64,000 nt of DNA from Crossiella equi (GTDB lineage Bacteria > Actinomycetota > Actinomycetes > Mycobacteriales > Pseudonocardiaceae): contig NZ_JAGIOO010000001.1 of the NCBI RefSeq assembly GCF_017876755.1, forward strand, positions 5,813,786 through 5,877,785. The letters are read 5' to 3'. A program made the translations under genes and the position numbers. A model generated the notes under the pieces. The model had not been told where the DNA came from, did no database searches, and was given only the letters and a program-made list of their open reading frames with translations. Position 1 is the stretch's first letter, and each line of letters starts with the position of its first letter. Shown piece after piece: positions 1-64,000 of this stretch.

Positions 1-79
1 CGCGCTGGACCGCGAGCGCTACACCGTGAGCGCGGGCGGCATCGTCGTGCTCGGCAAGGGCGTGCGGGCGACCAGGTAG
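1..79 (+). CDS. glgC: Glucose-1-phosphate adenylyltransferase, C-terminal end (partial)
   Basis: Only the last 25 codons lie in the window; the frame starts at position 2 and ends with TAG at 77-79. The tail contains SAGGIVVLGKG, which I recognise as the C-terminal beta-helix end of actinobacterial GlgC. GlgC makes ADP-glucose from glucose-1-phosphate and ATP for glycogen and maltosyl precursor synthesis in the cytoplasm. The call rests on this short tail and on the neighbours, since glgC lies a few genes before sigE in mycobacteria. The gene converges on the O-methyltransferase, leaving only 25 bases between stop codons. Confidence 0.7.
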   Translation, partial: ALDRERYTVSAGGIVVLGKGVRATR

Positions 80-104
80 CCGCCCGCCAGCCCCGGGACT
101 GGCC

Positions 105-755
105 TCAGCCGGTCTTGGCGGCCACCAGCAGGCCGTCGCCCAGGGGCAGCAGCACCGGCACCAGCCGCTCGTCCTCGCGGACCAGCCGCGCGATCTCGCG
201 CAGTGCGTTGGTGTCCGGGTCGCGCTGGTCCGGGTCGGCCACCCGGCCGCCCCACAGGGCGTTGTCGAAGGCGATCACGCCGCCCGGGCGGAGCAGGCGG
301 ATGCCCTCCTCCAGGTAGCGGACGTACTCGGCCTTGGCCGCGTCCACGAAGACCAGGTCGTAGCCGCCGTCGGTGAGCCGGGGCAGCACGTCCAGGGCCT
401 GGCCGAGGATCAGGCGGGTGCGGCCCTGGCCGATCCCGGCCTCCAGGAAGGCCCGGCGGGCGGCCCGCTGGTGCTCGGGCTCGACGTCGATCGAGGTCAG
501 CACGCCGTCCTGGGCCATGCCCCGGAGCAGCCAGACACCGCTGACGCCCGCGCCGGTGCCGATCTCCACGACCACCCTGGCCTGCAGGGCGGCGGCCAGG
601 AAGGACAGGGCGGAGCCCCCGCTCGCGGCGATCGGCATGCAGCCCAGCTCGCGGCCCCGGGCCCGTGCGGCGACCAGCACCTCGTCCTCGGGGCGGAAGT
701 CCTCCACGTACTCGTGCACGGCCGATTCTCGCGTGGTCGGCATGTCCGGTGTCAC
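105..755 (-). CDS. SAM-dependent O-methyltransferase (catechol-OMT-like family)
   Basis: This 216-residue protein has a class I SAM-binding motif E64-IGTGAG, an acidic ribose-binding residue in SIDVEP near 90, and the metal and substrate residues D138-AAK and FDN (D164, N165). These are typical of the metal-dependent caffeoyl-CoA/catechol O-methyltransferase group. It is cytoplasmic and its substrate is unknown. It is divergent from sigE, as the equivalent methyltransferase is in mycobacteria. The GTG at 755 gives the full ORF but has no clear ribosome site; the ATG at 743 would shorten the protein by four residues. Confidence 0.85.
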   Translation of the reverse strand: MTPDMPTTRESAVHEYVEDFRPEDEVLVAARARGRELGCMPIAASGGSALSFLAAALQARVVVEIGTGAGVSGVWLLRGMAQDGVLTSIDVEPEHQRAARRAFLEAGIGQGRTRLILGQALDVLPRLTDGGYDLVFVDAAKAEYVRYLEEGIRLLRPGGVIAFDNALWGGRVADPDQRDPDTNALREIARLVREDERLVPVLLPLGDGLLVAAKTG

Positions 756-970
756 GAGCGGGAAGGTTACTGGCAGCCACCCCCACCGCAGGTGTACGCG
801 CCGTATCGAACGCCCATCGGGGCGGTTGTGCGGGCGAAGTCCACCCGGACGGCGGTTCCTCTGGATTCTCAGGCTGCTCTCAGCTCGTTCTCACCCTTGC
901 CTCACCGGCCTCGGACACAGTAGGTCGCACAGAAGTGAAGGGTGAACCCGAAGGACCCGTGGCACGTCCT

Positions 971-998
971 GGGAACTGAAGACCCATCCCGACACGTT
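971..998 (+). promoter_or_regulatory. Candidate ECF-sigma promoter of sigE
   Basis: GGGAAC at 971-976 is followed after 18 bases by CGTT at 995-998. This matches the GGAAC-N17-19-CGTT form known for mycobacterial SigE/SigH-type promoters. Transcription would begin near 1005, about 40 bases before the preferred sigE ATG and just ahead of an AGGAGG ribosome site at 1027-1032. It would let sigE activate its own transcription. Confidence 0.5.
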
Positions 999-1046
999 GA
1001 ACCGACAGAGCGGAACACCCGCTCGCAGGAGGTGCCTACCCGCACG

Positions 1047-1640
1047 ATGCGTACGCAGCAGACAGTTCCGGCCCCCGGCTCGGCGACCGCCGCCGTCCCG
1101 GTACAGGAGGCCGAGTGGACGGCACCCTCGTGGGACGAGGTTGTGCGTGAGCATGCGGACCGCGTGTACCGGCTGGCCTACCGTCTGACCGGCAACGCCT
1201 ACGACGCCGACGACCTCACCCAGGAGACCTTCATCCGGGTGTTCCGGTCGCTGGCCTCCTACAAGCCCGGCACCTTCGAGGGCTGGTTGCACCGCATCAC
1301 GACGAACCTGTTCCTGGACATGGCGCGTCGCAAGACCAAGGTGCGCATGGAGGGCCTCCCCGAGGACACCGACCGGCTGGCCGACGACGGCCCCACGCCG
1401 GAGGAGATCTACGACGACCTGCACCTGAGCCCGGAGCTCCAGGCCGCTCTCGACGAGCTGCCCCCGGAATTTCGCGCCGCTGTTGTCTTGTGCGACGTTG
1501 AGGGGTTGTCCTACGAAGAGATCGGCGCGACGCTGGGCGTGAAGCTCGGCACCGTGCGCAGCCGCATCCACCGTGGGCGGCAGGCACTGAAGGCGGCGCT
1601 GGAGAAGCACCGCGAGAAGGCGATGGAGGCGAACGGATGA
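1047..1640 (+). CDS. sigE: ECF RNA polymerase sigma factor SigE
   Basis: This sigma-70 family protein of 197 residues has region 2 ([21 protein letters not shown], split here as [12 protein letters not shown] and [10 protein letters not shown]) and region 4 with the helix-turn-helix [19 protein letters not shown]. It directs transcription of envelope and heat stress genes and is held inactive by the anti-sigma factor encoded next. I chose ATG 1047 because a candidate ECF promoter at 971-998 and AGGAGG at 1027-1032 lie just upstream. The frame is open back to GTG 942, but that start would lie upstream of the promoter. The stop overlaps the rseA start (ATGA). Gene order with rseA, htrA and tatB supports the SigE assignment. 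Confidence 0.93.
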
Positions 1641-2248
1641 CGGACCTGCGCGGTTGGGTCAGGTCGGAGCAGCACCTCACCCCGGACGCGATCGTCGCGT
1701 TCGTCGACGGGGAGCTGTCTCCGGTCGCCCACGACCGGGCTTCGGCGCACGTGGCCAAGTGCCAGCTCTGCGCCGGTGAGGTCTCCGCTCAGCGCTCCGC
1801 CAAGTCGGCTCTGCGCACCTCGGCCCTGCCCGGGGTGTCCAGCCGCCTGATGGCTTCCCTGTGCGCCATCCCGCAGAACACCGAACTCCCCGCGATGCCC
1901 GACGAGCTCGCGGTCACCGACGACGGCCAGCTGGTCGCCGTGCAGCGCCCCAACGCCGCCAAGGCCGCGGCCGCCGCGCGCCCGGCCACCGGCTTCGGCT
2001 CCGGTCCCGTCCTGGGATCTGGTACCCCTTTCGGCGCGGGCCCGGCTTTTGGCCAGCGCCGGTTCGGCCTAGGCAACCGCCGGGTGCGTAACGGCGCGGG
2101 CATGGTCGTCTCCGGCTTCATGCTGGGCGCCCTGGCCCTCGCGGTCCCCGCCGCCTCCGCGCCGACGGCCGAGAACCAGCAGCCCACCAACGCCGGGATC
2201 GTGGACCAGATCCCCGCCGGTGTGCCCGCCAACATCAACGGCCGCTGA
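1637..2248 (+). CDS. rseA: Anti-sigma-E factor RseA (zinc-binding ZAS domain, membrane segment)
   Basis: The 203-residue protein has a zinc-associated anti-sigma motif, H38-x3-C42-x2-C45 (HVAKCQLC), near its N-terminus. A long Ala/Gly/Pro-rich linker follows, then a hydrophobic stretch at about 153-174 ([14 protein letters not shown]). It should sequester SigE until stress or phosphorylation-triggered proteolysis releases it, as described for mycobacterial RseA. The start overlaps the sigE stop by four bases, so translation is probably coupled. The hydrophobic segment suggests membrane anchoring with a short extracytoplasmic tail; this is inferred. Confidence 0.88.
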
Positions 2249-2306
2249 CGCGTCTCGTCGCGTCCACCAGGAACTTCGGCTCCAACCGCGCACGGCTGCC
2301 ACTGGC

Positions 2307-2403
2307 GTGGCGCCGCAGGCGACACCCCCGCCCCGGCTGGCTTGTGTGTTTCGCGCGTGGCGAGGTCACCTGGGAGCGAAAACACCCGCGCGCGGAGCGC
2401 GCC
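2307..2403. repeat. Short copy of a palindromic intergenic repeat
   Basis: This 97-base stretch between rseA and htrA begins GTGGCGCCGCAGGCGACACC and ends with GCGCGCGGAGCGCGCC. It carries GTGTTTCGCG and GCGAAAACAC as inverted arms. The reverse complement of 4398-4551 matches it closely at both ends but has about 55 extra bases in the middle. The two copies lie in opposite orientation around htrA-tatB. It may be an extragenic palindrome, a MITE-like relic or an RNA-processing hairpin. Confidence 0.75.
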
Positions 2404-2455
2404 GGGAGAACAGCTCTACCGGGACTTCACCAGTCGTTTGGCACTCTCGTAGACG

Positions 2456-3955
2456 ATGAGCGAGCAGCAGCCCGACCCCAGCGCGGAGCAGCGACCGCGG
2501 CTCGAACCGCGCCCGCTGCACCGCCCCGCCGTCGACCCGGAGCAGTCGGCCGTCTTCAGCCGCCCCGCCGGGGTGGACGCGGCCTTCGACCCGCACCGCC
2601 CGGAGACGCCGAACCAGGCGATCCGGCTGGCCGTGCCGCCGCCCGAAGCCCTCAGCAAGGCCTTCGGCCGCCCGTCCGGCTCCGAGGACCTGCTGCAGCG
2701 CCCGCCCGGCGACCCTGCCGGGGACCCGCACCCCGAGCCCGACCCCGTGCTGTGGTCGGCCAACGGCGGTGCGCCCGAGGGTGCCGCCTGGCGTGACCCG
2801 GCCGCCGGGGCCGTGCTCGGGCCGCCCGCCACGCCGGTCGGCCAGGAAGGGCCCGAGGCGCCCGCCGCCACCGTGCCCGGGGCCCGGCTGAGCCTGCGCG
2901 AGCTGGCCTTCGGCAAGCGGCTCAAGCCGTCCGCGGTGGCTGGGTTGGTCGCCGTGGTGCTCGCCATCAGCCTGGTCGGCGGGGTGCTCGGCCGCCTGAC
3001 CGCCGAGGGCGCCAACCCGCTCAACGACCCCGACATCACGCTGGCCGAGGTCGCCCCCGGCAAGGAGCGCGACCCCGGTTCGCTGGCCGCGCTGGCCAAG
3101 AAGGTGCTGCCCTCGGTGGTCTCCATCGAGGTGCGGCTCGGTGACAGCGGCGGCCTGGGCTCGGGGGTGGTGATCGACGGCAAGGGCTACGTCATCACCA
3201 ACAACCACGTGGTGGAGATGGCGGCCAACGCGCAGAACGCCAAGGTCGAGGTCGTCTTCCACGACAGCCAGCGCGCGCCCGCCCGCATCGTCGGCCGCGA
3301 CCCCAAGAACGACCTGGCCGTGCTCAAGGTCGAGGTGTCCAACCTGACCGTCGCGCAGATCGGCAAGTCCGGCGACCTCCAGGTCGGCGACAAGGTCATC
3401 GCGATCGGCAACCCGCTCGGCCTGGCCGGGTCGGTGTCGGAGGGCATCGTGTCCGCGGTGAACCGCCCGTTCCGCATCGAGGACGTGGTGTTCAACGCGG
3501 TGCAGACCGACGCGGCCATCAACCAGGGCAACTCCGGCGGTGCGCTCGTCGACTCCACCGGCGCCCTGATCGGCATCAACACCGCGATCGTCTCCCGCAG
3601 CGGCGGCTCGGTCGGCCTGGGCTTCGCCATCCCGATCGACGACGCGAAGGGCATCGCCGAGGCGCTCATCCGCAGCGGTGTGGTCAAGCACCCCGAGATC
3701 GGCCTCAACCTGCGCTCGGTGATGAACGCCACGGTCAGCGGCGCCCAGGTGCAGAACGTGGTCCAGAACGGCGCCGCGGCCGAGGCCGGTGTCCAGGAGG
3801 GCGACGTCATCATGAAGCTGGGTGACCGCAACGTGAAGAACGCGGACGAACTGCTCGTCGCGGTGCAGCAGCACAAGATCGGCGAGACCGTGCCGGTCCT
3901 GTTGGCCCGCCAGGGCCGCCAACTGACCCTGAACGTCACGCTGAAGTCCGACTAA
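2456..3955 (+). CDS. htrA: HtrA/DegP-type serine protease with PDZ domain
   Basis: The 499-residue protein has a long Pro-rich cytoplasmic N-terminus (1-155), one membrane helix (about 160-180), a trypsin-like domain and a C-terminal PDZ domain (about 405-499). The catalytic triad is visible as His251 (TNNHVV), Asp286 (NDLAVL) and Ser360 (QGNSGG). It should act outside the membrane as a protease and chaperone for damaged envelope proteins. It follows sigE-rseA as in mycobacteria, where htrA belongs to the SigE stress system. It is separated from rseA by about 207 bases that contain a palindromic repeat, so it may be transcribed separately. Confidence 0.95.
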   Translation: MSEQQPDPSAEQRPRLEPRPLHRPAVDPEQSAVFSRPAGVDAAFDPHRPETPNQAIRLAVPPPEALSKAFGRPSGSEDLLQRPPGDPAGDPHPEPDPVLWSANGGAPEGAAWRDPAAGAVLGPPATPVGQEGPEAPAATVPGARLSLRELAFGKRLKPSAVAGLVAVVLAISLVGGVLGRLTAEGANPLNDPDITLAEVAPGKERDPGSLAALAKKVLPSVVSIEVRLGDSGGLGSGVVIDGKGYVITNNHVVEMAANAQNAKVEVVFHDSQRAPARIVGRDPKNDLAVLKVEVSNLTVAQIGKSGDLQVGDKVIAIGNPLGLAGSVSEGIVSAVNRPFRIEDVVFNAVQTDAAINQGNSGGALVDSTGALIGINTAIVSRSGGSVGLGFAIPIDDAKGIAEALIRSGVVKHPEIGLNLRSVMNATVSGAQVQNVVQNGAAAEAGVQEGDVIMKLGDRNVKNADELLVAVQQHKIGETVPVLLARQGRQLTLNVTLKSD

Positions 3956-3994
3956 GCTCCCTGGCAGAAAGCGGGTTCCGGGCGAGGAGGCAGG

Positions 3995-4393
3995 GTGTTC
4001 GAGAGCATCGGGTGGGCCGAGATCCTCGTGCTCATCGTCGCGGGCCTCTTCATCCTCGGCCCGGACCGCCTGCCGGAGGCCGCGGCCTGGCTCGGCCGCA
4101 CGCTCCGCAAGGTCCGCGAGTACGCCACCGGCGCGCGCGAGCAGCTGAAGTCCGAGATCGGACCGGACTTCGAGGAGTTCCGCAAGCCGCTGGAGGACCT
4201 GCGCAAGATCCGGGACTTCGACCCCCGGCGCGCGGTCACCAAGCACCTGCTGGACCTGGACTCGGACTTCAACCACAAGCCGAACGGGCACGCGCCGAGC
4301 GCGGGCGGTTCCTCGGCCACGCCGGTCCAGCCGACCGTGCAGCGGCCGCTGGAGTACAACGAGCGGCCGCCGTTCGACCCGGACGCTACGTGA
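3995..4393 (+). CDS. tatB: Twin-arginine translocase subunit TatB
   Basis: The 132-residue protein has the TatA/B form: a very short N-terminus, one membrane helix with [17 protein letters not shown] (residues 7-23), then an amphipathic helix and an acidic, polar tail. The conserved Gly-Pro hinge and Glu8 favour TatB. TatB binds TatC and receives folded twin-arginine substrates at the cytoplasmic membrane. The GTG start at 3995 is preceded by GAGGAGG at 3984-3990. It lies 39 bases after htrA, so they are probably cotranscribed. The mRNA would run straight into the palindromic repeat that starts 4 bases after the stop. Confidence 0.92.
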
Positions 4394-4397
4394 CATT

Positions 4398-4551
4398 GGC
4401 GCGCTCCGCGCGCGGGTGTTTTTCGCTGGGGGAGTGACCTCGCCGCGGCCTCGCCACGCGCGAAGCAAGCTTCGGCGTGTCGAGAACGCGGCAAGGTCAC
4501 GCGAAAAACACAACAGCCACCGCGGGGCGGGGGTGTCGCCTTCGGCGCCAC
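4398..4551. repeat. Long copy of the palindromic intergenic repeat, probable two-way terminator
   Basis: This element lies between the convergent tatB and mrp genes. It folds on itself: GTGTTTTTCGC (4416-4426) pairs with GCGAAAAACAC (4501-4511), GTGACCTCGCCGCG (4434-4447) pairs with CGCGGCAAGGTCAC (4487-4500) with one mismatch, and an inner hairpin forms around GCGAAGCAAGCTTCG near 4460-4476. Its outer ends match the repeat at 2307-2403 in reverse orientation. A terminator role for both genes is likely from position. Its origin as a dispersed repeat is inferred from the second copy. Confidence 0.75.
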
Positions 4552-4595
4552 ACCGCGCCTGCACGTACGGCAGCAGTTGGGTCGGGAGCGTCGTG

Positions 4596-5741
4596 TCAGC
4601 GCCCGGCCGGGCTGACGCTCAGCAGGCGGCCGGACAGGCCCCGCGAGCGCACCGCCAGCTTCTCCGCGATGCCGCGCAGCACCTGCGCGGCCTTGGCCTC
4701 GGGCTCGGCCAGCACGATCGGCTCACCCGCGTCGCCCTGCTCGCGCAGGCGCGGGTCCAGCGGGACCTGGCCCAGCAGCGGGACCTCGGTGCCGATGACC
4801 GTGGTCAGCGAGTCGGCGACGATCTGGCCGCCGCCCGCACCGAAGACGTCCACCCGCTCGCCGTTCGGCAGCTCCAGCCAGGACATGTTCTCGATCACGC
4901 CCGCCACCCGCTGGCGGGTCTGCAGCGCGATGGCGCCCGCCCGCTCGGCCACCTCGGCGGCGGCCTGCTGCGGGGTGGTGACGACCAGGATCTCGGCGTT
5001 GGGCAGCAGCTGGGCGATGGAGATCGCCACGTCGCCGGTGCCGGGCGGCAGGTCCAGGAGCAGCACGTCCAGGTCGCCCCAGAACACGTCGGCCAGGAAC
5101 TGCTGGAGCGCGCGGTGCAGCATCGGGCCGCGCCAGACCACCGGGGTGTTGCCCGGCGTGAACATGCCGATGGAGATGACCTTCACGCCGTGCGCGGCTG
5201 GCGGCATGATCATCTTTTCCACCTGCGTCGGCTTGCCGGTGGCGCCGAGCATGCGGGGGATGGAGTGGCCGTAGATGTCGGCGTCCACCACGCCCACGGA
5301 CAGCCCGCGCGCGGCCATCGCGGCCGCCAGGTTGACCGTGACGCTGGACTTGCCGACCCCGCCCTTGCCGGAGGCCACGCAGTACACGCGGGTGAGCGAG
5401 CCGGGCTCGGCGAACGGGATGCGCGGCTCCTCCTGGCCCCCGCGCAGGCTCTTGCGCAGGTCGGTGCGCTGGGCGTCGCTCATCACGTCGAGCTCGACCC
5501 GGACACCGGTGACGCCCTCGACCGCGGCGACCGCCGCGGTGACGTCCTTGGTGATGCGGTCGCGCATGGGGCAGCCGGCGACGGTCAGGTAGACCGCGAC
5601 GTCAACCGAGCCGTCCTCGGCCACCACGACGTCCTTGACCATGCCCAGCTCGGTGATCGGTTTGCGGATCTCCGGGTCCTGGACGTGGGACAGGGCCTCG
5701 CGGATGGCGTCGACGGATGGGCTGACTCCGGAAGTGGTCAC
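4596..5741 (-). CDS. mrp: Mrp/NBP35-type ATPase, iron-sulfur cluster carrier family
   Basis: The 381-residue protein has an N-terminal MIP18/DUF59 domain (about 8-85, with AGCPMRD) and a P-loop ATPase domain starting at CVASGKGGVGKSS. Family members assemble and transfer Fe-S clusters in the cytoplasm. The usual C-terminal CxxC that holds the cluster is absent: the segment reads ENMSWLELPNGERV where other bacteria have CPHC. The single Cys in the DUF59 motif remains. The GTG start at 5741 is preceded by a TAGCAT -10-like hexamer only six bases upstream, suggesting a leaderless message. Confidence 0.9.
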   Translation of the reverse strand: MTTSGVSPSVDAIREALSHVQDPEIRKPITELGMVKDVVVAEDGSVDVAVYLTVAGCPMRDRITKDVTAAVAAVEGVTGVRVELDVMSDAQRTDLRKSLRGGQEEPRIPFAEPGSLTRVYCVASGKGGVGKSSVTVNLAAAMAARGLSVGVVDADIYGHSIPRMLGATGKPTQVEKMIMPPAAHGVKVISIGMFTPGNTPVVWRGPMLHRALQQFLADVFWGDLDVLLLDLPPGTGDVAISIAQLLPNAEILVVTTPQQAAAEVAERAGAIALQTRQRVAGVIENMSWLELPNGERVDVFGAGGGQIVADSLTTVIGTEVPLLGQVPLDPRLREQGDAGEPIVLAEPEAKAAQVLRGIAEKLAVRSRGLSGRLLSVSPAGR

Positions 5742-5836
5742 CCGCCCATGCTACGTCCCGCACCCCACCGGCAGGTTTGTCGTGTTACCTGGGGCACTCC
5801 GCGACCGGTTTGCAGCTCTCCGTAACATGGTGGATC

Positions 5837-6328
5837 GTGTCGGACCCGGGAACGGCTCGATTACCCTCCAGCAGCGAGCTCGCGGCCTGGCGCGCCTTCC
5901 TGCGCGCGCACGCCCGCATCACGCGCTGGCTGGAGGCTGAGCTCATCACCGAACAACGCCTGTCTCTCGCCGCCTACGACGTGCTCGTCCAGCTGGCCGA
6001 GTCACCGGAGCGCCAGCTGCGGATGACCGAGCTGGCCGAGGCCGTGCTGCTGTCCCGCTCGGGGGTGACCCGTCTCGTCGATCGGCTGGAACGCGCCGGA
6101 CTCGTCTGCCGCGAGCGCGCGGACGGTGACGGGCGGGGTGTGGTCGCTGTGCTGACCGACCGGGGGCTCGACCGGTTGCAGTCGGCCGCGGACATCCACC
6201 TGTCCGGCATCTCCAGGCACTTCGTGTCGATGCTGGGGCAGTCGGAGCTGGACTCGCTCGGCCGCACGTGCTCGCTGCTCGCCGATGGGGAGCTACCCGT
6301 CGCGTCGAACCGGCGCGCGCAGGCCTGA
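5837..6328 (+). CDS. MarR-family winged-helix regulator
   Basis: The 163-residue protein has the MarR fold, with the DNA-reading helix region MTELAEAVLLSRSGVTRLVDRLERAGLV followed by the wing ERADGDGRGVVAVLT and C-terminal dimer helices. It should bind DNA as a dimer and respond to a small ligand. The frame is open from 5777, but I prefer the GTG at 5837, because TAACAT (5823-5828) lies eight bases before it and no ribosome site is visible, which suggests a leaderless mRNA. It is divergent from mrp. Its target is unknown; its own promoter or mrp are the nearest candidates. Confidence 0.85.
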   Translation: MSDPGTARLPSSSELAAWRAFLRAHARITRWLEAELITEQRLSLAAYDVLVQLAESPERQLRMTELAEAVLLSRSGVTRLVDRLERAGLVCRERADGDGRGVVAVLTDRGLDRLQSAADIHLSGISRHFVSMLGQSELDSLGRTCSLLADGELPVASNRRAQA

Positions 6329-6351
6329 CACCCGCCTGGGCCCGGTCGGGC

Positions 6352-6915
6352 CTACGGCACGCGGTCGTCGGCCCACCGGGGGTCCTCGCGCACCCGATCG
6401 GCCACCTTCTCCCGCTTCTTGGGCTTGCCCGGCTTCTCCCCGCCGGTGAGGGCGGCCAGGTCGGCGCGCAGCCGGTCCAGCTCGCCGCGCAGGTAGTCGC
6501 GGGTGGCCACCTCGCCGACCGCGATGCGCAGCGCGGCCAGCTCGCGGGCCAGGTACTCGGTGTCGGCCTTGGTGCGCTCGGCGCGCGCCCGGTCCTCCTC
6601 CAGCGAGATGCGGTCCCGGTCGTCCTGGCGGTTCTGCGCCAGCAGGATCAGCGGCGCGGCGTAGGCGGCCTGGGTGGAGAAGGCCAGGTTGAGCAGGATG
6701 AACGGGTACGGGTCCCACTGGAGCGAGACCGCGAGCAGGTTCACCGCGATCCAGACGATCACGATCATCGTCTGCCAGAACAGGAACGTGCCGGTGCCCA
6801 GGAACCGGGCGATCCGCTCGGAGAAGCGGCCGAAGGCCTCGGGGTCCACGTCGAAGGACAGCCGCCGGGGCTGGCGGGGCTGGTCGAGCCTGCGGCGGGG
6901 CAGCAGCTCAGGCAT
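6352..6915 (-). CDS. DUF1003 family membrane protein
   Basis: The 187-residue protein has two adjacent membrane helices (FWQTMIVIVWIAVNLLAV and FILLNLAFSTQAAYAAPLIL) followed by a charged, probably coiled-coil C-terminus (DDRDRISLEEDRARAERTKAD). This is the DUF1003 pattern; no biochemical function is established to my knowledge. Its ATG at 6915 lies inside the last codons of the MgtE-like gene (8-base overlap), so the two are translationally coupled and probably act together, perhaps in divalent cation handling. The same gene pair occurs in mycobacteria near lpqY-sugABC. Confidence 0.82.
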   Translation of the reverse strand: MPELLPRRRLDQPRQPRRLSFDVDPEAFGRFSERIARFLGTGTFLFWQTMIVIVWIAVNLLAVSLQWDPYPFILLNLAFSTQAAYAAPLILLAQNRQDDRDRISLEEDRARAERTKADTEYLARELAALRIAVGEVATRDYLRGELDRLRADLAALTGGEKPGKPKKREKVADRVREDPRWADDRVP

Positions 6916-8209
6916 GGGAGACGTCCTCGTTCTCGGCAGGGGTGGCGTCGGGGACCTCGGTGTCCGGCAGGCCGCTCTCGCGCCAGTCCTCGGGCAGCAG
7001 GTGGTCCAGCACGTCGTCGACGGTGACCGCGCCCAGCAGGTGGTCGCCCTCGTCCACCACGGGCGCGCACACCAGGTTGTACGCGGCGAAGTAGCGGGTG
7101 ACATCCGACAGCGAGGCGGTCGGCGGCAGGCTGGACAGCCCGGTGTCCACCATGCCCGCGACCAGGTCCGACGGGGGTTCGCGCAGCAGCCGCTGGAAGT
7201 GCACGCAGCCCAGGTAGCGGCCGGTCGGGGTGGCACTGGGCGGGCGGCAGACGAAGACCATGCTGGCCAGCGCCGGGGTCAGGTCGCTGTTGCGCACGCG
7301 GGCCAGCGCCTCGGCGATCGTGGCGTCCGGGGTGAGCACGATCGGCTCGGGCGTCATCAGACCGCCCGCGGTGTCGAAGGAGTACTCGAGCAGGCGGCGC
7401 ACCGGCGCGGACTCCTCGGGCTGCATCAGCTCCAGCAGGCGGTTCTTCTCGATCTCGGGCAGCTCGGCCAGGATGTCCGCCGCGTCGTCGGGGTTCATCG
7501 CCTCCAGGACGTCCGCCGCGCGGTCCTCGCCCAGGTGCACCAGCAGGGCGATCTGGTCGTCCTCGGGCAGCTCCTCGACCACGTCGGCCAGGCGCTCGTC
7601 GTCCATCGCGTCGGCCACTTCGTAGCGGCGCTTGGGCGGCAGCTCGTGCAGGGCGCTGGCCACGTCCACCGCGCGCATGCCGTCGAAGACCGCGAGCAGC
7701 TGCTGGGTGCCCTGCGGCTGCTGGTCGATCCGCGCCCGGGCCAGGCCGCGCACCTTCTCCCACGCCAGCACCTGCACCGGGCCGCGGCGGCCCAGCCGTC
7801 CGGTGCGGGTGCGCACGGCGAGCTTGGCCACCAGCCAGTCCCGGGTGCGGGTGGGCTCCAGCCCGGCGTCCACCACCGAGGCCGGGGCACCGTCGGGTGT
7901 CTCCACCGGGGCGTCCAGCAGCTCGCCGATCACCAGGGCCTCGTTGGCGCGCTGGTGGAAGTGCCGCAGGTTCACCGACCCGGTGGCCAGCGCGACCGCG
8001 CTCGGCTCGATCGAGGTGACCCGCAGCATCGGCACGAAGATCCGGCGGCGGGTGATCAGCTCCACCACCAGCCCGAGCACCCGGGGCGGGGAGCGGTCCA
8101 CCCGGAGACCCACCACCACGTCCCGGACCTTGCCGATCGACTCGCCGTCCGGACCGAAGACCGGGAGACCGGCGAGCTGTGCGGCGAAAACCCTGCTCGG
8201 ACCTGCCAT
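6908..8209 (-). CDS. MgtE N-terminal-domain and CBS-domain protein without membrane helices
   Basis: The 433-residue protein starts with a PRC-barrel-like part (about 1-100, GLPVFGPDGESIGKVRDVV), then a second barrel-like stretch. It continues with the MgtE N-terminal superhelix (PPKRRYEVADAMDDERLADV and LPEDDQIALLVHLGEDRA) and two CBS domains (from about 290). It lacks the MgtE membrane channel, so it is a soluble regulator rather than a transporter. MgtE N and CBS domains sense Mg2+ in the true channel. The downstream DUF1003 gene overlaps it and may supply the membrane part. The ATG at 8209 is six bases from TAGCCT (8216-8221, minus strand), suggesting a leaderless transcript. Confidence 0.88.
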   Translation of the reverse strand: MAGPSRVFAAQLAGLPVFGPDGESIGKVRDVVVGLRVDRSPPRVLGLVVELITRRRIFVPMLRVTSIEPSAVALATGSVNLRHFHQRANEALVIGELLDAPVETPDGAPASVVDAGLEPTRTRDWLVAKLAVRTRTGRLGRRGPVQVLAWEKVRGLARARIDQQPQGTQQLLAVFDGMRAVDVASALHELPPKRRYEVADAMDDERLADVVEELPEDDQIALLVHLGEDRAADVLEAMNPDDAADILAELPEIEKNRLLELMQPEESAPVRRLLEYSFDTAGGLMTPEPIVLTPDATIAEALARVRNSDLTPALASMVFVCRPPSATPTGRYLGCVHFQRLLREPPSDLVAGMVDTGLSSLPPTASLSDVTRYFAAYNLVCAPVVDEGDHLLGAVTVDDVLDHLLPEDWRESGLPDTEVPDATPAENEDVSHA

Positions 8210-8232
8210 GAGCGCAGGCTAACGTTCCGGGC
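8210..8232. promoter_or_regulatory. Overlapping divergent promoters of the MgtE-like and PhzF genes
   Basis: Only 23 bases separate the two divergent start codons. On the plus strand TAACGT (8220-8225) lies seven bases before the phzF-like ATG. On the minus strand TAGCCT (8216-8221) lies six bases before the MgtE-like ATG. Both spacings suit leaderless transcripts, and the two hexamers share positions 8220-8221, so the promoters should exclude each other. The -35 regions would lie inside the opposite coding sequence. This is inferred from pattern only. Confidence 0.45.
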
Positions 8233-9087
8233 ATGGCCCTACCCGGCAAGACCCTCCGCCTGGACCTGGTGGACGTGTTCACCGCCACACCCTTCTCGGG
8301 GAACGCGCTTGCCGTGGTGCACGGCGCGGAGGAGCTGTCCGCCGAGGCCATGCAGGCCATCGCGAACGAGCTGAACCTGTCCGAGACGGCTTTCCCGCTG
8401 CCGCCGACCCAACCGGGCGCGGACTACCGGCTGCGCGCGTTCACCCCGCTGGTGGAGCTGCCGTTCGCGGGCCACCCGAGCGTGGGCACCGCGTGGGTGC
8501 TCGCGCGGGAGGGTGTGATCGGGCACGGCGACGTGGTGCAGGAGTGCGCGGCCGGGCTGCTGCCGGTGCGGGTGGACGCCGAGGGCGCGCGGCTGACCGG
8601 CGGCGAGCCGTCGGTGGGCCCGGAGCTGGCGGGGGAGGAGCTGGCGGGCGCGCTCGGCCTGACCGCCCGTCCGGAGGCCGCCGCGGGCGTGGCCGGGTGC
8701 GGGCTGGACTTCAGCTACGTGCTGGTGGACGGCGTCGAGGAGGCGGTCCCGGCGGCCGACCGGGTGCGCGCGGCGACCGTGGGCCGGGGCATCGTGCCGG
8801 TGCACTGGGACGCGGCCACCCGCACGGCGCGCGTGCGCATGTTCCGGGGCACCGGCGGCGAGGACGCGGCCACCGGCTCGGCGGCCTGCGGCCTGGGTGT
8901 GTGGCTGGTGTCGCGGGGTCTGCTGCCCGGTGCGGGCACCAGCGAGTACCTGGTGCGGCAGGGGGAGCGGATGGGGCGGCCCGCGCGGCTGCACTGCACG
9001 GTGCGCGCGCGGGAGGGCCGGGCTGAGCGGGTGACGGTGTGGGGCGCGGTGGTGCCGACCGGCGAGGGTCGGCTGCGGGTGCCCTAG
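8233..9087 (+). CDS. PhzF-family isomerase/epimerase-like enzyme
   Basis: The 284-residue protein shows PhzF landmarks: FTATPFSGNALAVV near the start, the catalytic Glu in LNLSETAF, FAGHPSVGTAWVL, and GGEDAATGSAACGLG in the second half. PhzF enzymes have a diaminopimelate-epimerase fold and isomerise small substrates; most members outside phenazine clusters have no known substrate. No phenazine genes are nearby. The ATG at 8233 is seven bases from a -10-like TAACGT. The 3' end overlaps the convergent kinase gene by four bases (CTAG). Confidence 0.88.
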   Translation: MALPGKTLRLDLVDVFTATPFSGNALAVVHGAEELSAEAMQAIANELNLSETAFPLPPTQPGADYRLRAFTPLVELPFAGHPSVGTAWVLAREGVIGHGDVVQECAAGLLPVRVDAEGARLTGGEPSVGPELAGEELAGALGLTARPEAAAGVAGCGLDFSYVLVDGVEEAVPAADRVRAATVGRGIVPVHWDAATRTARVRMFRGTGGEDAATGSAACGLGVWLVSRGLLPGAGTSEYLVRQGERMGRPARLHCTVRAREGRAERVTVWGAVVPTGEGRLRVP

Positions 9088-9968
9088 ATCTCGACCAGCC
9101 ACTCGGCGAGCGTGCGCACCACGTGCTCGGGCTCGCCCCGGCCGACCGCGCGGATCCACTCGTCCACCGCGCGCGCCAGCGCCCACTCCATCGAGCGCGG
9201 CAGGTCCAGGCCGCTGGCGTCGGCGAGCAGGGCCAGGCGGCGGCGCAGCGCGGCCGGGCTGCCCAGCTCGTCGAAGCGGCTGCGCAGCAGGGGGAGCAGC
9301 TCGTAGTGCGGGTCGCCGGAGATCGGTTTCGGGTCGATGGCCAGCCAGGGTTCGCGGCGGCCCGCCAGCACGTTGCCGAAGCCCAGGTCACGGTGCAGCA
9401 GCGAGGGCCGGTAGCCGCCGGAGGTGAGCTCGATGTGCGCGCGCACCGCGCGGCCGACCAACTTGTGCGGCACCGGCTGGCCCACCCGGTCCCACTCGTG
9501 GTGGGCGTCGGCCGCCCACAGCAGCGCCTCGTCGATCAGGCGCGGCACGCTCGCGGGCGGCGGCACCCACAGGCGGCGGGCCAGGTTGCCCACCACCTCG
9601 CAGGCCTCGTCGTGCGCCTCGTGCTCCAGGGACCGGGTCTCGTCCAGGCGCTCCAGCAGCATCGCGCCGTGCGCCGGGTCCTCGGCGAGCAGACGGACCG
9701 CGCCGTGCCCGGCCCAGCGCTGGAGGGCGGTGGCCTCGTGCCGGGTGTCCTCGTCCAGCCAGGACACCTTGACCGCGTACCGCTCCTCGCCGCTGCGCAC
9801 CGGGACCACCAGCGCGAGCGCGCCGTGCGTGGGCGGGCCGTCCAGCTCCACCTGCCAGTACGCGCACAGCTCGCGCACCACATCCGGCAGCTGGTCCAGC
9901 CAGCCGCGTGCGCCATCGCCCTGCCTGGCGATGGTCTCGGCCACGAAGCGCTCGGGTACCGCGATCAC
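9084..9968 (-). CDS. Aminoglycoside/hydroxyurea phosphotransferase-like kinase
   Basis: The protein belongs to the APH(6)/hydroxyurea-kinase group. It has the catalytic loop LLHRDLGFGNVL and the metal-binding stretch WLAIDPKPISGDP in place of a standard DFG, both typical of that group. Such enzymes phosphorylate streptomycin-like antibiotics or unknown small molecules in the cytoplasm; resistance cannot be assumed. The frame extends to 9998, but the GTG at 9968 overlaps the stop of the upstream gene as GTGA, so I prefer it (294 residues). This points to coupled translation with the 111-residue gene upstream. Confidence 0.85.
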   Translation of the reverse strand: MIAVPERFVAETIARQGDGARGWLDQLPDVVRELCAYWQVELDGPPTHGALALVVPVRSGEERYAVKVSWLDEDTRHEATALQRWAGHGAVRLLAEDPAHGAMLLERLDETRSLEHEAHDEACEVVGNLARRLWVPPPASVPRLIDEALLWAADAHHEWDRVGQPVPHKLVGRAVRAHIELTSGGYRPSLLHRDLGFGNVLAGRREPWLAIDPKPISGDPHYELLPLLRSRFDELGSPAALRRRLALLADASGLDLPRSMEWALARAVDEWIRAVGRGEPEHVVRTLAEWLVEI

Positions 9969-10300
9969 GTCGGTTCGACCCGGAAGACCTGTGCGCATCG
10001 CAGTTCCGCGTTCAGTCGGGCGGCGGCCAGCGCCGCGAGGGTGTCCGCATCAGGCTCCACCAGCGCAGCCGTGGCCGCCACCTCCGTCAGGTGGGAGTGC
10101 GTGCTGGGGGAACGAACCACGACCCGGCAGGGCACACCATCCGCCAGGCCGGGGACGTGCTGCTCGGCATCACCGGTGGCCACCCACAGCGCGCCCTCGC
10201 GCCACAGCGCCCACACCAGGGTGGTGGGCCCGCCCTCCGGAGTGAGCCACACCGCGGCCGCCTTGCGCAGCGCGGCGTCGAGCAGTCGGGTGGTCTCCAC
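9965..10300 (-). CDS. Small protein, possible FMN-binding split-barrel type
   Basis: The 111-residue protein has no motif I can assign firmly. The order of strands (ALWREGALWVATGD, VPCRVVVRSPSTH, TEVAATAALVEPD) recalls pyridoxamine-5-phosphate-oxidase-like small proteins, but this is only an impression. It is cytoplasmic, with no membrane segment or signal peptide. Its TGA overlaps the GTG of the kinase gene by four bases, so the two form a translationally coupled pair. Codon use matches the neighbours. Confidence 0.65.
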   Translation of the reverse strand: METTRLLDAALRKAAAVWLTPEGGPTTLVWALWREGALWVATGDAEQHVPGLADGVPCRVVVRSPSTHSHLTEVAATAALVEPDADTLAALAAARLNAELRCAQVFRVEPT

Positions 10301-10396
10301 CGGTTCAGGATCCCACGGTCTGTGAGAGTGACCTCAGCGGAGTGGCCGAGTACAGCACCTCGTGCCAGCATTCGGCACGTTGTTACTGGTCGGTAC

Positions 10397-10404
10397 AAGG
10401 AGGT
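10397..10404 (+). promoter_or_regulatory. Strong ribosome binding site that fixes the malyl-CoA lyase start
   Basis: AAGGAGGT lies six bases before GTG 10411. The open frame extends back to 10342, but this near-perfect site selects 10411. Confidence 0.8.
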
Positions 10405-10410
10405 CCCCCA

Positions 10411-11370
10411 GTGGTCGACCGCAGGCGTTCCCGCCGCTCCTGCCTCGCCGTGCCCGGCTCGAGCCAGAAGATGATCGACAAGGCCCGCACCCTGCCCGCC
10501 GACCAGGTGTTCCTCGACCTGGAGGACGCGTGCGCGCCGCTGGCCAAGCCGGAGGCCCGCAAGACCATCGTGGCCGCGCTCAACGAGGGCGGCTGGGAGG
10601 GCAAGACCCGGGTCGTCCGGGTGAACGACCTGACCACCGAGTGGACCTACCGGGACGTCGTCGAGGTCGTCGAGGGCGCCGGGGCCAACCTGGACTGCAT
10701 CATGCTGCCCAAGGTCCAGACCGCCGAGCAGGTGGCCTGGCTGGACCTGACGCTGACCCAGATCGAGAAGACCATGGGCTACGAGGTCGGCCGCATCGGC
10801 ATCGAGGCCCAGATCGAGAACGCCAGGGGCCTGGTCGAGGTCGACAAGATCGCCGAGGCCAGCCCGCGCATCGAGACCATCATCTTCGGCCCGGCCGACT
10901 TCATGGCCAGCATCAACATGAAGTCCCTGGTCGTCGGTGAGCAGCCCCCGGGCTACGACGTGGGCGACGCCTACCACTACATCCTGATGCGCATCCTGAT
11001 GGCCGCACGCGCCACCGACGTCCAGGCCATCGACGGCCCCTACCTCCAGATCCGCGACGTGGACGGCTTCAAGCGCGTGGCGGGCCGCTCCGCCGCCCTG
11101 GGCTTCGACGGCAAGTGGGTCCTGCACCCGGGCCAGCTGGAGGCCGCCAACGAGGCCTACAGCCCCAACCAGTCCGACTACGACCACGCCGAGAACATCC
11201 TGGACGCCTACGAGTTCTACACCTCCGAGGCGGGCGGCAAGCGCGGCGCGGTGATGCTCGGCGACGAGATGATCGACGAGGCCTCGCGGAAGATGGCGCT
11301 GGTCATCAGCGCGAAGGGCCGGGCGGCGGGCATGTCGCGCGGTGAGGTGTGGACGCCGCCGGAGGGCTGA
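10411..11370 (+). CDS. HpcH/HpaI-CitE family lyase, probable L-malyl-CoA/beta-methylmalyl-CoA lyase
   Basis: The 319-residue protein starts with RRSCLAVPGSSQKMI and has the CitE-family metal and substrate motifs FLDLEDACAP, RVVRVND, EAQIENARGLVEV and FGPADFMAS, with the late KWVLHPGQ helix. Its length and the YLQIRDVDG and GDEMIDEASRKMA segments resemble the Streptomyces enzyme placed in the ethylmalonyl-CoA pathway, as I remember it. There it would cleave beta-methylmalyl-CoA to glyoxylate and propionyl-CoA. A citrate-lyase-like or HMG-CoA-lyase-like activity is the alternative. A MaoC hydratase (55.9 kb) and an acyl-CoA dehydrogenase (15.3 kb) in the window could be partners. Confidence 0.85.
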   Translation: MVDRRRSRRSCLAVPGSSQKMIDKARTLPADQVFLDLEDACAPLAKPEARKTIVAALNEGGWEGKTRVVRVNDLTTEWTYRDVVEVVEGAGANLDCIMLPKVQTAEQVAWLDLTLTQIEKTMGYEVGRIGIEAQIENARGLVEVDKIAEASPRIETIIFGPADFMASINMKSLVVGEQPPGYDVGDAYHYILMRILMAARATDVQAIDGPYLQIRDVDGFKRVAGRSAALGFDGKWVLHPGQLEAANEAYSPNQSDYDHAENILDAYEFYTSEAGGKRGAVMLGDEMIDEASRKMALVISAKGRAAGMSRGEVWTPPEG

Positions 11371-11387
11371 GCGGCACTGGTCCGACC

Positions 11388-11404
11388 CGGGCCGTCGCGG
11401 CCCG
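11388..11404 (+). terminator. Hairpin after the malyl-CoA lyase gene
   Basis: CGGGCCG-TCG-CGGCCCG forms a perfect 7-bp stem with a 3-base loop 17 bases after the stop. There is no T-tract, as is common in actinomycetes, so its terminator role is tentative. Confidence 0.4.
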
Positions 11405-11513
11405 TGGCTCCGCCGCCTTCCCGGGCGGCCATCTGAGCGGCCCGGCTCGGCCAACCGTGTGGACTTGTGGACTTCGGACCCGAACGTGTCCTCGTGATCA
11501 GACACTGATCGGC

Positions 11514-14500
11514 ATGGGCCCACTCGACCCGGCCGCCGACAGCGGCGCACCCGAGCCGGGACACAACCGCCAGGAGCTCCGCATCGCGCTGTCCATGCGG
11601 GGCGGGGTGTCGCTCGCCGTGTGGATCGGCGGGGCGGCCTCGGAGATCGCCCGGTTGCGGGTGGCGCTCGCGCGCGGCGGGCCGGACAACCCCTGGGCGG
11701 GGCTGGCCGCGCTCGCCGGATATGACGCGGTGCGGCTGGACGTGCTGACCGGGGCGTCGGCCGGTGGGCTCAACGGCGCGCTCATGGCCGCGAGCCTGGT
11801 GTACGGGTTCCCGTTCGAGGCCAGCCGGGACCTGTGGGTCAAGCTCGGGGACCTGGACGCCATGTGCCGCGCCACCCCCAAGCTGTTCCAGCGCAAGCCC
11901 GTCTCGCTGTTCGAGGGGGACGAGTACTTCGGCAGGGAGCTGCGGCAGATCCTCCAGCGGCTGGTCGCCGAGCCCGCGCGCGGGCCGCTGGCCGACCGGG
12001 TCGACCTGCTGCTCACCGCCACGCTGCTGGACCCCGTGCAGGTGACCCGGTGGGACGACCGCATGGCCACCATCCGGGAGCGCAGGCGGGCCTCCGCGTT
12101 CCGGTTCCGGCACCGCGGCAGCGCGGGTGACCCGCTGTCGGACTTCGCCGCCGGGCCCGACGCCCGGCGCACCGCCGCGCAGCTGGCCCAGGCCGCGCGG
12201 TCGACCTCCTCCTTCCCCTTCGCCTTCGAGCCCGCGTCGGTGCGCGCGCAGCCGGACTGCCCCACCGACGAGGTCGACCTGAACGGCTGCTTCTCCGAGA
12301 GCGCACCCGCCCGGAGCAAGGCGTTCCAGGTCATCGACGGCGGGGTGCTGGACAACATCCCGGTCGGGGCCGCGATCAAGGCCATTGCCGCCTCGCCCGC
12401 CGACGGGCCGACCGAGCGCTGGCTGGTCTACCTCAACCCGGAGCCCATCGTCGGCACCACCGCGAAGCCGGTCAGCGAGCGCCGCCGCGGGCTGCCCGTG
12501 GGCGTGGCCGCACTGGCCGCCCGGTACAACCAGGAGTCGCTGCTCACCGACATCGACGAGCTGGACGCGCACAACCGCGAGGTCCGCCGGGTCGAGCTGC
12601 GCCGCCGCGCGCTGTTCGCGCCCCTGACCGCGCTGCCCGCCGCCGAGCGCGCGAGCGGCCTGGCCGACCTGGTGCGCCTGGTCGGGCCCGAGCACGCCCG
12701 GCTGCGCGCCAGCCTGGACGCCGAGCGCATCACCGTGGCCCTGCTCGACCCGGCCAAGCGCACGCCCGGCCTGCTGCGCCGCGCGCCGCTGTCCGACGAC
12801 CCGGTCCGCGACTGGTCCCCGCAGGCCCGCCGCTCGCTCGCGCCGCGCGTGACCGAGGCGCTGACCGCCGCCGCGACGGCCGACCCGGCCACCGTGTTCG
12901 GCGACGTCACCGCGCTCGGCGCGGCCGTGGACCTGTGCATCCGCTGGGCCCGCGAGCTGGAGCTGTGGGCCGAGGAGCACCACCTGCCCGCGATCGGAGA
13001 GGCCAAGGCCGTGCTGTACCGCCTGCGTCAGGTCGCCGACGTGCTCGCCGACCACGCCGACGGCCGCTGGCCGGTGCTGGCCGCCGCCGCGGCGGGCGAG
13101 CCGAGCGACCTGCGCGCCTGGGTGGCCACCGCCGCCGCCGAGTACCAGCAGGCACAGCGCGAGCTCGGACCCGGTGTGGCCGAACCGCTGGGCTGGGTGC
13201 TGGAGGCCGCGCTCACCCCGGACCCGGGCGAGGACGAGGAGCGCCACACGGCGGACAAGCGCTTCCAGGAACGCCTGCTCGAACTGGCCCAGGCCCTGGA
13301 GGCCGACGGCGTCGAGGAGCGTGAGACCGAGCTGGAACCCCGTGCGGTGGACGCGCTCGGGCTGTCCTGGCCCGCCGTGCACACCGCCGCCGCCCGCCTG
13401 GCCGAGGCCGCACCGCGCCGCCCGCGCACCGCGGACACCGACCTGGACGCGGCCGTGCACCAGATGCTCGAGAACGCCGAGGACCTGCCGGACGTGCTGC
13501 GCCTGCTCGTCTCGCTCACCGCCCCGCTGCACGCGGCGCAGAGCGCGGGTGGCCGCATCCGGTTCATGCGCATCGCCAGCGACGCGCCGACCCCGATCGA
13601 CTTCCGCGCGCTCCTGGCGGGCAAGCAGGCGCTCACCCCCGACGACAAGCTGTGCGGATCGGACCTCGGTGCCTTCGCCGCGTTCTTCTCCGCGAAGTGG
13701 CGTGCCAACGACTGGATGTGGGGCCGCCTGGACGCCGCTTCCAACCTGGTCTCCCTGCTCACCGATCCCGCCCGGCTGCGCGAGTTCGCCCACGGTCGCG
13801 ACGTGGACGAGCTGTTCGCCGACATCGAGCGCATCGCCACCACGCCCCCGGACGCGGCCGAGCTGGGCACCGCGAACCCCGTGCCGGTCAAGGAGTGGAA
13901 GCGGTTCCTGGGCAGCCGGTTCGAAACCCGCAGGGAGGCGGTGCGGGCGGAGCTGGCCCAGGTGCTCGCCCCGAACCCGGTACCGCCCGCACTGCGCGAG
14001 ACCCGCGCCGCGCTCACCGAACGCGTGCAGTGGGCGATCCTGGCCGCCGAGGTGTCCTTTGTGGACAGCGTGGCGCTCGGCGCGCACCCCGGTGTGCCGG
14101 AACCCGCCGCCCCGCTGGGGCCCGGCGGGCTGGCCAAGCGCGTGGCCGAGTACGACGTGGGGCACCAGGAGGTCAAGGACCTGGGCGACCTGCGGCTGAC
14201 CCGCAGCGTCATGCGCCTCGGGCTGCTGGCCTACCGCACGGTGGCGCCGGAGGCCTACACCGTGCCCATGGTCGCCAGCCGCATCGCGATGGCCGTGCTG
14301 AAACCGGTGCTGCTGGCCGTCCTGTTCTTCACCGCAGCGACCGAACGCGCCCTGCTCGCGCTGTCGGTCGCGGTCGGCGCCGCCCTCGTGGCGCACCGGC
14401 CGGATGACTGGGTGGACATCCCGTGGTGGGGGCGGATCGGGCCGACGGTGTGGGACGTCGGGCGGTGGGCGCTGGCCCTCGCCCTGGTGCTGGTGGTGCT

Positions 14501-14894
14501 GCTGGCCTCGCGGGCGGCCGTGCGCGGGGCTCGCAGACCCGCGCACGGCGGTGTGCGCAGACCGTGGCCGCTGGCGGCGCTCGCGATGCTGGTCGGGGCG
14601 GGCGCGCTGTGGGCGGCCTTCGCCGGGGTCGCCTTCGGCCCGGCGAGCCTCACCCTCGGTGCCGTGCTGACCACGCTGCTGGCCGCGAGCTGGATGCGCG
14701 CGGACCGGATGGTGCTGGCGGCCGTGCTCAACGGCGTGGTGTTCGCCGGCTGTGCGCTGCTGTTCGCCGACTTCGGGCTGCCGGTCGGGTGGTGGCTCAC
14801 CACGGCCACCGTGCTGGCCGCCTACGCGGTCACCCTGCTGGTCACCGTCGTGGACCCGCTGCCGGAACGCCGTCCGCTGGATTTATCTAGGTAA
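11514..14894 (+). CDS. Giant patatin-like phospholipase (DUF3376 type) with C-terminal membrane helices
   Basis: From ATG 11514 the protein has 1126 residues. The N-terminal patatin domain has an oxyanion-hole region MRGGVSLAVWIGG, the nucleophile Ser82 in TGASAGG and catalytic Asp275 in VIDGGVLDN, a complete Ser-Asp dyad. A long helical middle region follows, matching the patatin-related DUF3376 layout. The last 200 residues hold several hydrophobic helices (for example LKPVLLAVLFFTAAT), so it is membrane-bound. Family members are predicted lipid acyl hydrolases of unknown role. The end is unusual: the final codons GAT TTA TCT AGG are AT-rich and include a rare TTA leucine codon. The frame is open from 11349, but the upstream part reads poorly. 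Confidence 0.87.
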   Translation: MGPLDPAADSGAPEPGHNRQELRIALSMRGGVSLAVWIGGAASEIARLRVALARGGPDNPWAGLAALAGYDAVRLDVLTGASAGGLNGALMAASLVYGFPFEASRDLWVKLGDLDAMCRATPKLFQRKPVSLFEGDEYFGRELRQILQRLVAEPARGPLADRVDLLLTATLLDPVQVTRWDDRMATIRERRRASAFRFRHRGSAGDPLSDFAAGPDARRTAAQLAQAARSTSSFPFAFEPASVRAQPDCPTDEVDLNGCFSESAPARSKAFQVIDGGVLDNIPVGAAIKAIAASPADGPTERWLVYLNPEPIVGTTAKPVSERRRGLPVGVAALAARYNQESLLTDIDELDAHNREVRRVELRRRALFAPLTALPAAERASGLADLVRLVGPEHARLRASLDAERITVALLDPAKRTPGLLRRAPLSDDPVRDWSPQARRSLAPRVTEALTAAATADPATVFGDVTALGAAVDLCIRWARELELWAEEHHLPAIGEAKAVLYRLRQVADVLADHADGRWPVLAAAAAGEPSDLRAWVATAAAEYQQAQRELGPGVAEPLGWVLEAALTPDPGEDEERHTADKRFQERLLELAQALEADGVEERETELEPRAVDALGLSWPAVHTAAARLAEAAPRRPRTADTDLDAAVHQMLENAEDLPDVLRLLVSLTAPLHAAQSAGGRIRFMRIASDAPTPIDFRALLAGKQALTPDDKLCGSDLGAFAAFFSAKWRANDWMWGRLDAASNLVSLLTDPARLREFAHGRDVDELFADIERIATTPPDAAELGTANPVPVKEWKRFLGSRFETRREAVRAELAQVLAPNPVPPALRETRAALTERVQWAILAAEVSFVDSVALGAHPGVPEPAAPLGPGGLAKRVAEYDVGHQEVKDLGDLRLTRSVMRLGLLAYRTVAPEAYTVPMVASRIAMAVLKPVLLAVLFFTAATERALLALSVAVGAALVAHRPDDWVDIPWWGRIGPTVWDVGRWALALALVLVVLLASRAAVRGARRPAHGGVRRPWPLAALAMLVGAGALWAAFAGVAFGPASLTLGAVLTTLLAASWMRADRMVLAAVLNGVVFAGCALLFADFGLPVGWWLTTATVLAAYAVTLLVTVVDPLPERRPLDLSR

Positions 14895-15017
14895 GAAAGA
14901 TCAAAATAACCGCGCACAATGGACCCGCTACGAATTGTCGCCGCAATGGGTGAGATGGACTACAAAAACGCAACCTGGTTTGCCTTTTGGGGGTGCTGAC
15001 CAGCGAGTCTGCTTGCC
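14880..15017. other. AT-rich island between the patatin gene and the zinc-ribbon gene
   Basis: About 135 bases here are far richer in A and T than the rest of the window (for example GTAAGAAAGATCAAAATAAC at 14891-14910). The island covers the last codons of the patatin gene, a 27-codon ORF at 14919-14999, and the upstream region of the zinc-ribbon gene. It could be a promoter, a nucleoid-protein target, or a remnant of acquired DNA. Confidence 0.6.
14919..14999 (+). CDS. Candidate 26-residue micro-ORF
   Basis: ATG 14919 to TGA 14997-14999 encodes MDPLRIVAAMGEMDY followed by KNATWFAFWGC. It is rich in aromatic residues at the C-terminus and ends in Cys, with AT-rich codons unlike the neighbours. 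No ribosome site is visible, so expression is doubtful. It could be a leader peptide for the zinc-ribbon gene 18 bases downstream, a small membrane-active or modified peptide, or chance. Confidence 0.25.
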   Translation: MDPLRIVAAMGEMDYKNATWFAFWGC

Positions 15018-15158
15018 ATGTTGTTCTTCCGAAAGCGCGAGAAAGACGATCTGCTGGAACGCAGTCTGCGACCGTGTGCCGGCTGTGGCGAGCAGGTGCA
15101 CGTGTACGCCGAGACCTGCCGCCACTGCGGTGCGGGCCTGGAGCTCGTCGCCAGCTGA
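15018..15158 (+). CDS. 46-residue zinc-ribbon protein
   Basis: ATG 15018 opens a short frame encoding MLFFRKREKDDLLERSLRP, then CAGCGEQVHVYAETCRHCGAG, ending with TGA at 15156-15158. Two pairs of cysteines (CAGC and CRHC), 14 residues apart, form a zinc-ribbon. The N-terminus is charged. Proteins of this size and form are found in related actinomycetes and have no known role; RNA or protein binding is typical of zinc-ribbons. Coding is supported by the spaced Cys pairs and by GC-rich third positions, which begin just after the AT-rich island. No strong ribosome site is seen. Confidence 0.7.
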   Translation: MLFFRKREKDDLLERSLRPCAGCGEQVHVYAETCRHCGAGLELVAS

Positions 15159-15258
15159 CCCGCTGTGGTGAGCACCTTCACAGCGCGCGACCATCCCGCA
15201 GCAGCCATACTCGCCGGTAACAAGCGCCCGAGGCACAGTGCTGTGAAAGGGGAGTGTT

Positions 15259-16455
15259 GTGGCCAGGCTCGCTCAGACCGCCGGTCTCACTGACATCCAG
15301 CAGGAGATCCTCAGCACTGTCCGCTCGTTCGTGGACAAGGAGATCATCCCGCACGCGCAGGCGCTGGAGCATGGCGACACCTACCCCGCCGACATCGTCG
15401 AGGGCATGAAGGAGATGGGCCTGTTCGGGCTCACCATCCCCGAGGAGTTCGGCGGCCTCGGCGAGTCGCTGCTCACCTACGCGCTCGTGGTCGAGGAGAT
15501 CGCCCGCGGCTGGATGAGCGTCTCCGGTGTGATCAACACCCACTTCATCGTGGCGCACATGGTCAAGCAGCACGCCACGGCCGAGCAGAAGCGGGACCTG
15601 TTGCCGCGCATGGCCACCGGTGACCTGCGGGGCTCCTTCTCCATGTCCGAGCCGGAGCTGGGCTCCGACGTGGCGGCCATCCGCACCCGCGCGGTCCGCG
15701 AGGGTGACAGCTACCTGGTCAACGGCCAGAAGATGTGGCTGACCAACGGCGGCACGTCCAACCTGACCGCGGTGCTCGTGCGCACCGACGAGGGCCACGA
15801 GAAGCCGCACCAGAACCTCACCACGTTCCTGGTGGAGAAGCCCACCGGCTACGGCGAGGTGCTGCCCGGCCTGACCGTGCCCGGCAAGATCGACAAGATG
15901 GGCTACAAGGGCGTCGACACCACCGAGATGGTCTTCGACGACTTCCGCATCGGTGCCGACCGGATCCTCGGCGGCGAGCCAGGCAAGGGCTTCGCGCACA
16001 TGATGGACGGCGTCGAGGTCGGCCGGGTCAACGTCGCGGCCCGCGCCTGCGGCATCGCCATCCGCGCGTTCGAGCTGGCCATCGGTTACGCCCAGCAGCG
16101 CACCACCTTCGGCAAGCCCATCGCGCAGCACCAGGCCATCGCGTTCAAGCTCGCCGAGATGGCCACCAAGGTCGAGGCCGCGCACCTGATGATGGTCAAC
16201 GCCGCCCGGCTCAAGGACTCCGGCGCGCGCAACGACGTCGAGGCGGGCATGGCCAAGCTCATCGCCAGCGAGTACTGCGCCGAGGTCACCCAGGAGGCCT
16301 TCCGCATCCACGGCGGCTACGGCTACTCCAAGGAGTACGAGATCGAGCGCCTGATGCGCGAGGCCCCGTTCCTGCTGATCGGCGAGGGCACCAGCGAGAT
16401 CCAGAAGACGATCATCAGCCGCGGTCTGCTGCGTGACTACGGCCTGCGCGGCTAG
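15259..16455 (+). CDS. Acyl-CoA dehydrogenase
   Basis: The 398-residue flavoenzyme has the acyl-CoA dehydrogenase layout: N-terminal helices, a middle barrel with SMSEPELGSDVAAI and NGQKMWLTNGG, and a C-terminal helical domain with HGGYGYSKEYEIERLMREA and GEGTSEIQK. It oxidises an acyl-CoA to the 2,3-enoyl-CoA using FAD and an electron-transferring flavoprotein. Its place in a window that also holds malyl-CoA-lyase and MaoC genes makes methylsuccinyl-CoA dehydrogenase a candidate, but a short branched-chain substrate is equally possible. The GTG at 15259 is preceded by AAAGGGGAG (15244-15252). Confidence 0.88.
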   Translation: MARLAQTAGLTDIQQEILSTVRSFVDKEIIPHAQALEHGDTYPADIVEGMKEMGLFGLTIPEEFGGLGESLLTYALVVEEIARGWMSVSGVINTHFIVAHMVKQHATAEQKRDLLPRMATGDLRGSFSMSEPELGSDVAAIRTRAVREGDSYLVNGQKMWLTNGGTSNLTAVLVRTDEGHEKPHQNLTTFLVEKPTGYGEVLPGLTVPGKIDKMGYKGVDTTEMVFDDFRIGADRILGGEPGKGFAHMMDGVEVGRVNVAARACGIAIRAFELAIGYAQQRTTFGKPIAQHQAIAFKLAEMATKVEAAHLMMVNAARLKDSGARNDVEAGMAKLIASEYCAEVTQEAFRIHGGYGYSKEYEIERLMREAPFLLIGEGTSEIQKTIISRGLLRDYGLRG

Positions 16456-16547
16456 TCGATCTCTGTGACCAGACACGCGCGGATCTGACACGACTATTCG
16501 GGCGAACCTTGGCAGGATTGGGTATCCAGTCTGCGGAGGTGCTTGTC

Positions 16548-17063
16548 GTGACCAGTTCGTTTGCCGGTGCCGGGCGTGCCGGTGGGCTGCCCACGCCGCC
16601 CACCGGGTGGCCGATCGGCTCCTACGCCAAGTACGAGGAGGCCCAGCGCGCGGTCGACCACCTCGCCGAGAGCTCGTTCCCGGTCAACGACGTGACCATC
16701 GTCGGTGTCGACTTGATGCTGGTCGAGCGCGTCACCGGGCGGCTCACGTGGGGCAAGGTGCTCGGCACGGGCGCGGCCTCCGGTGCGTGGTTCGGCCTGT
16801 TCGTGGGCGTGCTGCTCAGCCTGTTCAACCCGAACGGGCTCGCGCTCGGCCCCATCCTGATCTCGCTGGCCACCGGCGTGGTGTTCTTCATGATCTTCGC
16901 CGCGGCCGGGTACGCCACCCAGCGCGGGCGCCGCGACTTCGTCTCGGCCAGCCAGCTGGTGGCGGGCCGCTACGACGTGCTGTGCTCGCCGCGCAACGCC
17001 GAGCAGGGCCGGGACATGCTCGCCAAGCTCGCCATGCGGGGGCCGGGTCAACAGCCGGGGTAG
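16548..17063 (+). CDS. General-stress-protein-17M-like membrane protein
   Basis: The 171-residue protein has an N-terminal YflT-like part (SYAKYEEAQRAVDHLAES, VNDVTIVGVDL) and two membrane helices (GAWFGLFVGVLLSLF and ILISLATGVVFFMIFAA), with a soluble tail. It corresponds in form and position to mycobacterial Rv1234, which also precedes lpqY. Function is unknown; homologues are stress-induced. I chose GTG 16548 because GGAGGT at 16535-16540 is seven bases upstream; the TTG at 16509 lies before that site. Confidence 0.83.
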   Translation: MTSSFAGAGRAGGLPTPPTGWPIGSYAKYEEAQRAVDHLAESSFPVNDVTIVGVDLMLVERVTGRLTWGKVLGTGAASGAWFGLFVGVLLSLFNPNGLALGPILISLATGVVFFMIFAAAGYATQRGRRDFVSASQLVAGRYDVLCSPRNAEQGRDMLAKLAMRGPGQQPG

Positions 17064-17287
17064 TGATCCTGGTTAGGCCGAACGGGTGAGAAAATTCTCC
17101 CACTTCCGCGTTTCTGAATCGTTGCTGGTTGCCGGTTGCGAGGCCTGATCAACCGCCCTAGGTTCGGATCCCAACTCTCGGAGGGCACGACGAGGTGCCC
17201 CTATCCGTCCTGTCGGCCTCCGCCCGTCTTGTACGCGGGTGGTGGCCGTCGCCTTCCGGGATTGACGCGGAAGGGAGGCAGGGCCCT
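17064..17287 (+). promoter_or_regulatory. Upstream region of the trehalose importer operon
   Basis: These 224 bases hold a short AT-rich hairpin-like stretch (GAGAAAATTCTC, 17088-17099) and a ribosome site GGGAGG at 17273-17278, nine bases before the lpqY ATG. I saw no clear regulator site. Confidence 0.4.
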
Positions 17288-18568
17288 ATGGACGGCCCCT
17301 GGCGAGGCACTCGGTCCAGGCGCACACGTGCGCTCGGCTTGCTCAGCGCCACCGTGGTCGCGGCGCCGCTGCTGGCGGCGTGTGGCTCCGGTGAGTCCGG
17401 TGGCAACATCATCAACCTCTACGGTGCTCCGGAGCAGAACTTCCAGAAGGTGGTCGACACCTGCAACCAGCAGGCGGGCGGCAAGTACCAGATCGTGTAC
17501 AACAAGCTGCCCCGCGGCGCGGACGGCCAGCGCGAGCAGCAGGTGCGCAGGCTCGCCGCCCAGGACAGCGAGATGGACATCGTCTACCTGGACGCCCCGT
17601 GGCTCGCGGAGTTCGCGGGCGCGGGCTGGCTGATGGAGTGGACCGGCCAGAACAAGGCCGAGGTGGAGCGGGGCGTGCTGCCCGGCCCGCTGGCCTCGAC
17701 GCAGTACCAGGGCAAGACCTACGCGGCCACGAAGAACACCAACGTGCAGCTGCTCTGGTACCGCGACGACGTGGTGAGCAAGCCCCCGGCCACCTGGGAC
17801 GAGATGATCGCCCAGGCCAAGGAGCTCAAGGCGGCGGGCAAGCCGCACACCACGGTGCTCACCGGCGCGCAGTACGAGGGCCTGGTGGTGCACTACAACA
17901 CCCTGGTCAACTCGCTCGGCGGCAAGATCATCTCTGATGACGGCACGAAGGCCGTGATCGACGAGGGCGCGGTGAAGGCCCTCCAGATCCTCAAGGACTT
18001 CGCCACCTCGGGCATCGCCAGCACCTCGCTGACCAACTCCTACGAGGACGACGTCCGGCTGGAGTTCGAGAAGGGCAACGCGGCCTTCCAGCTCAACTGG
18101 CCGTTCGTCTACCCGGCCATGCAGAAGGGCAACCCGGAGCTGGCCAAGAAGTTCAAGTGGGCGCGCTTCCCGGGCGCGACGCCGGGGGTGCCCAGCCGGG
18201 TCACCATCGGTGGCGCCAACTGGGGCGTGAGCAAGTACACCCGCAAGCCCGAGCTCGCCTTCGAGGCGACGCTGTGCCTGCGCAGCCCGGAGAGCCAGCT
18301 GTTCTCGGTGCTCAACGACGGTGTCCCGCCGACCATCGACTCGGTCTACGACCGGCCGGAGATGCTCAAGGACTACCCGTTCAAGGACACCATCCGCGAG
18401 GAGCTCAAGGACGCCTCGGTGCGTCCGCTCACCCCGTCCTGGCAGAACGTGGCCTCGGTGATGTCCACGATCCTGTCCCCGCCCTCGGCCATCGACCCGC
18501 AGCAGACCGCCGCTCGGTTGCGCACCGAGGTCCAGGACGCCATCGACTCGAAGGGCGTGATGCCGTAA
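17288..18568 (+). CDS. lpqY: Trehalose ABC transporter substrate-binding lipoprotein LpqY
   Basis: The 426-residue protein has a basic N-terminus, a hydrophobic stretch and a lipobox LLAAC with Cys32 as the lipidated residue. The rest matches the sugar-binding (family 1) fold. It should be anchored outside the membrane and deliver trehalose to SugA-SugB. The assignment rests on order (lpqY-sugA-sugB-sugC, then corA in mycobacteria) and on the stress gene before it; another alpha-glucoside is possible. ATG 17288 has GGGAGG nine bases upstream. The stop overlaps sugA as TAATG. Confidence 0.87.
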
Positions 18569-19467
18569 TGGCCAAAGCCGCTCTGAGCGAAGGCAAGAAG
18601 GCCGAGCGCCGGCTCGGCCTGCTGCTGTGCGCGCCCGCCGCGCTGGTGATGGTCGCGGTCACCGGCTGGCCGATCATCTACTCGGTCTGGCTGTCGCTGC
18701 AGCGCTTCGACCTCAAGTTCCCGGACAAGCGCGAGTTCATCGGCCTGGACAACTACGTGGCCGTGCTCGGCAACTCCTACTGGTGGCAGGCCTTCGGTGT
18801 CACCGCCGCGATCACCGCGATCACCGTGGTGGTCGAGCTGGTGCTGGGCATGGCGCTGGCCATGATCATGCACCGGACCATCGTCGGCCGGGGGCTGGTG
18901 CGCACCGCCGCGCTGATCCCGTACGGCATCGTGACCGTGGTCGCGGCGTTCTCCTGGCGCTACGCCTGGACGCCCGGCACCGGTTACCTGGCGGAGTGGT
19001 TCGCCGGGGACGCTGCCCCGCTGACCGACCGGTTCGCCTCGCTGGCGATCATCTCGCTGGCCGAGATCTGGAAGACCACGCCGTTCATGGCCCTGCTGCT
19101 CATGGCCGGGCTGGCGCTGGTGCCGGACGACCTGCTCAAGGCCGCCGCGCTGGACGGCGCGTCCGGCTGGCAGCGCTTCACCAAGGTCATCGTGCCGATG
19201 ATGAAGCCGGCGATCCTGGTGGCGCTGCTGTTCCGCACCCTGGACGCCTTCCGCATCTTCGACAACATCTTCGTGCTCACCGCGGGCGCGCAGGGCACGT
19301 CCTCGGTGTCGATGCTGACGTACAACAACCTGATCAAGGGCTTGAACCTGGGCATCGGGTCCACCATGTCGGTGCTGATCTTCCTCGCGGTCGCGATCAT
19401 CGCGTTCGTGTTCATCAAGGTCTTCGGCGCGGCGGCACCCGGCAGCGACCCGCAGGGGAGGCGTTGA
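18568..19467 (+). CDS. sugA: Trehalose ABC transporter permease SugA
   Basis: This 299-residue membrane protein is a MalF-type permease with about six helices. It has the ATPase-docking EAA loop ([21 protein letters not shown]) in the second half. It forms the channel with SugB in the cytoplasmic membrane. Its ATG shares a base with the lpqY TAA, so the genes are coupled. The larger open frame starting at 18157 runs in a different frame inside lpqY and is not the true start. Confidence 0.9.
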
Positions 19468-20309
19468 TGGCCATCGGCGGAGCCGAGACGACCGGCCGCA
19501 AGTGGAGCTGGGGCCTGCTCAACACCGTTGTCGTGGTGTACGCGCTGTTCCCCGTGCTGTGGATCGTGTCGCTGTCCTTCAAGAGCCCGAAGGCGGTCAA
19601 GGACGGCGGCCTGCTGCCGACCGAGTGGACGCTGGAGAACTACTCGGCGATCTTCGCCAGCTCCGGCTTCCTCCGGCCGCTGGTGAACTCGATCGGCATC
19701 GCGCTGATCGCCACCGCGATCGCGGTGGTGCTGGGCACGATGGCCGCCTACGCCATCGCCCGGCTGGAGTTCCCCGGCAAGAAGGTCCTGGTCGGGGTGT
19801 CGCTGCTGATCGCGATGTTCCCGCAGGTCTCGCTGGTCTCGCCGCTGTTCGACATCGAGCGCGCGCTCGGGCTGTTCGACACGTGGCCAGGCCTGATCCT
19901 GCCGTACATCACCTTCTCCCTGCCGCTGGCGATCTACACGCTGTCGGCGTTCTTCCGGGAGATCCCATGGGAGCTGGAGAAGGCGGCCAAGATGGACGGG
20001 GCCACCCCGAGCCAGGCCTTCTTCAAGGTGGTGGCGCCGCTGGCGGCGCCCGGTGTGTTCACCACCGCGATCCTGGTGTTCATCTTCTGCTGGAACGACT
20101 TCCTGTTCGCGATCTCGCTGACCTCCACCGAGACCTCGCGGACCGTTCCCGCCGCACTGGCGTTCTTCACCGGTGACTCGCAGTTCGAGGACCCCACCGG
20201 GTCGACGTCCGCGGCCGCCGTGGTGATCACCGTGCCGATCATTCTGTTCGTGTTGTTCTTCCAGCGCCGCATCGTCGCCGGGCTGACGTCCGGTGCCGTG
20301 AAGGGGTGA
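19467..20309 (+). CDS. sugB: Trehalose ABC transporter permease SugB
   Basis: This 280-residue MalG-type permease has six predicted helices and an EAA loop ([20 protein letters not shown]). It pairs with SugA to form the sugar channel. ATG 19467 overlaps the sugA stop (TGATG) and is preceded by AGGGGAGG (19455-19462). Nothing unusual was seen. Confidence 0.9.
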
Positions 20310-20317
20310 GGTGAGTC

Positions 20318-21505
20318 GTGGCCGACATCGTGTTGGACAAGGTGACCAAGAAGTACCCGGACGGCGCGCTCGCCGTCCAGGAGGTGAACGTCGAGATCGC
20401 CGACGGCGAGTTCATCATCCTGGTGGGGCCCTCTGGTTGCGGCAAGTCCACGACGCTCAACATGATCGCGGGCCTGGAGGACATCACCTCCGGTGAGCTG
20501 CGCATCGGCGGCGAGCGGGTCAACGAGCGGGCGCCCAAGGACCGGGACATCGCCATGGTGTTCCAGTCCTACGCGCTCTACCCGCACATGACCGTGCGGG
20601 AGAACATGGCCTTCCCGCTGCGCCTGGCGAAGGTCGACAACGCCACGGTGGAGCGCAAGGTCAACGAGGCGGCGGCCATCCTGGACCTGGGCCAGCACCT
20701 GGACCGCAAACCGGCGAACCTGTCCGGCGGCCAGCGCCAGCGCGTGGCCATGGGCCGGGCGATCGTCCGCAGTCCCAAGGCGTTCCTCATGGACGAACCA
20801 CTGTCCAACTTGGACGCCAAGCTGCGCGTGCAGATGCGCACCGAGGTGTCCCGGCTCCAGAAGAAGCTGGGCACCACGATGGTCTACGTGACGCACGACC
20901 AGACCGAGGCGATGACCCTGGGCGACCGGGTCGTGGTGATGCGCGGCGGGGTGGTCCAGCAGGTGGGCGCCCCGCAGTTCCTCTACGACAACCCGGCCAA
21001 CCTGTTCGTGGCGGGCTTCATCGGCTCCCCGGCCATGAACTTCGTCCCGGCCACCCTGGAGGAGGGCCGGGTCCGCAGCGGCCTGGGCGAGGTCCCCCTG
21101 CCGGACCGCATCCGGCGGCTCGTCGAGCAGGCGGGCGCGGGGCGCGAAGTGATCATGGGCGTGCGCCCGGAGCACTTCGAGGACGCGGCCGTGGTCGACC
21201 CGGCCACCCGGGAGCGGGGCGCGGTGTTCACCGCGGGTGTCGACGTGCTGGAGTCCATGGGCTCGGACAAGTACGCCTACTTCACCGTGCAGGGCGAGCG
21301 CGCCACCTCCGCCGAGCTCGAGGAGCTGGCGGCGGACGCGGGCCTGACCGACACGGGCGGCGCCTCGGACGGCACCCAGATCATCACGCGCCTCTCGGCC
21401 GCCTCCGGCGCCACCGAGGGTGAGAACGTGGAGGTCTGGTTCGACCCGGACAAGCTCCAGCTCTTCGACCCGGCCAGCGGCAAGAACCTGACCTACTCGG
21501 GCTGA
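20318..21505 (+). CDS. sugC: Sugar ABC transporter ATPase SugC (MsiK/MalK-like)
   Basis: The 395-residue ATPase has Walker [10 protein letters not shown] at 37-45, the LSGGQRQR signature, Walker [12 protein letters not shown] and the switch THDQTEA. A C-terminal OB-type regulatory domain follows (from about 240, with [11 protein letters not shown]), as in MalK. It powers trehalose uptake through SugA-SugB. Such ATPases can also serve other sugar importers, as MsiK does in Streptomyces. GTG 20318 lies eight bases after sugB. A strong hairpin follows the stop. Confidence 0.92.
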
Positions 21506-21518
21506 CCCGGGCAGGTCG

Positions 21519-21550
21519 ACGGGGCGGGTACCGCGAGGTGCCCGCCCCGT
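21519..21550. terminator. Two-way terminator between sugC and the VOC gene
   Basis: ACGGGGCGGG (21519-21528) pairs perfectly with CCCGCCCCGT (21541-21550). The inner ACC/GGT pairs close a GCGA tetraloop. The hairpin ends two bases before the stop codon of the convergent VOC gene and is followed by TTTCAC on the plus strand. It should stop sugC transcription and perhaps also the VOC message. Confidence 0.75.
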
Positions 21551-21551
21551 T

Positions 21552-21992
21552 TCACGCACCCAGCGGCTCGGCGAGCTCCACGAGGATCCCCTCGGGCCCG
21601 CGCACGTAGCAGAGCCGGTACACGTCCTCGTACCGCACGACCTCGCCCACGAGCTCGGCCCCGTGCGCCCGCACCGCCGCCAGCGCCCGGTCGATGCTGC
21701 CCACCTCGAACGCCAGGTGCCGCAGTCCCAGGGCGTTCGCCGGTGCGTCCGCGTCCCCGGCGGGACTGACCGGCGACTGGAACTGGGCCAGCTCGACCCG
21801 CGAGTGCCCGTCCGGCGTCCGCAGCATCGCGATCTCCGACTTCGCCCCGTCGAGCCCGATGATCCGGTCCACCCAGTGCCCCCCGACCGCCCCCGTGCCC
21901 TCCACCTCGAACCCGAGCGCGGTGAAGAACGCGACGGCGGCCGGCAGATCCCGGACGACGACCCCGACGTGGTGCATCCGCTTGATCGACAT
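21552..21992 (-). CDS. VOC-superfamily (glyoxalase/dioxygenase fold) protein
   Basis: The 146-residue protein has two beta-alpha-beta-beta-beta units, with metal-ligand positions in HHVGVVVRDL (His8), in HSRVELAQF, in LRHLAFEV and in the C-terminal GILVELAEP. Such proteins bind a divalent metal and act as lyases, isomerases, dioxygenases or antibiotic-binding proteins; the substrate cannot be told. It lies after fadB on the same strand but behind a hairpin, so it is probably a separate unit. ATG 21992 is preceded by GAGGAGGAGAT. Confidence 0.85.
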   Translation of the reverse strand: MSIKRMHHVGVVVRDLPAAVAFFTALGFEVEGTGAVGGHWVDRIIGLDGAKSEIAMLRTPDGHSRVELAQFQSPVSPAGDADAPANALGLRHLAFEVGSIDRALAAVRAHGAELVGEVVRYEDVYRLCYVRGPEGILVELAEPLGA

Positions 21993-22073
21993 GATCTCCT
22001 CCTCGGCTTGGCTGCACCCCGGGGACGGAGCCGGTCGGCGGTTCTCGACCTCGCCTGCTGTGACCTGGATCAT

Positions 22074-22119
22074 ACGACGAACGGCCCCGTCCGCACCGGA
22101 GTGCGAGCGGGGCCGTCGT
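22074..22119 (-). terminator. Hairpin terminator after fadB
   Basis: Read on the minus strand, this long stem (ACGACGGCCCCG against CGGGGCCGTTCGTCGT, one bulge) encloses an inner hairpin (CGCAC/GTGCG). It starts 10 bases after the fadB stop and should end its transcript. Confidence 0.65.
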
Positions 22120-22129
22120 GGTGCCGGGG

Positions 22130-24301
22130 TCAGGCGCCCAGCAGCTTCTCCCGGGCCGCCGGGTCGGACAGGACCGCCGGAGGGGTGAAGCGCTCGCCGT
22201 ACTTGGCCGCCAGGTCGTTGGCGCGGGCCACGAAGCCCTCGACGCCGCCCGGGTAGCCGTGGATGTACTGGATCACGCCGCCCGTCCACGGCGGGAAGCC
22301 GATGCCCATGATGGAGCCGATGTTGGCGTCCGGGACCGAGGTGAGCACGCCCTCCTCGAAGCACTTGACCGTCTCGATGGCCTCGGCGAACAGCATGCGT
22401 TCCTTGAGGTCCTCGAACGGGATCTTGTTCGGGGTGGCCGGGTAGTGCTCGGCCAGGCCCGGCCACAGGCCGGTGCGCTTGCCGTCGGCGTAGTCGTAGA
22501 AGCCCGCGCCGCTGGACTTGCCCTTGCGGTTGAACTCCTCGACCAGGCGGTCGATGATGTCCTCGGCCGGGTGGGCCTTCCAGGTCTCGCCCGCGGCCTC
22601 GAAGGCGGCCTTGGTCTCGTTGCGGATCTTGCGGGGCAGGGTGAGCGTGAGCTCGTCCATCAGCTGGAGCACCGGCGCCGGGTAGCCCGCCTGGGAGGAG
22701 GCCTGCTCGATCGACGGGGCGGGCACGCCCTCGGCCAGCATCGCCACGCCCTCGTTGAGGAAGGTGCCGATCACCCGGCTGGTGAAGAAGCCCCGGCTGT
22801 CGTTGACCACGATCGGGGTCTTCTTGATCTTGAGTACCACGTCGAACGCCTTGGCCAGCGCCTCGTCGCTGGTCTGCTCGCCGCGGATGATCTCCACCAG
22901 CGGCATCTTGTCCACGGGGGAGAAGAAGTGCAGGCCCACGAAGTCCGGGCGGCGCTTGACGCCCTCGGCCAGGCCGGTGATCGGCAGCGTGGAGGTGTTG
23001 GAGGCCAGCAGCGCGTCGGCCGCCACCACGTCCTCGATCTCGGCGAAGACCTTGTGCTTGAGCGAGGCGTCCTCGAACACGGCCTCGATCACCAGGTCGG
23101 CACCGGCCAGGTCGGCGGCGTTCTCGGTGGGCGTGATGCGCGCCAGCACCTCGTCCCGCTTCTCCTGGGTGAGCCTGCCCCGGGAGACCGCCTTGTCCAG
23201 GATGCCCTGGGAGTAGGCCTTGCCCTTCTCGGCCGCGGCCAGGCTGACGTCCTTGAGCAGCACCTCGATGCCGTTGCGCGCGCAGACGTAGGCGATGCCC
23301 GCGCCCATCATGCCCGCGCCGAGTACGGCCACCTTGCGCGGTTCGTACTTCGGCACACCGTCCGGCCGGGAGCCGCCGTTGTTGATGTGCTGGAGGTCGA
23401 AGAAGAACGCCTTGATCATGTTCTTCGAGACCTGGCCGGTGACCAGCTCGGTCATGTACCGGCCCTCGATGAGCAGCGCGTTGTCGAAGTCGACCTGGCT
23501 GCCCTCGACCGCCGCGGCGAGGATGTTGTGCGGGGCCGGGTAGTGCGCGCCCTTGAGCTGCTTGCGCAGGTTGGCCGGGAACGCGGGCAGGTTGGCCGCG
23601 AACTTCGGGTTCGACGGCGTGCCGCCGGGGATCTTGTAGCCCTTGACGTCCCAGGGCTGCACGGCCTCCGGGTTGTCCTTGACCCACTGCTTGGCGCGGC
23701 TGATCAGCTCGTCGCGGTCGGCGACCAGCTCGTCGACGATGCCGGTCTCCTTGGCCTGCGCGGGCCGCAGCTGCTGGCCCTGGAGCAGCAGCTTGAGCAG
23801 CGCGTCGGCGATGCCGAGCATGCGCACCGTGCGGGTGACCCCGCCGCCGCCGGGCAGCAGGCCGAGGGTGACCTCGGGCAGGCCGAACTTGCTGCGGCCG
23901 TCGTCGATGGCGATGCGGTGGTGGCAGGCCAGGCCGATCTCCAGGCCGCCGCCGAGCGCGGTGCCGTTGAACGCGGCCACCACCGGGCGGCCCAGCTTCT
24001 CCAGGCGGCGCAGCAGCGCCTTGACCGCGGTGACGCCCTCGAAGAACAGCGCGGCGTCCTCCGGCCGCACGCGGCGCAGGTCGTTGAGGTCGCCGCCCGC
24101 GAAGAAGGTCTTCTTGGCCGAGGTGATCACCACGCCGGTGATCTGCTCGCGCTCGGCCTCCAGCCGGTCGAGCGTGTCGGCCATCGAGCGCTGCCAGCGC
24201 TCGTTCATGGTGTTCGCGCTCTGCTCCGGGTCGTCGAGCGTGAGCAGGACGATGCCGTCGGAGTCGACGTCCCAGCGGATGGTCGAGGTGTAGTCGGACA
24301 T
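22130..24301 (-). CDS. fadB: FadB-type fused enoyl-CoA hydratase / 3-hydroxyacyl-CoA dehydrogenase
   Basis: The 723-residue protein begins with a crotonase domain (1 to about 190, [20 protein letters not shown]). An NAD-binding 3-hydroxyacyl-CoA dehydrogenase domain follows, with [14 protein letters not shown] near 325, and two helical C-terminal domains with [13 protein letters not shown]. It performs the second and third steps of beta-oxidation and should work with the thiolase encoded 14 bases upstream. ATG 24301 follows GGAAGGCGAC. Both genes probably form one transcript, controlled from the operator at 25578-25598. Confidence 0.93.
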
Positions 24302-24315
24302 GTCGCCTTCCGCTC

Positions 24316-25530
24316 TCAGAGTCGCTCGATGATGGTGGCGACACCCATGCCGCCGCCGATGCACAGGGTGACCAGGCCGTACCGGCCGCCGCGCCGCTCC
24401 AGCTCGTCGAGGACGGTGCCGAGCAGCATGGCGCCGGTGGCGCCGAGCGGGTGCCCGAGCGCGATGGCCCCGCCGTTGACGTTGACCTTCTCGTGCGGGA
24501 CCCCGAGGTCGCGCATGAACTTGAGCACGACCGCGGCGAAGGCCTCGTTCATCTCGTAGAGGTCGATGTCCTCCGGCGTGAGACCGGCGATGGCCAGCGC
24601 CTTGCGCGCGGCGGGCGCCGGGCCGGTGAGCATGATCGTGGTGTCCGCGCCGCTGAGCGCTGCGGAGACGATGCGGCCGCGCGGGGTGAGCCCCAGCTCG
24701 GTGCCCGCGCGCTCGGAGCCGACCAGCACCAGCGCCGCGCCGTCGACGATGCCGGAGGAGTTCCCGGCGTGGTGCACGTGGTTGATCTTCTCGACGTAGT
24801 GGTACTTCTGCAGCGCCACCGCGTCGAAGCCGCCCATCTCGCCGATGCCCGCGAAGGACGGCTGGAGCCCGGCCAGCGCCTGCACCGTGGTGCCGGGGCG
24901 GAGGTACTCGTCCTTGTCCAGCACCGAGATGCCGTTGCGGTCGCGCACCGGTACGACCGAGCGGTCGAAGTACCCGTTGGCCTGGGCCTTGGCCGCGCGG
25001 CTCTGGGACTCCACGGCGAAGGCGTCCACGTCGTCGCGGGAGAAGCCCTCGATGGTGGCGATCAGGTCGGCGCTGATGCCCTGCGGCACGAAGTCGACCG
25101 CGTAGTTGGTCTCCGGGTCGGCGAACCAGGCGCCGCCGTCGGAGGCCATCGGTACGCGCGACATGGACTCCACGCCGCCCGCGATGACCAGGTCCTCCCA
25201 GCCGGAGCGCACCTTCTGTGCCGCCAGGTTGACCGCTTCGAGGCCGGAGCCGCAGAACCGGTTGATCTGCACGCCCGCCACGGTGTCGGGCAGCCCGGCG
25301 CGCAGCGCGGCGATGCGGGAGATGACCGAGCCCTGGTCGCCGACCGGGGCGACCACGCCGAGCACCACGTCCGAGATCCAGTTCGGGTCCAGCGACGGGT
25401 GGCGCTCGCGCAGCTCGTCGATGAGCCCGACCAGGAGGCTGATCGGCTTGGTGCCGTGCAGCGATCCGTTCTGCTTGCCGCGGCCCCGGGGGGTGCGCAC
25501 GGCTTCGTAGACAAAGGCCTCTGTCGTCAT
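24316..25530 (-). CDS. fadA: Acetyl-CoA acyltransferase (thiolase) FadA
   Basis: The 404-residue thiolase has the active-site Cys in [12 protein letters not shown], His in [15 protein letters not shown] and the second Cys in [11 protein letters not shown]. It cleaves 3-ketoacyl-CoA to acetyl-CoA and a shortened acyl-CoA. It is the first gene of a two-gene unit with fadB. A palindromic operator-like site lies 48-68 bases upstream and is almost the same as the one in front of the divergent MerR gene, suggesting common control. Confidence 0.94.
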
Positions 25531-25577
25531 CGGCGGGGAGCCTCCCTGGTCACGGCTCGGGAATGGTGCACTTGTTA

Positions 25578-25598
25578 TGTGACAGTGATGATGTCACG
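25578..25598. promoter_or_regulatory. Operator-like palindrome upstream of fadA
   Basis: TGTGACA (25578-25584) and TGTCACG (25592-25598) flank the 7-base spacer GTGATGA. Read in reverse, the site at 28921-28941 is TGTGACA, GTGATGG, TGTCACA, so 19 of 21 bases agree including the spacer. It is a likely binding site for the regulator of this beta-oxidation island. Confidence 0.7.
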
Positions 25599-25627
25599 GT
25601 AGCGCAGGGGGCGCCCTGAGATCCAGC

Positions 25628-26578
25628 TCACTCGGGGTGCACGCCCAGGTCGGCCACGCGGTAGCCCTCGGGGTAGCCCGGGTAGGTGCGGTTGCGCGGG
25701 TCGGCGGCGGTGCGCGAGACCTTCCGCTCGGGCAGCCACCACACCGCGCGGCCCCGCCAGGTGAGCGCCCCGGCCACCACCTTGCGCAGCCACGGCGGCT
25801 GCTCGGGGAAGCCGAAGGCCACCCGCAGCGGCTCGTCCATGGCCGCGTACACCGCGCGCCGCACCCCGGCCCGCACGGCCGCCGGGTACCACGAGCAGAA
25901 CAGGTCCACGGTGTACTCGCCGACCCGCTGGTTGGTCTCGGTGTACTGGAAGTGCGTGCGCTCGTAGTCGCGGTTGAACCGGTCGAGCTCGTCGTAGTCC
26001 TCGGGGATGTGCTTGATCCCCATCCGCCGGCCCACCTCGCGGTAGAAGTGGAAGGCGGCCAGGCGCTCGTGCTGGTGCAGCGGCCGCCACCCGTGCCGGG
26101 CCAGCCAGCGGATGGGCTCGTAGATGAATGTGGTGAGCACGTAGAGCATGTCGTCGTTGGTGATGTCGTAGCGCCCGTGCATCTGGTTGATGCGGCGCAG
26201 CGACTGCTTCCCGCGCTCGGAGTCGTACCCGTGCTCGGTGAGCTCGGCCATGAGCAGCAGCGTGTCGTCGTACCGCCGCTGGGGCCGGTGCTCGAACTCC
26301 CCGGTCCGGGCCAGCAGCCGGGAGATGCTCGGCACCGCGTAGGTGCGGAAGAGCGCGAACTCCAGCGCCTTGCGGTAGTCCCAGGGGAACTCGAAGCCCG
26401 CGGAGAGGCGGTAGATCTCCCAGTGGTCGCGGACCGGGTCGAGTCCTCTGATCAGGTCCAGCCGTCGGTACCGTCCCACTGCCGGTTTCCTCCCGGTGCG
26501 CGCGAGTGAGGTCGGATCCAGCTTCTTGCCGCCGAGGGGCCGCGGCAAGGTCACCCGGGGGTGAATGCGCACCACCAC
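25628..26578 (-). CDS. MpaB-type oxygenase family protein (DUF2236)
   Basis: The 316-residue protein has the features of the MpaB/DUF2236 group: YRKALEFALFRTYAVPSIS, ELTEHGYDSERGKQSLRRINQMHG with conserved His, and THFQYTETNQRVGEY. Members bind haem or iron and include the latex-degrading protein Lcp and fungal MpaB; many are unassigned. It lies 9 bases after the acyl-CoA dehydrogenase gene and probably belongs to the same transcript. The GTG at 26578 is the most upstream reasonable start, within a run of three GTG codons, and the ribosome site is weak. Confidence 0.8.
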   Translation of the reverse strand: MVVRIHPRVTLPRPLGGKKLDPTSLARTGRKPAVGRYRRLDLIRGLDPVRDHWEIYRLSAGFEFPWDYRKALEFALFRTYAVPSISRLLARTGEFEHRPQRRYDDTLLLMAELTEHGYDSERGKQSLRRINQMHGRYDITNDDMLYVLTTFIYEPIRWLARHGWRPLHQHERLAAFHFYREVGRRMGIKHIPEDYDELDRFNRDYERTHFQYTETNQRVGEYTVDLFCSWYPAAVRAGVRRAVYAAMDEPLRVAFGFPEQPPWLRKVVAGALTWRGRAVWWLPERKVSRTAADPRNRTYPGYPEGYRVADLGVHPE

Positions 26579-26587
26579 CCGCTGAGG

Positions 26588-27730
26588 TCACAACCCCATG
26601 GACCGGCCGATGATCTCCTTCATGATCTCCGTCGTGCCGCCGTAGATGGTCTGCACCCGGCCGTCCAGGAAGGCCTTCGCCACCGGGTACTCCGTCATGT
26701 ACCCGTAGCCGCCGTGCAGCTGGAGGCAGCGGTCGGCGACCTTGGTCTGGAGCTCGGTGGTCCACCACTTGGCCATGGCGGCCTCCTGGATCTGGAGCTC
26801 GCCGCGCTGGTGCTCGCTGATGCAACGGTCGACGAAGACCCGCGCGATGGTGACCTCGGTGGCGAGCTCGGCCAGGACGAAGCGGGTGTTCTGGAACTTG
26901 GCGATGGGGCGGCCGAAGGCCTCGCGGTCCTGGCAGTACTTCTTGGTGGCCTCCAGGACCCGCTCGGCGGCGGCGACCGCGGCGACGGCGATGGAGAGGC
27001 GTTCCTGGGGCAGGTTCTGCATCAGGTAGACGAACCCCTTGCCCTCCTCGCCCAGGAGGTTGGTGGCGGGCACGCGGACGTCGTCGAAGAACAGCTCGGC
27101 GGTGTCCTGGGCCTTCTGGCCGATCTTGTCCAGGTTGCGGCCCCGGGTGAAGCCCGGCATGTCCCGCTCGACCACCAGCAGGCTGACGCCGTGGGCGCCC
27201 GCGGCGGGGTCGGTCTTGGCCGCCACGATGACGAGGTCGGACAGGATGCCGTTGCTGATGAACGTCTTCTGCCCGTTGAGCACGTAGTCATCGCCGTCGC
27301 GCACCGCCGTGGTGGCGATGTTCTGCAGGTCGCTGCCCGTGCCCGGCTCGGTCATGGCGATCGCGCTGATCAGCTCGCCGGAGCAGAACCCCGGCAGCCA
27401 CCGCCGCTTCTGCTCCTCGGTGGCCAGTGCCAGCAGGTACGGCAGGATGATGTCGTTGTGCAGGGACAGGCCGAGCCCGCTGGCCCCCGCGCGCACCATC
27501 TCCTCGACCAGCACGGCGTTGAACCGGAAGTCCGGCGCGCCACCGCCCCCGTACTCCTCGGGCGCGGCCATGCCCAGCAGGCCCACGCGGCCCGCGGCGA
27601 GCCAGGCCTCGCGGTCGACGATGCCGTTGTCCTCCCAGCGCGCGTGGTGCGGCTCGACCTCCTTGGTGATGAAGGTGCGGGCCAGCTCTCGGAACTCGTC
27701 GTGCTCACTGGTGAAGATCTCGCGGCGCAT
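26588..27730 (-). CDS. Acyl-CoA dehydrogenase
   Basis: The 380-residue flavoenzyme has IAMTEPGTGSDLQNI, NGQKTFISNGI, LQLHGGYGYMTEYPVAKAF and YGGTTEIMKE, the expected FAD and substrate motifs. The form recalls long-chain or branched-chain acyl-CoA dehydrogenases used for side-chain or fatty acid degradation. It is the middle gene of the unit racemase-dehydrogenase-MpaB and would feed FadB-FadA. ATG 27730 follows GGAGAGGACT. Confidence 0.91.
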   Translation of the reverse strand: MRREIFTSEHDEFRELARTFITKEVEPHHARWEDNGIVDREAWLAAGRVGLLGMAAPEEYGGGGAPDFRFNAVLVEEMVRAGASGLGLSLHNDIILPYLLALATEEQKRRWLPGFCSGELISAIAMTEPGTGSDLQNIATTAVRDGDDYVLNGQKTFISNGILSDLVIVAAKTDPAAGAHGVSLLVVERDMPGFTRGRNLDKIGQKAQDTAELFFDDVRVPATNLLGEEGKGFVYLMQNLPQERLSIAVAAVAAAERVLEATKKYCQDREAFGRPIAKFQNTRFVLAELATEVTIARVFVDRCISEHQRGELQIQEAAMAKWWTTELQTKVADRCLQLHGGYGYMTEYPVAKAFLDGRVQTIYGGTTEIMKEIIGRSMGL

Positions 27731-27769
27731 AGTCCTCTCCGGCGGTCGTTGGCGGTGGAGGTGCAGGGG

Positions 27770-28873
27770 TCACTGCGGTCGGTCGACGCCCCAGTCCGAG
27801 AGGACCTCGGCGGTGCGCGCGCCCGGCTCGCCCGGCGGCGGGCCGGGCGGTGCGGACGGCGTGTGGGAGAAGCGAGGTGCGGGTGCGGGCTGGACCACGC
27901 CGTCGACGTCGGTGAACGTGCCGCGCGCGGCCAGGTGGGGGTGCGCCGGGGCCTCGGTCAGCGACAGCACCGGGGCGGCGCACGCGTCGCTGCCGTCGAA
28001 GACCTCGGCCCAGTGCGCCAGCGGCTGGGCGCGCACGGCGGCGCCGATGAGCTCGCGCAGCTCGGGCCAGCGCTCGCGGTCGTGCTGTGGTGGGGCGTCG
28101 GTGATGCCGAGCTTGGTGAGCAGCTCGGCGAAGAACTGGGGTTCGAGCGCGCCGACCGCCAGGTGCCGGTCGTCGGCGGTGGGGTAGACGTCGTAGAAGG
28201 GCGCGCCGGTGTCGAGCAGGTTGACCCCGCGCTCGTCGCGCCAGCCGCCGCTGGCCACCATGCCGAAGATGACGGTGGCCAGGTGGGCCGTGCCGTCGAC
28301 GATCGCCGCGTCGACCATCTGGCCCCGGCCGGTGGCCCGCGCGTTGAGCAGCGCGGCCAGCACGCCCACGGCCAGGTACATGCTGCCGCCGCCGAAGTCG
28401 CCGAGCAGGTTGAGCGGCACCTGCGGCGGTCCGTCCGCCCGGCCGATGGCGCCCAGCGCGCCGGTGACCGCGATGTAGCCGATGTCGTGCCCGGCCATGG
28501 CCGACCAGGGCCCGTCCTGCCCCCAGCCGGTCATGCGGCCGTAGACGAGCTTCGGGTTGCGGGCCCAGCAGTCCTCCGGCCCCAGGCCGAGGCGTTCGGT
28601 GACCCCCGGCCGGAAGCCCTCGATGAGCACGTCGGCCCGTTCCAGCAGCCGGTGCACGAGCTCGACGTCGGCCGGGTCCTTGAGGTCGGCCACCACCGTG
28701 CGCTTGCCGCGGTTGAGCACGTCGAACCGGCCCGCGCCCGTGATCGCCCGGTGCCCCGGCCGCTGCACCAGCACCACGTCGGCGCCGAGGTCGGCCAGCA
28801 GCATGCCGCAGAACGGCCCCGGCCCGAGCCCGGCCAGCTCGACCACCCGGACTCCGCTGAGCGGGCCTGCCAT
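27770..28873 (-). CDS. Class III CoA-transferase family protein, alpha-methylacyl-CoA racemase type
   Basis: The 367-residue protein begins with LSGVRVVELAGLGPGPF. It has the racemase catalytic pair His129 (MAGHDIGYIA) and Asp159 (NLLGDFGGG), the positions used by alpha-methylacyl-CoA racemases rather than by CoA-transferases. It would convert (2R)- to (2S)-methyl-branched acyl-CoA so that acyl-CoA dehydrogenase can act. This suggests that the island degrades methyl-branched chains or sterol-like side chains. ATG 28873 has GGAGGAG upstream. The promoter is shared with the divergent MerR gene. Confidence 0.88.
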   Translation of the reverse strand: MAGPLSGVRVVELAGLGPGPFCGMLLADLGADVVLVQRPGHRAITGAGRFDVLNRGKRTVVADLKDPADVELVHRLLERADVLIEGFRPGVTERLGLGPEDCWARNPKLVYGRMTGWGQDGPWSAMAGHDIGYIAVTGALGAIGRADGPPQVPLNLLGDFGGGSMYLAVGVLAALLNARATGRGQMVDAAIVDGTAHLATVIFGMVASGGWRDERGVNLLDTGAPFYDVYPTADDRHLAVGALEPQFFAELLTKLGITDAPPQHDRERWPELRELIGAAVRAQPLAHWAEVFDGSDACAAPVLSLTEAPAHPHLAARGTFTDVDGVVQPAPAPRFSHTPSAPPGPPPGEPGARTAEVLSDWGVDRPQ

Positions 28874-28920
28874 GCACTCCTCCAGTGGGTTGACCTGCGT
28901 GTGGAACGTGCCGCAGCGAG

Positions 28921-28941
28921 TGTGACACCATCACTGTCACA
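28921..28941. promoter_or_regulatory. Operator-like palindrome between the racemase gene and the MerR gene
   Basis: TGTGACA (28921-28927) and TGTCACA (28935-28941) form a perfect 7-bp inverted repeat around CCATCAC. It lies 26-46 bases before the MerR GTG, over its likely -35 region, and 48-68 bases before the racemase ATG. The near-copy at 25578-25598 supports a shared regulator. Confidence 0.72.
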
Positions 28942-28966
28942 CCAACAAGGGTGTATTGTCCAACCC

Positions 28967-29701
28967 GTGCTGAACGCCGCCGACCCCCAGCTCACCGTGG
29001 ACGAGCTCGCCGCCCGCGCCGGGCTCACCGTGCGCACGGTGCGCTTCTACGCGGGCCGGGGCATGCTGCCGCCGCCGCGGCTGCGCGGCCGGGTCGGCCT
29101 GTACGGCCAGGAGCACCTCGCCCGCCTCGACCTCATCAAGGAGCTCCAGAACCTCGGCTTCACGCTGGCCGCGGTCGAGCGGTACATGGCCCGGCTCGGG
29201 CCGGACGCCACGGTCGAGGACATCGCGCTGCACGGGGCGCTGGTGGCACCGTGGGCCGCCGACGACGGCGAGGAGATGGACCGCGACGCGCTCGACCGGC
29301 GGGCCGGGCGCAGGCTCACCGAGACCGAGGTCGACCGGCTCATCCAGCTCGGCGCGCTCGAACCCCGGGCCGAGGACCGCTTCCGCGTGGCCAGCGCGGT
29401 GGAGTTCACGCTGGCCATGGAGATCCTCGACTTGCCGATGCCGTTCGAGCTGCTCACCGAGGCCGGGCAGGTCATCAACACACACGCCCACCACATCGCC
29501 GCCGACCTGCGCCGGCTCTTCGCCGACAAGGTGCTGCGGCCCTACCTCGAACACGGCCGCCCGCCCGAGGAGCGCGAGCAGCTGCTCACGGCGTTGCGCA
29601 AGCTGCGGCCCGCCACCACGCGCGCGGTGGTCACCGCCTTCCAGCAGGCCGTCGACCGGGCGATCCGCGAGGCGGTGGACCGCTCGGGGGCACCACGCTG
29701 A
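28967..29701 (+). CDS. MerR-family regulator, probable controller of the beta-oxidation island
   Basis: The 244-residue protein starts with a MerR winged helix (LTVDELAARAGLTVRTVRFYAGRGMLPPPR) followed by a long helical C-terminal part rich in Glu and Arg, without the metal-binding Cys of metal-sensing MerR. The ligand may be an acyl-CoA; this is inferred from the divergent racemase-dehydrogenase genes. GTG 28967 is seven bases from TATTGT (28954-28959, with TG in front), suggesting a leaderless message. The large open frame that starts at 26561 is only antisense sequence joined to this gene. Confidence 0.85.
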   Translation: MLNAADPQLTVDELAARAGLTVRTVRFYAGRGMLPPPRLRGRVGLYGQEHLARLDLIKELQNLGFTLAAVERYMARLGPDATVEDIALHGALVAPWAADDGEEMDRDALDRRAGRRLTETEVDRLIQLGALEPRAEDRFRVASAVEFTLAMEILDLPMPFELLTEAGQVINTHAHHIAADLRRLFADKVLRPYLEHGRPPEEREQLLTALRKLRPATTRAVVTAFQQAVDRAIREAVDRSGAPR

Positions 29702-29743
29702 CCGCGGTTGATTGCTTGCCTCGGGACAACTTAGGGTCCTCCT

Positions 29744-32074
29744 GTGGGGAGCGCTGTGTCACCGCGATCGGCCGGGAACCTGCCTGCCGAGGTGACCACC
29801 CTGGTGGGGCGGCGCAGGGACGTGGCCGAGGTCAAACGGCTGCTGTCCACCACCCGGCTGATCACCCTCACCGGCGTCGGCGGCGTCGGCAAGACCCGGC
29901 TGGCCGCACGGGTGGCCGCTGAGCTGCGCCGCTCCTTCCGCGACGGGGCCTGGCTGGTCGAGCTGGCCGACCTCACCGACCCGGCGCTGGTCCCGCACGC
30001 CGTGGCCACCGCGCTGGGCCTGCACGACGACACCGGCCGCGACCGGCTCGCCGTCCTGGCCGAACAGCTGCGCGCGCGCAGCGTGCTGATCATGCTGGAC
30101 AACTGCGAGCACCTGCTCGACGCGTGCGCCACGCTGGTCGTCCGGCTGTTGCGCGCGGTGCCCGGCCTGCGCGTGCTGGCCACCAGCAGGCAGCCACTCG
30201 GCGTCACCGAGGAGCAGGTGTGGCCGGTGCCCCCGCTGGCCGTGCCCGATCCGGACTCCGCGATGCCGCACCAGGACACCGCGCTGACCCTGTTCGCCGA
30301 ACGGGCCGCCGCGGTCTCCCCGGACTTCGCGCTCACCGCCGAGAACCGCCCGGCCGTGGCCCGGCTGTGCAAGCAGCTCGACGGGCTGCCGCTGGCGATC
30401 GAGCTGGCCGCGGTGCGGGTGCGCGCGCTGACCGTCGGCGAGATCGAGGAACGCCTGCACGACCGCTACCGCCTGCTCACCGGCGGCAGCCGGGCCGCGC
30501 TGCCCCGGCACCAGACGCTGCGCGCGGCGGTGGACTGGAGCTTCGAGCTGTGCGCCCCGCGCGAACAGCTGCTGTGGGCGCGGCTGTCGGTGTTCGCGGG
30601 CAGCTTCGACCTGGCCGCCGCGGGCGCGGTGTGCAGCGGCGACGGCCTGCTCGTGGAAGAGGTGTTCGAACTGGTCACCCGCCTGGTGGACAAGTCGATC
30701 CTGAGTCGGGAGGACCACCCGGGCGGTGCCCGCTACCGGCTGCTGGACACCCTGCGTGAGTTCGGCCAGGACAAGCTCTCCCCGGCCGCCCGCGAGGCCG
30801 TGCAGGCCCGGCACTGCGCGCACTACCTCAGCCAGCTGGAACGCGCCGAGCACGACTGGTTCGGCCCCCAGCAGCTGGCGACCTTCCGCTGGCTGGAGTC
30901 CGAGCACGCCAACCTGCGCGCCGCCCTGGACTCCTGCCTGGTCACCGAGGACCGGGCCGAGCAGGGCCTGCGCCTGGCCGGTGACCTCTGGTGCTACTGG
31001 GCGGGCTGCGGCTACCTGGCCGAGGGCGGCTACTGGCTGGACCGCGCGCTCGCGCTGGCCCGCGAGGACAGCCCGGCCCGGCGCAAGGCGCTGTGGGTCA
31101 ACGGTTACGTGGCCACGCTCCAGGGCCGGGTGGACACCGCGCGTGACCTGCTCGCGCGGTGCCGCGAGGACGCCGACCGCCACGGCGACGAGCTGTCCGC
31201 CGCCTACGCCGTCCACCGCCAGGGCTGCCTGAGCCTGGTCGGCGACGAGCTGGACGAGGCGGTGATGCTCTTCGAGCGAGCGCTCGAGCACTACCAGGGG
31301 CTCGACGTCGTCAACGGCCACGTGCTCATGGCCTACATCGAGCTGGCGGTGGCGCTGGTTTTCCGCCAGGACTGGGAACGGGCCGCGCAGCTGTGCCACA
31401 CCGCCTGCCGCCTGGGCTCGGCCGCGGGCGAGGTCTGGGCGCAGGCCTACGCCCGGTTCACGCTCGGCCTGGTCGCCTTCAGTCAGGGCGAGCTGAACGC
31501 CGCGCGCGAGCACGCCCGCGAGTCGCTGTCGACCAAGCGCGAGTTCCACGACCTGCTCGGCATCGTGCTCGCGGTCGAGCTGCTCGCCTGGATCGCGGCG
31601 GCCGAGGGCCAGGCCGACCGGGCCGCCGTGCTGCTGGGCGCCACCGAGGCGCAGTGGGGCGCGGTGGGCTACCCGCTGTTCGGCTCGCGCTACTTCACCG
31701 AACCGCACGCCCGGTGCGCCGAGGCCGCCCGCGCGGCGCTGGGCCCGGCCGCCTACCTGGAGGCACACGGCCGGGGCCGCGACCTGACCACGGCCGCGGC
31801 CATCGACCTCGCGCTGGGTGTGCGCCGCGTCTCCCCGCGCCCGCTGCTGGCCCCTGAGCCCAGCACGCTGACCCGGCGCGAACGCCAGGTCGCGGAGCTG
31901 GTGGCCGAGGGGCTGTCGAACAAGGAGATCGGCGAACGCCTGGTCATCGCGGTGCGCACGGCCGAAGGCCACGTGGAGCGCATCCTGCAGAAACTGGGCT
32001 TCAGCTCGCGGGCCCGGATCGCGGCCTGGGTGGCCGAACGGCGTCCCCGGGACGTCGGTCCGGAGCAAAGATAG
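29744..32074 (+). CDS. NB-ARC-type ATPase regulator with C-terminal LuxR helix-turn-helix
   Basis: The 776-residue protein has a P-loop ATPase domain (Walker A TGVGGVGKTR near 45; VLIMLDNCEHLLDA), a TPR-like helical middle and a C-terminal LuxR DNA-binding domain (LTRRERQVAELVAEGLSNKEIG). It is a large transcription activator of the AfsR/MalT-like type, whose signal is unknown. GTG 29744 is six bases from TAGGGT (29732-29737), with TTGATT (29708-29713) 18 bases further up, so transcription may start at the GTG. It lies 42 bases after the MerR gene on the same strand. Confidence 0.87.
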   Translation: MGSAVSPRSAGNLPAEVTTLVGRRRDVAEVKRLLSTTRLITLTGVGGVGKTRLAARVAAELRRSFRDGAWLVELADLTDPALVPHAVATALGLHDDTGRDRLAVLAEQLRARSVLIMLDNCEHLLDACATLVVRLLRAVPGLRVLATSRQPLGVTEEQVWPVPPLAVPDPDSAMPHQDTALTLFAERAAAVSPDFALTAENRPAVARLCKQLDGLPLAIELAAVRVRALTVGEIEERLHDRYRLLTGGSRAALPRHQTLRAAVDWSFELCAPREQLLWARLSVFAGSFDLAAAGAVCSGDGLLVEEVFELVTRLVDKSILSREDHPGGARYRLLDTLREFGQDKLSPAAREAVQARHCAHYLSQLERAEHDWFGPQQLATFRWLESEHANLRAALDSCLVTEDRAEQGLRLAGDLWCYWAGCGYLAEGGYWLDRALALAREDSPARRKALWVNGYVATLQGRVDTARDLLARCREDADRHGDELSAAYAVHRQGCLSLVGDELDEAVMLFERALEHYQGLDVVNGHVLMAYIELAVALVFRQDWERAAQLCHTACRLGSAAGEVWAQAYARFTLGLVAFSQGELNAAREHARESLSTKREFHDLLGIVLAVELLAWIAAAEGQADRAAVLLGATEAQWGAVGYPLFGSRYFTEPHARCAEAARAALGPAAYLEAHGRGRDLTTAAAIDLALGVRRVSPRPLLAPEPSTLTRRERQVAELVAEGLSNKEIGERLVIAVRTAEGHVERILQKLGFSSRARIAAWVAERRPRDVGPEQR

Positions 32075-32120
32075 GTATTTATCCCGTCCCGTGCCCCGGT
32101 TCGATTGTCGACGATAAGGC

Positions 32121-32147
32121 GGAGGCTCCACCCCCCCGGGAGCCTCC
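32121..32147 (+). terminator. Hairpin after the LuxR-type gene
   Basis: GGAGGCTCC (32121-32129) pairs perfectly with GGAGCCTCC (32139-32147) across a nine-base C-rich loop. It lies 46 bases after the stop and has no T-tract. Confidence 0.6.
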
Positions 32148-32197
32148 TGGACCGGCACGGCGCGTTTGCTGACCCCTGCGTGTAGGTGCCGGAGGCG

Positions 32198-32241
32198 GGT
32201 GGCGTCGGTATCCGACTCCCCCCTCGACTGCCGACGCCACC
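32198..32241 (+). terminator. Second hairpin in the same gap, terminator or leader structure
   Basis: GGTGGCGTCGG (32198-32208) pairs perfectly with CCGACGCCACC (32231-32241) across 22 bases. It is 86 bases before the STAS gene start, so it could act as a terminator or as a 5' leader structure of that gene. Confidence 0.45.
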
Positions 32242-32326
32242 GCCACTCCCCCCCTGTCAACCCGCCGGTCGTGACCCGGCGCTGGAACGCAGTCCTCGCG
32301 GGCCGCCAGAATCAGCGAGGCTGGAG

Positions 32327-33064
32327 ATGATGTCGGTCGAGGACAGCGTCCTGCTCACCCGCGTGGAGCACACCGGTGAGGCCTCCGTGCTGCGGGTGGA
32401 GGGAGTGCTCGACTCCTCGTCCTACTCCCAGCTCCGCGACGTGCTGCTGCACGCGGTCGATCCCGCCCCGAGCGCCCTGGTCGTGGACCTGTCCCGGCTG
32501 ACCGCCCGCACCCCCGCCCCGCTGTCGGTCTTCGCCGTGGTGCGCCTGTCCGTGGCGCGCTGGCCGGGGGTGCCGCTGCTGCTGGCGGGGCCGGGACCGG
32601 AGCTGCGCGCGGTGATGGCCCGCAGCACCGTGCTGGAGTTCGTGCCGGTGCACCCGAGCGTGCGGGACGCGCTGGACTCGGTGCTGGAGAGCCCGCCGCG
32701 CGTCCGAGTGCGCTTCAGCGTGCCGGTCAAGCAGGTCAGCCCGCAGTGGGTGGCCGAGGTGGTCGGCGAGGTGTGCCGGAACTGGGGTGTCGAGCAGTCC
32801 GGCGCGGCCGCGACCACGGTGGCCGAGCGGCTGATCTTCGAGGCCCTGGCCGGGGACGCCGCCTGGGGCGAAGGCCTGCTGCTGCGCGTGGAGCTGTGCG
32901 CGGGCCTGCTGACCGTGGCGGTGCGCGTGGCCGACCCGTTCCTGCCGCCGCTGGGCGGGGGCGTGGACCGGGAGCTGGCCTCGGTCGTGCACAGCTGGGG
33001 CTACACGCCGACCGGCGACGGCCGCCGGGTCGCCTGGGCGACGATCCGGACTTCCGCTGGCTAG
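32327..33064 (+). CDS. STAS-domain protein with ATPase-like C-terminal region
   Basis: The 245-residue protein has an N-terminal STAS-like domain (about 8-110, with SVLRVEGVLDSSSYSQLRDVL and ALVVDLSRLTA), as in anti-sigma-factor antagonists. The C-terminal part (about 130-245, VAERLIFEALAGD and LRVELCAGLLTVAVRVADP) resembles the anti-sigma HATPase fold in degenerate form. It may take part in partner-switching control. Whether the Ser phosphorylation site works is not clear. Two ATG codons in tandem (32327 and 32330) follow GAGGCTGGAG; either could be used. Confidence 0.75.
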   Translation: MMSVEDSVLLTRVEHTGEASVLRVEGVLDSSSYSQLRDVLLHAVDPAPSALVVDLSRLTARTPAPLSVFAVVRLSVARWPGVPLLLAGPGPELRAVMARSTVLEFVPVHPSVRDALDSVLESPPRVRVRFSVPVKQVSPQWVAEVVGEVCRNWGVEQSGAAATTVAERLIFEALAGDAAWGEGLLLRVELCAGLLTVAVRVADPFLPPLGGGVDRELASVVHSWGYTPTGDGRRVAWATIRTSAG

Positions 33065-33072
33065 GCCGTGTC

Positions 33073-33918
33073 CTAGGACCGCATCCGGTCCCGCAGCGCG
33101 TTGACCACCTCGTCGCTCCACCGGTGCGTGCGGATGAGCCGGTAGCGCTCCCCGGAGACGACCAGGTAGGCCTCTGCCTCGGTGCGCTCGCCGACCAGGT
33201 CGGCCTGCCGCAACATGGCCACCACCGGCTGGAACTCCTCGGCGTACCAGCGGGCGGCGATGGTCGCGCGGTCACTGAACCGGCCCTCGTCCTGCATCAG
33301 CCGGAAGCCCCAGGCCTCGATGGACTCGCCCAGCTCGGCGTAGTCCCACGGGTCGGTCATCACCACCGCCGCCCGCGCCTGACCGGTCAGCGGCACACGT
33401 TCCAGGAACACCCGGCGGTAGTCCTTGACGATCAGGTCGCCGCGGTGGCGCACGCCGTACGGGTCGAGCTTGGTGCGCACCTCGGTGACGTAGGCGTCGA
33501 TCGTGGTCAGGCCGAGCGCGTGCGCGACCGAGACCCGGTGGTGCCCGTCGTTGACGAAGTGCAGGTCGCCGATCCGGTAGACCTCGATGGGCGGGATGCT
33601 CTCGCCCCGCCGCTGCGCCAGCGCCAGCCGCTGCCACCGCTCGCGCACCCGCGTGGAGGTGGGCCGGAAGCGGCGGTCGAAGTCGCGGGTGCGGTCCACG
33701 CTGCCCACGATCGACTCCAGCCGGATGGTCTGGAGGCCCAGGCGCCGTTCGCTCTCCCGGCCCAGCGCGGCGACCACCTCGTCGAAGGGCAGCATGATGT
33801 TGACGTCGTCCGGTTCGCGGCGCAGCCAGGCGGCCAGCCGGGACACCACCTGGCGGCGGCGGGCGCGTTGGAAGTCGTTCTCCGCGTCGGCGCGGGGGAA
33901 GCCGGTGTCACCGCGCAC
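33073..33918 (-). CDS. ParB/Srx-fold nuclease-like protein
   Basis: The 281-residue protein has a ParB-like segment LESIVGSVDRTRDFDRRFRP and the core VNDGHHRVSVAHALG. It lacks the ParB helix-turn-helix and CTP-binding features of chromosome partition proteins. Such solitary ParB-fold proteins are often annotated as regulators; the real role is unknown. Its GTG at 33918 overlaps the phosphoesterase stop by 11 bases and follows CGAGGAGGTAGGCC, so the two are coupled. Confidence 0.78.
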   Translation of the reverse strand: MRGDTGFPRADAENDFQRARRRQVVSRLAAWLRREPDDVNIMLPFDEVVAALGRESERRLGLQTIRLESIVGSVDRTRDFDRRFRPTSTRVRERWQRLALAQRRGESIPPIEVYRIGDLHFVNDGHHRVSVAHALGLTTIDAYVTEVRTKLDPYGVRHRGDLIVKDYRRVFLERVPLTGQARAAVVMTDPWDYAELGESIEAWGFRLMQDEGRFSDRATIAARWYAEEFQPVVAMLRQADLVGERTEAEAYLVVSGERYRLIRTHRWSDEVVNALRDRMRS

Positions 33919-34585
33919 GGCCTACCTCCTCGGGTGAGCGGATGTCCAGCAGGTGATAGCCCACAACATTGCGCACGAGCGTGTCGCCGAGCTGACGATC
34001 AGGTGTCTTCTCCCCGTGCGGGTGAATGTGGCCGTGCAGCAGCAGGCGGGGGCGCAGCCGGTGCACGGTGTCGTGCAGGCAGGCGAAGCCCCGGTGCGGA
34101 GGGTCCTCGCGGTCGCCGCAGTCCTTGGGCGGGGAGTGGGTGAGCAGCACGTCCACACCCTTGCCGTCACGCAGCCGCCGCCAGTTCGCGGTGCGCACCA
34201 GCCGCCGCGCGCGCCGGGCCTGCTGTCGCTCGGTCCACTGGTTGGGGCCGCGGTTGTACCGGATCGAACCGCCCAGCCCGGCGATGCGCAGCCCGGCGAC
34301 GTCGACCACGGTGCCGTCGGCGTTGGCCGCCCCGGCGGGCCCGGGCCAGCGGGCGGGCATGCCGTCCCGGGTCCACAGGCCGCGCACGTTGCTGTACCCG
34401 GACAGGTCCGCGTCGTGGTTGCCCGGTACGAACACGCACGGCCGGTCCAGCGTGCTGACCAGGTACTCCAGGTAGTCGAACGGGAGGTCGCCCGCACCCA
34501 GGATCAGGTCCACCTCGTGCTGGCGGACCTGCTCGGTCCACAGGTGGGCCACGACTTCGTCCGAGACCACGAGCACGCGGGGCAT
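33908..34585 (-). CDS. Calcineurin-like metallophosphoesterase
   Basis: From ATG 34585 the protein has 225 residues. It has GAGDLPFDYLEYL, PGNHDAD, LLTHSPPKD and LHGHIHPHGE, four of the five metal-binding blocks. The first block, usually D-x-H, reads SDEVV and lacks the His, which could weaken one metal site or mark a subfamily. It should cleave phosphomono- or diesters in the cytoplasm; the substrate is unknown. It overlaps the ParB-like gene downstream. The frame extends to 34921, but that part has the look of antisense of the next gene. Confidence 0.82.
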   Translation of the reverse strand: MPRVLVVSDEVVAHLWTEQVRQHEVDLILGAGDLPFDYLEYLVSTLDRPCVFVPGNHDADLSGYSNVRGLWTRDGMPARWPGPAGAANADGTVVDVAGLRIAGLGGSIRYNRGPNQWTERQQARRARRLVRTANWRRLRDGKGVDVLLTHSPPKDCGDREDPPHRGFACLHDTVHRLRPRLLLHGHIHPHGEKTPDRQLGDTLVRNVVGYHLLDIRSPEEVGRAR

Positions 34586-34674
34586 GCGGGTGAGGGTAGG
34601 CCGTTCGGGTGCCCGGCGCGTCCGGCTCCGGTAGCGTCCGGGGCGCTTGGGGGAGGACACGGGCAGGGGGAGCG

Positions 34675-35409
34675 ATGACACAACCGCCGCAGTGGGGGCA
34701 GCAGCCGGGCGGCCAACCGCAGCCGGGGTACCCGCAGCAGGGTTACCCGCAGCAGGGTTACCCGCAGCAGGGCCAGTGGCAGCCGGGCCAGTGGCAGGGC
34801 CAGCCCGGCGGGTACCCGCCGGGCCAGCCGCCGCAGCCGTACCCGGGTCAGCCCGGCGGCTACCCCGCGCAGCCCGGCCACCCGGTGCACCCGCAGGCAG
34901 GCGCCCCGCAGCCCGGCGCACCCCAGGTGCTGCCCGGCCGGGCGAACCGGCCGGGCGTGGCGACCGCCGCGATGGTCCTGAGCTACGTGATCGCCGCGGG
35001 CATGACCGGCCTGGGCCTGTACATCCTGGGCAGCGGTATCGCGGGGGACGGCAGCCTGATCGTGATGATCCCGATCGCGGCGATCGTCGGCGGCCTCGGC
35101 CTGCTCAACCTGGTCGGCGCCTACTCCCTCAACCACCGGGACTTCCCGCACTTCCAGCAGGCCCAGGCGGGCACCATGATGCCGCTGCTGATCTGCATCG
35201 GCGGGGCCATCCGGTCCCTGAGCAGGGGTGTCGACCTCGTCGACAGCTTCTCCATCGGCGTGCTGGTCCTGCTGGCGGTGTGCGTGACCGTGCTGGTCCT
35301 GCTCAGCCGACCGGTCGTGCGCGAATGGGTGCGGGTCACGCACGAGGACTCCATCCGGCGGGGCGTGGTGCCGCGCAACGGTCCCCGCACGATGGGCCCG
35401 GCACGGTAA
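34675..35409 (+). CDS. Pro/Gln-rich membrane protein
   Basis: The 244-residue protein has an N-terminal disordered region of Gly-Tyr-Pro-Gln repeats (1 to about 95) followed by four hydrophobic helices (for example [21 protein letters not shown], split at 20 as [19 protein letters not shown]). A cytoplasmic tail ends in basic residues. Similar proline-rich membrane proteins are common in actinomycetes, with no known role. ATG 34675 follows AGGGGGAG. The three 15-base repeats at 34726-34770 encode PQQGY units. Confidence 0.78.
34726..34770 (+). repeat. Three tandem 15-base repeats in the Pro/Gln-rich gene
   Basis: Three copies of GGTTACCCGCAGCAG, the first with one difference, encode GYPQQ in the disordered N-terminus. 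The number may vary between strains. Confidence 0.8.
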
Positions 35410-35509
35410 CAAGCCGACAGCCAAGATCTCCGAATTCTTCAGCAGATCCTCAGCTGGGTCCGACAGGGTTCGCCCCGGTACGGCTTCCCCGCACGGAGAG
35501 GATCTTCTG

Positions 35510-36436
35510 ATGCGCGTCCGGAGACTGCTGGCTGGCACGGTGGCGATCGCGGCGGTGGTGGTGGTCGGGACCCCGGCCGCCACGGCCGCCCCGCCCGCCT
35601 TCCCCACCGAGTTCGCCCTGCCGAACGGGTTCCAGCCGGAGGGCATCGAGGTCGCGCGGGCCACCGCCTACTTCGGGTCCAGAGTGGACGGTTCGATCCA
35701 GGCCGTCGACCTCGCCACCGGGGTCGGCAGGCAGCTCAGCAAGGGCCCCGGCACCCCCTCGCTCGGCCTCAAGGCCGACTGGCGCGGGCGGCTGTTCGTC
35801 TCCGGCGGCGTGGGCGGCGACGCGCGTGTGGTCGACACCCGCACCGGCGAGGTGCTCGCTCGCTACGCCTTCGGCACCCCGAACCAGAGCTTCGTCAACG
35901 ATGTCGTGCTGACCGGCGACGCCGCCTACTTCACCGACTCCCGCAACCCGGTGTTGTACAAGCTCACGCTCAGCCACACCGGCGCGCTGCCGAAGGACTT
36001 CACTCGCATCCCGCTCACCGGCGAGTTCACCCAGACACCCGATGTCGTCAACGCGAACGGCATCGTCACCTCGCCGGACGGCAGGTCGCTGCTGGTCGTG
36101 CAGTCCAACACCGGCACGCTGTTCCGCGTCGACCCGAGGTCTGGCCAGGCGCGCAAGGTCGACCTCGGCGGGCAGCAGCTGACCAACGGTGACGGCATGC
36201 TGCGGTTGGGCCGCGACCTGTTCGTGGTGCAAAACCGCCTGAACGTGGTCACCCGGTACCGGCTCGCCCACGACGGTGGCAGCGGCGCGCTGACCGCCCG
36301 CATCACCGACTCCCGCTTCGACGTGCCCGCCACGGTGGCCCGGTTCGGTGACCGGCTGTACCTGCCGAACGCCCGGTTCACCACCCCGCCGACGCCTACC
36401 ACTCCGTACAACGCCGTGGCAGTGGACATTCCGTAG
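35510..36436 (+). CDS. Secreted SMP-30-like beta-propeller protein
   Basis: The 308-residue protein starts with an export signal (MRVRRLLAGTVAIAAVVVVG, cleavage probable after ATAA near 27). The rest has repeated beta-strand units (SFVNDVVLTGDAAYFTDS, GDGMLRLGRDLFVVQNR) typical of the SMP-30/gluconolactonase-like propeller. It should act outside the cell; the substrate is unknown. ATG 35510 follows GAGAGGATCTTCTG. No lipobox is present. Confidence 0.82.
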   Translation: MRVRRLLAGTVAIAAVVVVGTPAATAAPPAFPTEFALPNGFQPEGIEVARATAYFGSRVDGSIQAVDLATGVGRQLSKGPGTPSLGLKADWRGRLFVSGGVGGDARVVDTRTGEVLARYAFGTPNQSFVNDVVLTGDAAYFTDSRNPVLYKLTLSHTGALPKDFTRIPLTGEFTQTPDVVNANGIVTSPDGRSLLVVQSNTGTLFRVDPRSGQARKVDLGGQQLTNGDGMLRLGRDLFVVQNRLNVVTRYRLAHDGGSGALTARITDSRFDVPATVARFGDRLYLPNARFTTPPTPTTPYNAVAVDIP

Positions 36437-36559
36437 CCGTCGCCCAGGTTTCGGCTCGGTTACCGGGGGAGTCCGGCGGGTACCGGTCTCCCCTGCACCC
36501 GGGTGAAAAGCGTTGGGGGGTCTGCCGATCAGTGGGCCCGACGGGCTAGCCTCCCCTCT

Positions 36560-37645
36560 GTGCTCGTGGATTTGTTCCAGGACGCCGCCCAGAGCTGCCG
36601 CCAACGGAGCCCGCTCAACCACGCACTGCTGACCGCCGCCGCGCAGGATCTCGCGGCCGGTGGAGTCACGGCGTCGGTCATGGCAGGTTCGGAGCGCGAC
36701 CGCCGCGGCACCGTGCCCGGTCTGCGGTTCGCAGGCTCTCTGCACCGGTTGGTGCTCGAAGGCAAGGCCCCCGGCCTGGCCAAGCACTACCCGAGCGTGG
36801 GTGGCCACACCGACCTCGACAAGCTCTGGACCGACGTGCAGCCGGTGCTCGCCGAGCACGCCGACGAGCTGCGCGCGCTGGTGCGCTCGACCGTCGTGCA
36901 GACCAACGAGCCCGGCCGCACCGCCCCGCTCTTCGGCGGGCTGCTGGTGGCCGCCGACCGCGCCGCCAAGGCCGCCGGGCGGGCCACGCCGTACCCGGTG
37001 CGCCTGCTGGAGATCGGCGCCAGCGGCGGGCTGAACCTGCGCCCGCACCGCGTGGCCTACCAGCTCGCCGACGGCCGGGTGCTGGGCGATCCGCGCAGCC
37101 GCCTGCGCCTGGACCCCGAGTGGACCGGTCTGCCGCCGACCGACCTGGACGTGCCGCTGCGCGTGGTCGACCGCGCGGGCTGCGACCTCAACCCGGTGGA
37201 TGTGTCCACTTTGGATGGTCAGCGACAGCTGTCCTCCTTCATCTGGCCGGACCAGCTCGACCGCTGGCGCCGCCTGCAGCGCGCGATGCGCCTGGCGGTG
37301 GCCGACCCGGTGCGCATCGACCGCTCGCCCGGCCCGGACTGGTTGCGCGAGCACCTCGCCCAGCCGCGGCCCGGGGTGCTCACCGTCGTCTGGCACTCGG
37401 TGGTGTGGCAGTACGTCTCGCCCGCGCAGCGCGCGCAGGGCCGGGCCGTGCTCGCCGAGGCCGCCGAGCGCGCCACCGACGAGTGCCCGCTGGCGCTGCT
37501 GGTCTTCGAGCCCCGCGAACGCGTGGGCGGCCCATTCCGCTTCGACCTGTTGCTGCGGTTGTGGCCCGCCGGAATTTCGCTGCACCTGGGCAGTGGCTCC
37601 GGACATGGGATCCCGTTCACATGGGACGAACGGCGCTGGAGCTGA
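36560..37645 (+). CDS. DUF2332 family protein (copy 1)
   Basis: The 361-residue protein belongs to DUF2332 and has the Rossmann-like motif LLEIGASGGLNLR, then WPDQLDRWRRLQRAM and VVWHSVVWQYVS. The glycine-rich motif recalls SAM-dependent methyltransferases, but no activity is known. A second member of the family lies at 56406-57497. GTG 36560 lies seven bases after TAGCCT (36547-36552), suggesting a leaderless message; the open frame begins at 36503. Confidence 0.8.
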   Translation: MLVDLFQDAAQSCRQRSPLNHALLTAAAQDLAAGGVTASVMAGSERDRRGTVPGLRFAGSLHRLVLEGKAPGLAKHYPSVGGHTDLDKLWTDVQPVLAEHADELRALVRSTVVQTNEPGRTAPLFGGLLVAADRAAKAAGRATPYPVRLLEIGASGGLNLRPHRVAYQLADGRVLGDPRSRLRLDPEWTGLPPTDLDVPLRVVDRAGCDLNPVDVSTLDGQRQLSSFIWPDQLDRWRRLQRAMRLAVADPVRIDRSPGPDWLREHLAQPRPGVLTVVWHSVVWQYVSPAQRAQGRAVLAEAAERATDECPLALLVFEPRERVGGPFRFDLLLRLWPAGISLHLGSGSGHGIPFTWDERRWS

Positions 37646-37660
37646 TCGGGAATCGCTGAT

Positions 37661-37675
37661 AGCCTGCCGGAGGCT
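37661..37675 (+). terminator. Short hairpin after the first DUF2332 gene
   Basis: AGCCT and AGGCT pair around GCCGG, 15 bases after the stop. It is short and could also lie at the 5' end of the next transcript. Confidence 0.3.
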
Positions 37676-37696
37676 TCAGTCGGTTTCGCATGCGTG

Positions 37697-37736
37697 CTAG
37701 GAGGTGATCGCCCATGACTCTCGGTGATCCTCCTAG
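37697..37736 (+). promoter_or_regulatory. Leader hairpin that hides a perfect ribosome site
   Basis: CTAGGAG (37697-37703) and GATC (37706-37709) pair with GATC (37726-37729) and CTCCTAG (37730-37736), leaving a 2-base bulge and a 16-base loop. The stem contains AGGAGGTGATC, which is complementary to the 3' end of 16S rRNA. The loop contains the ATG of an 11-codon ORF. The pairing would block ribosome entry unless it is opened, a typical switch layout. As DNA it could also be an operator. Confidence 0.6.
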
Positions 37737-37749
37737 TAGTCGTCTCTGA
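37714..37749 (+). CDS. Candidate leader peptide MTLGDPPSSRL upstream of the ABC-MgtC operon
   Basis: ATG 37714 follows the best ribosome site in the window (AGGAGGTGATC, 37699-37709) and encodes only 11 residues before TGA at 37747-37749. Codons 5-7 are Asp-Pro-Pro. Runs of acidic residues and proline in short leader ORFs are known to destabilise or stall ribosomes at low Mg2+ or low proline in enterobacterial mgtA and mgtC leaders. Here the downstream operon also ends in mgtC. The DNA of codons 5-8 forms the arm that masks the ribosome site. That this peptide is made and senses Mg2+ is inference. Confidence 0.5.
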   Translation: MTLGDPPSSRL

Positions 37750-37767
37750 CTTCTTCTTCTCTTTTTC

Positions 37768-37796
37768 CCGGTACGCGCTCGTCCGCGCGTAGCCGG
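37768..37796 (+). promoter_or_regulatory. Second leader hairpin before the ABC permease gene
   Basis: CCGGTACGCGC (37768-37778) pairs with GCGCGTAGCCGG (37785-37796), with one bulged C and a six-base loop. A pyrimidine run (TTCTTCTTCTCTTTTTCCC) comes just before it. It lies between the leader ORF and the permease start and may act as an attenuator or as the partner of the first hairpin. Confidence 0.5.
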
Positions 37797-37843
37797 TGAT
37801 TTCTGCTGCCCTTTTCCGGCATTCGCGCAGTTCGGACTTCGCC

Positions 37844-39565
37844 ATGTTCGCTGTCTTCAGCGTGCCCGCACGCCGCCGCACGCTCCTCGTCGACGCCGCC
37901 GTCGCCCTCGGGGTCGGCCTGCTGTTCTACCTGGTCATCCGGGTGGGTTCGGGCACGATGGCCCCGCTCGGCGGGGACGACTCCCTTGACCGGATCAGCA
38001 CCGATCCCTCGGTCCTGCCCTACTACGCCGCCCGCACGCTGCTGCGCATGTTCGCCGCGCTCGCGCTCTCCGTCGTGTTCACCGCGGTGGTCGGTACGCT
38101 CGCCGCGCGGTCCCGCCGGGCGGAAAAGATCATCCTGCCCGCACTCGACATTCTCCAGTCGGTGCCGATTCTCGGATTCCTCTCCGTCACGGTCACCGGA
38201 TTCATGGCGCTTTCGCCCGGTTCCACACTGGGCGTGGAATTCGCCTCGGTGTTCGCCATCTTCACCTCGCAGGCGTGGAACATGGCCTATGCCTGGTACC
38301 AGGCACTGCGGGTGCGGCCGCGCGAGCTCGACGAGGCGGCCACCACGCTCGGCCTCACCCGGTGGCAGCGGTTCTGGCGGCTGGACGCGCCCAGCACCAC
38401 GATCCCGCTGCTGTGGAACGGGATGATGAGCTTCGGTGGCGGCTGGTTCTTCGTGGTCGCCGCCGAGGCGATCAGCGTGGGCAACCGGACGTACGCGTTG
38501 CCCGGCATCGGCAGCTACGTGGCCGCCGCGACCGCGCGCGCCGAAGCTGACCGCCTGCTGCTCGCGGTGGGCACGATGGTGCTGCTGGTGCTCGTGGTGA
38601 ACGTGCTGTTCTGGCGCCCGCTGACCGCGTGGGCGGAGCGGTTCCGCGTGGAGGAGACCGAGGCGGGCGCGGCCCCGCGCAGCCTGGTGCTCGACCTGCT
38701 GCGCCGGGCCAGCCTGCCCCGGCGGCTGGGCGCGGCGCTCGGCCCGGTGGCCGAGGGGCTGGACCGGGCGGCGCGGGTGTTCGGGCGGCCCGGCACCCGG
38801 TGGGCCCCGCCCCGGGCGCGGCGGCGGGCCGGTGACCTGGCGCTGCTGGTGGCCGTGCTGGGCCTGCTGGCCTGGGGCTCGGTGTCCGCGGTGGACTACC
38901 TGGCGGGCACGGTGACCTGGGCGGAGCTCGGGCACGTGGCCTGGCTCGGGCTGGTCACGTTCGCGCGGGTGGTGCCGGTGGTCGTGGTGGCCTCGCTGGT
39001 GTGGGTGCCGCTGGGCGTGTGGATCGGGCTGCACCCCAAGGTCTCCCGCCTGGCCCAGCCGGTGGTGCAGGTGTTCGCCAGCTTCCCGGCGACCTTCCTG
39101 TTCCCGCTGTGCACCGCCTTGTTGATCAGCACCCAGGTGTCCCTGGACTGGGGCGGTGTGCTGCTGATGAGCCTCGGCGCGCAGTGGTACGTGCTGTTCA
39201 ACGTGATCGCCGGGGCCAGCGCGATCCCGGCCGACCTGCGTGAGGCCGCCGCCGACCTCGGGGTGCGCCGGTGGCTGTGGTGGCGGCGGCTGGTGCTGCC
39301 CGCGGTGTTCCCGGCCTGGGTGACCGGTGCGCTGACCGCCGCCGGGGGCGCGTGGAACGCCTCGATCGTCTCCGAGGTGGTCACCTACGGGTCCGACCGG
39401 CTGGAGGCCACCGGGCTCGGCGCGTACATCTCGACCGCGACCGCCGCCTCGGACTTCCCGCACCTCCTCGTCGGGGTGGCGGTGATGAGCGCCTACGTGA
39501 CCGCCCTCAACAGCCTCTGCTGGCGCCCCCTGCACGCCTTCGCGCAGCGCCGCTTCAGCCTCTGA
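37844..39565 (+). CDS. Fused double-domain ABC permease (NitT/TauT-like)
   Basis: The 573-residue membrane protein contains two permease halves, each with an ATPase-docking loop: ELDEAATTLGLTRWQRFWRL in the first half and DLREAAADLGVRRWLWWRRL in the second. It thus provides both membrane subunits of a nitrate/sulfonate/taurine-type importer in one chain. No substrate-binding protein gene is nearby, so the substrate is not known. The open frame starts at GTG 37796, inside the hairpin; ATG 37844 is preferred. Neither start has a good ribosome site, which makes control by the leader likely. Confidence 0.86.
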   Translation: MFAVFSVPARRRTLLVDAAVALGVGLLFYLVIRVGSGTMAPLGGDDSLDRISTDPSVLPYYAARTLLRMFAALALSVVFTAVVGTLAARSRRAEKIILPALDILQSVPILGFLSVTVTGFMALSPGSTLGVEFASVFAIFTSQAWNMAYAWYQALRVRPRELDEAATTLGLTRWQRFWRLDAPSTTIPLLWNGMMSFGGGWFFVVAAEAISVGNRTYALPGIGSYVAAATARAEADRLLLAVGTMVLLVLVVNVLFWRPLTAWAERFRVEETEAGAAPRSLVLDLLRRASLPRRLGAALGPVAEGLDRAARVFGRPGTRWAPPRARRRAGDLALLVAVLGLLAWGSVSAVDYLAGTVTWAELGHVAWLGLVTFARVVPVVVVASLVWVPLGVWIGLHPKVSRLAQPVVQVFASFPATFLFPLCTALLISTQVSLDWGGVLLMSLGAQWYVLFNVIAGASAIPADLREAAADLGVRRWLWWRRLVLPAVFPAWVTGALTAAGGAWNASIVSEVVTYGSDRLEATGLGAYISTATAASDFPHLLVGVAVMSAYVTALNSLCWRPLHAFAQRRFSL

Positions 39566-39583
39566 CCGTTCAGGAGAACTCCC

Positions 39584-40849
39584 ATGACCATCGTGGCACT
39601 CGAGCACGTCCACAAGGACTTCGGCGGGCACCCGGTGCTGGCCGACGTCAGCCTCCAGCTGCGCGCGGGTGAGGTCGTCGCCCTGCTCGGCAAGTCCGGT
39701 TCCGGCAAGTCGACGCTGCTGCGCACGATCGCCGGGCTGGTGGAACCCACCTCGGGGCGCGTCACCTACCGGGGTGAGACGCTGCGCGGACCGAACCCGG
39801 GCACCGCGATGGTGTTCCAGAGCTTCGCGCTGCTGCCCTGGCTGACCGTGCGGGACAACGTCGAGCTGGGCCTGCGGGCCCGGGGCGTGCGGCGGGCCGA
39901 GCGCAGGCGCCGGGCCGAGGCGGTGATCGACCTCATCGGTCTGGACGGCTTCGCCGGGGCCTACCCGAAGGAGCTCTCCGGCGGTATGCGCCAGCGGGTC
40001 GGCTTCGCCCGCGCGCTGGTGCTGGAACCGGACGCGCTGCTGATGGACGAGCCGTTCTCCGCGCTGGACGTGCTGACCGCGGAGAACCTGCGCACCGAGC
40101 TGATGGCGCTGTGGGGCAACGCGCGCTTCCCGACGCGGACCATCTGCGTGGTCACGCACAACATCGAGGAGGCCGTGCTGCTGGCCGACCGGGTGCTGGT
40201 GCTCGGCGCGAACCCGGGGCGGATCACCGAGGAGATCACGGTGCCGCTGACACGGCCGAGGGACCGCCGGGGCGCCGGGTTCCAGGCCGTGGTGGACCGG
40301 ATCTACCGCGCGCTCACCGGGTCCGCGCTCGACCGCGAGCTGCCCGATCCGCACACCCCGGTGCGGCGGCCGCTGCCGGTGGCCAGTGTCGGCGGGCTGG
40401 CCGGTCTGGTCGAGCTGGTCGACGGCAGCGGTGGCCGGGCCGAGCTGCCGGAGCTGGCGGCCGAGCTGGCGTTCGAGGTGGACGACCTGATGCCGCTGGT
40501 GGACGCGGCCCGGCTGCTCGGGCTGGTCGAGGTGGCGGGCGCGGGGGTGCACCTGACCGCCGAGGGCCAGGCCTGGGCGGGCGCGGACATCCCGAGGAGC
40601 AAGGAGCGGTTCGCCGCGCTCGCCGAGGCGAACGCCCCGCTGGTCGGCATGATCACGCACGCGCTGCGCACCAGCCGCACGGGCCGGTTGCGCCAGTCCT
40701 TCTTCCTGGACCTGCTCCAGCGCGGTTTCACCCAGCCCGAGGCGCTGCGGCAGCTCGCCGTGGCCGTGGACTGGGGCCGGTACGGCGAGCTGTTCGACTT
40801 CGACGCGGTGGCGCACGAGCTGGTGCTGGAGAACGGAGCCCGGTCATGA
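39584..40849 (+). CDS. ABC transporter ATPase with C-terminal AAA-associated domain
   Basis: The 421-residue protein has an ATPase domain with Walker A GKSGSGKST, signature LSGGMRQR, Walker B LLMDEPFSALD and switch THNIEEA. A C-terminal winged-helix-like extension (about 265-421, LAGLVELVDGSGGRAELPEL) matches the AAA-associated C-terminal domain found in NitT/TauT-like ATPases without a usual binding protein. It energises the fused permease 18 bases upstream. Its stop overlaps the mgtC start (ATGA), which couples the two. Confidence 0.88.
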   Translation: MTIVALEHVHKDFGGHPVLADVSLQLRAGEVVALLGKSGSGKSTLLRTIAGLVEPTSGRVTYRGETLRGPNPGTAMVFQSFALLPWLTVRDNVELGLRARGVRRAERRRRAEAVIDLIGLDGFAGAYPKELSGGMRQRVGFARALVLEPDALLMDEPFSALDVLTAENLRTELMALWGNARFPTRTICVVTHNIEEAVLLADRVLVLGANPGRITEEITVPLTRPRDRRGAGFQAVVDRIYRALTGSALDRELPDPHTPVRRPLPVASVGGLAGLVELVDGSGGRAELPELAAELAFEVDDLMPLVDAARLLGLVEVAGAGVHLTAEGQAWAGADIPRSKERFAALAEANAPLVGMITHALRTSRTGRLRQSFFLDLLQRGFTQPEALRQLAVAVDWGRYGELFDFDAVAHELVLENGARS

Positions 40850-41550
40850 CCCTGCTGTGGTGGGAGGTGGGCGCCCGGCTGGGCGCGGCCCTGGTCCTGG
40901 GCGCGGCGATCGGCCTGGAGCGCCAGTGGCGCGCCCGCCTGGCTGGCCTGCGCACCAACGCCCTGGTCGCCACGGGCGCCTGCCTGTTCGTACTGCTGAG
41001 CCAGCTGACCCCGGGCGAGGGCAGTCCGACCCGCATCGCGGCCCAGGTCGTCTCGGGCATCGGTTTCCTGGGCGCGGGCGTGATCATCCGCGACGGCGCC
41101 TCGCTGCGGGGCATCAACACGGCGGCCACGATCTGGGGCGCGGCGGGGGTGGGCTGCCTGGCGGGCGCGGGCCTGTACCCGCACGCCGCGGCGGGCGCCG
41201 CCACGATCGTCCTGGCCAACATCGTCCTGCGGGCCCTGGCCCGCAAGGTCGACCGGACCCAACCGGACCCGGACCGCCACTACCGCTACGACTTCAAGGC
41301 GGTCTGCCGCGACACCGAGGAACCCCACATCCGGGCCCTGGTCGTCCAGGCGGTCACCGCGGCGGGCTTCACCCTCCATGGCCTGGAGAGCGAGGACCTG
41401 ACCACCCCGGGCCGGACCGAGGTCACCGCCCGCCTGGCCGCCACGGGCAAGCAGGGCGGCGACCTGGAACACGCGGTGAGCCGCCTGAGCCTGGAGCCGG
41501 GGGTGACCGCGGTGAGCTGGCGGGTGGCCAACCCGGACCCGGACGTCTGA
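40846..41550 (+). CDS. mgtC: MgtC/SapB family membrane protein
   Basis: The 234-residue protein has the MgtC N-terminal membrane domain (LGAAIGLERQWRARLAGLRTNALVA, shortened here to AIGLERQWRARLAGLRTN; VVSGIGFLGAGVIIRDG; GINTAATIWGAAGVG) and a soluble ACT-like C-terminal domain (from about 145). MgtC proteins help bacteria grow in low Mg2+ and inside phagocytes, probably by controlling ATP synthase or phosphate uptake. Here the gene is coupled to an ABC importer (ATGA overlap), an unusual partnership. The convergent PKS gene ends only eight bases later. Confidence 0.88.
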   Translation: MTLLWWEVGARLGAALVLGAAIGLERQWRARLAGLRTNALVATGACLFVLLSQLTPGEGSPTRIAAQVVSGIGFLGAGVIIRDGASLRGINTAATIWGAAGVGCLAGAGLYPHAAAGAATIVLANIVLRALARKVDRTQPDPDRHYRYDFKAVCRDTEEPHIRALVVQAVTAAGFTLHGLESEDLTTPGRTEVTARLAATGKQGGDLEHAVSRLSLEPGVTAVSWRVANPDPDV

Positions 41551-41558
41551 TCCCCCGG

Positions 41559-48046
<6,488 letters not shown>

Positions 48047-48050
<4 letters not shown>

Positions 48051-49801
48051 GACAGCTCCCCGTACGCGCCGGACAGGTACTGCTCGCGGGTCGCGGCCCG
48101 CGCGATCTTGCCGCTGGACGTGCGCCGCACCTTGCCCGGCGGGACCAGGCGGAAGTCCGCCAGCCGCAGGTCGTGGTGCGCGGACACGGCCTGCCGCACC
48201 GCGAGTGCGACCACCGCGGGGTCGCGGTCCTCCGGCGCCACGTGCCGGGAGTACTCCGCGACCACCACCACGCGCTCGGCCTCGCCGTCGGCCAGCGCGA
48301 ACGCGGCCACGTAGTCGCGGCGGACCGCCGGGTGTGCCTCGTGCACGGTGCCCTCGAGGTCCTGCGGGTAGTGGTTCTTGCCGTCGATGATGATCAGGTC
48401 CTTGGCGCGTCCGGTGATGAACAGCTCGCCGTCGACGAGCGCGCCCAGGTCGCCCGTGCGCAGCCAGCCCCGCCGCGGGGCGTTGGCCGGGCCGTCGGTG
48501 AGCTGCCCGTCGAAGCTGTCCGCGGACTCCTCCGGCTTCTGCCAGTAGCCGTCGGCCACGTTGGGGCCGTGCACCCAGACCTCGCCGACCTCGCCCTCGG
48601 GCAGCGTGACCCCGGTGGCGGGCTCGACCACGAGCACCTGGAGCGCGATGCCGGTGCCCGCGCCGACCAGCCGCAGCGCGGTGTCCGCCTCACCGCGCAC
48701 CACGCGGCCCTCGGCCAGCTCGGCGCGGTCCACCGGCAGCACGGTCGGTCCGGCCGCACCGGTGGCCGTGACGTACACGGTGGCCTCGGCCAGGCCGTAG
48801 GACGGGCGGTGCGCCTCGGGGGCCAGCCCGGCCGGGCCGAAGGCGGCGTTGAACCGCTCGATCGTCTTGGCCCGCACAGGTTCCGAGCCGTTGATCATGA
48901 CGCGGACCCCGGACAGGTCCACAGTGGACTTGAACTCCGCACTGGTGCGCGCGACCGCGTAGTCGTAGGCGAAGTTCGGCGCCGCGGTCAGCGTGTCCGG
49001 GTGCGCGGCGAGCTGCCGCAGCCAGCGCTCCGGCCGTTGCAGGAAGGCGAACGGCGTGCAGAACACCGAGTGCGCGCCGAGCAGCACCGGCACCGCCAGC
49101 AGCGACATCAGGCCCATGTCGTGGAAGAACGGGATCCAGCCGGAGAACGTCCAGCCCTGGTCCGCACCGTAGGCGGCGGCGATCTGCGCGGAGTTCACCA
49201 CCAGGTTCCGGTGCGTGATCACCGCACCGCTGGGCGCGCGGGTGGAGCCGGAGGTGTACTGGAGGTAGGCCGGGTCGTCCATGGACACCAGGGCGGGGCG
49301 GAAGCCCACCGCGGCCAGCGGGTCGACCTTGTCCACGGCCAGGACCTGCTTGGGGCGCGGGGCCAGCTCGCCGTCCAGCAGCTTCCGCACCTGAGGCAGC
49401 GCGTCCTCGGTGGCCAGCCACACCTCGGGGTCGCAGTCGCCCAGGGCGCCGACCAGGCGCGAGCCGTGCAGGCTGACCTCCGGCGCGAACAGCGGCACCC
49501 CGATCACCCCGGCGTAGAGGCAGCCGAGGAAGCCGACCACGTAGTTGAGGTCGTGCGGGGTCAGGATCGCCACCCGCGCGCCCGGTGCGGTCTCCTGGCG
49601 CAGCCGTGCGGCCAGGGCCCGGGCGCGCACGTCCAGCTGGCGCCAGGTCACGGTGTGCGGAACACCCTCGCGGTCCTGGTTGTGGTCGACGAAGGTGAAG
49701 GCCGGTCGGTCGCTGTCGGCGTTCCGGTGCAGAAACCCGGTCAGCGGCATCGACCCGGTGAAGTCGTGCTGCTCGCGCACGGCGAATTCGATGCGGTTCA
49801 T
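48047..49801 (-). CDS. Fatty acyl-AMP ligase (FadD32-like)
   Basis: The 584-residue adenylate-forming enzyme has the ATP motif YTSGSTRAPSGAVITHRN, the GWIPFFHDMG and YGLAEAT blocks and GWLRTGDLG with FITGRAKDLIIIDGKNHYPQD. The layout is that of fatty acyl-AMP ligases, which activate a fatty acid as acyl-AMP and pass it to an ACP rather than to CoA. The TGA overlaps the PKS ATG (ATGA), so both enzymes are made together and the PKS N-terminal ACP is the likely acceptor. I chose ATG 49801; the open frame goes back to 49933 over poorly coding sequence. Confidence 0.92.
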
Positions 49802-49943
49802 CGGGGAACTCACCCTTTTCGGGGGGAAGGGGCGGGAGTTTGTGGCCGTGCATCGTCGAAAGGCCGGTGTGCGCCCATTGTTTGAACCGAAAGCCTGGAT
49901 TGGCAACCCACCTGTGGGTGTGAACCCCGGCACCCGTCGGAAC

Positions 49944-50786
49944 CTACTTTCGTAGTACCTCGGAAAGTATCGGCAACGCGGTTTCCAGTTCCCGTCGCCA
50001 ATACGGCCAGGTGTGCGTGCCCGAGTACGTGTGCAGGGTGGCCGGGATACCCAGTCCGGCCAGCCGCGCGGCGAAGTCCACGGTGCCCGGGCCGATGATC
50101 CACTCCAGCACCGAGCCTCCGGAGAACCGGCGGTCGAATATTCCTCGGCGACCGTCGCCGGTGGCCAGGTAGAGGCTGGTGCCGCGCAGCAGCTCGGCGT
50201 CGCGGAAGGGGTCCTCGGCCTGCCAGTGTTCCCACGAGGACCACAGTGAACTGGCCTTTTCTCCCTCGCGGCGCAGCATCGCGCGGGTGAAGGCGGGCAT
50301 GCCGCGGCGCGTGGTGTGCAGCAGTCCGCTGAAGCTGGCCAGGCCCTGGAAGAAGCCCGGGTGCCGCTGCGCGCCGCGCACCACGCCGTAGCCGCCCATG
50401 GACACCCCGATGCCGATCCGGCGCCGGTTCGCGCGGTAATGCTTTTCCAGCAGGTGGGGGAGTTCGCGGAAGTGGAAGTCGTCCCAGTGTGGGATCGTTC
50501 CCATTCGATCGGGTGCCAGCCAGTCGCTGTACAAACCGACCCGGCCGCCCGGTGGTTGCACCACGAGCAGGTCCAGTTGTTCGGTCAGCCGCAGGACATC
50601 CGTTTCGCGCAGCCAACAGGTATGGTCATCGCCCGCGCCGTGCAGCAGGTGCAGCACCGGCCAGTCCCGATCGCCCTTGTGCCAATTCCCGGGAACGAGC
50701 ACAGTGAGCTCGATCTCCCGGCGCAGCGCGGTCGATTCCAGCCGGATGTCGACGATCCGTTGGTCCCGCCAGCGTTCGGCGTGCAT
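49944..50786 (-). CDS. Antigen-85/esterase-D fold hydrolase or acyltransferase
   Basis: The 280-residue alpha/beta hydrolase has the nucleophile elbow GVSMGGYG (Ser near 137) and a late His in SGTHTWPYW, as in the Esterase (PF00756) family that includes mycolyltransferases of the antigen 85 complex. No signal peptide is visible, so unlike antigen 85 it seems cytoplasmic. It could transfer or hydrolyse the acyl product of the PKS; this is inferred from its place 142 bases before the ligase gene on the same strand. ATG 50786 follows AGAGGTGATGTC. Confidence 0.82.
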   Translation of the reverse strand: MHAERWRDQRIVDIRLESTALRREIELTVLVPGNWHKGDRDWPVLHLLHGAGDDHTCWLRETDVLRLTEQLDLLVVQPPGGRVGLYSDWLAPDRMGTIPHWDDFHFRELPHLLEKHYRANRRRIGIGVSMGGYGVVRGAQRHPGFFQGLASFSGLLHTTRRGMPAFTRAMLRREGEKASSLWSSWEHWQAEDPFRDAELLRGTSLYLATGDGRRGIFDRRFSGGSVLEWIIGPGTVDFAARLAGLGIPATLHTYSGTHTWPYWRRELETALPILSEVLRK

Positions 50787-50828
50787 GACATCACCTCTTC
50801 ACTCGCCGTCAATCGTTAGGAGCCGGAA

Positions 50829-52010
50829 TTGGCCCGCTCGCCCTGGCCCACCCTCGTCGCGGTGGCCGTCGGCTCGGTGATGACCGGCGTGGACGGCACC
50901 GCGCTCACCATCGCCGGACCGGACCTCGCCACCGACCTCGGCGCGTCCGTCACCGGCCTGTCCTGGGTGGCCAACGCCTACCTGCTGGCCACCGCGCTGG
51001 CCCTGCTGCCCGCGGGCGCGCTCGCCGACCGCTTCGGCCGCCGCGCGGTGTTCCTGTGCGGGGTCACCGGGTTCACGCTCGTCTCGCTGGCCCTCGCGCT
51101 CGCGGACTCGGTCTGGCTGGTGATCACCCTGCGCGCGGTGCAGGGCCTGTTCAGCGCGCTGCTGCAACCGGCCGCGCTGGCCCTGCTGCGGGCCGCCTTC
51201 CCGCCGCGCCTGCTCGGTCTGGCCGTGGGCGTGTGGGGTGCGGTGGCCGCGCTCGGCCTGGCCGCCGGACCGCTGCTCGGCGGGCTCCTGGTCGCGGCGG
51301 GCGGCTGGCGGGCGATCTTCCTGGTCAACCTGCCGGTCGGCGCGCTGGCCGTGCTGCTGGCCGCCCTGCTGGTGGCCGAGTCCCGCGCGCCCCGGGCACT
51401 CCGGCCACGCGCGGTGCTGGACCTGGTGCGGCCCAAGGCCTTCCAAGCGGGCGTCGCACTGGTCGCGGTGGTCTTCGGCGCCCTGTTCGGGGTGCTGTTC
51501 CTGCTCACGCTCTTCCTCCAGGACCTGCGTGGCCTCGACCCGGTCACCGCCGGCCTGTGGCTGATGCCGGTGACCGGGATCGTGGTGCTGAGCGCCCCGC
51601 TCGGCGGCGCGGTCACCAAGGCGCTGGGCCCGCTGCCGCCCACCGCGGCCGGACTGGTGCTGCTGGCCGCCGGGCTGTTCGCCATGGCCGGGCTGGACGC
51701 CGGGTCCGGCGCGGTCGAGGTCGCCCTGGCCACCTGCCCGGTCGGCCTGGGCGGCGGCCTCGCGCTGGTCGCGGCCACCGAGGCGCTGCTGGCCACCGCC
51801 CCGCCCAGTGCGGCGGGACTGGCCTCGGCCGTGCAGCAGGTGGCCGGTCAGCTCGGTGGCCTGCTCGGCATCGCGGTGGTCGGCGCGCTGCTGACCGCGG
51901 GCAGCGGTTTCACCGCCGGGCTGCACACCGCGGTCGTGGTGGCCGGGGTGCTGGTCATCGGGAGCGCACCGCTGGCGGTGCTGCTGCGAGGCGGCTCGGC
52001 CACCAGATGA
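50829..52010 (+). CDS. MFS drug/metabolite exporter (DHA2-like)
   Basis: The 393-residue membrane protein has about twelve helices, the MFS loop motif GALADRFGRRAVFL after helix 2, and the exporter motif GPLLGGLLVAAGGWRAIFLVN (in two parts, LAAGPLLGGLL and GGWRAIFLVN). It is a proton-driven exporter. It is divergent from the esterase gene and may export a product or protect the cell; this is unproven. The TTG start at 50829 follows AGGAG (50818-50822). Its 3' end overlaps the convergent MMPL gene by 56 bases. Confidence 0.85.
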   Translation: MARSPWPTLVAVAVGSVMTGVDGTALTIAGPDLATDLGASVTGLSWVANAYLLATALALLPAGALADRFGRRAVFLCGVTGFTLVSLALALADSVWLVITLRAVQGLFSALLQPAALALLRAAFPPRLLGLAVGVWGAVAALGLAAGPLLGGLLVAAGGWRAIFLVNLPVGALAVLLAALLVAESRAPRALRPRAVLDLVRPKAFQAGVALVAVVFGALFGVLFLLTLFLQDLRGLDPVTAGLWLMPVTGIVVLSAPLGGAVTKALGPLPPTAAGLVLLAAGLFAMAGLDAGSGAVEVALATCPVGLGGGLALVAATEALLATAPPSAAGLASAVQQVAGQLGGLLGIAVVGALLTAGSGFTAGLHTAVVVAGVLVIGSAPLAVLLRGGSATR

Positions 52011-53997
52011 CCCGCCCCAGGTCCACCGCGAGCGCGGGCACCAGCAGCGAGCGCACCACCAGGGTGTCCAGCAGCACGCCGAAGGCCACCAGGAACGCGA
52101 TCTGGGCCAGGAACAGGATGGGCAGCACGGCCAGCGCGGCGAAGGTCGCGGCCAGCACCACCCCCGCCGAGGTGATCACACCACCGGTCACCGACAGCCC
52201 GACCAGCGTGCCCGCCTCGGTACCGCGCCGCGCGGCCTCCTCGCGGACGCGGGTCATCAGGAAGATGTTGTAGTCGATGCCCAGCGCCACCAGGAACACG
52301 AACGCGTAGAGCGGCACCCCGGGGTCGGCGCCCGGGAAGTCGAAGAGGTGGTTGAACACCAGCGCGGACACCCCGAGCGTGGCGGCGAAGGACAGCACCA
52401 CGGTCAGCATGAGCAGCAGCGGCGCGAGCAGCGAGCGCAGCAGCAGCGCCAGCACCACCAGGATCACCGCGATCACCAGCGGGATGATCAGCGCCCGGTC
52501 GCGCAGCGCGGTGTCCTGCACGTCCAGCTGCGCGGCGGTCGGCCCGCCCACGACCGCGTCCGCCCCGGGCACCGCGTGCACGGCGGTGCGCAGCGCGCGG
52601 ACCGAGGCGATGGCGCCCTCGCTGTCCGCTGCCTCGCGCAGGGTGGCGTTGAGCTCGACCCGGCCGTCCACCACCTTGGGCAGCACGGCCACCTCGGCCA
52701 CCCCGTCGACCCGGCGGGCGGCGGCCTCGACCTCCTTCGCCCGGTCGGCGTTGGCCACCAGCACGGCGGGGGAGCCGCTGCCGCCCGGGAAGTGCCGTCC
52801 CAGGGCGTCCTGGCCCTGTACTGAGTCCACTGTGGACAGGAACACGTCGGACTGCGCCACGCCGTCGGCCTTGAGCTGGCCCACGAACGCCACCCCGAAC
52901 AGCAGCACGGAGGTGGTGATCACCCAGGTGGACCGGGGGCGGCGGCCGACCAGCAGCGCCACCCGGTCCCACAACCCGTTGCCACTGCCCGTCTTCGGCT
53001 TGGCGGGCCAGAACGCGGCGCGGCCCAGCAGGACGAGCACCGCGGGCAGGAAGGTGAGCGAGGCCAGCAGCGAGGCGGCGATGCCGATCGCGGCCACCGG
53101 GCCCAGGCCCTTGTTGGAGTTGAGGTCGCTGAACAGCAGGCACAGCATGCCCAGCACCACGGTCCCGGCCGAGGCGCAGATCGGTTCCAGCGAGGCCCGC
53201 CAGGCCCGGCGCATGGCCAGGCGCGGCTCGGCCTTGCGCAGCTCCTCCCGGTAGCGCGCCACCAGCAGCAGCGCGTAGTCGGTGGAGGCGCCGAAGACCA
53301 GGATGAACAGGATGCCCTGGCTCTGCCCGTTCAGCGTGAGCACCCCGTCCCGCGCCAGCCGGTACACCACGGCCGCCGCGCCCAGCAGCGCGAGCGCGGC
53401 CGAGGCCAGCACCGCCACCGGCAGCAGCGGGCTGCGGTAGACCAGCACCAGGATCAGCGCGACCACGGCCGCGGTCACGCCCAGCAGCAGCCCGTCGATG
53501 CCGCCGAAGGTGGCGGCGAAGTCGCCGACGATGCCCGCCGGTCCGGTCACGTGCGCGGACAGGCCCCCGGGCAGGCCGTCCCGGACCACCTCGCGCAGCC
53601 TCTTGACCGTCTCACCGGCCCGGAAGCCGTCGCTGCCGTCGACCGGGACGAGGGCCTGGGCGGCCTTGCCGTCGGGCGAGGTCCGGGCGGGCGAAGCCGT
53701 ACCCCTGAGTCCGTCCACAGTGGACGCGCGTTCGACCGCCTTCGCGATCGCGGCCTGGTCTTCGGGTCGCAGTCCGTCCGCGCGCTCGAAGACGAGCACT
53801 CCGGGCAGCACGTCGGCGGCGCTGAACCTCTCCTGCTCGTCGGCCGCGCGCGTGGCCTCGGCGCTGGCGGGCAGGAAGGAGGCGTTGTCGTTGCGCTGCA
53901 CCTGTGACAGCCGCCCCAGGTCCGGCAACCCGACCGCCCCCACGAGGACCCACAGGACGAGCGCGATCGCGGGCAGCACAACACGAACACGAGACAC
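51955..53997 (-). CDS. MMPL-family lipid transporter
   Basis: The 680-residue RND-type membrane protein has two repeated halves, each with one helix, a periplasmic-side domain and five helices. It has the typical FGASTDYALLLVARYREEL and VALGIDYNIFLMTRVREEA segments, in which the charged residues carry protons. MMPL proteins export large lipids such as mycolyl and polyketide lipids. Beside a FAAL-PKS pair it is the obvious exporter of the product. GTG 53997 has GGGGGACC upstream. The N-terminal half lacks long external insertions, so it is shorter than mycobacterial MmpL3. Confidence 0.88.
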   Translation of the reverse strand: MSRVRVVLPAIALVLWVLVGAVGLPDLGRLSQVQRNDNASFLPASAEATRAADEQERFSAADVLPGVLVFERADGLRPEDQAAIAKAVERASTVDGLRGTASPARTSPDGKAAQALVPVDGSDGFRAGETVKRLREVVRDGLPGGLSAHVTGPAGIVGDFAATFGGIDGLLLGVTAAVVALILVLVYRSPLLPVAVLASAALALLGAAAVVYRLARDGVLTLNGQSQGILFILVFGASTDYALLLVARYREELRKAEPRLAMRRAWRASLEPICASAGTVVLGMLCLLFSDLNSNKGLGPVAAIGIAASLLASLTFLPAVLVLLGRAAFWPAKPKTGSGNGLWDRVALLVGRRPRSTWVITTSVLLFGVAFVGQLKADGVAQSDVFLSTVDSVQGQDALGRHFPGGSGSPAVLVANADRAKEVEAAARRVDGVAEVAVLPKVVDGRVELNATLREAADSEGAIASVRALRTAVHAVPGADAVVGGPTAAQLDVQDTALRDRALIIPLVIAVILVVLALLLRSLLAPLLLMLTVVLSFAATLGVSALVFNHLFDFPGADPGVPLYAFVFLVALGIDYNIFLMTRVREEAARRGTEAGTLVGLSVTGGVITSAGVVLAATFAALAVLPILFLAQIAFLVAFGVLLDTLVVRSLLVPALAVDLGRVIWWPSRLAAAPPAVRSR

Positions 53998-54101
53998 AGG
54001 TCCCCCTGGCGGCCGGGAGCAGGACCCCGATGATGTCCAGGCGGCTCCGCCGTTCAGACCAGCCGAAGGTCGTGACCCCCGGGTGGCCTACCGCACAGCC
54101 C

Positions 54102-54503
54102 TCAGGGCAGCGGGACCGGCGTGACCTTCCACAGGCCGTCGGTGTGCAGCGTCGCCAGGTGCACCACCGCGCGCGAGCTGTCCGCTCGCAGGTAGGCCAC
54201 CGCGAGCTGCTGGCGCCCGTGCACCAGCTCGCTCGTGGCGGCGAACTCCGAGGCGCCCGCCTCGGCGAACCCGGTGACCAGGGCCTGGGCCGCCTCGTCG
54301 GCACCGGAGTCGAACGAGGCCAGCTCGGCCAGCTTCCCGGAGTCTGCCTTGGCCAGCGCCTCGGTGACCTGGACGGCGAGCTCGTCCACGGTCTGGGCGC
54401 CCTTGGCCGGGGCCCCGGCGATCAGCGTCACGATCACCGCGATCCAGACGATCGCGAACAGCGGGATCCACACCCGCACGCTGCGCAGCTTGTTGATGAT
54501 CAT
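54102..54503 (-). CDS. Small membrane-anchored protein with external domain
   Basis: The 133-residue protein has a short positive N-terminus, one membrane helix (VWIPLFAIVWIAVIVTLIAG, residues about 11-30) and an outward domain of about 100 residues ending HTDGLWKVTPVPLP. The form recalls Mce-associated or NTF2-like anchored proteins, but no clear family is seen. It begins four bases after the corA stop, so it is probably the second gene of the corA unit. The MMPL gene follows 104 bases later, which might link the two. Confidence 0.72.
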   Translation of the reverse strand: MIINKLRSVRVWIPLFAIVWIAVIVTLIAGAPAKGAQTVDELAVQVTEALAKADSGKLAELASFDSGADEAAQALVTGFAEAGASEFAATSELVHGRQQLAVAYLRADSSRAVVHLATLHTDGLWKVTPVPLP

Positions 54504-54507
54504 CTCG

Positions 54508-55590
54508 TCACAGCCACTGGTTGCGGCGGAAGATGCGGTACAGCACCAGGCAGGCGAGGAGGATGACGCCCAGCACCACGGGGTAGGCGAAGGTCATCTT
54601 CAGCTCGGGCATGTTCTCGAAGTTCATGCCGTAGATCCCGGCGATCATCGTGGGCACCGAGATGATCGCGACCCAGGCGCTGATCTTGCGCATGTCGTTG
54701 TTCTGGCGCATGGTGATCTTGGCCAGCACCGCGTCGATCAGGGTCGTGAGCATCTCGTCGAAGGTGACGATGCGGTCGTGCACGGTGGTGAGGTGGTCGT
54801 CGACGTCGCGGAAGTAGGACCGCACCTCGTCGGGCACCAGCGGGATGTAGCCCTCGGCCAGGCGGCGCAGCGGCGTGGCCAGCGGGCCCACCGCCCGGCG
54901 CAGCTCCATGACCTCGCGCTTCATCAGGTAGATCTGCTCCGGGTCGACCGCGCTGCGCGGGTCGAAGACCTCGACCTCCAGCGTGTCGATGTCGTCCTCG
55001 ACCGCGCTGGTGACCTCCAGGTAGTGGTCGACCACGTGGTCGGCGATGGCGTGCAGCACGGCGGCGGGCCCGAGCTGGAGCTTCTCCACGTCCTGCTCCA
55101 GCTCGCTGCGCAGCCCGGCCAGGGCCGCGTGCTTGCCGTGCCGCACCGTGATCACGAACTCCCGGCCGACGAAGACCATGATCTCGCCGGTCTCCACGAT
55201 CTCGTTCGCCGTGGTGGGCGACTCGTGCGCGACGTAGCGGACCGTCTTGAGCACCATGAACAGCGAGTCGTCGTAGCGCTCCAGCTTCGGGCGCTGGTGC
55301 GCGTGCACCGCGTCCTCCACGGCCAGCTCGTGCAGCCCGAAGGTCTCCGCGATGCTCTGGATCTGCTCCTCGTCCGGCTCGTGCAGGCCGATCCAGACGA
55401 ACCCGGTGCCCCGCTTGCGGACCTCCTCGACCGCCCCGGCGTGTGTCCAGCGGCCGGGCAGCCGCTTGCCCTCGACGTAGACGCCGCAGTCGACCACGTA
55501 GGCGGAGAGCGGCACCGGGATCTGCTGGGGCATGGCAGCTCCGTTACGGGCGGCGCGGCCACGCAGGCCGAGCGTGGGCAGAACGGACAT
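54508..55590 (-). CDS. corA: CorA-family Mg2+/Co2+ channel
   Basis: The 360-residue protein has a long soluble N-terminal domain and two C-terminal helices, with the channel signature YGMNF after the first helix (AWVAIISVPTMIAGIYGMN) and the acidic loop ENMPEL. It forms pentameric channels for Mg2+ entry. In mycobacteria corA follows sugC directly; here about 33 kb of other genes lie between. The ATG at 55590 and an internal ATG 19 codons later are both possible starts. Confidence 0.93.
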   Translation of the reverse strand: MSVLPTLGLRGRAARNGAAMPQQIPVPLSAYVVDCGVYVEGKRLPGRWTHAGAVEEVRKRGTGFVWIGLHEPDEEQIQSIAETFGLHELAVEDAVHAHQRPKLERYDDSLFMVLKTVRYVAHESPTTANEIVETGEIMVFVGREFVITVRHGKHAALAGLRSELEQDVEKLQLGPAAVLHAIADHVVDHYLEVTSAVEDDIDTLEVEVFDPRSAVDPEQIYLMKREVMELRRAVGPLATPLRRLAEGYIPLVPDEVRSYFRDVDDHLTTVHDRIVTFDEMLTTLIDAVLAKITMRQNNDMRKISAWVAIISVPTMIAGIYGMNFENMPELKMTFAYPVVLGVILLACLVLYRIFRRNQWL

Positions 55591-55897
55591 GGGGGGCTCC
55601 AGTCGGACAACGCGTCACGGGAACGGGTGAACTGCCGGAACCTGCGTGAGGGCCCGGCGCCAGGACGCGTCCAGACCGGTTGATCGGGTGCCTACCTCGT
55701 TGTCGGCGACCCACCGGAGAGGACACGGGCGGTACTGGGAGGGTTGCTGTCCGTACTCACCGCGTCTCACCTCCTCGGGGTCGTGGCCGGAACGGTGGAT
55801 TCGCTCACAGACCAGTTGTCGAGACTACCCGTACCGGGGCAAGACTGTCCTCTCCGGTCGTGGTCGACCGGAGAGGACCTCGATCTCGGGAGGCAGA
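55591..55897 (+). promoter_or_regulatory. 307-base gap between corA and the MaoC gene
   Basis: This divergent gap holds no ORF I trust. A perfect palindrome lies at 55847-55878, and ACCGGAGAGGAC occurs at 55713-55724 and again at 55867-55878. GGGAACGGG at 55619-55627 and GGAAC at 55637-55641 could be ECF-type -35 elements, without a clear -10. Confidence 0.5.
55847..55878 (+). promoter_or_regulatory. Perfect 14-bp inverted repeat before the MaoC gene
   Basis: GTCCTCTCCGGTCG (55847-55860) and CGACCGGAGAGGAC (55865-55878) flank TGGT. The stem ends eight bases before the ribosome site (CGGGAGG, 55887-55893). It may be a regulator site or a leader hairpin. Confidence 0.6.
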
Positions 55898-56401
55898 GTG
55901 CAGTTCGGGCGGTACTTCGAGGAGTTCGAGGTCGGTGCGGTCTACAAGCACTGGCCCGGCAAGACGGTCACCGAGTACGACGACCACCTGTTCTGCCTGA
56001 TCACCATGAACCACCACCCCCTCCACCTGGACGCCCACTACGCGGAGGAGACCACCGACTTCGGCAAGAACGTCGTGGTCGGCAACTACATCTACTCCCT
56101 GCTGCTGGGCATGTCCGTGGCCGACGTCTCCGGCAAGGCCATCGCCAACCTGGAGGTGGAGTCGCTGCGGCACGTGAAGCCGACCTTCCACGGCGACACC
56201 ATCTACGGCGAGACCGAGGTGCTGGACAAGACCGAGTCCAAGTCCAAGGACGACCGGGGCGTGGTCTACGTGGAGACCAAGGGCTACAAGCAGGACGGTA
56301 CGGTCGTCTGCGTGTTCCGCCGCAAGGTCATGGTGCCCAAGCGCTCCTACGGCGAGGCCCGTGGCGGCGAGCAGCCCGGCCGCCCCGAGCCGAAGGCCTG
56401 A
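55898..56401 (+). CDS. MaoC-like hydratase, candidate mesaconyl-CoA hydratase
   Basis: The 167-residue hot-dog protein has the hydratase-2 region HPLHLDAHYAEETTDFGKNVVVGNYI, here in parts HPLHLDAHYAEETTDFGKN and VVVGNYIYSL, with Asp and His in catalytic positions. The N-terminus YEEFEV-like FEEFEVGAVYKHWPGKT resembles the actinobacterial MaoC enzyme beside malyl-CoA lyase in ethylmalonyl-CoA gene sets. It would hydrate mesaconyl-C1-CoA to beta-methylmalyl-CoA. The substrate is inferred from family resemblance and from the lyase gene in this window. GTG 55898 has CGGGAGG (55887-55893) upstream. The next gene follows after four bases. Confidence 0.83.
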   Translation: MQFGRYFEEFEVGAVYKHWPGKTVTEYDDHLFCLITMNHHPLHLDAHYAEETTDFGKNVVVGNYIYSLLLGMSVADVSGKAIANLEVESLRHVKPTFHGDTIYGETEVLDKTESKSKDDRGVVYVETKGYKQDGTVVCVFRRKVMVPKRSYGEARGGEQPGRPEPKA

Positions 56402-56405
56402 GCCC

Positions 56406-57497
56406 GTGAGCGCACCGACCGCCGACCGCCTGCGGGCCTTCGCCGCCGAGCAGGCGGCCGCCTCCCCGCTCTACGAGGCCCTGGCCGCGGGGGCCGCCGC
56501 CGACCCCGACGTCACCAGGCTCATCGGCGAGGCCTCGCCCGAGCTGTTCCTGGCCGCCGCGCAGCGCGTGCTCTTCCGCGAGCCCTGGCACGCCCTCACC
56601 CGCTACTACCCCTCGCTCGGCGGGGCGGACGGCCCGGACGGCGAGCTGTGGCCGCTGTTCCGCGCGTTCGTGCTGGAGCGGGCCGAGGCCGTCGCCGGGC
56701 TGCTGGCCACCCGCCGGGTGCGCGAGGAGCTGGTCCGCCCGGCCGCACTGCTCTACCCCGGCCTGGCCGTGGTGGCCAAGGAGGCGGGCAAGACCCCCAT
56801 CGGCCTGGTCGAGGTCGGCGCGGGCGCCGGGTTCCGCCTGGTGCTCGACCGCTACGGCTTCAAGTACGCCCTCACCGGCGGCGGGCCGGACGTCAGCCGG
56901 GGCAAGAAGACCGCGCGCCTGGTGCTGGACGCCCAGGTCACCGACACCACCAGCAAGCCAGCCGAGGCCTTCGGCAAGCAGGCCAAGCTGCCCACGATCG
57001 CCGAACGCGCCGGTGTGGACGCCGACCCGGTGGATGTGGCCGACGAGGAGGAGTTGAGCTGGCTGGAGGCCTGCGTCTGGCCGGACCAGCCGCGCCGCCT
57101 GCGCCTGCTGCGGCTGGCCGCCGACGAGGTCACCGCGGCCAAACAGGGGGTGGCGCAGGCCGAGCCGGTGGCCGGACTGGCCGCCGCGGCCGCCCGGATC
57201 CCGGCCGAACTCCCCCTGGTGGTCACGACCTGCGGCCTGCTGGACGGTCGGGACGCGGCCTTCACCGAGGCCTGGGTCGACGCTGTGCGCACGCTCGCGG
57301 TGAATCGTCCACTGTGGTGGGTCAGCCAGGAGGGTTATCGGGCTTTTCCGGACGAACTTCGCCCGGAGGCCCCTCACCTGGCCGAGGCGGACCGGGTGCT
57401 GAGCGTGATCAACTGGGCTGGCGGGGCGCCCCGGGCGCGCCGCCTGGCTACCGCCGATCGGCTGACCCGCGGACTGACCTGGCTGGGCCCGAACTAG
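56406..57497 (+). CDS. DUF2332 family protein (copy 2)
   Basis: The 363-residue protein is a paralogue in family terms of 36560-37645: it has LVEVGAGAGFRLVLDRYGF, WLEACVWPDQPRRLRLLRLA and VVTTCGLLDG in the same order. The role is unknown; the glycine-rich motif suggests a nucleotide or SAM-binding Rossmann fold. GTG 56406 lies four bases after the MaoC stop, so the two are probably cotranscribed. The frame extends to 56361 inside the MaoC gene. The 3' end overlaps the NUDIX gene by four bases (CTAG). Confidence 0.8.
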   Translation: MSAPTADRLRAFAAEQAAASPLYEALAAGAAADPDVTRLIGEASPELFLAAAQRVLFREPWHALTRYYPSLGGADGPDGELWPLFRAFVLERAEAVAGLLATRRVREELVRPAALLYPGLAVVAKEAGKTPIGLVEVGAGAGFRLVLDRYGFKYALTGGGPDVSRGKKTARLVLDAQVTDTTSKPAEAFGKQAKLPTIAERAGVDADPVDVADEEELSWLEACVWPDQPRRLRLLRLAADEVTAAKQGVAQAEPVAGLAAAAARIPAELPLVVTTCGLLDGRDAAFTEAWVDAVRTLAVNRPLWWVSQEGYRAFPDELRPEAPHLAEADRVLSVINWAGGAPRARRLATADRLTRGLTWLGPN

Positions 57498-57943
57498 GCG
57501 CCGGGACCGCCCGCCCGGGCCCCGGCGGGGAGCACTCGCCACCCGGCGAGTGCCTCCGCCAGGCCCGGGGACAGGGCACCCGCGCGGTGCAACGCGTCGA
57601 AGATCACACCGTCCGCCCAGAGCACCGCTGACGCATCGTCACCAGGCCGGATGCGGCCGGAAACACCCCGTACGGCGTAGTCGTGGATGTCGTAGACCCC
57701 GTGCCGGGAAGGGCGCTCCACCGAACCGATCCAGCGATCGATCGCCCCCGACAGCCCCGTTTCCTCGGACAATTCCCTGATCACGGCCTGGTGGTCTGCT
57801 TCCCCGGGCTCCACCCGGCCCCCGGGAATGGACCAGGAACCCAGTGCCGGGGGTTGGCCCCGACGGATCAGCAGAATGCGTCCGAACGGGTCGTGGACGA
57901 CTGCGCCGACGCAGCGGACGCGCTGGTCCGGGGCCTCAACCAT
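57494..57943 (-). CDS. NUDIX hydrolase
   Basis: From ATG 57943 the protein has 149 residues with a complete NUDIX box (G-RVEPG-E-ADHQAVI-REL-SEETGL). It hydrolyses a nucleoside diphosphate linked to another group; the position and size suggest an ADP-ribose or dNTP-type pyrophosphatase, but this cannot be decided. TACTCT (57952-57957, minus strand) lies eight bases upstream, in keeping with a leaderless start. The frame is open to 57970. Confidence 0.85.
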   Translation of the reverse strand: MVEAPDQRVRCVGAVVHDPFGRILLIRRGQPPALGSWSIPGGRVEPGEADHQAVIRELSEETGLSGAIDRWIGSVERPSRHGVYDIHDYAVRGVSGRIRPGDDASAVLWADGVIFDALHRAGALSPGLAEALAGWRVLPAGARAGGPGA

Positions 57944-57992
57944 GACCACGGAGAGTAGTTCACACCACAAGGCGTCGTGATCCGCTGCCCCA

Positions 57993-58035
57993 AGTGCGGT
58001 ACAAATCTGCCATAGCGCGGCGGAGTGCGGTACAA
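57993..58035 (+). repeat. Two direct repeats upstream of the small membrane protein
   Basis: AGTGCGGTACAA occurs at 57993-58004 and 58024-58035, exactly 31 bases apart, about three turns of DNA. The spacing puts both on the same face, as for a cooperative regulator, 50-92 bases before the start codon. The second is followed by CGG, the first by ATC. Confidence 0.55.
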
Positions 58036-58084
58036 CGGTTCCGCAGGCGCCAACAAGGCCGTTACCGGACGGGGTTGGTTTACC

Positions 58085-58246
58085 ATGAACTTGAAGAAGA
58101 TCCTGATCTTCGCGGGTGTTGCTCTGGTTCTCTTCTTGCTCATTACGCAGCCAACACAGGCGGCGGACGGCGTCACCGGCATCCTCGGCACCCTCCGCGG
58201 CGCCGCTGAGTCGATCATCACCTTCGTCCGGTCGCTGTTCAACTAG
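58085..58246 (+). CDS. 53-residue secreted or membrane small protein
   Basis: ATG 58085 encodes MNLKKILIFAGVALVLFLLI, then TQPTQAADGVTGILGTLRG and a second amphipathic or hydrophobic helix ESIITFVRSLFN. The N-terminus is a signal-like helix, and the AQAAD-like site TQAADG could be cleaved. It lies 18 bases before the PH-domain gene, an arrangement I associate with other actinomycetes. The role is unknown. The frame extends to 58025, across one of the direct repeats, which makes the shorter form more likely. Confidence 0.72.
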   Translation: MNLKKILIFAGVALVLFLLITQPTQAADGVTGILGTLRGAAESIITFVRSLFN

Positions 58247-58264
58247 CGGCCGGAGGTCGGCACA

Positions 58265-58825
58265 TTGTTCTCGCCTCGCGACTCAGACGAGTACCTGCTC
58301 GACACCGAGCGCCGCGTCATCCGCGTGCGCAGGCACTGGGCCAGTCTGCTCTGGGACATCTTCGAGGCGACGGCGTTGCTCGCCGGAGCAGTGATGATCT
58401 CCTACCTGCTGCCGCCGGATGCCTGGATCATCCAGAACCTCCTGTGGTACGCGGCCCTGGTCATCCTGCTCCGGTTCGCCTACATCACCATCGACTGGTG
58501 GGTGGAACGGCTCGTCATCACCGACAAGCGGTTCATGATCACCAGCGGCGTGTTCACCACCAAGGTGGCCATGATGCCGGTGACCAAGGTGACCGACCTG
58601 ACCTTCGAGCGCACCATGACCGGGCGCATGCTCGGTTACGGCACGATCGTGGTCGAGTCGGCGGGTCAGATCCAGGCGCTCAACAAGATCGAGTACCTGC
58701 CGAAGCCCGAGCAGATCAACGACGCCATCTCCGAGCTGGTGTTCGGTGACAAGAAGGCCCAGGCCGAGCGCTTCACGATGATGAAGGCCAAGAAGCAAAC
58801 GGCCGGTAAGAAGATCATCGGCTGA
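58265..58825 (+). CDS. Membrane protein with bacterial PH domain (DUF304-like)
   Basis: The 186-residue protein has a short N-terminal region, two membrane helices (about 36-80, ATALLAGAVMISYLL and NLLWYAALVILLRFAYI) and a PH-like domain (ERLVITDKRFMITSGVFTTKV, in parts LVITDKRFMITSG and VTKVTDLTFERTMTGRMLGYG). A Lys-rich tail follows. Such proteins are unassigned membrane components. The start TTG 58265 has CGGAGG (58251-58256) upstream. It probably shares a transcript with the 53-residue protein. Confidence 0.85.
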   Translation: MFSPRDSDEYLLDTERRVIRVRRHWASLLWDIFEATALLAGAVMISYLLPPDAWIIQNLLWYAALVILLRFAYITIDWWVERLVITDKRFMITSGVFTTKVAMMPVTKVTDLTFERTMTGRMLGYGTIVVESAGQIQALNKIEYLPKPEQINDAISELVFGDKKAQAERFTMMKAKKQTAGKKIIG

Positions 58826-58838
58826 GTAGTACACACTC

Positions 58839-59702
58839 GTGGGTGTGCTCATCGACCTGCACGCCCACTCGACCGCATCCGACGGCACCGACAGCCCGGC
58901 CGAACTGATGGCCGCGGCCTCGGCCGCCGGACTGCACGCGGTGGCGATCACCGACCACGACACGACGGCCGGCTGGGCCGAGGCTGAGGCAGCCCGACCC
59001 ACCGGCCTTCGTCTTGTCCGGGGTGCGGAGCTCTCCTGCATCGCACCGGACGGACGGGGCGGCCAGGTCACCGTGCACCTGCTCGCCTACCTCTTCGACC
59101 CGGCCTCCCCGGCGGTGGTCGGGGAGCAGACCCGGCTGCGGGCCGAGCGGCGGGCGAGGCTGCGGCTGATCGCCGAGCGGATGGCCGCCGACGGTCTGCC
59201 GGTCGACCCGGACGCGCTCTTCGACGGCCTGCCGCCGGACGCCTCGGTCGGACGGCCGCACCTGGCGCGCGTGCTGGTGGCGGCCGGGCTGGTGCCCACG
59301 GTCAACGACGCCTTCGCCCAGTATCTGCGCGACGGCGGGCAGTACTACCTGGCCCGTACGGACACCCCGGTGGAGCGCGCGGTGGAGATGATCGCCGAGG
59401 CGGGCGGGGTCACCGTGTTCGCGCACCCGTTCGCCCGGCGGCGTGGCCCCGTGGTCACCGAGCAGGTCATCCGGGACCTGTCCGCGCGCGGGCTGACCGG
59501 GGTGGAGGTCGACCACCCCGACCACGCGCCGGAGGACCGGGAGCTGCTGCGGGCGCTGGCCGAGGAGCAGAACCTGGTGGTCACCGGCTCCAGCGACTAC
59601 CACGGCACGAACAAGACCGTGCGGCTCGGCGAGGAGAGCACCGCGCCGGAGCAGCTGGAGGCCCTGGTCTCCAAGGCCAGTGCGGTGCCCGTGCTCGGCT
59701 GA
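58839..59702 (+). CDS. PHP-domain phosphoesterase (RNase AM/nucleoside-bisphosphatase type)
   Basis: The 287-residue protein has the metal-binding motifs IDLHAHSTASDG and AITDHDT at the start, FAHPF in the middle and TGSSDYHG near the end. This PHP subgroup includes YciV (RNase AM) and cyclic-phosphate phosphodiesterases acting on 3',5'-nucleoside bisphosphates. It is cytoplasmic and may recycle nucleotides or RNA fragments. GTG 58839 lies 13 bases after the PH-domain gene. Confidence 0.85.
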   Translation: MGVLIDLHAHSTASDGTDSPAELMAAASAAGLHAVAITDHDTTAGWAEAEAARPTGLRLVRGAELSCIAPDGRGGQVTVHLLAYLFDPASPAVVGEQTRLRAERRARLRLIAERMAADGLPVDPDALFDGLPPDASVGRPHLARVLVAAGLVPTVNDAFAQYLRDGGQYYLARTDTPVERAVEMIAEAGGVTVFAHPFARRRGPVVTEQVIRDLSARGLTGVEVDHPDHAPEDRELLRALAEEQNLVVTGSSDYHGTNKTVRLGEESTAPEQLEALVSKASAVPVLG

Positions 59703-59782
59703 TCCCGGTTGGCGGGGATTTCTCCCGCTGGGTGTGACCTCCGGTGCGGAGCGTGTCGGGGGTGGTGCGTACCGTGGGGTCC

Positions 59783-60619
59783 GTGGGGCAGCTCGGACTC
59801 GAACTGGAAGGCATGCCGCGCAAGCTCGTGCGCGTCACGCCCGCACGTCTGGCCACCTGGGCCGACTGTCGGCGCCGGTACCGCATGGCCTACCTAGACC
59901 GGCCGTCGCCGTCGCGGGGTGGCGCGTGGGCGCACAACACGCTCGGCGCGGTGGTGCACAACGCGCTGCGGGCCTTCTTCGACCTGCCGGTGGCACGGCG
60001 CACCCCGGAGCAGGCGGCGGCGCTGGTCACCAAGCACTGGAAGTCCGACGGCTTCCAGGACGCCGAGCAGGCGGCCCGCTACCGCGAACGCGCCCAGGGC
60101 TGGGTGCGCGACTACGTGGAGCACAACGACGTCACCGTCGACCCGGTGGGCCTGGAGCGCTGGGTGTCCACCCCCACCGGCGGCATCGTGGCCGAGGGCC
60201 GGGTCGACCGCATCGACGCCCGCGACGGCGAGCTGGTCATCGTCGACTACAAGACCGGCCGCCACGCGCTGACCACGGACGACGCCCGGGGCTCGCAGGC
60301 GCTGGCGCTGTACGCGCTGGCCGCCGCGCGCACGCTGCGCCGCCCGTGCCACCTGGTGGAGCTGCACCACCTGCCCACCGGCGAGGTCGCGCAGTGGCGC
60401 CACACCGACGAGTCCCTGGCCCGCCAGGTGCGCCGGGCCGAGGAGTCCGCCGAGGAGCTGGCCGCGGCGGGCGACACGCTCACCGCGGGCGGCGACCGGG
60501 AGGTCCTGTTCCCGCCCTCGCCGGGCCGCCAGTGCACGTGGTGCGACTTCCGCCGCCACTGCCCGGAAGGCCAGGAGGCCGCCCCGGAGCTCGAGCCGTG
60601 GGCGATGCTGGCGCCATGA
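59783..60619 (+). CDS. RecB-like PD-(D/E)XK nuclease with Cys cluster
   Basis: The protein has the nuclease core AEGRVDRIDARDGELVIVDYKTGR with the catalytic Asp, Asp and Lys (in parts AEGRVDRIDA and ELVIVDYKTG). It has Cys in WADCRRRYR near the start and CTWCDFRRHC at the end, a 4Fe-4S arrangement as in AddB/Cas4 nucleases. It may trim DNA ends. Starts: GTG 59783 gives 278 residues and ATG 59813 gives 268; both are possible, and GGAAGG precedes the ATG too closely. The stop overlaps the next gene (ATGA). Confidence 0.82.
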   Translation: MGQLGLELEGMPRKLVRVTPARLATWADCRRRYRMAYLDRPSPSRGGAWAHNTLGAVVHNALRAFFDLPVARRTPEQAAALVTKHWKSDGFQDAEQAARYRERAQGWVRDYVEHNDVTVDPVGLERWVSTPTGGIVAEGRVDRIDARDGELVIVDYKTGRHALTTDDARGSQALALYALAAARTLRRPCHLVELHHLPTGEVAQWRHTDESLARQVRRAEESAEELAAAGDTLTAGGDREVLFPPSPGRQCTWCDFRRHCPEGQEAAPELEPWAMLAP

Positions 60620-60933
60620 CCTTCGGCGGCGAGGCTTTGGAGGAGCGCCCCCGGCGGGTCCGCACGGGGGCCCTGCTGCGCGGGGTCACGGGCTCGGTCG
60701 CGGCCGCCCTGGTACTGCTGGCCCTGGTGGTCGTCGGGGCGCAGGTGTTCGCGGCCAGCTCCAGCTGGGCCGGGCCCGGCGCGGTCGCGGTCACCGGGCA
60801 CGTGGTCGCGGCGGGGCTGGCGGTGCTGTTGCAGCGCTTCGCCGACCACCGTACCGGCGGCGCCGCCTGGGCCGCGGGCTTGTCCGTGCTGGCCGTCGCC
60901 GTGGCCACGCTGTGGCTGTGGTGGTGGAGCTAG
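60616..60933 (+). CDS. Small membrane protein coupled to the RecB-like nuclease
   Basis: The 105-residue protein has three hydrophobic helices (VAAALVLLALVVVGAQVFAA, VAVTGHVVAAGLAVLLQRF, LSVLAVAVATLWLWWW) and a basic N-terminus. The role is unknown. ATG 60616 overlaps the nuclease stop by four bases (ATGA), so they are translated together. Confidence 0.78.
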   Translation: MTFGGEALEERPRRVRTGALLRGVTGSVAAALVLLALVVVGAQVFAASSSWAGPGAVAVTGHVVAAGLAVLLQRFADHRTGGAAWAAGLSVLAVAVATLWLWWWS

Positions 60934-61007
60934 GGGCACCCGGCTTCGCCGTTCGGCCAACACGCCCTCTGGCTGGGTTTTGGAGCCTCTCGGGTTGGGT
61001 TTGGTGA

Positions 61008-61895
61008 TCAGGCTGCGGTGTTGAACGACCGCAGGCCGCTCAGGGCCTGGGGGCGGGACTGGCGTGGGCGGTAGCCCAGGTGGGCCCGGGATTTTGACAG
61101 GTCCAGCGTGCACTCGTGGGCGGCCTGCCAGTGCGCCAGCGGGTCTCGGCCGAGGGCCAGGGTGCGGGCCTGGGCCGGGTGCAGGGTGCGCGGCTCCGGT
61201 GCCAGGCCCTCGGCGGCCAGCAGGTCGGCCACGAAGTGGCGGTAGGCCACCGGGTCGTCGTCGGTGACGAAGTAGGTCTCGCCCCGGTGGCCCCGGTCGG
61301 CGGCCAGCAGCAGGCCGTGCACGGCGTTGGCCACGTGCGTGGTGTCGGTGAGGTGGCGGCCGCCGTCGACCCAGGCGAACCGGTTGTGCCGCACCGCGTC
61401 GAGCAGGCCGGGCAGCAGCACCGGGTCGCCCGGGCCCCACAGCAGGCGGGGGCGGACGACCACCGCGTCCAGGTCCGCCGCGTGCACCAGCTGCTCCGCG
61501 CGGGCCTTCGAGGCGCCGTAGGCCGACGGGCTGTCCGGCTGGAGCGGGGCGCACTCGGTGGCCTGGCGCAGCGGGGCGCCGGTCTGGACCGCCGCGTCCG
61601 AGCTCACGTGTACCAGGCGGGCCCCGCCCACGGCGGTCAGCAGCCGGGCGGTCGCGGTGACGTTGGCCTCGTACAGGGCCCGGTGCGGGCCGGTGGTGCG
61701 CTCGGCGGTGTGGAAGACCAGGGCCAGGCCCCGGGACCAGGACTCGTCGAAGACCGGGCGGGCACCCAGCCCCCGCACCCGGGCCGCCGCCACCTGCGTG
61801 CGCACCGGCACCCGGACCCGGTCGCCCCGGGCCACCAGCGCGCGCACCAGGTGCGCGCCCAGGAAGCCCGAGCCGCCCGTCACTGCTACCTCCAT
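61008..61895 (-). CDS. NAD-dependent epimerase/3-beta-hydroxysteroid-dehydrogenase-like enzyme
   Basis: From ATG 61895 the extended SDR protein has 295 residues with the NAD motif TGGSGFLGAH, the catalytic YGASK (SAYGASKARAEQ) with upstream Ser in VHVSSDAA, and a substrate domain with VDGGRHLTDTTHVANA. Its closest relatives by pattern are nucleoside-sugar epimerases and 3-beta-hydroxysteroid-dehydrogenase-like enzymes. The substrate is unknown. It converges on the small membrane protein and is divergent from the LuxR-type gene. Confidence 0.85.
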   Translation of the reverse strand: MEVAVTGGSGFLGAHLVRALVARGDRVRVPVRTQVAAARVRGLGARPVFDESWSRGLALVFHTAERTTGPHRALYEANVTATARLLTAVGGARLVHVSSDAAVQTGAPLRQATECAPLQPDSPSAYGASKARAEQLVHAADLDAVVVRPRLLWGPGDPVLLPGLLDAVRHNRFAWVDGGRHLTDTTHVANAVHGLLLAADRGHRGETYFVTDDDPVAYRHFVADLLAAEGLAPEPRTLHPAQARTLALGRDPLAHWQAAHECTLDLSKSRAHLGYRPRQSRPQALSGLRSFNTAA

Positions 61896-61975
61896 GAGCC
61901 TATTCGTCCAGGTCAACGGCATTGTGGCAACCGTCGTTTTAACCGGTGCGGCAAGGACCGCCCCCTGCCCGCGCG

Positions 61976-62006
61976 CCGAACTGGTGGTTTCGGCTTACTG
62001 GTTCGG
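61976..62006. promoter_or_regulatory. Inverted repeat in front of the LuxR-type gene
   Basis: CCGAAC (61976-61981) and GTTCGG (62001-62006) are inverted with an 19-base spacer. The pair lies in the divergent gap with the epimerase gene and could be an operator, but the arms are short. Confidence 0.3.
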
Positions 62007-62044
62007 TTAGTACTTCGGGGGTGCGGGTTTGTGACAATGCCCCG

Positions 62045-64000
62045 GTGACGACCGTGCTGGACCGCGATGCCGAGCTGGCCGCGCTCGACGGGCTGGTGCG
62101 GCGCGTGCGGGACGGCGGCTCCGCGCTCGTGGTGGTGTCCGGGCCCGCGGGCATCGGCAAGACCACGCTGCTGCGCGCCCTGCGCACCCGGGCCGACGCC
62201 GCCGGGCTGCCCGTGGTGACCGGGGTGGGCAGCGAGCTGGAACGGCAGTTCGCCTTCGGCGTGGTGCGCCAGCTCGTCGAGCCCCGCCTGGCCACCGCCG
62301 GGGCGCAGCGCCGCGAGCGCTGGTTCAGCGGGCCCGCCCGGTTCGCCCGGCCGGTGCTGGAGGAGGCGCCCGGCCCGGTGGACGCCCTGTCCGCCGACGC
62401 CTTCGGCGCCGCGCTGCACGGGCTGTACTGGCTGCTCGCCGGGTTCACCGACCACCGGCCGTTCCTCGTCGTGATCGACGACCTGCACTGGGCCGACCTG
62501 TCCTCGCTGCGCTGGCTGGCCTACCTGGCCCGCCGCCTGGACGGCCTGCCGGTCGGGCTGCTGCTGGCCGTGCGCGCGGACGAGCCCGCCGCCGATCCCC
62601 GTGCGGTGGAGGAGATCCTGGCCAGCCCGCTGTGCCAGGTGCTGCGGCCCGGACCGCTGTCCGCCGCCTCGGTGACCGACCTGGCCCGCGCCGTGCTGCC
62701 CGGTCCGGTGGAGGAGGAGTTCAGCGCCGCCTGCCTGGAGTCCACCGGCGGGAACCCGTTGCTGCTCAACGAGTTGCTGCACGGCCTGCGCGCGCACCGG
62801 GTGACTGGCCGGGCCGCCGAGGCCGCGCTGGTCCCGGAGTTCGGCGTCGCCGCCATCACCGACGGCGTGCTCGGCAGGCTGCGCCGCGGCGGACCGGACG
62901 CGCTGGCGGTGGCGAACGCGGTCGCCGTGCTCGGCCCGGCCGCCACCCGAGCCCAGGTCGCCCGGCTCACCGGCCTGACCGCGCCGGCGGTGGAGGCGGG
63001 GGAGCGGCGGCTGGCCGCGCTCGGCCTGTTCGGCGACGGCCCGAAGTTCGTGCACCCCATCGTGCGCGAGGTGGTCTACCGCGACCTGCCCGAGGACACC
63101 CGCTCCGCCCGGCACGCCGAGGTGGCCGAGCTGATGCGCGCGCACACGCCCGGTTTCGAGCAGGCCGGACCGGACCAGGTCGCCGCGCACCTGCTCCAGA
63201 CCGAACCGGCGGGCCAGGACTGGCGGGTGGACGCGCTGCGCCGCGCCGCCGAGGCCGCCCAGCGCCGGGGTGCCCCGGAGACCAGCGCCGCCTACCTGGC
63301 GCGGGCGATCCGGGAGCTGCCCGAGGCCGAGCCCGAGCTGCACGCCGCGCTCGGCCGGGCACAGCTGCACTTCGACCCCGAGCTGGCCGTGCGCACGCTG
63401 ACCACCGCGCGCCGGGGGCTCGGGCACGCGGTGGCCGTGGACCTGGCCCGCACGCTGCTCACCGTCGGGCGGGGCGAGGAGGGCCTGGCGCTGGTCGGCG
63501 AGGCCTTCCAGGCCATGGTGGGCACCGAGCAGCAGGACTACATCGAGACCGAGCTGATGTGGGTGGCCTGGCAGCACGCGGGCACCGCGCCCACGGTCAC
63601 CGCGCGCCTGGCCGGGACCGGGGAGGACACCGACCGGGGTCTGCTCAGCATCCGGTCCTGCCACGAGACGTTCGTGCTGGGCTCCTCCGAGCTCGCGCTG
63701 GAGCAGGCGGGCCGGGCGCTGGCCGGGCAGTCGCTCTACACCGAGCACTGGGGCCCGCACATCTCCGCGGTGATGACCCTGCTGCGCTGCGACGAGCTGA
63801 CCCGCGCGGCCGCCGTGGCCGGGGAGGCGATCACGCACGCCCGCAGGCAGGGCTCGTTCCTGCGCTACGCCCTGGCCACCTGCCTGCGTGCCCAGGTGCG
63901 GTACCGGCAGGGCCTGCTGGACCTCGCGCTGGCCGACGCGGAGGAGTCGCTGAGCGAGAGCGACCCGGCCGAGCAGTCCCTGCTGGCCACGCATCGGTAC
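62045..64000 (+). CDS. Large LuxR-type (LAL) ATPase regulator, N-terminal part (runs off the end)
   Basis: The frame is open from GTG 62045 to the end of the window (652 codons). It has Walker A SGPAGIGKTT (residues about 32-41), Walker B FLVVIDDLHWAD and a long helical repeat region, as in LAL regulators with an AAA ATPase domain. The C-terminal LuxR helix-turn-helix expected for this group lies outside the window. It would activate genes in response to an unknown ligand. GACAAT (62033-62038) lies six bases before the GTG, which fits a leaderless message. Confidence 0.85.
   Translation, partial: MTTVLDRDAELAALDGLVRRVRDGGSALVVVSGPAGIGKTTLLRALRTRADAAGLPVVTGVGSELERQFAFGVVRQLVEPRLATAGAQRRERWFSGPARFARPVLEEAPGPVDALSADAFGAALHGLYWLLAGFTDHRPFLVVIDDLHWADLSSLRWLAYLARRLDGLPVGLLLAVRADEPAADPRAVEEILASPLCQVLRPGPLSAASVTDLARAVLPGPVEEEFSAACLESTGGNPLLLNELLHGLRAHRVTGRAAEAALVPEFGVAAITDGVLGRLRRGGPDALAVANAVAVLGPAATRAQVARLTGLTAPAVEAGERRLAALGLFGDGPKFVHPIVREVVYRDLPEDTRSARHAEVAELMRAHTPGFEQAGPDQVAAHLLQTEPAGQDWRVDALRRAAEAAQRRGAPETSAAYLARAIRELPEAEPELHAALGRAQLHFDPELAVRTLTTARRGLGHAVAVDLARTLLTVGRGEEGLALVGEAFQAMVGTEQQDYIETELMWVAWQHAGTAPTVTARLAGTGEDTDRGLLSIRSCHETFVLGSSELALEQAGRALAGQSLYTEHWGPHISAVMTLLRCDELTRAAAVAGEAITHARRQGSFLRYALATCLRAQVRYRQGLLDLALADAEESLSESDPAEQSLLATHRY

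Follow-up and report, generated by a model that had tools for sequence, protein, structure and literature searches.

A short leader ORF ahead of a permease-ATPase-mgtC operon, probably one of the many leaders, here free of an M-box, that gate magnesium transport across actinobacteria

Several systems are known in which a short ORF stands ahead of a magnesium gene (the papers cited here and below are known to us from excerpts). In M. tuberculosis the M-box of pe20 controls uORF2/Rv1805A via start masking and Rho; the excerpt describes the Rv1805A peptide as mycobacteria-specific, reports an M-box-free homologue, Rv0115A, and suggests the role of a trans-acting protein (PMC12810186). Ribosome-protected uORFs lie before mgtC and mgtE of M. 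abscessus, and the uORF of mgtE, which has an M-box, is called a vcgB homologue (PMC4974804, excerpt). In enterobacteria, mgtL and corL are the leaders of mgtA and corA (PMC11552253, excerpt), while mgtQ, of 8 residues, is situated between mgtC and mgtB of Salmonella (PMC8092293, excerpt). The excerpt of PMC11109978 lists other bacterial uORF candidates and does not mention the family of leader ORFs which is our subject; nor do the titles and abstract openings listed in searches of the open-access literature describe this family outside mycobacteria and Rhodococcus.

We analysed a stretch of 64 kb of DNA, hereafter the window, for which a preliminary description had proposed a new actinobacterial leader-peptide switch. 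What stands of this proposal is a conserved leader ORF before Mg2+-transport operons; the novelty is reduced by the fact that a mycobacterial, M-box-linked version is already published (PMC12810186). From its sequence, it is very probable that the window leader belongs to the family, as an M-box-free leader of a Mg2+ operon, and that it has a regulatory role. The leader and the operon behind it comprise the following elements:

37699-37709, plus strand: ribosome site AGGAGGTGATC, very strong, read from the sequence
37714-37749, plus strand: micro-ORF ATGACTCTCGGTGATCCTCCTAGTAGTCGTCTCTGA, encoding MTLGDPPSSRL (11 codons), known from the sequence, from relatives and from the strict-rule scan
37735-37740, plus strand: tandem rare AGT serine codons (codons 8-9), the mark of the leader-ORF family
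37750-37769, plus strand: all-pyrimidine tract of 20 nt directly after the stop codon, a candidate Rho-loading site
37844-39565, plus strand: ABC permease with two BPD_transp_1 stretches (alternative start GTG at 37796)
39584-40849, plus strand: ABC ATPase with a C-terminal AAA_assoc_C domain
40846-41550, plus strand: MgtC family protein

The ribosome site and the 11-codon ORF were already part of the preliminary description, and both are present. It had also denied the permease a good ribosome site; there is indeed only a weak GGA upstream of the ATG at 37844, but the GTG at 37796 offers an alternative start. The 11-mer of the ribosome site is not unique, since the window scan found a second copy at 43573 on the minus strand, within the long ORF 41559-48050. 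This ORF of 2163 residues, also on the minus strand, resembles a modular polyketide synthase and converges on the operon. Directly upstream of the leader lies a DUF2332 gene (36503-37645), a relative of which is found in the loci L032, L033 and L047 as well. Residues 5-7 of the micro-ORF are DPP, so that acidic and proline residues come early in it. The pyrimidine tract is the longest pyrimidine run of the window on either strand, and similar tracts follow the ORF in L047 and L096. A scan for promoter and terminator consensus gave no match and no intrinsic terminator-like site; a phage search with the leader gave no match either. The operon begins with a permease in which two domains are fused, followed by the ATPase with AAA_assoc_C and by MgtC, and no substrate-binding protein was seen within it. 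As the permease and the AAA_assoc_C ATPase (37844-40849) are often found beside mgtA and mgtC in relatives, they are a candidate Mg2+-linked ABC transporter.

By a permease search we took the best 80 of 290 related loci, which come from many actinobacterial genera. A strict rule (GGAGGT, a start codon, an ORF of 8-40 codons and an AGT serine codon at codons 4-10) was applied to them. Upstream of the permease (309 kb) there are 46 matches, in 46 of these best 80 of 290 loci, versus 3 matches in 1.19 Mb of controls, namely 2 on reverse strands (748 kb) and 1 forward from the permease on (439 kb); the remaining 34 of the 80 loci have no match. When the AGT condition is dropped, the matches number 57 upstream, 26 on reverse strands and 11 in the forward control, which means that AGT is present in 46 of the 57 upstream ORFs versus 3 of the 37 control ORFs. 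The micro-ORF hence recurs next to related operons, as the preliminary description had suggested checking. It precedes the first gene of the operon whichever this gene is: mgtA, mgtC (in Nocardia) or the permease. Twenty-four mgtA-first loci are listed, and TIGR01524 scored above its cut-off in all three of those tested; 38 of these 80 best loci out of 290 encode MgtC in the same orientation. GGAGG is unchanged throughout the leader alignment (A4), an invariance obtained partly by construction because GGAGG was the search anchor. Since a family of such leaders stands before Mg-transport genes in many actinobacteria, the window leader is probably a control switch.

The M-box (RF00380) has no match above the gathering score in the 64-kb window and none, under stricter filters, in the window's own genome of 9.44 Mb. 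Rfam was run on 58 loci (57 of the 80, and L118), and 12 of the 58 have an M-box ahead of the operon. A thirteenth, in L040 (7185-7620), is accompanied by a micro-ORF (MSPSHSRD...) and lies downstream of the ATPase gene, ahead of another gene. Near the Streptomyces operon of L096 there is a cobalamin riboswitch (1638-1858, minus strand, 88.7 bits). A search of 296 actinobacterial genomes located M-boxes in 29 places in 16 genomes; these 29 and 12 others make up 41 M-box records, L091 being left out. For each record the short ORF with GGAGG that follows the aptamer most closely was chosen, serine not being a criterion. Such an ORF exists in 38 of the 41 records, about 42-142 nt downstream of the M-box, and 34 of these 38 ORFs have AGT in codons 4-10 (it is absent in L075, L129, L137 and L138). 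The three exceptions are L055 and, with a start codon that is not canonical, L141 and L146. The latter two are mycobacterial M-box leaders before PE-like genes; as the start of their micro-ORF is lost or altered (ATT in L146), the ORF may be decaying there. In L216 the leader ORF, with an M-box, precedes MgtE, and in L057, which belongs to the M-box-free set, the M-box search found none.

A sequence-only profile, built from 42 leaders, was run on 246 genomes. Besides the window's own, 29 loci were fetched, 19 of them with short ORFs; the 10 others, with ORFs of 62 codons or more, were counted as misses, and weak matches to the profile are frequent in these genomes. Ten of the 19 are M-box loci already known from the M-box search. 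The other nine stand before an MgtA-type ATPase (L207, L209), CorA (L212, L214), DUF1003 (L210, L215, L223) or a small protein (L200, L205), and in none of these nine loci does an M-box reach the gathering score. The ATPase genes of L207 and L209 run off the end of the locus, and their best model, a magnesium-translocating P-type ATPase, remains below full-length cut-offs. L200 and L205 keep, without an M-box, the 35-codon ORF and the small hydrophobic protein of the M-box loci L197 and L198, which carry the same genus label. The ORF is thus able to occur in one and the same setting even where the riboswitch is missing. The presence of a micro-ORF of the same kind before DUF1003 genes in three loci suggests a Mg2+ role for DUF1003 proteins.

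In the whole window, on either strand, the strict rule has one other match, which opens a second leader:

55775-55768, minus strand: ribosome site AGGAGGTG of the second leader
55692-55760, minus strand: second leader ORF MSTDSNPPSTARVLSGGSPTTR
54508-55590, minus strand: CorA-like Mg2+ transporter behind this leader

The distance to the CorA-family gene is about 100 nt. When the profile was run on the window's own genome, the permease leader and the corA leader ranked first and second (24.3 and 21.0 bits), both having belonged to the training set of that profile. Fifteen loci were fetched in this search, and five were examined beyond the permease leader: the corA leader and L184-L187, whose ORFs have at least 60 codons and beside which no Mg2+ gene was recognised by eye. 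A fixed pattern tried on the same genome was dropped: its 32 matches (10 in the control) looked mostly intragenic, and because of its gap limits it missed both window leaders.

We then consider the folding of the window leader. The 221-nt leader has a predicted fold of -82.7 kcal/mol (z -2.51), and 3 of 200 shuffles are equally good. The predicted hairpins are:

37696-37737, plus strand: masking hairpin of 15 predicted pairs with the start codon in its loop, from fold prediction and from the alignment of relatives
37768-37796, plus strand: second hairpin, CCGG...CCGG, from the predicted fold
37792-37820, plus strand: alternative hairpin, GCCGG/CCGGC, which would compete with the second one, from the predicted fold of relatives

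In the masking hairpin, 37696-37712 is predicted to pair with 37723-37737, and codons 6-7 (CCT CCT) form the strand which covers GGAGG. The masked ribosome site of the preliminary description is thereby upheld as a prediction, except that the arm formed by the ORF itself consists of codons 4-8 and not 5-8; the second strong hairpin was recovered too. The alternative hairpin occurs in the predicted folds of four Crossiella-group relatives (L032, L033, L004, L005). When seven relatives, six of them distinct, are aligned on the masking hairpin, 96.6% of the cells are paired across the six distinct ones, and this falls to 27-62% if the partner strand is slid; 35 of 500 shuffles match the hairpin on cells paired and covariation score. 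Hence the predicted masking stem recurs in the nearest relatives, where the preliminary description had advised looking for it. Covariation is thin: a single two-sided pair change, A-U to G-C, is seen in L011 and L047 (two other genera), and two-sided changes are not above chance in this alignment (309 of 500 shuffles as good, and 500 of 500 for further pair types). Between the tail of the window ORF and the sequence downstream the best helix has only 4 pairs, and no tail pairing of the mgtQ type, with a strand reaching the main ribosome site, was found.

Pairing was also assessed across leader types by a permutation test, in which the spacer of each leader is joined to its own coding start or to those of the others and the stabilities of the hairpins are compared. 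In 18 M-box-free leaders the start-codon hairpin beats the permutation (17 of 1000 as good), while in 16 M-box leaders it is unsupported (211 of 1000 as good). This contrast fits the published mycobacterial model, where the strand that masks the start is located upstream and linked to the aptamer (PMC12810186). Over all 34 non-redundant leaders the result is borderline: 8 of 300 by energy, 67 of 1000 by contiguous stem and 111 of 300 with the ribosome site included. The 17 mgtA-first leaders each have a helix of 7-14 pairs between the tail and a downstream strand after the stop (5 of 1000 permutations as good) as well as a pairing of the start region with the tail (6 of 1000); the control pairing of the tail with the ribosome site gives no signal (975 of 1000). 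For a pairing of the downstream strand with the ribosome site of mgtA the two measures disagree: it is significant by duplex energy (0 of 300) and not by contiguous helix (195 of 1000). In the 18 permease-first leaders the tail/downstream helix is unsupported (216 of 1000) and the start/tail pairing marginal (51 of 1000, or 5 of 300 with another energy model), and for the four mgtC-first leaders all five pairings are unremarkable (33 to 300 of 300). Single values near 0.01 are weak here, as fifteen duplex tests were made in one series and ten in another. When 23 mgtA-first leaders were aligned blind, RNAalifold returned 5 weak pairs, none of them with a two-sided change; the outcome was poor because the tails do not align, and the permutation tests were used in its place.

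The strength of the predicted masking hairpin, and the favouring of start-codon structure in M-box-free leaders, would be explained if the RNA alone were the switch, the hairpin itself sensing Mg2+ or temperature and the peptide and its codons being irrelevant. The preference for AGT goes in the same direction, for it is a nucleotide-level signal: behind M-boxes, in ORFs picked without a serine rule, AGT makes up 67 of the 95 serine codons within codons 1-8, versus 2.7% of 2630 in the permease genes. However, M-box leaders retain the ORF without a supported local hairpin, and codons 2-9 in two mycobacterial groups have 19 silent versus 6 replacing differences (12+7 versus 3+3; these counts, like those below, are pairwise and so not independent). 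We consequently regard a switch made of RNA only as unlikely; judging from these sequences, the peptide and the RNA levels both seem constrained.

A second possibility is a small protein acting in trans, for example a transporter part or a regulator. This was put forward in the excerpt of PMC12810186 for Rv1805A, with its M-box-free homologue, and the naming of the mycobacterial uORF before mgtE as a vcgB homologue (PMC4974804, excerpt) also speaks for it. Against it, the length of the ORF varies from 11 to 51 codons across the family, and in three groups, from codon 10 to the end, replacing differences occur at a rate that equals or exceeds that of silent ones (6+12 silent versus 52+33 replacing in the same two mycobacterial groups). 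We find such a protein quite unlikely. Since codons 2-9 are constrained in the two mycobacterial groups and codons 10 to the end are not, an effect of the nascent chain is favoured; this comparison of sequences points to an event occurring once the ribosome has read about 6-9 codons, rather than to a free-standing protein. In the Streptomyces-like group no amino-acid constraint was found at the N-terminus (3 silent versus 10 replacing). Most likely, the peptide acts in cis, inside the ribosome.

Tandem AGU codons might instead read charged tRNA-Ser, so that the leader would be an attenuator responding to serine limitation. Its strong preference for AGT, with runs of up to three such codons (L046, L060), is what one would expect of it, but no serine gene is among the targets named so far, which are Mg2+ transporters, AGT occurs just once in some leaders, and L075 has no serine codon among its first 14 codons, that is before codon 15; we rate this as very unlikely. 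That a strong ribosome site and a short ORF came together by chance, as the second copy of the 11-mer inside a long ORF of the window and the frequency of weak profile matches might suggest, is hardly credible given that the leader recurs in other genera and before Mg2+ genes.

The preliminary description had also pointed to proline as a likely sensing element. Among the 34 non-redundant leaders, AGT itself having been part of their selection, 28 have an acidic residue in the short N-terminal stretch ahead of AGT, while Pro-Pro is present in 6 and absent in 28. Proline codons stand ahead of AGT in the corA leader of the window (AAC CCT CCC AGT) and in the Streptomyces loci L095 and L096 (GAA CCT CCC AGT). 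We rejected proline sensing as a general principle on account of these 6 leaders in 34, and the earlier emphasis on it is not supported as worded: as the CCT CCT codons of the window are the very strand predicted to cover GGAGG, pairing by itself can explain its prolines. An additional stalling role of proline in the window leader may nonetheless exist.

On balance, and on the sequences compared here, we favour the reading in which the window leader is an M-box-free member of a widespread leader-ORF family gating actinobacterial Mg2+-transport operons, with a switch of the kind proposed here. We infer its Mg2+ dependence solely from the nature of the target genes and from the partnership with the M-box. 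The detailed switching scheme is tentative. With ample Mg2+, the hairpin 37696-37737 would shut the micro-ORF, or ribosomes would pass through it fast; the pyrimidine tract behind the stop, being bare, would then let Rho load, and transcription would end ahead of the permease. With low Mg2+, the hairpin would open more readily, and the initiating ribosome would be slow or would drop off at the acidic/AGU stretch. Such a ribosome on the micro-ORF would hold the hairpin open and alter the folding further downstream, and expression of the permease-ATPase-mgtC operon would follow. In mgtA-first relatives there are hints of a fuller switch in three parts, where the ORF tail would pair with a downstream strand that could itself pair with the mgtA ribosome site. 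A broader idea is doubtful, although it can be entertained: that the micro-ORF and not the M-box is the common, probably older Mg2+ sensor, the ribosome sensing Mg2+ as it decodes the acidic stretch and the rare AGU codons, and that the M-box or the self-masking hairpin is an exchangeable gate on the start.

The same leader cassette is found before mgtA, corA, mgtC, DUF1003, MgtE and ABC operons, with and without a riboswitch, which suggests one shared rule of Mg2+ control in actinobacteria. In addition, the leader would tie an ABC transporter, made of the permease and the AAA_assoc_C ATPase, to Mg2+. A mycobacterial peptide described as genus-specific now has relatives of the same kind in many actinobacteria, and its function becomes directly testable there.

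Finally, we compare the window leader with the known systems, as far as the excerpts of the papers cited above describe them. Judged by sequence, the leader-ORF family overlaps uORF2/Rv1805A. Like the latter, the window leader has a very strong ribosome site (GGAGGTG), a short ORF and a Mg2+-linked operon with mgtC, and its start region is masked by an anti-start strand, in the window by prediction only. G4, D5 and P7 of the window match MSPGDSP of the Rv1805A type, whose N-terminus is conserved, Pro7 being shared; AGT comes two codons later, and this alignment is ambiguous. The M-box RF00380 also controls Mg2+ operons and often precedes the micro-ORF, but unlike the leader of uORF2/Rv1805A, neither that of the window nor its genome has a match to it. 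The masking strand lies inside the window ORF and not upstream, the ORF has 11 codons with AGT at codons 8-9 instead of 6, the host is Crossiella-like and the target is an ABC-mgtC operon. With mgtL and corL the window leader has in common a short ORF before a Mg2+ transporter, acidic and proline residues, and a start region held in a stem; Rho, which is involved in mgtL and corL, is suspected here. Proline, however, is not general in the leader-ORF family, and no sequence relation to mgtL or corL was shown. The direction of control differs among the known systems, and for the window leader it may be either: in the published model, translation of the mycobacterial uORF goes with expression, whereas translation of mgtL and corL opposes it. 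Finally mgtQ is, like the window micro-ORF, a very short ORF with acidic residues; it is intergenic and has 8 residues, and the window leader is without a supported tail/downstream helix. The alternative stems of mgtQ mask or free the ribosome site of the next gene, and the mgtA-first relatives of the window leader may do the same.
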